IMG/VR virus record: IMGVR_UViG_3300031963_001109
Span: 1 to 20,860 of that record
Direction: 5' to 3' (one strand)
DNA: 20,860 nt
Origin: a virus
The notes beneath the pieces are model-generated. The model searched no databases. It saw only the letters and a program-made list of their open reading frames with translations, and was not told the DNA's origin. The position numbers and the translations under genes are program-made. Of this stretch, positions 1-20,860 are shown one piece after another. Numbering within the stretch: the stretch's first letter is position 1; the number at the start of each line of letters is the position of its first letter.

Positions 1-6
1 GAATGG

Positions 7-1125
7 GTGACCATTCCGACAGACCAAGTGGAAGCTCTATTTGCGGGAGGGTTGGTGGCGTCACAGGCGCAAATTGACCGCGTGTGGGCGAGTGCAGGGC
101 GGGTTTTATCTCCCGCGCTGATTCAGTCGCACTACACGCCGACGCCCTATGACCCTTCCGCGTTGAAGGTATTGCAGATAACTGCCTATGACCCTGGCTC
201 GTCGGTGTATCGCTATCACTCGGCGGCGAACGTGGTGCCGGGGGTGGTGTCGGCGTTGGTGCGCTTTGGACATACGAACAAGCATTGTGACTTGCGCCAA
301 TGGGATACAGAGATTGACGCCAACACGGTGCAGTTGTTGTACGAGACTGCCGACGTGGTGCATAGTCACATGGACTATCGCATCTTGCGCAACGAGCTAC
401 GGCGCGGCACGCGTGATGGCTTGATGCAAGCGTTGACGTATCACGGCTCGGTAGACCCCGGCAACATGGCAGGGTCAGTTAAGGTCAATCATCAAGGCGA
501 CGATGACCGCATGGACGCTATTTGTTTTGGTGCCAGACCGTATCACCATCGGCTCGGCATCAAGCATTGGCTCTCTATCCCAATGCCCGTGGATGACTAT
601 CAGCAAATTGCCAAAGAAGAAACCGTCAAGGGCAAGCCATTCCGCGTGGCGCACAGCCCCACGATGCGACGCATCAAAGGCACGCAAGAGTTTTTGCGAG
701 CGTGCGACTATTTGCAAATGCACATGGACATCAAGGTGGAACCCGTCTTGATAGAGAACATGGAGCATGGGCAAGCGTTGCGCGTCAAGGCGTCGTGCGA
801 TGCGGTGTTTGATTCGTTTTGGCTTGGCATGCAGGGGTCGGGCTTGGAAGGCGCGGCGATGGGCAAGGCGGTGATTGCTGGTGACCCCGAAGCGCAGAAC
901 GATTTGCGCAAGTTGGGCATTGACGTCCCGTGGACGGTGGCAAACGACGAGTACCAACTGCGCGATGCCCTAGCGAAACTCGCAACAGACCGTAGATTCT
1001 ATGCGGCAGAAGTTGAGCGAGTGCATCAGTACGTGCGGACGTATCACGACTATCCGGTTGTTGGGCGGAAGTACGCAGACATTTTGACACAGGCAAAACG
1101 CAATGGCCCTCCCTACCGTCAATGA
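7..1125 (+). CDS. GT-B-type glycosyltransferase, possibly 5'-partial
   Basis: The 372-residue protein resembles GT-B glycosyltransferases, which move a sugar from a nucleotide-sugar donor to an acceptor. A Rossmann-like start is seen at residues 54-70 (LKVLQITAYDPGSSVYRY). A histidine-rich HSHMDYR follows at 119-125, then a C-terminal half with HSPTMRRIKGTQEF (216-229) and a glycine-rich GMQGSGLEGAAMGKAVI (274-290), where donor-binding acidic residues usually lie (E281). The start used is GTG at 7, but the frame is open to base 1 and the first 50 residues precede the fold, so translation may begin upstream. The 3' end overlaps the head-tail connector gene by 23 bases, which places it inside the morphogenesis operon. 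The acceptor is unknown; a virion protein or host-surface sugar is plausible. Family assignment is by motif only. Confidence 0.68.
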   Translation: MTIPTDQVEALFAGGLVASQAQIDRVWASAGRVLSPALIQSHYTPTPYDPSALKVLQITAYDPGSSVYRYHSAANVVPGVVSALVRFGHTNKHCDLRQWDTEIDANTVQLLYETADVVHSHMDYRILRNELRRGTRDGLMQALTYHGSVDPGNMAGSVKVNHQGDDDRMDAICFGARPYHHRLGIKHWLSIPMPVDDYQQIAKEETVKGKPFRVAHSPTMRRIKGTQEFLRACDYLQMHMDIKVEPVLIENMEHGQALRVKASCDAVFDSFWLGMQGSGLEGAAMGKAVIAGDPEAQNDLRKLGIDVPWTVANDEYQLRDALAKLATDRRFYAAEVERVHQYVRTYHDYPVVGRKYADILTQAKRNGPPYRQ

Positions 1126-1669
1126 CCTGAAGTCGTACTTGCGCATTGAAAGCAACGCGGAGAACACGTTGCTTCAAGCGTTGCTTGACCGCGCCAAAGC
1201 GCAACTGGAAATTTGGACTGACGTTCCGATTACAGCAATTAGCACGACGGCGGTTGACAGAGCCGACGTTATCAATGGGCAAACGTGTGTGTCGCTCATC
1301 TTCCCGCAACGCCCTATCAATACCACGGCAACGATTGTTGATAGTGAAGGCACGACGGTAACAAGCGACGAATACACTATCAATACCGCGTCGGGTATGA
1401 TTTACGCCAATGACGGGTACTCATTTCCGTATGGCCCCTACACCATTACTACCACGTGCGGATTGTCTCTACGGGGCGATTACGCGAGAATAGAACCCAT
1501 CCTGTCGCAATGCATCATTGACCTTGCGGCGGACCTTTATCAAAAGCGTACGCCCAATGCGTCGAGCGAGAGCGCGGCGGGAACGGCAATCAGTTGGGAC
1601 GTATCAAGAGACACGGCGGCACGGGTGCTGAAAGTCTTGCGTGCCTTTAAGCTGGTTGTGGCGGGTTGA
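1103..1669 (+). CDS. Head-tail connector protein (gp6-like)
   Basis: This 188-residue protein begins MALPTVNDLKSYLRI and continues with an acidic, helical stretch (ENTLLQALLDRAKAQLEIW, residues 20-38). That opening is typical of HK97 gp6 / SPP1 gp15-type adaptors, which form a ring under the portal. The middle is beta-rich with a variable loop. The C-terminal half returns to helices (ILSQCIIDLAADLYQKRTPN, about 133-152), as expected of the family. The gene starts at ATG 1103 inside the end of the glycosyltransferase gene. Its TGA overlaps the next ATG by one base (TGATG), suggesting translational coupling. Its place just before a head-closure protein supports the call. Confidence 0.8.
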   Translation: MALPTVNDLKSYLRIESNAENTLLQALLDRAKAQLEIWTDVPITAISTTAVDRADVINGQTCVSLIFPQRPINTTATIVDSEGTTVTSDEYTINTASGMIYANDGYSFPYGPYTITTTCGLSLRGDYARIEPILSQCIIDLAADLYQKRTPNASSESAAGTAISWDVSRDTAARVLKVLRAFKLVVAG

Positions 1670-2112
1670 TGTACGTCGCTCCCGGCCTCCTTGATACGCG
1701 CCTGACGTTCTATCGGCGGGACGAAAACGGCGGCGACGGCTTTGCGCGTGCTATCTATGTCAAGACCGGAACCTATTGGGGCCGCATTGATGCGACGTCG
1801 CAACGGCAGAACGTTGGCTCTGCGCCGATGACGCAGATTGATATTCGCACCACGTTGTCAGCAATGGTAGCAGACTACGTTGTGGTGGACCCGTACGGAT
1901 TGGTCAAGCAAGAGTCGGACGAAACGCTCTACTACATTCGCGGCGTCATCACGTTGCGTCAGTTGCAGGGTCAGCGCATTGACTTGGAAGTGATTGACCC
2001 GTCGTCGTATGATACGTTTACGATTTATGACCCTGCCGAGGTGTTGGATGGCGAACACCTGTTGCTTGGTCCAAGCGAGTTTTCTTCGGCGTTTGATGAG
2101 GCATTTGACTAA
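1669..2112 (+). CDS. Head closure / head-tail joining protein
   Basis: The 147-residue product starts MYVAPGLLDTRLTFYRRD. It has a short beta-barrel-like body ending in an acidic tail (SEFSSAFDEAFD). The opening 'LDTRLTFYRR' and the WGRIDATS segment resemble SPP1 gp16 / HK97 gp7-type head closure proteins, which bind below the connector ring and close the DNA exit channel. A TTG lies directly before ATG 1669, but the ATG in the TGATG junction is the better start. The stop overlaps the next start (TAATG). Position and size fit the role well; the fold itself is inferred. Confidence 0.7.
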   Translation: MYVAPGLLDTRLTFYRRDENGGDGFARAIYVKTGTYWGRIDATSQRQNVGSAPMTQIDIRTTLSAMVADYVVVDPYGLVKQESDETLYYIRGVITLRQLQGQRIDLEVIDPSSYDTFTIYDPAEVLDGEHLLLGPSEFSSAFDEAFD

Positions 2113-2657
2113 TGGGACAGAATCCAAAAATCCTTGCGACCCTTTTGGCGCAACTACCTGACAATACGACGGGCGATATCAGCGCGGAAGATATTCGTGA
2201 TGTCGTCGTCAGTCTGTTTCCAAGTCGAGGACAAATTGACTTGACCGCTTCGGCGTTGACCACGTTTGCGACGACCAATACCTACGTCAAGCTGGCTGGT
2301 TCAACGATACTTGATACGACGCTTGGGCAAGATGGCTTTACGCAATTTGCCAACAACGAATTGCAAGCGACTAAAGCGGTCGCGCAAATCTTGTTGATTA
2401 CGGCGAACGTTGAACTTGTCTGCACGGCAAACAATAAGTCGTTTGGCATTACGATTGCTAGAAATGGCACGCCACTTACCAATGTGCATGTGTCTGCAAT
2501 TCTGTCCGATTCGAACGAGGGCTATGGCTTCTCCGTAACGGCGTTGATTCCCGTCGTGCAGAACGACAAGCTTTCGGTTTATGTGCGAAACGAAACCGAC
2601 ACAACAAGTGTTCGTGCAACGTCGTTGGCATTGTCTGCGGTGGGGTTCATTCAGTAA
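2112..2657 (+). CDS. Virion surface protein with jelly-roll-like C-terminus (putative)
   Basis: The 181-residue protein opens with a short helical stretch containing DNTTGDISAEDIRDVVVSLF (residues 17-36), a motif I recognise as common near the N-terminus of phage structural and fibre proteins. The remainder is beta-rich with regularly spaced hydrophobic strands (ILLITANVELVCTANNKS, FSVTALIPVVQNDKLSVYV). It ends in ALSAVGFIQ, which is reminiscent of C1q/TNF-like jelly-roll domains. It could be a head fibre, decoration protein or small receptor-binding subunit. It sits within the neck gene cluster, coupled to both neighbours by TAATG overlaps. The motif is seen; the fold and the location on the virion are inferred. 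Confidence 0.5.
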   Translation: MGQNPKILATLLAQLPDNTTGDISAEDIRDVVVSLFPSRGQIDLTASALTTFATTNTYVKLAGSTILDTTLGQDGFTQFANNELQATKAVAQILLITANVELVCTANNKSFGITIARNGTPLTNVHVSAILSDSNEGYGFSVTALIPVVQNDKLSVYVRNETDTTSVRATSLALSAVGFIQ

Positions 2658-2887
2658 TGGATGCGCGTGTCATCTGCGGTCAGGACGTTCGGCGTTCTGG
2701 AATCTGGCCCACGGATGAGGCGCGTATTGAGGCGTTTATTCAACGCTATGGCGGTACGTTAGAAGCCGCGCCTGTTGGTGACGCGGCGGTGATGTTGCGT
2801 TGGACGACCGATGATGGGCAGGGCAAGATGACGACGGGCATCACGGCGCGAGAAGCGTTGCGGAAACTCCAAGCGGAGATGCAGTAA
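2657..2887 (+). CDS. Small hypothetical phage protein (76 aa)
   Basis: I do not recognise a family. The 76-residue protein has a charged alpha/beta pattern: an N-terminal strand (ARVICGQDV), a helix (DEARIEAFIQRYGGTLEA), a strand pair (AAVMLRWTTDDG) and a C-terminal helix (TAREALRKLQAEMQ). It has no signal peptide or membrane segment. TAATG overlaps at both ends show it is a genuine member of the operon. A small accessory virion or assembly factor is possible, but this is only context. Confidence 0.6.
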   Translation: MDARVICGQDVRRSGIWPTDEARIEAFIQRYGGTLEAAPVGDAAVMLRWTTDDGQGKMTTGITAREALRKLQAEMQ

Positions 2888-3483
2888 TGGATAGTTTCTT
2901 TCGCATCTTGCTAGAGGATGGCGACGACATCTTGCTTGAAGATGCGGCGTATCTGTTGTTGGAAACCGCGCCATCGCTTGTCACCGCTGACTTGACGGGC
3001 GCCGTCGAAGCGTTTGGCGACATGACCGTGGCACAGTTGATTGCATCTGCGTTAGATGGAAGCGCCGAAGCGTATGGTGAAATGACGGTTGCGCAGTTGA
3101 TTGAGTCCACGCTGGATGGTAGTGCCGAGTCATTTGGTGATATGCAAGTGGCGCAATTGCTGGTGGCAACGCTGGCTGGCTTTGCCGAAGCGCACGGCGA
3201 TATGACGGTGGCACAGCTATTGACAGGTACGCTTACTGGTAGCGCGGAGGCATACGGCGACTTTACCGTTGCGCAACTCTTGACAGGCACCATGACAGGA
3301 GCCGCCGAAGCCGCTGGTGCAATGGTGGTGGCACAGTTGTTGACGGGTACGATGACGGCGGCTGGCGAAGCGTACGGTGACAACTGGCAAATGAGCTATC
3401 AAGTGGTATCGGTGCGCGGAATTGCTTATGATTACTCTGGACCATACGCGCTGGTTCGCGACGAATCGCAGGGGTATCCGTAA
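2887..3483 (+). CDS. Repeat protein with six 20-residue repeats
   Basis: The 198-residue protein starts with an LLE(D/E)-rich segment (FFRILLEDGDDILLEDAAYL, residues 4-23). Six consecutive 20-residue repeats then run from base 3004 to 3363, with a seventh partial copy after it. The repeat consensus is about AEAYGDMTVAQLLTGTLTGS, with near-invariant G-D/E-x-T/x-V-A-Q-L. The C-terminal 35 residues are not repetitive. The regular polar/hydrophobic alternation suggests a beta-solenoid or an extended fibrous rod. The position among neck and tail genes suggests a virion fibre or spacer. No enzyme motif is visible. I know no named family for this exact repeat. Confidence 0.7.
   Translation: MDSFFRILLEDGDDILLEDAAYLLLETAPSLVTADLTGAVEAFGDMTVAQLIASALDGSAEAYGEMTVAQLIESTLDGSAESFGDMQVAQLLVATLAGFAEAHGDMTVAQLLTGTLTGSAEAYGDFTVAQLLTGTMTGAAEAAGAMVVAQLLTGTMTAAGEAYGDNWQMSYQVVSVRGIAYDYSGPYALVRDESQGYP
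3004..3363 (+). repeat. Six tandem 60-bp coding repeats
   Basis: Six in-frame units of exactly 60 bases start at 3004, 3064, 3124, 3184, 3244 and 3304. A degenerate seventh start follows at 3364. Nucleotide identity is well below protein similarity because synonymous positions vary, so the array is old or selected at protein level. The exact 60-base period keeps it in frame and would allow copy-number change by recombination. Confidence 0.85.
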
Positions 3484-3863
3484 TGACGGTGACGAATACA
3501 ACGACGGTCAGCAAGACCATTCATCCGAACAATGCGTATTTGGTGCGCTCCGAGGTCAAGCTGTGGTCGTCCTCAACCAATACGTTTATTGCGTGGACAG
3601 GTTTGGCAAACATGAAGGTCGGCTTTTACGCCGACGCGCTTGGCACGCAAAGCATTGCGGGACTGATTGGGCTTGACATGGCGGAGGTCACCTCGACAGG
3701 CGTGTATTACGTCATTGTCCCTGCCGCAAATACCGCCATTCTTGGCACCAATTACAACGGCGAAATCATCTATCAAATCGTAACTGGTGGCACCAACAAT
3801 GCTATCAAAGTCGTGACCCCATTGGCGGTCACTCAACCGCGCTATGCGCAACCCGGAGCATAA
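3483..3863 (+). CDS. Beta-rich putative structural protein (126 aa)
   Basis: I do not recognise the family with certainty. The 126-residue protein is rich in Thr, Val, Ala and Asn and has strand-like segments (YLVRSEVKLWSSST, MKVGFYADA, GVYYVIVPAA, GEIIYQIVTGG). This is the pattern of a small immunoglobulin-like or BppU-type beta sandwich found in phage structural proteins. No signal peptide or catalytic motif is seen. It is coupled to the preceding gene by TAATG and followed three bases later by the next start. A virion decoration or fibre-associated role is an inference from composition and neighbours. Confidence 0.5.
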   Translation: MTVTNTTTVSKTIHPNNAYLVRSEVKLWSSSTNTFIAWTGLANMKVGFYADALGTQSIAGLIGLDMAEVTSTGVYYVIVPAANTAILGTNYNGEIIYQIVTGGTNNAIKVVTPLAVTQPRYAQPGA

Positions 3864-3866
3864 CCA

Positions 3867-4283
3867 ATGGCAAAGCTTACTGGATGGACCAACGCTACTC
3901 GCAATCTGATGGCTGATGGCGTGGATGGCGAATTCAATGATGGCTATCTGCGCATCTACGACGGGGCGCGTCCCGCTGGTCCGTCAACCGCTATTACAAC
4001 GCAAGTGCTTTTGGCGGAGCTTCGCTTTGCCAATCCCGCCGCCGCGTCGGTGACTAACGGCGTGATTACGTTTGCCGCCATTTCGCCCGATACGTCTGCC
4101 AATGCAACAGGGACGGCGGCGTGGGCGCGTTGCCTAAAGTCGGACGGCACGACCGCGCTGTGCGACCTCAACGTTGGAACGTCGGACGCAAACATCATCG
4201 TTACCACGACGGCGATTTCCGCTGGCGTTCAGGTGTCGGTGACCAGCGCGACCATCACGGTTGCCGCAACGTCGGCGCAGTAA
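3867..4283 (+). CDS. Conserved phage virion protein (putative decoration-like)
   Basis: The 138-residue protein has the features LRIYDGARPAGPSTA (residues 28-42), LLAELRFANPAA (48-59), PDTSANATGTAAWARCLKSD (74-93) and a Thr/Val-rich C-terminus. I recognise this pattern from many phage genomes, where such proteins lie among head-tail genes, but their function is not settled. The all-beta composition suggests a small virion-surface or tail-associated protein. The start ATG 3867 follows the previous stop by three bases, and the stop overlaps the next ATG (TAATG). Confidence 0.6.
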   Translation: MAKLTGWTNATRNLMADGVDGEFNDGYLRIYDGARPAGPSTAITTQVLLAELRFANPAAASVTNGVITFAAISPDTSANATGTAAWARCLKSDGTTALCDLNVGTSDANIIVTTTAISAGVQVSVTSATITVAATSAQ

Positions 4284-4750
4284 TGCTTAACATTGGCGTG
4301 CAGTTCTTGTATAACCACGCCAAGAAAGCGGAGGCGCGGTATGACCGTGCCGCCCGTGCGGGTATTGTTGCCGCATCCGAGTACCTGTTGACCGAACTAC
4401 GCAAGGCGTACAACGATTACTACACGTCGGGCAACTTTCGTTCGACGTTGCAGATTCGCCAAGCATTGCGTCGTGCCGCGCCAGAGAAAGACAAGGACGG
4501 TTGGTACACGTTGGTTGGTGTGCCAACCGCAACGGTGACGCCGGGACGTAAGGCGGGTGACGCAAAGAGTCTGTTTGACCGCCCTGTGGACCGTGGGTTG
4601 GTTGCGCTTGGGTGGGAACTTGGGCATTACAATGTATTTTTGCGTCGTAAGATTTCCGTACCTATTGCGGTGCCGACTGCCGCGCAAGCATCAAAGGGCA
4701 TGGAAACCGCATGGGCGCGTGTTGTCAAACGCTACATGGAGGCGCCGTGA
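4283..4750 (+). CDS. HK97 gp10-like tail completion / neck protein
   Basis: The 155-residue product begins MLNIGVQFLYNHAKKAEARYDRA and has a basic, helical first third. A substrate-loop-like middle follows (GNFRSTLQIRQALRRA), then a C-terminal GWELGHYNVFLRRK (residues 111-124). The G-x-x-LGH-x-N pattern near the C-terminus is typical of the HK97 gp10 / minor tail family that helps complete the head-tail interface. The open frame extends upstream to 4121, but ATG 4283 in the TAATG junction is the sensible start because the upstream part lies fully inside the previous gene. It precedes a tail terminator candidate, as in many siphophages. Confidence 0.62.
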   Translation: MLNIGVQFLYNHAKKAEARYDRAARAGIVAASEYLLTELRKAYNDYYTSGNFRSTLQIRQALRRAAPEKDKDGWYTLVGVPTATVTPGRKAGDAKSLFDRPVDRGLVALGWELGHYNVFLRRKISVPIAVPTAAQASKGMETAWARVVKRYMEAP

Positions 4751-5241
4751 GCAAGCCGCGTTTTGCTACCAAAAGCGCCATCAAGACGCCAAGCACCGCT
4801 TCCACGGTTCAGATTTACAGCACCGTACGGCAAGCGTTGTTGGACTACGTTAGCTCTGACAATCAACGGCTGGCGCAGTTTATCAATGACCGCATCTATG
4901 TGCGTTCACAGCCAACGCCCGTGCAGTTCCCGTACGTCACGATGTTGCTCAATCGAACGAGCTTGACGGCGTACAACGGCTACCGCGAAACGGCGTTGCT
5001 GGAAGTGCAAGCGATTGGCAAGCCCGAGTTACAATTGCCTTTGATAGAAACGGCAATGGACATTGTAGACCAATGCTTGACGGCCTACTCGGACCCGTCC
5101 TCTGGCATCATGGTTGGGCGGTCGCGCACACGTTCGACCATCCCGATGTTCTCCGACCCTGCCGACAGTAGCGTGGTGGGCGTCATTGCAACGTACGAGT
5201 TTTTTCTGTGGCCCCGTGTGTTGACGGTTCGCGCAGATTAG
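4747..5241 (+). CDS. Tail terminator-like protein
   Basis: The 164-residue product has IYSTVRQALLDYVSSDNQRL (residues 24-43), a strand-rich centre (PVQFPYVTMLLNRTSL, YRETALLEVQAIGK), a helix (LIETAMDIVDQCL) and a C-terminal strand (GVIATYEFFLW). This order, helix then strands then VDQ-type helix then a final strand, matches tail terminator proteins of the lambda gpU / DUF3168 type. Those cap the tail tube and join it to the neck. The start is GTG 4747, overlapping the previous TGA by four bases (GTGA). The gene directly precedes the major tail protein, which is the expected place. Confidence 0.62.
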   Translation: MSKPRFATKSAIKTPSTASTVQIYSTVRQALLDYVSSDNQRLAQFINDRIYVRSQPTPVQFPYVTMLLNRTSLTAYNGYRETALLEVQAIGKPELQLPLIETAMDIVDQCLTAYSDPSSGIMVGRSRTRSTIPMFSDPADSSVVGVIATYEFFLWPRVLTVRAD

Positions 5242-5277
5242 ATTGTTTCACCATCACCCACCACGTAGGATAGAATC

Positions 5278-5859
5278 ATGACTGCTCCGCTTACTGGCTA
5301 CACCTCCTCCCTTCCGAGCGATATTCTGCTCGACTCTGGCGTGCTATACGTCAGCTCGACCGTGTTCGGTGCGTTTGCTGGTGGCATCAAGTTTGACCCC
5401 GGCGTGACGTATCGCAATGTGGACTTTGACGGCAAGCGGTCGCCTGTCAAGTTGCTTGACCGCGTGACGATGCGCATGCCGAAGATTTCTGGCACCGTCA
5501 TTCAGCTTGCTACCACTAACGTCGGACAGATTGAGCCGGGCGCGGCGACTGCCGTGACGGGCGCGTGGACGGCCTCGACTTCCTACGCACCGAAGGCCGC
5601 TGGTCAGTTGCTTGTGGCTGGCGACTATCTGTCGGATGTGCGTGCCATTTGGCAACGCGGTGGCGCGACGGCTTCGGCTGGCTCGTATGTGCAAGTCCGT
5701 TTCCCGTCGGCGCTTTGCACGAAGTACGACGTGACCGGACAGGACGGAGCCGAAGTCGCAATTGCGATTGAGATTGAGGCGCGTCTTGATACCGCGCTTT
5801 CTGGCTTTACTGCGGTTGGCACAGCGCCGTTCCGCATTGAATACCTCACCACCGTCTAA
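5278..5859 (+). CDS. Major tail (tube) protein
   Basis: This 193-residue, mostly beta protein is Thr/Ala/Gly rich. It contains GGIKFDPGVTYRNVDFDGKRS (about residues 36-56) and VTMRMPKISGTVIQL, which are consistent with a tail-tube subunit that stacks in hexameric rings around the tape measure. It is the only late tail gene with a real 5' gap (36 bases) and has its own ribosome site, AGGA about nine bases before ATG 5278. That suits a highly expressed structural protein. It lies between the tail terminator and the chaperone genes, the standard position. Assignment rests on context and composition more than on a signature motif. Confidence 0.75.
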   Translation: MTAPLTGYTSSLPSDILLDSGVLYVSSTVFGAFAGGIKFDPGVTYRNVDFDGKRSPVKLLDRVTMRMPKISGTVIQLATTNVGQIEPGAATAVTGAWTASTSYAPKAAGQLLVAGDYLSDVRAIWQRGGATASAGSYVQVRFPSALCTKYDVTGQDGAEVAIAIEIEARLDTALSGFTAVGTAPFRIEYLTTV

Positions 5860-5867
5860 CCGAAATC

Positions 5868-6182
5868 ATGCCGACGATTAATCTGGACGACCTTGTAAAT
5901 CCCGCACGCCTACCGCGTGTGACTTTGTTTGGACGGGAGATTGTCGTGCGACCGTTGACGGGAGCCGCCGCGCATAAGATTGCGGCGGTTTCTGCCGCAT
6001 CCGACAACGCTGAAAACATGTTGGGCGCGTTGTTGGATGTGGTGCGGTTTAGCTGTCCTGATTTAAAGGCCAAAGAAATTGACGCGTTGACCGTGGACCA
6101 GATTGCGGCATTGGTGCAGTTAAGTCGCAATCAGATTGCCGAAGTCGAGGCGATGTTAGCGGAGCGCACGGAAAAAAACTAA
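5868..6182 (+). CDS. Tail assembly chaperone, short form (G-like)
   Basis: This 104-residue protein starts MPTINLDDLVNPARLPRVTLFGREIVVRPLTG and becomes helical (AHKIAAVSAASDNAENMLGALLDVV, LTVDQIAALVQLSRNQIAEVEAML). Such short proteins between the major tail protein and the tape measure bind the tape measure and help tube assembly. The frame ends in GAA-AAA-AAC-TAA, which holds a slippery heptamer. A -1 shift there joins it to the next frame, giving a 229-residue G-T-type product. Location, fold pattern and frameshift signal agree, so confidence is high. Confidence 0.82.
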   Translation: MPTINLDDLVNPARLPRVTLFGREIVVRPLTGAAAHKIAAVSAASDNAENMLGALLDVVRFSCPDLKAKEIDALTVDQIAALVQLSRNQIAEVEAMLAERTEKN

Positions 6183-6208
6183 CGGAGGCGACGGGTCATT
6201 CCGTCGCC
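6173..6208 (+). promoter_or_regulatory. Programmed -1 ribosomal frameshift signal
   Basis: The heptamer A AAA AAC (6173-6179) is correctly phased to the zero frame, whose stop is TAA at 6180-6182. A spacer of seven bases follows. Then comes a perfect 8-bp hairpin, GGCGACGG (6187-6194) with CCGTCGCC (6201-6208), closing a six-base loop. GGAG at 6161-6164, eight bases upstream of the heptamer, could act as an internal Shine-Dalgarno-like stimulator, as in E. coli dnaX. After slippage the next codon is CTA (6179-6181), and the frame stays open to 6556. Confidence 0.85.
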
Positions 6209-6556
6209 GTGCCGTGGGATGCTGAACAGTTAGTACGGCGGGTGATAGTTGAAGTGTCGCGGGAAACGGGGCAACCCGTCCGCGTGGTAGCGGGGGAAGC
6301 GTTTGCGATGACGTTGTGGACATGGGCCGAGTTACGTTTGATGGACCGTGAAGCCAGCATCATGCGCATGGGTGAACGAACGGATATGGCAGGGCAAATG
6401 GCAATGGCGTTTCATCAGCCACACGATTTGCAAAAGATGGAGATGCGATACTTGAAGGCGGCGGGGCAGTTGTCACAGATGTTCGAGCATACGAAGGCGC
6501 GGTTGATGCACGTGGCACAAGCGGCGGCACAGGCCAAGCCCACACCGGAGGCGTAA
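6179..6556 (+). CDS. Tail assembly chaperone, frameshift extension (T part of G-T)
   Basis: This is the -1 frame continuation of the upstream gene, adding 125 residues to its 104. The sequence is helical and rich in Met, Gln and Ala (MRMGERTDMAGQMAMAFHQPHD, YLKAAGQLSQMFEHTKARLM), as is usual for the extension domain that recruits tail-tube subunits to the tape measure. A GTG at 6209 could in principle start it alone. However, no Shine-Dalgarno is well placed for that codon, because GGAGG at 6184-6188 is 20 bases away and partly in the hairpin. It is best read as part of a fusion. The tape measure gene begins three bases after its stop. Confidence 0.75.
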   Translation, partial: LTEATGHSVAVPWDAEQLVRRVIVEVSRETGQPVRVVAGEAFAMTLWTWAELRLMDREASIMRMGERTDMAGQMAMAFHQPHDLQKMEMRYLKAAGQLSQMFEHTKARLMHVAQAAAQAKPTPEA

Positions 6557-6559
6557 ACG

Positions 6560-8338
6560 ATGGAAGTCTTTGGTCTTGGCTTAAAGATTCAAGAGCAGGG
6601 TGCCGCAACGGTTGAAGCTACGCTAAAGCGGTTAGGTGGCGAGATTGCAAAGACCGCATTGACGGTTGGTTCTATTACCAAAGCGATGCAGTTGTTTGTG
6701 CGGGAAACCGCCGAATCACAACGCGTGCAAGCACAATTGGCTTCTGCATTACGCGCTACCAATGGGGCAAGCGGTCAGACTATTGAGGCATTAAACGCGC
6801 AAGCTGAAGCGTTGATGAGCGTGAGCGCGTTTGGCGATGAAGCCATTGGCTCTGCGCAAGCATTGTTGCTAATGTATACCAACATTAGCGGAGAAATTTA
6901 CGAGCGCACTATTCCAGCAATTCTTGACCTTGCGACGCGTTTGGAAATGGATTTGACTAGCGCGGCGTCTATTGTTGGGAAAGCATTACAAGACCCCGCT
7001 AATGGATTGACGGCGCTCAACAGACAGACTCGTTTGTTTAGTGAAGAACAGCAAAAGTTTATTAAACAACTAGCAGAAGGTGGACGCGTTGCCGAAGCGC
7101 AGGGTATCATTCTTGATACTTTACAGGGTCGCGTTATTGGTGCCGCCGCCGCATATCGCAACACACTTGGTGGTGCGTTGAAGGCATTGCAAGAAGCGTT
7201 TGGCAATTTGTTTGAGGCCAGCGAAAAAACAGGCGCGTCAATGACAGGCACGGTCAATGCGTTGACCGATATGCTGACTGTCTTGCGCGGCCCAATTCAG
7301 TTTGTGTTTACCAACTTTACGAAAGGGTTGGTGACAATTGCCTCGCTGGTTGCGCAAGTGGCTATTGCGATTTTGCGATTCTTTACGGCGGTTGGCGCGG
7401 CGGCGGCTACGTTCATTGGAGCATTTGGCGTATTGCTTCCGGGTGTCGGCGATAAGATTGGCACATTCATTGATGACTTGAATGCCAAAGTCGCATCGAA
7501 CGATGAATACTTTGCGGGACTGCAACAACGCCTCGGTGATTGGCGAGCCGAAGTTGTAATGGGTACTACGGCGGCAAACAATCTGGCTGGCGCGTTAGGC
7601 AACGTTGCGGGTGAAGGTGGTGGAGCTGGTGGTCGTCGTGCGCCAACCATCGCGGACCTAGGAGCGCGTGAAGGCGCTACGGCATTTACACGTGAACAAT
7701 TTGGTGCGGGTCGAGAACGGCGCCAAGAATTGATACGCGGCATGATTCCACAGTTTGGCGCGATTGCGTTGACCGAAGCGCAAGCTCTTGCCGTTGAGTT
7801 GCAGACCACGTTTCAGGAAACGATTGGCAATGCGTTGGTGGGTGGCATTGTCGGTGGCATTGAACAAGCGGTGGCATCGGGCAACATCAGCGATGGATTC
7901 AAGGCGCTATCGTCTATGCTGTTGGCTGGCATTGGCGACGCAATGATAAAGTTTGGTACAAGCACGGCGGCGTTCTCGCAGTTCATGGCAAAGATTACCA
8001 CGGCATTGACAACGTTAAATCCCGCCGCTGGTCTTGCCGCATCGCTGGCGTTGATTGGCGTAGGCGCGGCGTTGAAGGGTGCGGCTCGCGGCATGTTTGG
8101 TGGGCAGAGTGGTGGCAACGCGGGAAGCATTGCCAATTTTGGTGGTAACATGGGTGGCTTTGCCAGCGCGACACCGACGACGCAAATCATCTTTGGTCAA
8201 ACATCGGCAACCACGGCGGCTGGCATGCAACCGCGTCAGGCAATGAACGTGACTATCATTGGACCGAATGACCCACAAGCGCAACGCGCTTTGCAAGAGA
8301 TGATGACGAAAGCAAATAGTCGTGGGAGAATTGGCTAA
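6560..8338 (+). CDS. Tape measure protein
   Basis: This 592-residue protein is Ala/Gly/Gln rich, with long helices in the first 240 residues. A strongly hydrophobic segment at about 246-296 (IQFVFTNFTKGLVTIASLVA onward) follows, with further hydrophobic, glycine-rich stretches around 415-460 and 490-510. Those are typical of tape measure proteins that sit inside the tail and later help the DNA cross the membrane. At about 0.15 nm per residue, the general rule for the family, it predicts a tail near 90 nm, which is short to average. ATG 6560 follows the chaperone frame. The stop overlaps the next start by TAATG. Confidence 0.85.
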   Translation: MEVFGLGLKIQEQGAATVEATLKRLGGEIAKTALTVGSITKAMQLFVRETAESQRVQAQLASALRATNGASGQTIEALNAQAEALMSVSAFGDEAIGSAQALLLMYTNISGEIYERTIPAILDLATRLEMDLTSAASIVGKALQDPANGLTALNRQTRLFSEEQQKFIKQLAEGGRVAEAQGIILDTLQGRVIGAAAAYRNTLGGALKALQEAFGNLFEASEKTGASMTGTVNALTDMLTVLRGPIQFVFTNFTKGLVTIASLVAQVAIAILRFFTAVGAAAATFIGAFGVLLPGVGDKIGTFIDDLNAKVASNDEYFAGLQQRLGDWRAEVVMGTTAANNLAGALGNVAGEGGGAGGRRAPTIADLGAREGATAFTREQFGAGRERRQELIRGMIPQFGAIALTEAQALAVELQTTFQETIGNALVGGIVGGIEQAVASGNISDGFKALSSMLLAGIGDAMIKFGTSTAAFSQFMAKITTALTTLNPAAGLAASLALIGVGAALKGAARGMFGGQSGGNAGSIANFGGNMGGFASATPTTQIIFGQTSATTAAGMQPRQAMNVTIIGPNDPQAQRALQEMMTKANSRGRIG

Positions 8339-8772
8339 TGGCAACTATTGTATTCAATGACGGCGGCGGGTCGGTGACGCTTGACAATGGCACGACAGGC
8401 ATGAGTAGCGGCGTTGGCTCACGCTTTGCGGATTGGGTGCCGTTTCAAAAGCCCATCGGTCCACGCGTGACGGCGCTTGGCACGGGCGTGCCGTATCAGT
8501 TTCGCTTCCGTACGGACTACGGTGCGAGCTTTGCAATGACCGACATTCCGAATACCAAGATGTCCGATATGCTACGGTGTCAGGCATGGTTGTTGACAGG
8601 CGGTGCGGTCACCGTCAACACAGGCGACAATGCGACGCGCAGTTATACGGCGTATCTGGCACCCGATGGTGATATTGGAATCACCTTGCAAGATAAGAAT
8701 GTGTTGCTGTATGCGATGACGTTTGTGCTTATCAATAGCGCGGCGGCGTCCATGCTTTGCATTTACGACTGA
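8338..8772 (+). CDS. Putative distal tail / tail-tip accessory protein
   Basis: The 144-residue protein is strand rich and starts MATIVFNDGGGSVTLDNG. It has FADWVPFQKPIGPRVTALGTG (residues 31-51) and RFRTDYGASFAMTDIP (57-72). I do not recognise a named family. Its place directly between the tape measure and the large tail-tip gene is where siphophages encode distal tail proteins, so that role is the best guess. It has no signal peptide or membrane segment. It is coupled to both neighbours by 1-base overlaps (TAATG in, TGATG out). Confidence 0.5.
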   Translation: MATIVFNDGGGSVTLDNGTTGMSSGVGSRFADWVPFQKPIGPRVTALGTGVPYQFRFRTDYGASFAMTDIPNTKMSDMLRCQAWLLTGGAVTVNTGDNATRSYTAYLAPDGDIGITLQDKNVLLYAMTFVLINSAAASMLCIYD

Positions 8773-11700
8773 TGCCTGACCGCTACTATCGCCTTCGGGT
8801 ACGCAATGCCGAGGATACGGCAGACGCGTTTTCGTTTACGTCCGTGCGGGGCGGCACCAATCCGTATATCACGGAACCGCCTAGCGGCGACGGACAAGAA
8901 GTGGATTTGCTCACAGGGTCGATTCGTACAGGTGCATATCAAGTCAACGTAGCCGACGCGGTGGTTGGCACGGATGACATCGGCACCATTCGCACGGTCA
9001 CGCAATACTTGTATGACGCGGGGTTTGGCTTTCTCGAAAAGGAAGATGGCTCTGGTTTTATCTTGCTAGAGAACGGGGACAACATTACCGTATCGGCTGA
9101 CTATGCTTATGCGCAACCGGACTTGCTTTCGCGTCGCGCTTACATCGAAGTTGGCACCAATGGTTCGACGTTTCCGACCGTGTGGCAGTCGGGTTACATC
9201 ACTAACATTACGCAAGTTGATGCCATCACATACAGCTTTACGGTTAGCGACACGCGCCGTGTCGAGCAGACGCAACGCATCTTTACGTGGAGCGATACCG
9301 ACGAGCGCACGGCATTTCCACAACGCGGGTGCATCTTTGGTGGCCCCGTCATTGGTGGCTTTGGTGCCAAAGTTGGCGCGACAACGACAGCGGTAGATTC
9401 GGGTGGGTGGGAGTTTGCCTATAAGTCCATATCGGATAGCACCATCGTGATGCAGTTTGAGGCGGCGTATCTTCCGCCATCGTACAACCGCGTACGTGCT
9501 ATTCCGAACGAGTATTTAAATACGCTGTGGGGCGTGCTAAAGAACTACGTTGAGATGAACAGTCCCGATACGTCGGTGCCTGACATTACGGTATGGCAAG
9601 CCCTTCGCAATGTCGGCGTGACGTTCTCGTTCCCTAACGTTGTCATCGTCATTGAGGAGCCGGGAACAGCTAACGTTTGGCGCGGCACATTGCGCGGTTT
9701 CTTGACGCCGCAGGGCGGCGCCGCTTACGGTGGCTTGTTGTTGGTCAATACGTATATCTATATCACGTTGGATGCGTCAAGCATTAGCGGTGGTGCGCCA
9801 AGCCCTGCGATGGTAACCGACCGCGTATATCGCGTGCGTGCCATTAGTCGTGAGGTGACGCCCGACTCGCCGTTGTATTTTGATTTGCATCCGGTCGATG
9901 TTGTGACCAAGCTGTATGATATTGTCAACATCCCGTACAAGAGCGATTCGCTTACGGGGTCGTCGCAATGGATGAAGTTGCAGTTGGGGCCGACGTTGCG
10001 CTTGGCGGCTCGCATTACCAAGCCAGACGTGATGGCAGACTTTTTAGAGAAGTCAATTTTTGGGCCGTTTGGTTTTGCTACGCGCACGAATAGTGCGGGT
10101 GTGCGTGAGTTCTTTACGACGCGTCGCTTGTCGTCGAGCTTGCCATCCACAACGATTGCCGATGCCGATATCCGCGGCGACACGCCACCCGCTGTCTATG
10201 CGTTGGACGAATCAACAGCGGTGACGGGCGTAACCATTACGCAACGCATGTTAAAGCCGTGGGTACAGGTACAAGATAGTTCCGAGGTGCCGCCGCCTGA
10301 CAACTTAATTGAGCAAGTTGTACCGCGTGAGTTTTTGTTTGGCGATACGACGACGTTTTCGACGCGTATGGTGGCGTACGATGTTCCGGGCATGATACAT
10401 GACGAAGGCACATTCGTTTCGACGCCCGTGCAATTTGGGTTGAGCGTGGTCGGTGATATGCAACGGCGCTTTGTCCGTGGGGCGGTGATTGCGGAGTTGC
10501 CTGTGTTGGGTACGTCGTCTGCCGCAAGCTTACAGGTGGGCGATGAAGTCCAAGTCAACGTGTCGTATTTTCCCAACCGTAACTATCGCATTGGAGAAGC
10601 GCCGAGCGTCGGGCCGCGTTGCATGCAGATTGTGCGACGCGACGAAACGCCCGAGGGTCCAAACTACAAGTTGGTGGATTCGGGACTTACCGCACAGCCA
10701 ACACTCGCGCCGACGGTTTCTATTGCCGCGTCGTCGCAAGATGCACGGCGACGGGCGCAGTTTACCATTACGAATGCGGGATTGTTGAACTCGTTGGGTG
10801 ATGCGACGGTTACGGTGCAATGGGCGACAGGCGCCAGCGCACCGTCTGATGACGGCACGCCGTTTAATGCGTACGATACGCCAAACGTCCCGACAACGGC
10901 GCAGTTGTTACCGCCTGTTATTCCTGGTGCAACGGTGTACGCTCGCGCCAGAGTAATTCAAAAGGGCTTGCGTCCAAGCAACTGGACGGCATGGACAAGC
11001 GTAACGCTGACGACGTGGAACGCGCCGTCGAGTGTGACGACCGACTTTTTGGAGAACAAGTCCACGCAACTAAAGTGGTCGCTTGGAAGCCCTGCCAATA
11101 CCGACGACCAAGTAGAAGTCTATCTCAATACGGGGTCGGTGGCGCCGAGCGATTGGACGCCGTATCGGTTGAACACGTTGACGGCTGGCTCTACGCAGAC
11201 CAACCTTATCAATCTGTCTGCCAGTACCGCGTATATTGCGGGTGTGGCGTTTCGCGATACGATATCCAACAGTCGCACCACGGTTGCCACAACGACGTTC
11301 ACCACGCTTTCAACGTCATACTTTCCAAGCGATTCGGCGGCTCGACCGTTTGCGCAGTTTGTAAGCACGGTACGTGACGTTCGTTTTCCAAGTGGCGTGC
11401 CGATTGCGCTCTACGGTGTGCCGGGGCGACCCTTATATTTTGAATTGCAACGGGCGCCTAATGTGGCGGGAAGCCCTGGCACGTATGCAACCATTGCTAT
11501 CATCGATGGATTTCAAACGCTTTATACGGACTTGTTGCCTGTCAACAACACGACGTACTGGTATCGCATTAGGGCTATTGAACTCTTGGTCAATGATTCG
11601 GTGTATCTGACGATTGGTTCAACTACCGCTGGCAACATTCCGCCGAACCTTATCATTCCGCCACAGATACCGCCGACGATTAACTACAGCATTCGCTTGA

Positions 11701-11942
11701 CCGCAACGCAAGCCATTGTATCGTTTGACATCAACGGCGTTGCTGGTGGTAGCACAAACACCGTCAATGGCGGTGGGATATGGACGGGCGATTTGTCTGC
11801 GTCGGCATTGCCATTTCCACCTGACTATACGAGTTCTCCCGCGACGTTGGCGCGTGCCGTTGGAAGTGATACGTTATTTACTATTGGCGCACGACGCGAC
11901 GGGTTTGAGGACCGCGCCTACTTTACCGTTCCAGCACAGTAA
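8772..11942 (+). CDS. Tail tip / hub protein with fibronectin III-like domains
   Basis: The 1056-residue protein is the largest in the window and is likely the host-recognition tail-tip protein. The first 200 residues carry GSIRTGAYQVNVAD and a DGSGFILLENGDNI motif, followed by beta-rich hub-like sequence. From about residue 640, three Fn3-like modules are suggested at roughly 640-745, 749-848 and 853-937. They show patterns such as ATVYARARVIQKGLRPSNW, STQLKWSLGSPANTDDQVEVY and TTYWYRIRAIEL. Surface Fn3 modules are common in tail fibres and J-type tip proteins. ATG 8772 in TGATG is preferred over the upstream in-frame ATG at 8757, which lies inside the previous gene. A glycosyltransferase gene follows 18 bases later. 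Confidence 0.78.
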   Translation: MPDRYYRLRVRNAEDTADAFSFTSVRGGTNPYITEPPSGDGQEVDLLTGSIRTGAYQVNVADAVVGTDDIGTIRTVTQYLYDAGFGFLEKEDGSGFILLENGDNITVSADYAYAQPDLLSRRAYIEVGTNGSTFPTVWQSGYITNITQVDAITYSFTVSDTRRVEQTQRIFTWSDTDERTAFPQRGCIFGGPVIGGFGAKVGATTTAVDSGGWEFAYKSISDSTIVMQFEAAYLPPSYNRVRAIPNEYLNTLWGVLKNYVEMNSPDTSVPDITVWQALRNVGVTFSFPNVVIVIEEPGTANVWRGTLRGFLTPQGGAAYGGLLLVNTYIYITLDASSISGGAPSPAMVTDRVYRVRAISREVTPDSPLYFDLHPVDVVTKLYDIVNIPYKSDSLTGSSQWMKLQLGPTLRLAARITKPDVMADFLEKSIFGPFGFATRTNSAGVREFFTTRRLSSSLPSTTIADADIRGDTPPAVYALDESTAVTGVTITQRMLKPWVQVQDSSEVPPPDNLIEQVVPREFLFGDTTTFSTRMVAYDVPGMIHDEGTFVSTPVQFGLSVVGDMQRRFVRGAVIAELPVLGTSSAASLQVGDEVQVNVSYFPNRNYRIGEAPSVGPRCMQIVRRDETPEGPNYKLVDSGLTAQPTLAPTVSIAASSQDARRRAQFTITNAGLLNSLGDATVTVQWATGASAPSDDGTPFNAYDTPNVPTTAQLLPPVIPGATVYARARVIQKGLRPSNWTAWTSVTLTTWNAPSSVTTDFLENKSTQLKWSLGSPANTDDQVEVYLNTGSVAPSDWTPYRLNTLTAGSTQTNLINLSASTAYIAGVAFRDTISNSRTTVATTTFTTLSTSYFPSDSAARPFAQFVSTVRDVRFPSGVPIALYGVPGRPLYFELQRAPNVAGSPGTYATIAIIDGFQTLYTDLLPVNNTTYWYRIRAIELLVNDSVYLTIGSTTAGNIPPNLIIPPQIPPTINYSIRLTATQAIVSFDINGVAGGSTNTVNGGGIWTGDLSASALPFPPDYTSSPATLARAVGSDTLFTIGARRDGFEDRAYFTVPAQ

Positions 11943-11960
11943 CTCCTTCATCGAGGTGTT

Positions 11961-13076
11961 ATGCGGTTGCACTTGCTTGGCATTCCACACACGGTCACGA
12001 CGAAAGACTTTGCGCATTGCGCGTTTACGCAAAAGGTCTACAAGTTTTCGCGCATGATGGTGCCGTTGGGCTACGAGGTGCTTCACTACGGCGTCGAGGG
12101 CGCCGATTCTGGCGCGTCGGAAGATGTGGTCGTGATGAGTCAAGACGAGCATCAACGCTTGCTTGGGCATCCGTACAACCACGATAAGACCGCGTTCTAT
12201 GGCAACGATGCGCAAGCAGATTCGGATGTGTATCGACAATGGAACCTGTACGCACGCGACGAATTGAAGGAACGCGTACACGCTGGCGATTGCATCTTGC
12301 TTCCGTTCGGTCACGCGCATGCGCCAGCCATTCGTGACTTGCCCAATCTCAAAGCGGGTGCGTCAGCAGTTGAGTCGGGCATTGGGTACTTTGATACGCT
12401 CTTGCCGTGGCGCATCTACGAAAGCGAAGCCGTGCGGCACGGGTGCATGGCAAAGGAAGGACGGGCTGGCGTGCATACGCATAGCCCACGTTTGGAATTT
12501 GTCGTGCCGAATTCGTACGACGTCGATGAGTGGCCCGAGGGTCCGGGCGGGGACGCGGTGGTATTCTTGGGGCGGTTGACGGAAGGCAAGGGACTGCCGC
12601 TGATTCTGGAGCTTGCGCGTCTGCGTCCTGACGTCCCGTTCATCTTGGCGGGGCAAGGCGACCTTACCCAATTCGGAGACATTCCTACCAACGTTGAGTA
12701 TGTCGGGCCGCTCAACGCGGAACGGGCCGCGTATCTTGGCAACGCTCGGGCAATCATTGCTCCATCGCATTACGTCGAGCCGTTCTGCGGCACGGTCGTC
12801 GAGGCCGCGCTGTGCGGTACGCCAGCCATCACGTCGGCGTTTGGGGCGTTTACAGAAACGGTGGCGCAAGACCGCACGGGCTTCCGCTGTCAGACGGTGC
12901 GGCAATATCTAGATGCGATTGATGCCGTCGCGTCGCTGAATCGCAAGGACGTACGCGCACGCGCACGACGGTTGTATGGCATGCGCTCGGTGGGTCGGGC
13001 GTATGACGCGGCGTTTCGTGTGATTGAGGAACGAACAAAGGCGGGAGCGTTTCCGTTGACAGGTTGGGCATCTTGA
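11961..13076 (+). CDS. GT4-like glycosyltransferase
   Basis: The 371-residue protein is a clear GT-B glycosyltransferase. It has an N-terminal acceptor-side domain with FAHCAFTQKVYKFSRMM. The linker is followed by VVFLGRLTEGKGLPLILELA (residues 200-219) and FILAGQGDL (227-235). The hallmark donor-binding motif EPFCGTVVEAALCGTPAI (273-290) gives the E-x7-E pair E273/E281. Family members transfer a sugar from a nucleotide donor. The ribosome site GAGGT precedes ATG 11961. It lies between the tail-tip and lysis genes, so sugar transfer to tail or virion proteins, or to host surface glycans, is plausible but unproven. It is only distantly similar to the gene at the window start. Confidence 0.85.
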   Translation: MRLHLLGIPHTVTTKDFAHCAFTQKVYKFSRMMVPLGYEVLHYGVEGADSGASEDVVVMSQDEHQRLLGHPYNHDKTAFYGNDAQADSDVYRQWNLYARDELKERVHAGDCILLPFGHAHAPAIRDLPNLKAGASAVESGIGYFDTLLPWRIYESEAVRHGCMAKEGRAGVHTHSPRLEFVVPNSYDVDEWPEGPGGDAVVFLGRLTEGKGLPLILELARLRPDVPFILAGQGDLTQFGDIPTNVEYVGPLNAERAAYLGNARAIIAPSHYVEPFCGTVVEAALCGTPAITSAFGAFTETVAQDRTGFRCQTVRQYLDAIDAVASLNRKDVRARARRLYGMRSVGRAYDAAFRVIEERTKAGAFPLTGWAS

Positions 13077-13091
13077 CGCCGAGGTATATTT

Positions 13092-13406
13092 ATGCAGACC
13101 CTTGATGGAGTACGGCTTATGTCGGGAGAGAAGTCGAGTGTGATGCTGTTGGTTGCCGGGTTTGCTGGTTCATTAATTGCCGTACTAAAAAAGCCGAGCA
13201 ATTCGTGGCGCGATGCGTCGCTGTCTATCGCCGCGGGTACGGGGTCGGCCTACTTCCTGACGCCGCTGGTCTTTGAAGTGACGGGTATTAATGCGTCTGC
13301 CAATGTGCAGTCGGGCATGGCGTTCTTGCTTGGCATTCTTGGCATGCGCACGGTGGAGCTATTGGTCGGCAAACTGTTTGGTTCGACGCCACGCGTTGAC
13401 CTCTGA
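13092..13406 (+). CDS. Putative holin
   Basis: The 104-residue protein has three probable membrane segments at about residues 16-33 (SVMLLVAGFAGSLIAVLK), 43-62 (SLSIAAGTGSAYFLTPLVFE) and 75-96 (GMAFLLGILGMRTVELLVGK). Short charged ends flank them. Small size, hydrophobic segments and the position directly before an amidase gene fit a holin, which opens the inner membrane at lysis. GAGGT at 13081-13085 sits six bases before ATG 13092 and decides this start. A second in-frame ATG at 13119-13121 (MSGEKSS) could give a shorter form, as in dual-start holins, but no good ribosome site is obvious there. Its stop overlaps the next ATG (TGATG). Confidence 0.62.
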   Translation: MQTLDGVRLMSGEKSSVMLLVAGFAGSLIAVLKKPSNSWRDASLSIAAGTGSAYFLTPLVFEVTGINASANVQSGMAFLLGILGMRTVELLVGKLFGSTPRVDL

Positions 13407-13861
13407 TGCCTCGCGTTGACAGCCCGAATCATTCCGCCCGTCCGAACGAGGCGCGGCCTCGGGTGATTGTGTTGCACGCGACGGGGCCGGGGTCGGTGCG
13501 TGGCATACTGGATTGGATAAAAGACCCCGCAAGCAAAGTCAGCTATCACGGGTTAATAGCGCCCGACGGCACGTATTACAACGTAGTCAACCCCGAACGC
13601 TGTGCGTGGCACGCTGGCGTCAGCGAGTGGAACGACATCAAGAACATCAACGGCATCTCGCTCGGCCTTGCCTTTGTCAATCCAAATGACGGCGTGATTC
13701 CGTTAACGCCGCAACAGATTGCCATTGCCAAAGGCGTCATCCAATACTGGCGGCAGAACTATCCCATCGAAGCGATTACGACGCACGCGGCGGTGGCCCG
13801 ACCCGTCGGACGTAAGACGGACCCGAACGCGCCCAACTTTCGCTTGACCGATTACGCATGA
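13406..13861 (+). CDS. N-acetylmuramoyl-L-alanine amidase (endolysin)
   Basis: This 151-residue enzyme cuts the bond between N-acetylmuramic acid and L-alanine in peptidoglycan. It is an Amidase_2 / T7 lysozyme-type protein of normal single-domain length. The visible motifs are VIVLHAT (H24), SYHGLIAPDGTYYNVV (46-61), THAAVA (H127) and GRKTDPN with D139. H24, H127 and D139 fit the three zinc ligands (His-His-Cys in T7 lysozyme, Asp in several relatives). K137, two residues before D139, matches the catalytic lysine position in T7. No signal peptide is present, so release through the holin is expected. No cell-wall binding domain is seen. Confidence 0.9.
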   Translation: MPRVDSPNHSARPNEARPRVIVLHATGPGSVRGILDWIKDPASKVSYHGLIAPDGTYYNVVNPERCAWHAGVSEWNDIKNINGISLGLAFVNPNDGVIPLTPQQIAIAKGVIQYWRQNYPIEAITTHAAVARPVGRKTDPNAPNFRLTDYA

Positions 13862-14406
13862 CAGACAAAGCGTTTCTTGCGCTGATGGCAGGACTTATTG
13901 CGTGGGGGCTATATCTACTACGCCCCCGCCCCGATAGTGCGGCAGACGAGCGTATAGCGCAATTGGAGGGGCGCGTGGTCGAGCTACAGCATCAGTTAGA
14001 TATGGCGGTTATCAAGAGCAACGACGCCGCTATCAAGGTGAACGTGGCGCGAAACGCTATCAAGACGCCCGACTTTCGCTTATCGGTAGACAGCGCGATG
14101 TATGTGGCGCTCGACAGCACGGCAACTATCAAGGAACTACGAGTCACGCTTATCAAGACCGTCGAGCAAGCGGAGCAATATCAGGTCGAGGTCTTGCGCT
14201 ATCAAGAAGCGGTTGACACTATGGTGGTAGCGCATGTGCAAGAGCGACAGGCGTTTAGCGAAACGATTGATACGCTACGCGCATTGGTTCAGGCATCAGC
14301 GCCGACGCCATGTAGCTACTTGGGGCTACGGTGTCCTAATCGAAGCACCGCGTTTGTACTTGGCGTTGTGTCTGCCTTCGTCTTGACGCTCGCGGTGGTA
14401 TTGTAG
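13858..14406 (+). CDS. Candidate spanin: coiled coil with membrane segments at both ends
   Basis: The 182-residue protein has an N-terminal membrane segment (about residues 4-21) and a long charged helical region (about 29-150) with coiled-coil character (RIAQLEGRVVELQHQLDMAV). A second membrane segment lies at the very C-terminus (about 164-182). Genes after an endolysin with a membrane anchor plus coiled coil are usually Rz-type spanins, which fuse inner and outer membranes at lysis. The form is odd: there is no lipobox cysteine, and both ends look membrane-embedded, unlike a typical i-spanin or u-spanin. It overlaps the amidase stop by four bases (ATGA). No separate Rz1-like ORF was found. 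Confidence 0.5.
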   Translation: MTDKAFLALMAGLIAWGLYLLRPRPDSAADERIAQLEGRVVELQHQLDMAVIKSNDAAIKVNVARNAIKTPDFRLSVDSAMYVALDSTATIKELRVTLIKTVEQAEQYQVEVLRYQEAVDTMVVAHVQERQAFSETIDTLRALVQASAPTPCSYLGLRCPNRSTAFVLGVVSAFVLTLAVVL

Positions 14407-14418
14407 GAGATGCCGACG

Positions 14419-14646
14419 ATGCCTGATTGCGTGCGTGTGATTTGTCCCGACTGCGGTGGGACGTCTACCGATAGCCATTTCCCTGCGTGCGGGTGGTGCA
14501 TGGACGGCGGGTTCGTGGATGTGGACCGCAACGCCGATGGGTCGGTGCCGCTACTGCACACCGATGGACGATTGGTGCATCTATACATTCCCCCTGCGTC
14601 GCCGTTCGATGCCACTCCGCCACGACCATATAGCGTGGTCGCGTAA
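14419..14646 (+). CDS. Small zinc-ribbon-like protein
   Basis: The 75-residue protein has two CxxC pairs, CPDC near residue 10 and CGWC about 16 residues later, which would form a zinc ribbon. A loose hydrophobic, proline-rich C-terminus follows. The function is unknown; such short zinc proteins in phages may bind nucleic acid or protein partners. AGGAG at 14405-14409 is nine bases before ATG 14419 and favours it over the ATG at 14410, which would touch the ribosome site. The end overlaps the metallophosphoesterase gene by 38 bases. Confidence 0.62.
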   Translation: MPDCVRVICPDCGGTSTDSHFPACGWCMDGGFVDVDRNADGSVPLLHTDGRLVHLYIPPASPFDATPPRPYSVVA

Positions 14647-15934
14647 CGAACTGGCGCGTTGCCAGTTTTTTACCTCGCTTGGCTATAGCGCGGCAGATAC
14701 GGCGTCGCGCCTCAACACCGAGTTTCACGATAGCAACGCGGTACGCGGCGAAGCGTCGGTCAAGATGGTACGGCAGAAGCAGGGCTGGAAGGTCGGGCCG
14801 AAAGCCAAAGCGCCGTTGCCCGACGTGCCGGGAAAGGAAACGGAACAAGAAGTTCAGCACAGCGCCACGGAGTCGGGCATCGAAGCGCGGTCGAATGGCA
14901 AGCGCATTAAGACGGTGGACGATTTGCTGAAGCATATCGGCGCCGACCTGACCAAGTTCGAGGTCGCGGAAAGTCAGGCGACCAAGTACGAAGTGGCAAC
15001 CAAAGACCCAAGCACGGGCAAAGTCAGCACGACCGAACTGCACCGCGTGTTCGTCAAGCTTCGCCCAAAGGCGGGGCCAAATATCTTGGAAGCGGTTGAG
15101 GCGTTGATTGCGGGAGCGTACAGCAAACGACGTACAGTCGTGACGCGACGCGTTACGAACGCCACAAGCGACACGCTTCATGCTCTTGTGTTGGCGGACC
15201 CACACATTGGCAAGTACGCGTGGGGAAAGGAAACAGGTTGGGAGGACTACGACATCACGATTGCCACGCGCTTGATTCGTGAGTCGGTGGCAGAGTTGTT
15301 AGACACCAAGCAACCCGCTGGCAAGTTAGCGTTGTGGTGCTTGGGCGACATCTTGCATTACGACACACCGCACGGTACGACGACCAAAGGCACGCCACTC
15401 GACCGCGATGGGCGCGTCGAGAAGATGTTGGAGGAAGCCGTCGCCACGTTGTGCGATGTGATTACGGACATGAGCAAGCGTGCGTCAGTGGATGTGGTGT
15501 TGGTTCCCGGCAATCACGATGCGGTCATGACGGTGGCGTTGCGGCAAATTCTTTCCGCAGAATTCAGGGGACACGCTGGCGTAACCATAAACACAACCAA
15601 TACCACCCGTAAATACGTGACGCACGGGCGGTGTTTGATTGGATTGACGCACGGCGATAAAGCGCAAAAGCATTTGGGCGAGTTGATGGCGTTAGAGGCA
15701 TCAACGTATTGGGGGATTGCCGCGTTGCGGGAAGTGCATCACGGGCATCGGCACAGCGAAGCGGCGGTCACGACGGTCGGCGGCGTGACGGTACGCCAGC
15801 ACCCTGCGCTCTGTCCACCCGACGGCTGGCATGCGATGGAGGGTTACGTTGGGGCGCCGAGAGCAATGGACTCATACACGTATCATGCCGACGGTTATTT
15901 GGTGGGCATGACGCGAGCGACGGTCAAACCATGA
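14609..15934 (+). CDS. Calcineurin-like metallophosphoesterase with possible N-terminal HTH
   Basis: This 441-residue protein shows the metallophosphoesterase signature in order: DPH (residues 197-199), GD (246-247), GNHD (301-304), LTHGD (H348) and HGHRH (378-382). These residues bind two metal ions that hydrolyse phosphodiesters or phosphoesters; many phage relatives are thought to be nucleases. The first 60 residues look like a helix-turn-helix (NELARCQFFTSLGYSAADTA), so DNA targeting is possible. The open frame extends upstream to 14456, but that part is entirely inside the zinc-ribbon gene. ATG 14609 is the first start that leaves a sensible N-terminus. The stop overlaps the next gene by ATGA. 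Confidence 0.82.
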   Translation: MPLRHDHIAWSRNELARCQFFTSLGYSAADTASRLNTEFHDSNAVRGEASVKMVRQKQGWKVGPKAKAPLPDVPGKETEQEVQHSATESGIEARSNGKRIKTVDDLLKHIGADLTKFEVAESQATKYEVATKDPSTGKVSTTELHRVFVKLRPKAGPNILEAVEALIAGAYSKRRTVVTRRVTNATSDTLHALVLADPHIGKYAWGKETGWEDYDITIATRLIRESVAELLDTKQPAGKLALWCLGDILHYDTPHGTTTKGTPLDRDGRVEKMLEEAVATLCDVITDMSKRASVDVVLVPGNHDAVMTVALRQILSAEFRGHAGVTINTTNTTRKYVTHGRCLIGLTHGDKAQKHLGELMALEASTYWGIAALREVHHGHRHSEAAVTTVGGVTVRQHPALCPPDGWHAMEGYVGAPRAMDSYTYHADGYLVGMTRATVKP

Positions 15935-16161
15935 GCGAGCGTGCGGTATGCCGTGATTGGTCGCCTATCCCGTGCGCCGAGCGGAAGGCGGCACGCGAGC
16001 GCGGCGACATCAATTACGTCTGGGGATTGGGGTGGGTATGGTGGAAGTCGAAGGACGTCACGCAACGGTGGGAGCGTTGCCCGTGGTGCGACGGCTTATT
16101 GCCCACGATGGAAGGGATTGTGAAGCACGGCATTCTTTACGGGTGGCCCGACCATGACTAG
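15931..16161 (+). CDS. Small Cys- and Trp-rich hypothetical protein
   Basis: I do not recognise a family. The 76-residue protein has four cysteines (C7, C15, C50, C53), with CPWC at 50-53, and an unusual Trp-rich centre (VWGLGWVWWKS, residues 30-40). A small zinc-binding fold is likely. It starts at ATG 15931, overlapping the metallophosphoesterase stop by four bases, and itself overlaps the next gene by eight bases. That makes it a coupled operon member. Confidence 0.58.
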   Translation: MSERAVCRDWSPIPCAERKAARERGDINYVWGLGWVWWKSKDVTQRWERCPWCDGLLPTMEGIVKHGILYGWPDHD

Positions 16162-16441
16162 ACGCAAGACGAATCCGTTTACAAATCGGAAGGCGACGGT
16201 CAGCGTGCATCGCAACGGATTGAGCATTGAGATATCCGACGTCGCGGCAACCGATAGCGGGGCGGTGGCAAAGGAACTACTTGACATGGTGCGCACGTTG
16301 ATTCAGGCGGGATACGAGGAGCTTATCGTTGACGCTGGCTCATTGCACGGTGGCGGCTTCGAAACGCCCGACGAAGATGACGGCGAAGATTTCGTCTTGC
16401 CCGTTGAAGCCAAGCGACGCCCAATGGGGTTCCGCGTGTAG
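16154..16441 (+). CDS. Hypothetical protein with acidic C-terminal region
   Basis: The family is not recognised. The 95-residue protein starts with a basic segment (MTRRKTNPFTNRKATVSV), followed by a strand and an amphipathic helix (AVAKELLDMVRTLIQAGYEE, about 37-56). It ends with an acidic stretch (TPDEDDGEDF) and a short basic tail. It is the last gene of the left operon. Its final base is also part of the 14-base repeat that begins the regulatory region at 16440. Confidence 0.58.
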   Translation: MTRRKTNPFTNRKATVSVHRNGLSIEISDVAATDSGAVAKELLDMVRTLIQAGYEELIVDAGSLHGGGFETPDEDDGEDFVLPVEAKRRPMGFRV

Positions 16442-16442
16442 C

Positions 16443-16469
16443 GTAAGTCGTTGGTAGGCAATAGCTTAC
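16443..16469. promoter_or_regulatory. Dyad operator-like site, copy 1
   Basis: The site is GTAAGTCGTTG (16443-16453), a five-base spacer, then CAATAGCTTAC (16459-16469). The right arm is the reverse complement of the left at 8 of 11 positions. A close relative with the same spacing occurs at 20774-20800, where 22 of 27 positions match. The right arm overlaps the -35 candidate of the promoter at 16465-16493, which suits a repressor or activator site. The binding protein is unknown. Confidence 0.6.
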
Positions 16470-16493
16470 ACCGTACGTAGCCGCGTGTAATAT
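16465..16493 (+). promoter_or_regulatory. Candidate sigma70-type promoter for the noncoding transcript
   Basis: CTTACA (16465-16470) and TAATAT (16488-16493) are separated by exactly 17 bases; each matches four of six consensus positions. Transcription would start near 16500, exactly where the first hairpin (TGCAATG/CATTGCA, 16500-16523) begins. The -35 box lies within the right arm of the dyad site. A TTGACT at 16493-16498 is also present but has no good -10 partner. Confidence 0.4.
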
Positions 16494-16540
16494 TGACTGT
16501 GCAATGTCGTCAGAAGCATTGCATCGTAGGAACAAGTGAT

Positions 16541-16608
16541 GGCCCCGCAAGTATCTCTTGGTGTTTCGGCACCCTTCTGACAAGAGAGAACGCGGGGCCG
16601 TTTCTTTT
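16541..16608 (+). terminator. Complex hairpin with T-run: terminator or RNA domain
   Basis: An outer stem GGCCCCGC (16541-16548) pairs with GCGGGGCC (16592-16599). A second stem TCTCTT (16554-16559) pairs with AAGAGA (16582-16587). A third, GGTG/CACC (16560-16563/16570-16573), closes a TTTCGG loop. A T-rich tail, GTTTCTTTT, follows the stem. It could terminate the upstream late operon, or a short RNA from 16500. The two internal helices with an eight-base one-sided bulge (16574-16581) are more elaborate than an ordinary terminator. Confidence 0.6.
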
Positions 16609-17113
16609 GGGGGTTGTCAACTCAACTTGTAAAGGTTCGGGCTTACTCTCGGTTTCCCGAACGTCATGTAATCCGATACGTGACGAGCAATCTTAACCGT
16701 GCTTGCGCCTCTTGATGAAAACAAATCCACGCTCTGTCTGCCTACAACGTGGTCGGTCGTTTTAAGAGTGCGCAGGGAGCAACACGGTGGCATCGCATCA
16801 CCGTTAGGTCACCCGTCGAGGGATTGCGTACGTGGACCCCCGTACCAACGCAGACGGCCCCAATGCGAGACTTCGGACTTAACTCTGCTTCACCCCGTTG
16901 CGTTGCGTGTCAACGACCGGGAATGGCCGGGGTCTGGTCACCAACTCAACCTATCGCTTCATGCTATACGTTAAGTGTTGCGAATCGTCGGTAAAGGTTT
17001 AGCGATACCGACAAATGACAACCACGTTTGCTATTCGCCGCGCTCCGCTATATCGTGTAGTCGCAACGTTCCCGCGCTCCGTGTCGGGGGATACAGAAAT
17101 CGCGGGACTTGCC

Positions 17114-17151
17114 AAGCCCGTCACTCTTGACCGAGTGGCGGGTTTGTTTTT
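17114..17151 (+). terminator. Intrinsic terminator
   Basis: A 13-bp stem pairs 17114-17126 with 17133-17145 and includes two G-T wobbles (17116/17143 and 17121/17138). It closes the six-base loop TTGACC and is followed by G and five Ts (17147-17151). This is a strong rho-independent terminator on the + strand. It ends the structured region about 100 bases before the right operon. Confidence 0.85.
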
Positions 17152-17202
17152 ACAAGTCTTTACAAGCCAACGGTTTACACGATACCTCACGGAGTATTTA
17201 CA
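17149..17202. repeat. Four TTTACA elements between terminator and right operon
   Basis: TTTACAAG occurs at 17149-17156 and 17159-17166 (ten-base spacing, one helical turn). TTTACA recurs at 17174-17179 and 17197-17202. The last serves as the -35 candidate of the right-operon promoter. The others may be regulator sites or alternative -35 boxes. Confidence 0.5.
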
Positions 17203-17225
17203 AACGGCGCGGGTTTTGATATTGT
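17197..17225 (+). promoter_or_regulatory. Promoter of the right operon
   Basis: TTTACA (17197-17202) and TATTGT (17220-17225) are separated by 17 bases; five and four positions respectively match the sigma70 consensus. The start would be near 17232, leaving a leader of about 20 bases with GGAG at 17243-17246, correctly placed before ATG 17253. Confidence 0.6.
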
Positions 17226-17252
17226 GTTGCTACCCCCTCACACGGAGAACCC

Positions 17253-17501
17253 ATGCAAGAGATTGAATGCCCGACCTGTGGGAAGCCAATGGAAGTCAGC
17301 GTCTACTATTCGCCGCCTGACCCGTCGGTTGGTCTATCGCACGATTACGAAGTCACGATTGTCGATGCCGAGTGCGACCATGAATTCACGGACAAGCAAC
17401 ACGAAGAAGTATTCAACGGCTTGTGGGACAGACAGCAAGAAGCGAACGCCGCCAACTACGAAGATGAGCCGCGCTACGCACGGGGCTACGATGACTTATA
17501 A
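17253..17501 (+). CDS. Small zinc-finger-like hypothetical protein
   Basis: The 82-residue protein begins MQEIECPTCGKPMEV with a CxxC pair (C6, C9). A third cysteine sits in DAECDHEF near residue 41, with His nearby, so a small zinc-binding fold is likely. The C-terminus is acidic and helical. This is the first gene of the right operon, with GGAG well placed before ATG 17253. It overlaps the next gene by 11 bases. No specific function is recognised. Confidence 0.68.
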   Translation: MQEIECPTCGKPMEVSVYYSPPDPSVGLSHDYEVTIVDAECDHEFTDKQHEEVFNGLWDRQQEANAANYEDEPRYARGYDDL

Positions 17502-17766
17502 GCGCACGACGGACGAAGTGTTGGCGTTGGTCGAAGCGTTTCGTCAAGACTTACACGAAGTTCAGCGCAAGTACGACGCGTTCGTGGGCGAGTACGATGC
17601 CATCGGGCGTATTGATACGAAGGAAGAATGGCGCACCATGAAAGCGTACGGCATGATTTGGAGCGCGTGGTGGCACTTAACCGATACGATTGCATTTCTT
17701 CGGGCGGCAGACCGTCGCCTCCGTGACGAGGACGGCATCCTCGCAGACGTTTCGAAGGAGAGTTAA
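17491..17766 (+). CDS. Helical hypothetical protein (91 aa)
   Basis: The family is not recognised. The product starts MTYKRTTDEVLALVEAFRQD and is almost entirely helical and charged (LHEVQRKYDAFVGEYDAIG, EEWRTMKAYGMIWSAWWHLT, TIAFLRAADRRLRDED). It may form a helical bundle or a dimer. The open frame reaches back to 17224, but the upstream part lies inside the zinc-finger gene and has a different character. ATG 17491 is therefore chosen. It is followed one base later by the SSB-like gene. Confidence 0.6.
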   Translation: MTYKRTTDEVLALVEAFRQDLHEVQRKYDAFVGEYDAIGRIDTKEEWRTMKAYGMIWSAWWHLTDTIAFLRAADRRLRDEDGILADVSKES

Positions 17767-17767
17767 C

Positions 17768-18403
17768 ATGGGCATCATCAAGTTGGTCAACGAAGGCGAC
17801 ACGCACACGATGTTGATTGCGGATTGCAAGGAAGTGGCTGGCAATTATGGCGCACAAGTATTGTTTAGCGATGGCACCGATTCGCTCTATCTGCCAAAGG
17901 AATCTGCCGACCGCCAGTTGACGCGCATGGGTGCCGACTATTCCAGCGTCGAAGGGTTGATGCTCACGTTCAGCCGCGACCCCAACCCGAAGAAAGGCGC
18001 GAAGCCGTATTGGGGCATCAGCTACGCGGGGACGGAAGCACCCGCCAACAAAGCGTCGCCACGTGTCGAAGCGCCGAAGTCAGCGTCATCTACGAATAAC
18101 CCTGTTCAGCCCCGACGCGACGCGATTCTCGCGCAGTATCTCATGCTGTGGGATACGATTGCGGGACACTTTCAAGTCGTGTGCGACAACCGCAACATCA
18201 CGCTCGACGCCAGCGCGATTCAAGCCGCCGTTGCGACGGTGTGGATTTCATGGAAGGATAAGGGACTACAGCCCGACGGATTGCCTGACGCAAAGCCCGT
18301 CGAGCAACCACCTGAAATCAAGATGCCAGCCCCAAGCGGAAAGCGATTGGCACCGCCCGTGGTACCCGATGCGCGTCCCGGCGACGACGACTTACCGTTC
18401 TGA
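17768..18403 (+). CDS. SSB-like protein with DDDLPF C-terminal tip
   Basis: The 211-residue protein has an N-terminal, strand-rich domain (about residues 1-85: HTMLIADCKEVAG, GAQVLFSDGTDSLYL, VEGLMLTFSRDP) compatible with an OB fold. A low-complexity Pro/Ala/Ser linker follows, then a helical middle (RDAILAQYLMLWDTIAGHFQ). The C-terminus is Pro/Lys rich and ends GDDDLPF. That final acidic-aromatic tip is the hallmark of bacterial and phage single-stranded DNA-binding proteins (DDDIPF in E. coli), through which they recruit replication and repair partners. Binding DNA during phage replication or recombination is the likely role. The helical middle is unusual for a plain SSB. ATG 17768 follows GGAGAG, a good ribosome site. 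Confidence 0.68.
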   Translation: MGIIKLVNEGDTHTMLIADCKEVAGNYGAQVLFSDGTDSLYLPKESADRQLTRMGADYSSVEGLMLTFSRDPNPKKGAKPYWGISYAGTEAPANKASPRVEAPKSASSTNNPVQPRRDAILAQYLMLWDTIAGHFQVVCDNRNITLDASAIQAAVATVWISWKDKGLQPDGLPDAKPVEQPPEIKMPAPSGKRLAPPVVPDARPGDDDLPF

Positions 18404-18405
18404 CG

Positions 18406-18612
18406 ATGAAGCGCATCCGACCGGACCACGAATGGTACGAGTTGCGTGGCGCACGCGTGCGTATCTCGCGTGAGATACGCGACTGCGACATGGCAGACCA
18501 CGATGGCGATTGGCGTGGTGCCATACGCGACGGCGATACGTACGCGTGGATGTCGCACGGCCTCAACGTCTGTGCGCAACACTTTAGCACCGAGGACATC
18601 ATCAATGGATGA
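18406..18612 (+). CDS. Small hypothetical protein (68 aa)
   Basis: The family is not recognised. The charged 68-residue protein begins MKRIRPDHEWYELRGARVRI and has a compact mix of Arg, Asp, Trp and His, with two cysteines (C27, C56). It begins two bases after the SSB-like gene and overlaps the next gene by eight bases, so it is part of the operon. The Arg-rich half could bind nucleic acid, but this is only composition. Confidence 0.5.
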   Translation: MKRIRPDHEWYELRGARVRISREIRDCDMADHDGDWRGAIRDGDTYAWMSHGLNVCAQHFSTEDIING

Positions 18613-19039
18613 CGTCGAGTACGAACTGCACCGCAAGTATCAAGCGCGGGTCGAGCCGTCCACGATTGGCGGATTGTTCGCCGCCGCTGTCGAGCAAGTC
18701 GAGGAATACGATACCATCAAAAAGCAATGGTGGCGTTGGCATCGGGCGAACCCGCACGTGTACGAATTGTTTACACGCTTCACATTTGACGTTATCAAGC
18801 GTGGGCATAAGCACTATTCTAGCAAGGCCATCTTTGAGCGCATTCGTTGGCACACGGACATCGAAACGGCGGGAGAAGAATTCAAGATGAGCAACAACTA
18901 CACGCCGTACTATGCGCGATTGTTTATGAAAGACTTTCCCGACCACGCGGATTTCTTTCGCACCAAGACGTTGCGTAGTGACGACGACCCTGCGGCTGGC
19001 ATCCCCCAACCCGCCCGATTGGGCCGGAGTGTGATATGA
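18605..19039 (+). CDS. Conserved phage protein of unknown function
   Basis: The 144-residue protein contains WWRWHRANPHVYELFTRFTF (about residues 42-61), then IKRGHKHYSSKAIFERIRWH and FKMSNNYTPYYARLFMKDFP. I recognise this combination, NP-x-V-Y-x-LF followed by RGH-x-HYS and NNY-x-x-YYAR-F, from many phage genomes, usually in early or DNA-metabolism clusters. No biochemical function is known to me. The open frame reaches back to 18446, but ATG 18605 fits the operon overlap and the family N-terminus. The last bases overlap the following small gene by ATGA. Confidence 0.7.
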   Translation: MDDVEYELHRKYQARVEPSTIGGLFAAAVEQVEEYDTIKKQWWRWHRANPHVYELFTRFTFDVIKRGHKHYSSKAIFERIRWHTDIETAGEEFKMSNNYTPYYARLFMKDFPDHADFFRTKTLRSDDDPAAGIPQPARLGRSVI

Positions 19040-19209
19040 AAAAGCCAGAACGCGACGAGCAAGAACGTTGCGAGAACGTCCCTATCGTGACGCTTGACCA
19101 GTACCGAGGCAACCGCATCATCCACCGCTTCTTTCCAGTTCACTACGCTCGCGTTATGCTAGCGCGTGACGTTGCCAACAAGTATCCGAAGGTGGCGCTC
19201 AATGGCTGA
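19036..19209 (+). CDS. Small basic hypothetical protein (57 aa)
   Basis: A short frame of 57 residues starts at ATG 19036 in an ATGA overlap and stops at TGA 19207-19209, eight bases into the next gene. It bridges what would otherwise be a 162-base gap between two genes. The sequence begins MKKPERDEQERCENVPIVTL and has a basic, aromatic second half (RIIHRFFPVHYARVMLARDV). The family is unknown. The matching overlaps at both ends are the main evidence that it is real. Confidence 0.55.
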   Translation: MKKPERDEQERCENVPIVTLDQYRGNRIIHRFFPVHYARVMLARDVANKYPKVALNG

Positions 19210-19777
19210 CCAGATGATGTTTCATTATCGCGGCGTGTCGATTCAACAGAACGAATATGTGGGCGATGTCTTTCGGGCGTTGTTCCGCACGTTCAAGCCC
19301 GTGCGCGTGCTAGAGATTGGCACGGCAGATGGTGGGCTAACCATCTTGCTTCGTGACTTGCTTGATGAAGCGGGGCTTAAAGCAACTGACTTGTGGACGT
19401 GCGACCCGTCGGTGCGCGAGCGTCCCCATCTGATGCACCCCGGCATCATGTACTACGCCATTGACGCACTCAACTCGACGGTGCTGGAATACTACGTCAA
19501 GTACGCCGAGGGTCCGGTGCTGGTGCTGTGTGACGGCGGCAACAAGATAGCCGAGTTTCACAAGTACGCCCCATATCTACGGTCAGGCGATGTCATCATG
19601 GCGCATGACTACGCGCCAAGCTACGAGTATTTTGACAAGCACATGCGCAATAAGCATTGGAACTGGTTAGAGATTCAGGCGTTTGACATTCTTGGCGCCG
19701 TCATGCAGAACAGTTTGGAACCGTTTATGCAAGATGAGTTTCAGCGCGTCGCGTGGTGCTGTCGGGTCAAGCGATGA
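19202..19777 (+). CDS. CmcI-like / class I SAM-dependent enzyme
   Basis: The 191-residue protein has a class I methyltransferase fold pattern: VRVLEIGTADGG (residues 34-45), the glycine-rich SAM-binding loop, then an acidic strand end (LWTCDPS). LVLCDGGNKIAEFHKYAPYL and GDVIMAHDYAPS follow. The D-G-x-H/N-x-x-x...D-Y layout resembles CmcI-type cephalosporin hydroxylase and related sugar O-methyltransferases, which often sit in glycan modification clusters. A sugar or small-molecule methyltransferase is the best guess, possibly linked to the two glycosyltransferases. ATG 19202 is chosen over the upstream in-frame start because it matches the overlap with the small gene before it. Confidence 0.7.
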   Translation: MADQMMFHYRGVSIQQNEYVGDVFRALFRTFKPVRVLEIGTADGGLTILLRDLLDEAGLKATDLWTCDPSVRERPHLMHPGIMYYAIDALNSTVLEYYVKYAEGPVLVLCDGGNKIAEFHKYAPYLRSGDVIMAHDYAPSYEYFDKHMRNKHWNWLEIQAFDILGAVMQNSLEPFMQDEFQRVAWCCRVKR

Positions 19778-20142
19778 AGCGCACGCCGCTAAAGCGCAAG
19801 ACGCGCTTGACCAGCACAGCGAAGCCAACGCCGCGTCAGCGTATCAAAGCGAAGCCGCGCACGGGGATTGAGTTCGCTCGCGTGTACGGAAGCAAGCGTC
19901 GCGTCGCGTACATCAAGGAGCTTCCGTGCGTGGCGTGTAGCGGTGGGCCGTGCGAGAACGCGCACATCAAGTCGGGCGGCATTGGACGCAAGGCGGAGTA
20001 TACCGACATCATCCCGCTGTGTTTCACGTGCCACAAAAAGCAACATCAACACGGATGGAAAGCGTTGGGCTTTGACGCGCCGACGTTGCAACACTTGGCA
20101 TATCTCACGCAATGGCGATGGGCGACGAGGCCAGCGGACTAG
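19774..20142 (+). CDS. HNH-type endonuclease / recombination protein
   Basis: The 122-residue protein has a very basic N-terminus (MKRTPLKRKTRLTSTAKPT). A zinc-binding HNH-like core follows: LPCVACSGGPCENAHIKSGG (about residues 50-69), then DIIPLCFTCHKKQHQHGW. The Cys pairs with AH and CHKKQHQ match phage HNH / NinG / DUF968-like proteins that nick DNA or help process recombination intermediates. ATG 19774 overlaps the preceding stop (ATGA). It is followed by another nuclease gene, which supports a recombination or repair module. Confidence 0.75.
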   Translation: MKRTPLKRKTRLTSTAKPTPRQRIKAKPRTGIEFARVYGSKRRVAYIKELPCVACSGGPCENAHIKSGGIGRKAEYTDIIPLCFTCHKKQHQHGWKALGFDAPTLQHLAYLTQWRWATRPAD

Positions 20143-20146
20143 ATAT

Positions 20147-20509
20147 ATGCCTCTTAACCCATCAGGACTGCCCGCAATTGTCACAAAGATGCCCGTTAAT
20201 TTCGATGTGTTTTGCGCTGTAAAGGGTCTACCGATTCCCGTAGCGGAGTATTGCTTTCATCCGACGCGCAAGTGGCGCATGGATTGGGCGTGGGTCGAGC
20301 ATCGCGTGGCGTTGGAGATTGATGGCGGCGTCTGGGTTCGTGGAGCGCACGGACGCGGGACGGGCATCGTGCGCGACCAAGAGAAGGGGCGAGAAGCGGC
20401 GGCATTGGGCTGGCGCGTCTTGCGTTGTCAACCGAAGGAGTTGTTCACCGCGTCAGTCATTGACGCAATCACCCGCGCCCTACGTTGGCGCATTACGGAG
20501 GAAGCATGA
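20147..20509 (+). CDS. PD-(D/E)XK-type endonuclease
   Basis: The 120-residue protein has EYCFHPTRKWRMDWAWVEHR (about residues 27-46), then VALEIDGGVW (47-56) and GWRVLRCQPKEL near the C-terminus. The D in RMDWAW, the E-x-D in LEIDGG and the following strand form the core of a Vsr / DUF559-like nuclease, a family common in phages and thought to act in DNA repair or junction cutting. The open frame extends back to 19868 inside the HNH gene; ATG 20147 is the natural start, five bases after that gene's stop. The end overlaps the HTH gene by ATGA. Confidence 0.72.
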   Translation: MPLNPSGLPAIVTKMPVNFDVFCAVKGLPIPVAEYCFHPTRKWRMDWAWVEHRVALEIDGGVWVRGAHGRGTGIVRDQEKGREAAALGWRVLRCQPKELFTASVIDAITRALRWRITEEA

Positions 20510-20754
20510 CGGACGGAACGATGACGGTCACGGAAGCGGCAAACACGTTGGGACTTTCGCGCCAATTGATTCACGCATGGTGCAAGAAAGGCAAGTTGAT
20601 TGCGACGCAAGGCGCTGGCAATCGTGCCGCGTGGCGTATTGATAGAGCAAGCGTCGAATCAATGCAGAATTCAGACGACCTTGCGAGAGCCCACAAGCAT
20701 CGCGCTCTACTCGTCGGGCGTCCCAAGCGTCGAGCGACCCCCACGGTTGCATAA
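20506..20754 (+). CDS. Excisionase/MerR-like helix-turn-helix protein
   Basis: The 82-residue protein contains TVTEAANTLGLSRQLIHAWC (residues 7-26), a winged HTH signature. KGKLIATQGAGNRAAWRIDR follows, typical of excisionase-type DNA-binding proteins that read a target and often bend DNA. The last 25 residues are basic. A strong ribosome site GGAGG lies before ATG 20506. Twenty bases after its stop lies the second dyad site, so it may bind there; that is inference. No integrase is present in the window, so regulation is as likely as excision. Confidence 0.7.
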   Translation: MTDGTMTVTEAANTLGLSRQLIHAWCKKGKLIATQGAGNRAAWRIDRASVESMQNSDDLARAHKHRALLVGRPKRRATPTVA

Positions 20755-20773
20755 ATATGCAGGTATGCAGAGC

Positions 20774-20800
20774 GTAAGTCGTTGTAAATCAATAACTTAA
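20774..20800. promoter_or_regulatory. Dyad operator-like site, copy 2
   Basis: GTAAGTCGTTG (20774-20784), five bases (TAAAT), then CAATAACTTAA (20790-20800). The left arm is identical to copy 1, and the shared block extends upstream to AGCGTAAGTCGTTG (20771-20784 and 16440-16453). The right arm matches copy 1 at 9 of 11 positions. A TTGACA box (20809-20814) lies nine bases downstream. Confidence 0.6.
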
Positions 20801-20808
20801 CTGGGGTA

Positions 20809-20836
20809 TTGACAAATGCTGTGGGGGTTGTAACTT
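20809..20836 (+). promoter_or_regulatory. Candidate promoter at window end
   Basis: A perfect -35 box TTGACA (20809-20814) is followed after 16 bases by TAACTT (20831-20836), a weak -10. It lies just downstream of the second dyad. The transcript would run out of the window, so what it serves cannot be seen. Confidence 0.35.
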
Positions 20837-20855
20837 CATTGTGTAGTTCAACCCC
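20824..20855. other. Inverted repeat at window end
   Basis: GGGGTTG (20824-20830) and CAACCCC (20849-20855) form a 7-bp stem with an 18-base loop. The left part resembles 16609-16634 in the noncoding region, both starting GGGGGTTGT. It could be a site or the first hairpin of another structured transcript starting here. Confidence 0.4.
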
Positions 20856-20860
20856 GACAC

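Follow-up and report, generated by a model that had tools for sequence, protein, structure and literature searches.

The window analysed here is an IMG/VR virus record of 20,860 bases, whose + strand carries connector, tail, lysis and exonuclease genes; a glycosyltransferase-like gene (11961-13076; phrog_3408, E 3e-48) lies between its tail and lysis genes. Its interval 16442-17252 is free of genes and flanked by two ORFs conserved in relatives. The first-pass annotation had read it as a single structured RNA of about 650 bases that begins with a promoter candidate at its first hairpin and ends in an intrinsic terminator, and had proposed GOLLD, ROOL, a distant relative of these, or a new class.

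Three conserved elements in a gene-free interval

The interval was found to hold three conserved elements, here called A, B and C, and the features of the region are as follows.

16154-16441, + strand: upstream ORF (95 aa), used as bait; 31 related loci in viral_contigs
16466-16493, + strand: promoter-like site before A (TTACAC, 16 bases, TAATAT), missed by the consensus scan
16499-16609, + strand: element A, putative leader RNA with two hairpins
16635-16934 (approximate ends), + strand: element B, pseudoknotted RNA; 26 sequences, 77 pairs, 14 helices
17028-17056, + strand: promoter-like site before C (TTGCTA, 17 bases, TATCGT), seen by eye in six distinct loci and unreported by the scan
17062-17151, + strand: element C, small RNA with an intrinsic terminator at 17113-17151
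17253-17501, + strand: downstream ORF (82 aa), weak PHROG match to a function-unknown family

The upstream ORF matched no Pfam or PHROG family. In a BLASTN comparison of the intergenic stretch with the 31 loci, positions 16497-16609, a stretch from 16638, and positions 17062-17151 were conserved separately, the conserved pieces stood at varying spacing, and B was on the opposite strand in two loci (L022 and L023). Element A occurred without B in L015, and elsewhere a gene separates A from B. As the three modules are found apart, a single 650-base RNA is rejected. The predicted terminator is present and belongs to element C; intrinsic terminator-type sites showed no excess in the stretch (1, against a shuffle mean of 1.2).

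Single-sequence folding of 16440-17160 gave z-scores of -2.8 on the + strand and -4.5 on the - strand (20 shuffles for each strand), and this energy signal is carried by A (z = -4.1) and C (z = -6.0). In single-sequence folding, the claim that the local helices exceed chance is borne out for these two elements and not shown for the centre of the interval: B alone has a z-score of -0.37, with 40 of 100 shuffles folding as well, and -0.69 on the - strand, so that folding energy was discarded as support for B. Because its energy is unremarkable, helices picked by eye could not establish B; covariation does.

Covariation and structure of element B

None of the six reading frames over B stays open in more than 4 of the 26 homologs, and of the 126 indel runs in the homolog alignment, 103 are 1 or 2 bases long. 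The mostly closed frames and these short indel runs indicate that B is not coding, in line with the gene-free reading of the first-pass annotation.

The structure was derived from an alignment of 26 of the 28 distinct B cores (pairwise identity 0.55-1.00, median 0.71), the two variants called B' (L021 and L028) being left out. RNAalifold drew 59 pairs and found compensatory changes in 31, and a search over all column pairs added long-range helices that RNAalifold cannot draw. In the final structure, 97.8% of 1998 cells are paired (82.9% in shuffles), 45 of the 77 pairs show changes on both sides (28.7 in shuffles), and 287 cells carry such changes (83.9 in shuffles), a cell count that is inflated by the relatedness of the sequences. 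The observed values were reached by none of 500 shuffles on any of five measures. When the partners were slid out of register, only 9-18 pairs and 22-49 cells with both-side changes were obtained; the structure was derived from the same sequences that were counted, and this gives it an advantage over the slid versions in the percentage of paired cells. Of the 14 helices, P3 alone has no both-side change. The helices other than P3 and P11 are listed below, all on the + strand.

16635-16641/16656-16662: P1, hairpin of the covariation structure
16650-16654 with 16695-16699: P14, P1 loop contact, paired in 26 of 26 sequences; one pair with both-side change
16663-16670/16677-16684: P2, hairpin; both-side changes in 7 of 8 pairs
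16672-16676 with 16873-16877: P13, P2 loop contact; 4 of 5 pairs
16702-16707/16771-16776: P4; 5 of 6 pairs
16711-16715/16762-16766: P5; 5 of 5 pairs
inside the arm 16702-16776: P6; 2 of 5 pairs
16753-16761 with 16912-16920: P7, long-range helix; 3 of 9 pairs
16785-16789/16799-16803: P8, hairpin; 2 of 5 pairs
16793-16798 with 16863-16868: P9, P8 loop contact; 5 of 6 pairs
16813-16817/16853-16857: P10, enclosing hairpin P11
16836-16840 with 16929-16933: P12, P11 loop contact with the 3' end; 3 of 5 pairs

The long interrupted arm at 16702-16776, singled out in the first-pass annotation, is real, with covariation backing P4, P5 and P6 inside it. The P11 stem has at least 4 bp in all 26 sequences, and the lineage of the window fits two alternative 5-bp stems. 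A fourth P3 pair (column 64 with 178) was considered and replaced by P14, which fits every sequence. Five loop or long-range contacts covary (P7, P9, P12, P13 and P14), and the loop contacts could form within one molecule or between molecules, with equal fit. Both B' variants (L021:7526-7832 and L028:4540-4846) have the 5' part in common with B and a different 3' part, and the place of P7 is paired by other letters in both. In L021, an HNH-like ORF lies directly after B'.

Wobble pairs favour the + strand, as had been noted from the letters of the window: G-U outnumbers A-C by 110 to 11 in B, counted on a 73-pair version of the structure, and by 21 to 0 in A. The count in B implies that its RNA is the + strand. 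Element B is therefore very probably a new and independent RNA family, non-coding, read from the + strand, multi-pseudoknotted, about 300 bases long and carried by a group of uncultured tailed phages. The proposed new class thus survives for this 300-base element, through covariation among 26 distinct homologs, and not for the interval as a whole.

Structured elements on either side of B

Element A contains an 8-bp contact (16509-16516 with 16574-16581) that joins the loop of the first hairpin to the second hairpin. In an alignment of the 15 fuller sequences among 22 rows of distinct A matches, 99.8% of the cells of 30 pairs are paired and 17 of the 30 pairs have both-side changes, values reached by none of 500 shuffles. 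The A profile found 44 loci. Among the 36 contigs with B, A lies at most 22 bases from B in 18; a further 7, two of which were recognised by a weak partial match, have one gene between the two, and the profile has no match in the other 11; by eye, hairpins resembling A were seen upstream of B in L012, L029, L039 and L065. As A directly precedes a protein gene in L014, L015 and L021, it may be a leader or attenuator. It is apparently a second, undescribed structured RNA beside B. The promoter placed at the first hairpin was absent from the consensus scan, and -35/-10-like hexamers were recognised by eye at that same place in 16 distinct upstream sequences.

Element C is represented by six distinct sequences only, in 19 loci. 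A CrfA match over it scored 14.3 bits (E 6.8), far below the gathering score of 38, and was taken as chance.

Occurrence of B among viral contigs

Besides the window, B occurs in 36 IMG/VR contigs. A pattern built from its 5' part found 34 contigs, all of which the B profile matches, and the set is completed by the L006 contig and by L026, whose copy is truncated. A second pattern found 33 contigs, namely the first set minus the two B' variants plus the L006 contig. Nine further loci obtained with a looser pattern (L069-L077) were, by eye, without the rest of B, and two more obtained with a 3' pattern (L067 and L068) had no profile match, so that the family looks closed at this search sensitivity within viral_contigs. 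Nothing was found in genome_contigs for the B pattern or for the bait protein, nor in the phage collection for 16440-17260 at E 1e-5. Sixteen records were searched for multiple copies, and B was at one place per record in the 12 with a match.

Among the 31 loci found with the bait, B is full in 23, partial in one and absent in four, the other three being short fragments (L030, of 7.9 kb, L031 and L032). Neither B nor an initiator was seen in L030; its near relative L029 has B about 2.9 kb past the bait, outside the reach of the fragment. In L022 and L023, the inverted B (L022:6284-6577, - strand) meets the 3' end of the bait ORF with its own 3' end. In L029 and L065, the bases just upstream of B (GGTTCGATTCC) look like the T arm of a tRNA, but neither ARAGORN nor Rfam reported a tRNA there.

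Comparison with known RNA classes

At the gathering score, Rfam gave no match in the window or in five homolog loci, so that the proposal of GOLLD, ROOL or a relative of these is not supported. Permissive searches returned three weak matches over 16400-17300 (E<=10; MS2, CrfA and mir-33) and three over four homolog loci (E<=3), all far below gathering, and even at these settings the covariance models of GOLLD, ROOL, OLE and HEARO had no match. In the titles and abstract openings of open-access papers, no description of such an RNA in the phage group of B was found.

GOLLD and ROOL frequently lie near tRNA islands. ARAGORN found no tRNA or tmRNA in the window, and a tRNA gene was present in only two of the 35 loci scanned, tRNA-Gln(TTG) in both cases (L040:1372-1444 and L046:388-458, - strand), about 120 and 77 bases downstream of B, respectively.

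B may nevertheless resemble GOLLD, ROOL and OLE in style, as an RNA-only homo-oligomer whose contacts are at least partly intermolecular, a reading that we regard as possible yet rather doubtful. According to the excerpted text of PMC12286853, all three are homo-oligomers of poorly understood function, and an intermolecular contact of ROOL was first detected by covariation; the five covarying loop or long-range contacts of B, as well as the tRNA-Gln that adjoins it in L040 and L046, are consistent with such an assembly. However, these contacts fit one molecule equally well, a tRNA gene is rare beside B, and no Rfam relationship links it to these classes. Like ROOL, it is a complex pseudoknotted phage RNA with no known partner protein, as far as the same excerpt describes ROOL, but at about 300 nt it is roughly half the length of the ROOL studied there (659 nt; PMC12286853). 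With GOLLD it shares an ornate structure borne by phages, and variable and constant regions exist in both, since B and B' have a common 5' half and a different 3' half. In contrast, the conserved region of GOLLD, often more than 800 nt long, is at the 3' end according to that excerpt (PMC12286853), and the part common to B and B' is at the 5' end. We file B under the loose kind of ornate RNAs of mobile elements.

Exchange with replication genes

The genes adjoining B vary, and include a cytosine methylase, an N6/N4 methylase, a PolB-type exonuclease, an ArdC-type anti-restriction protein (L065), and DUF5843-, PDDEXK- and HNH-like ORFs whose matches fall under the Pfam cut-offs. The region downstream of A has the appearance of a cassette in which methylases, HNH/PDDEXK-like ORFs, an initiator, ArdC and B are swapped among close phages. 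B is demonstrably independent of its neighbours.

Four records lack B, and the B profile found nothing in their full contigs (L015, L016, L019 and L025). In L016 and L019, A is followed by an initiator ORF and dcm; their counterparts L017 and L018 have A, B and dcm. Similarly, L015 carries A, a homologous initiator ORF, an HNH-like ORF and a nuclease-like ORF, and its counterparts L013, L024 and L027 carry A, B and the nuclease-like ORF. The ORF in this slot matches phrog_9474, annotated as a replication initiation protein, with E-values of 2.4e-18 (L016) and 1.7e-20 (L015), and A is recognised in L016 and L019 by a weak partial profile match (E 0.002-0.004). Across 36 records, L030 included, the initiator ORF occurs in exactly these three (L015, L016 and L019). 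Among 35 records, L030 excluded, in which Pfam families were searched for chosen ORFs, DnaB_C occurs in exactly one, the fourth record without B (L025); as this record has no A match, the slot there differs. An initiator or DnaB is thus found in all four records without B and in none of the 31 with B (20 found by the bait and 11 by the B patterns), of which 11 are at least 30 kb long and most are fragments. DNA_pol_A, D5_N and HTH_36 were found in none of the 35 records, AAA_25 matched only the L025 helicase, and the proteins searched in the window and in the L004 record included no recognisable polymerase, helicase, primase or initiator. A more distant relative of the initiator was seen in L086, on an 8.4-kb stretch from which both A and B are absent.

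On a tree of the bait ORF and the exonuclease, the four records without B represent four changes, and three independent pairs on well-supported branches all point in one direction (sign test, p = 0.25); with three pairs only, significance is out of reach. A single clade, and hence a single event, for L016 and L019 was not rejected (AU test, p = 0.185). For these reasons, a role in replication is regarded as the leading but unproven mechanism. Neither a change in GC skew nor an AT-rich stretch was seen at B, where such a signal would be masked because all genes of the window run one way.

The sequence of events that we tentatively propose is the following. Transcripts that start at the promoter-like site upstream of A probably run into B, with or without one intervening gene, a transcription unit that we infer, and B folds into a compact body held by P7, P9, P12, P13 and P14. 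In the lineages with no findable initiator protein or replicative helicase, this RNA, rather than a protein, might then help phage DNA replication to begin, acting in cis or in trans; this is a working hypothesis to which we give less than even odds. The fuller version, a knotted and perhaps self-assembling RNA replication initiator that has been swapped with initiator or helicase proteins several times, partly at the same slot, is offered as a speculative reading.

RNA II, the primer of ColE1-type plasmids, needs no initiator protein to start replication. It is the model for the replication proposal and not a proposed relative; B is more knotted, and no conserved origin-like sequence was found after it. 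The nearest precedent for a link with replication is ARRPOF, an RNA that forms a ring-like homodimer and is linked by name to plasmid replication in the excerpted text of PMC12641628; it belongs to plasmids rather than phages and is likened to B by role alone.

Alternative explanations

The exchange between B and the initiator may be incidental, since the slot is hypervariable and also receives methylases and nucleases. The probabilities given to the alternatives need not sum to one, because they overlap and an oligomer could also serve replication.

Apart from the homo-oligomer discussed above, B may be a cis-acting 3' or 5' untranslated element that controls the stability, termination or translation of its neighbours, and this too we consider possible without favouring it. 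The short spacer to A in half of the contigs leaves little room for a promoter, B begins a few bases past a stop codon in L005-L009, L014 and L021, and 17 bases separate its end from the start of an ORF in L034. On the other hand, a neighbouring gene is conserved on neither side of B, the element is inverted in L022 and L023, and promoter-like hexamers were seen by eye between B and dcm in L012, L017 and L018; so many invariant long-range contacts would also, in our judgement, be unusual for a simple control element.

A further reading takes B as an accessory carried in a variable counter-defence region, for instance an RNA directed against host defence; DNA methylases of the cytosine and N6/N4 types, nuclease-like proteins and an ArdC-type protein (L065) do occur around it. 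We consider this unlikely, as B is steadier across the bait loci than such cargo and all four loci without it have a replication protein.

Less likely still is a ribozyme or an intron-like mobile element, such as a group I-like self-splicing RNA, for which the compact pseudoknotted core, the changes of position and strand, and the HNH ORF after B' in L021 could be cited. No group I or group II intron model of Rfam matched even at E<=10, B sits between genes and never inside one in the contexts read, it occupies one place per record, and the reverse transcriptase family PF00078, expected of a retron or group II intron, was found in 0 of 35 records (the control was positive in 3 of 14 genomes). 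That B is a guide RNA for a TnpB-, IscB- or Cas-like nuclease is very improbable: it adjoins HNH- or PDDEXK-like ORFs in some contigs, but none of the 35 records contained the Cas12f1/TnpB-type family PF07282, expected beside a TnpB guide (the control detected it in 6 of 14 genomes), and no guide-RNA family of Rfam matched.

Significance

To our knowledge, few natural RNAs of the size of B have so many covarying long-range contacts. The known classes with many such contacts are ribozymes, scaffolds or RNA-only assemblies, and each class has brought a new fold. B is short enough for cryo-EM and chemical probing, and its exchange with the initiator makes the question of an RNA standing in for a protein directly testable. 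If the role in replication is true, B would be categorically new, and if the exchange with initiation proteins is causal, it would offer a clean case of an RNA taking over the job of a protein in DNA replication.
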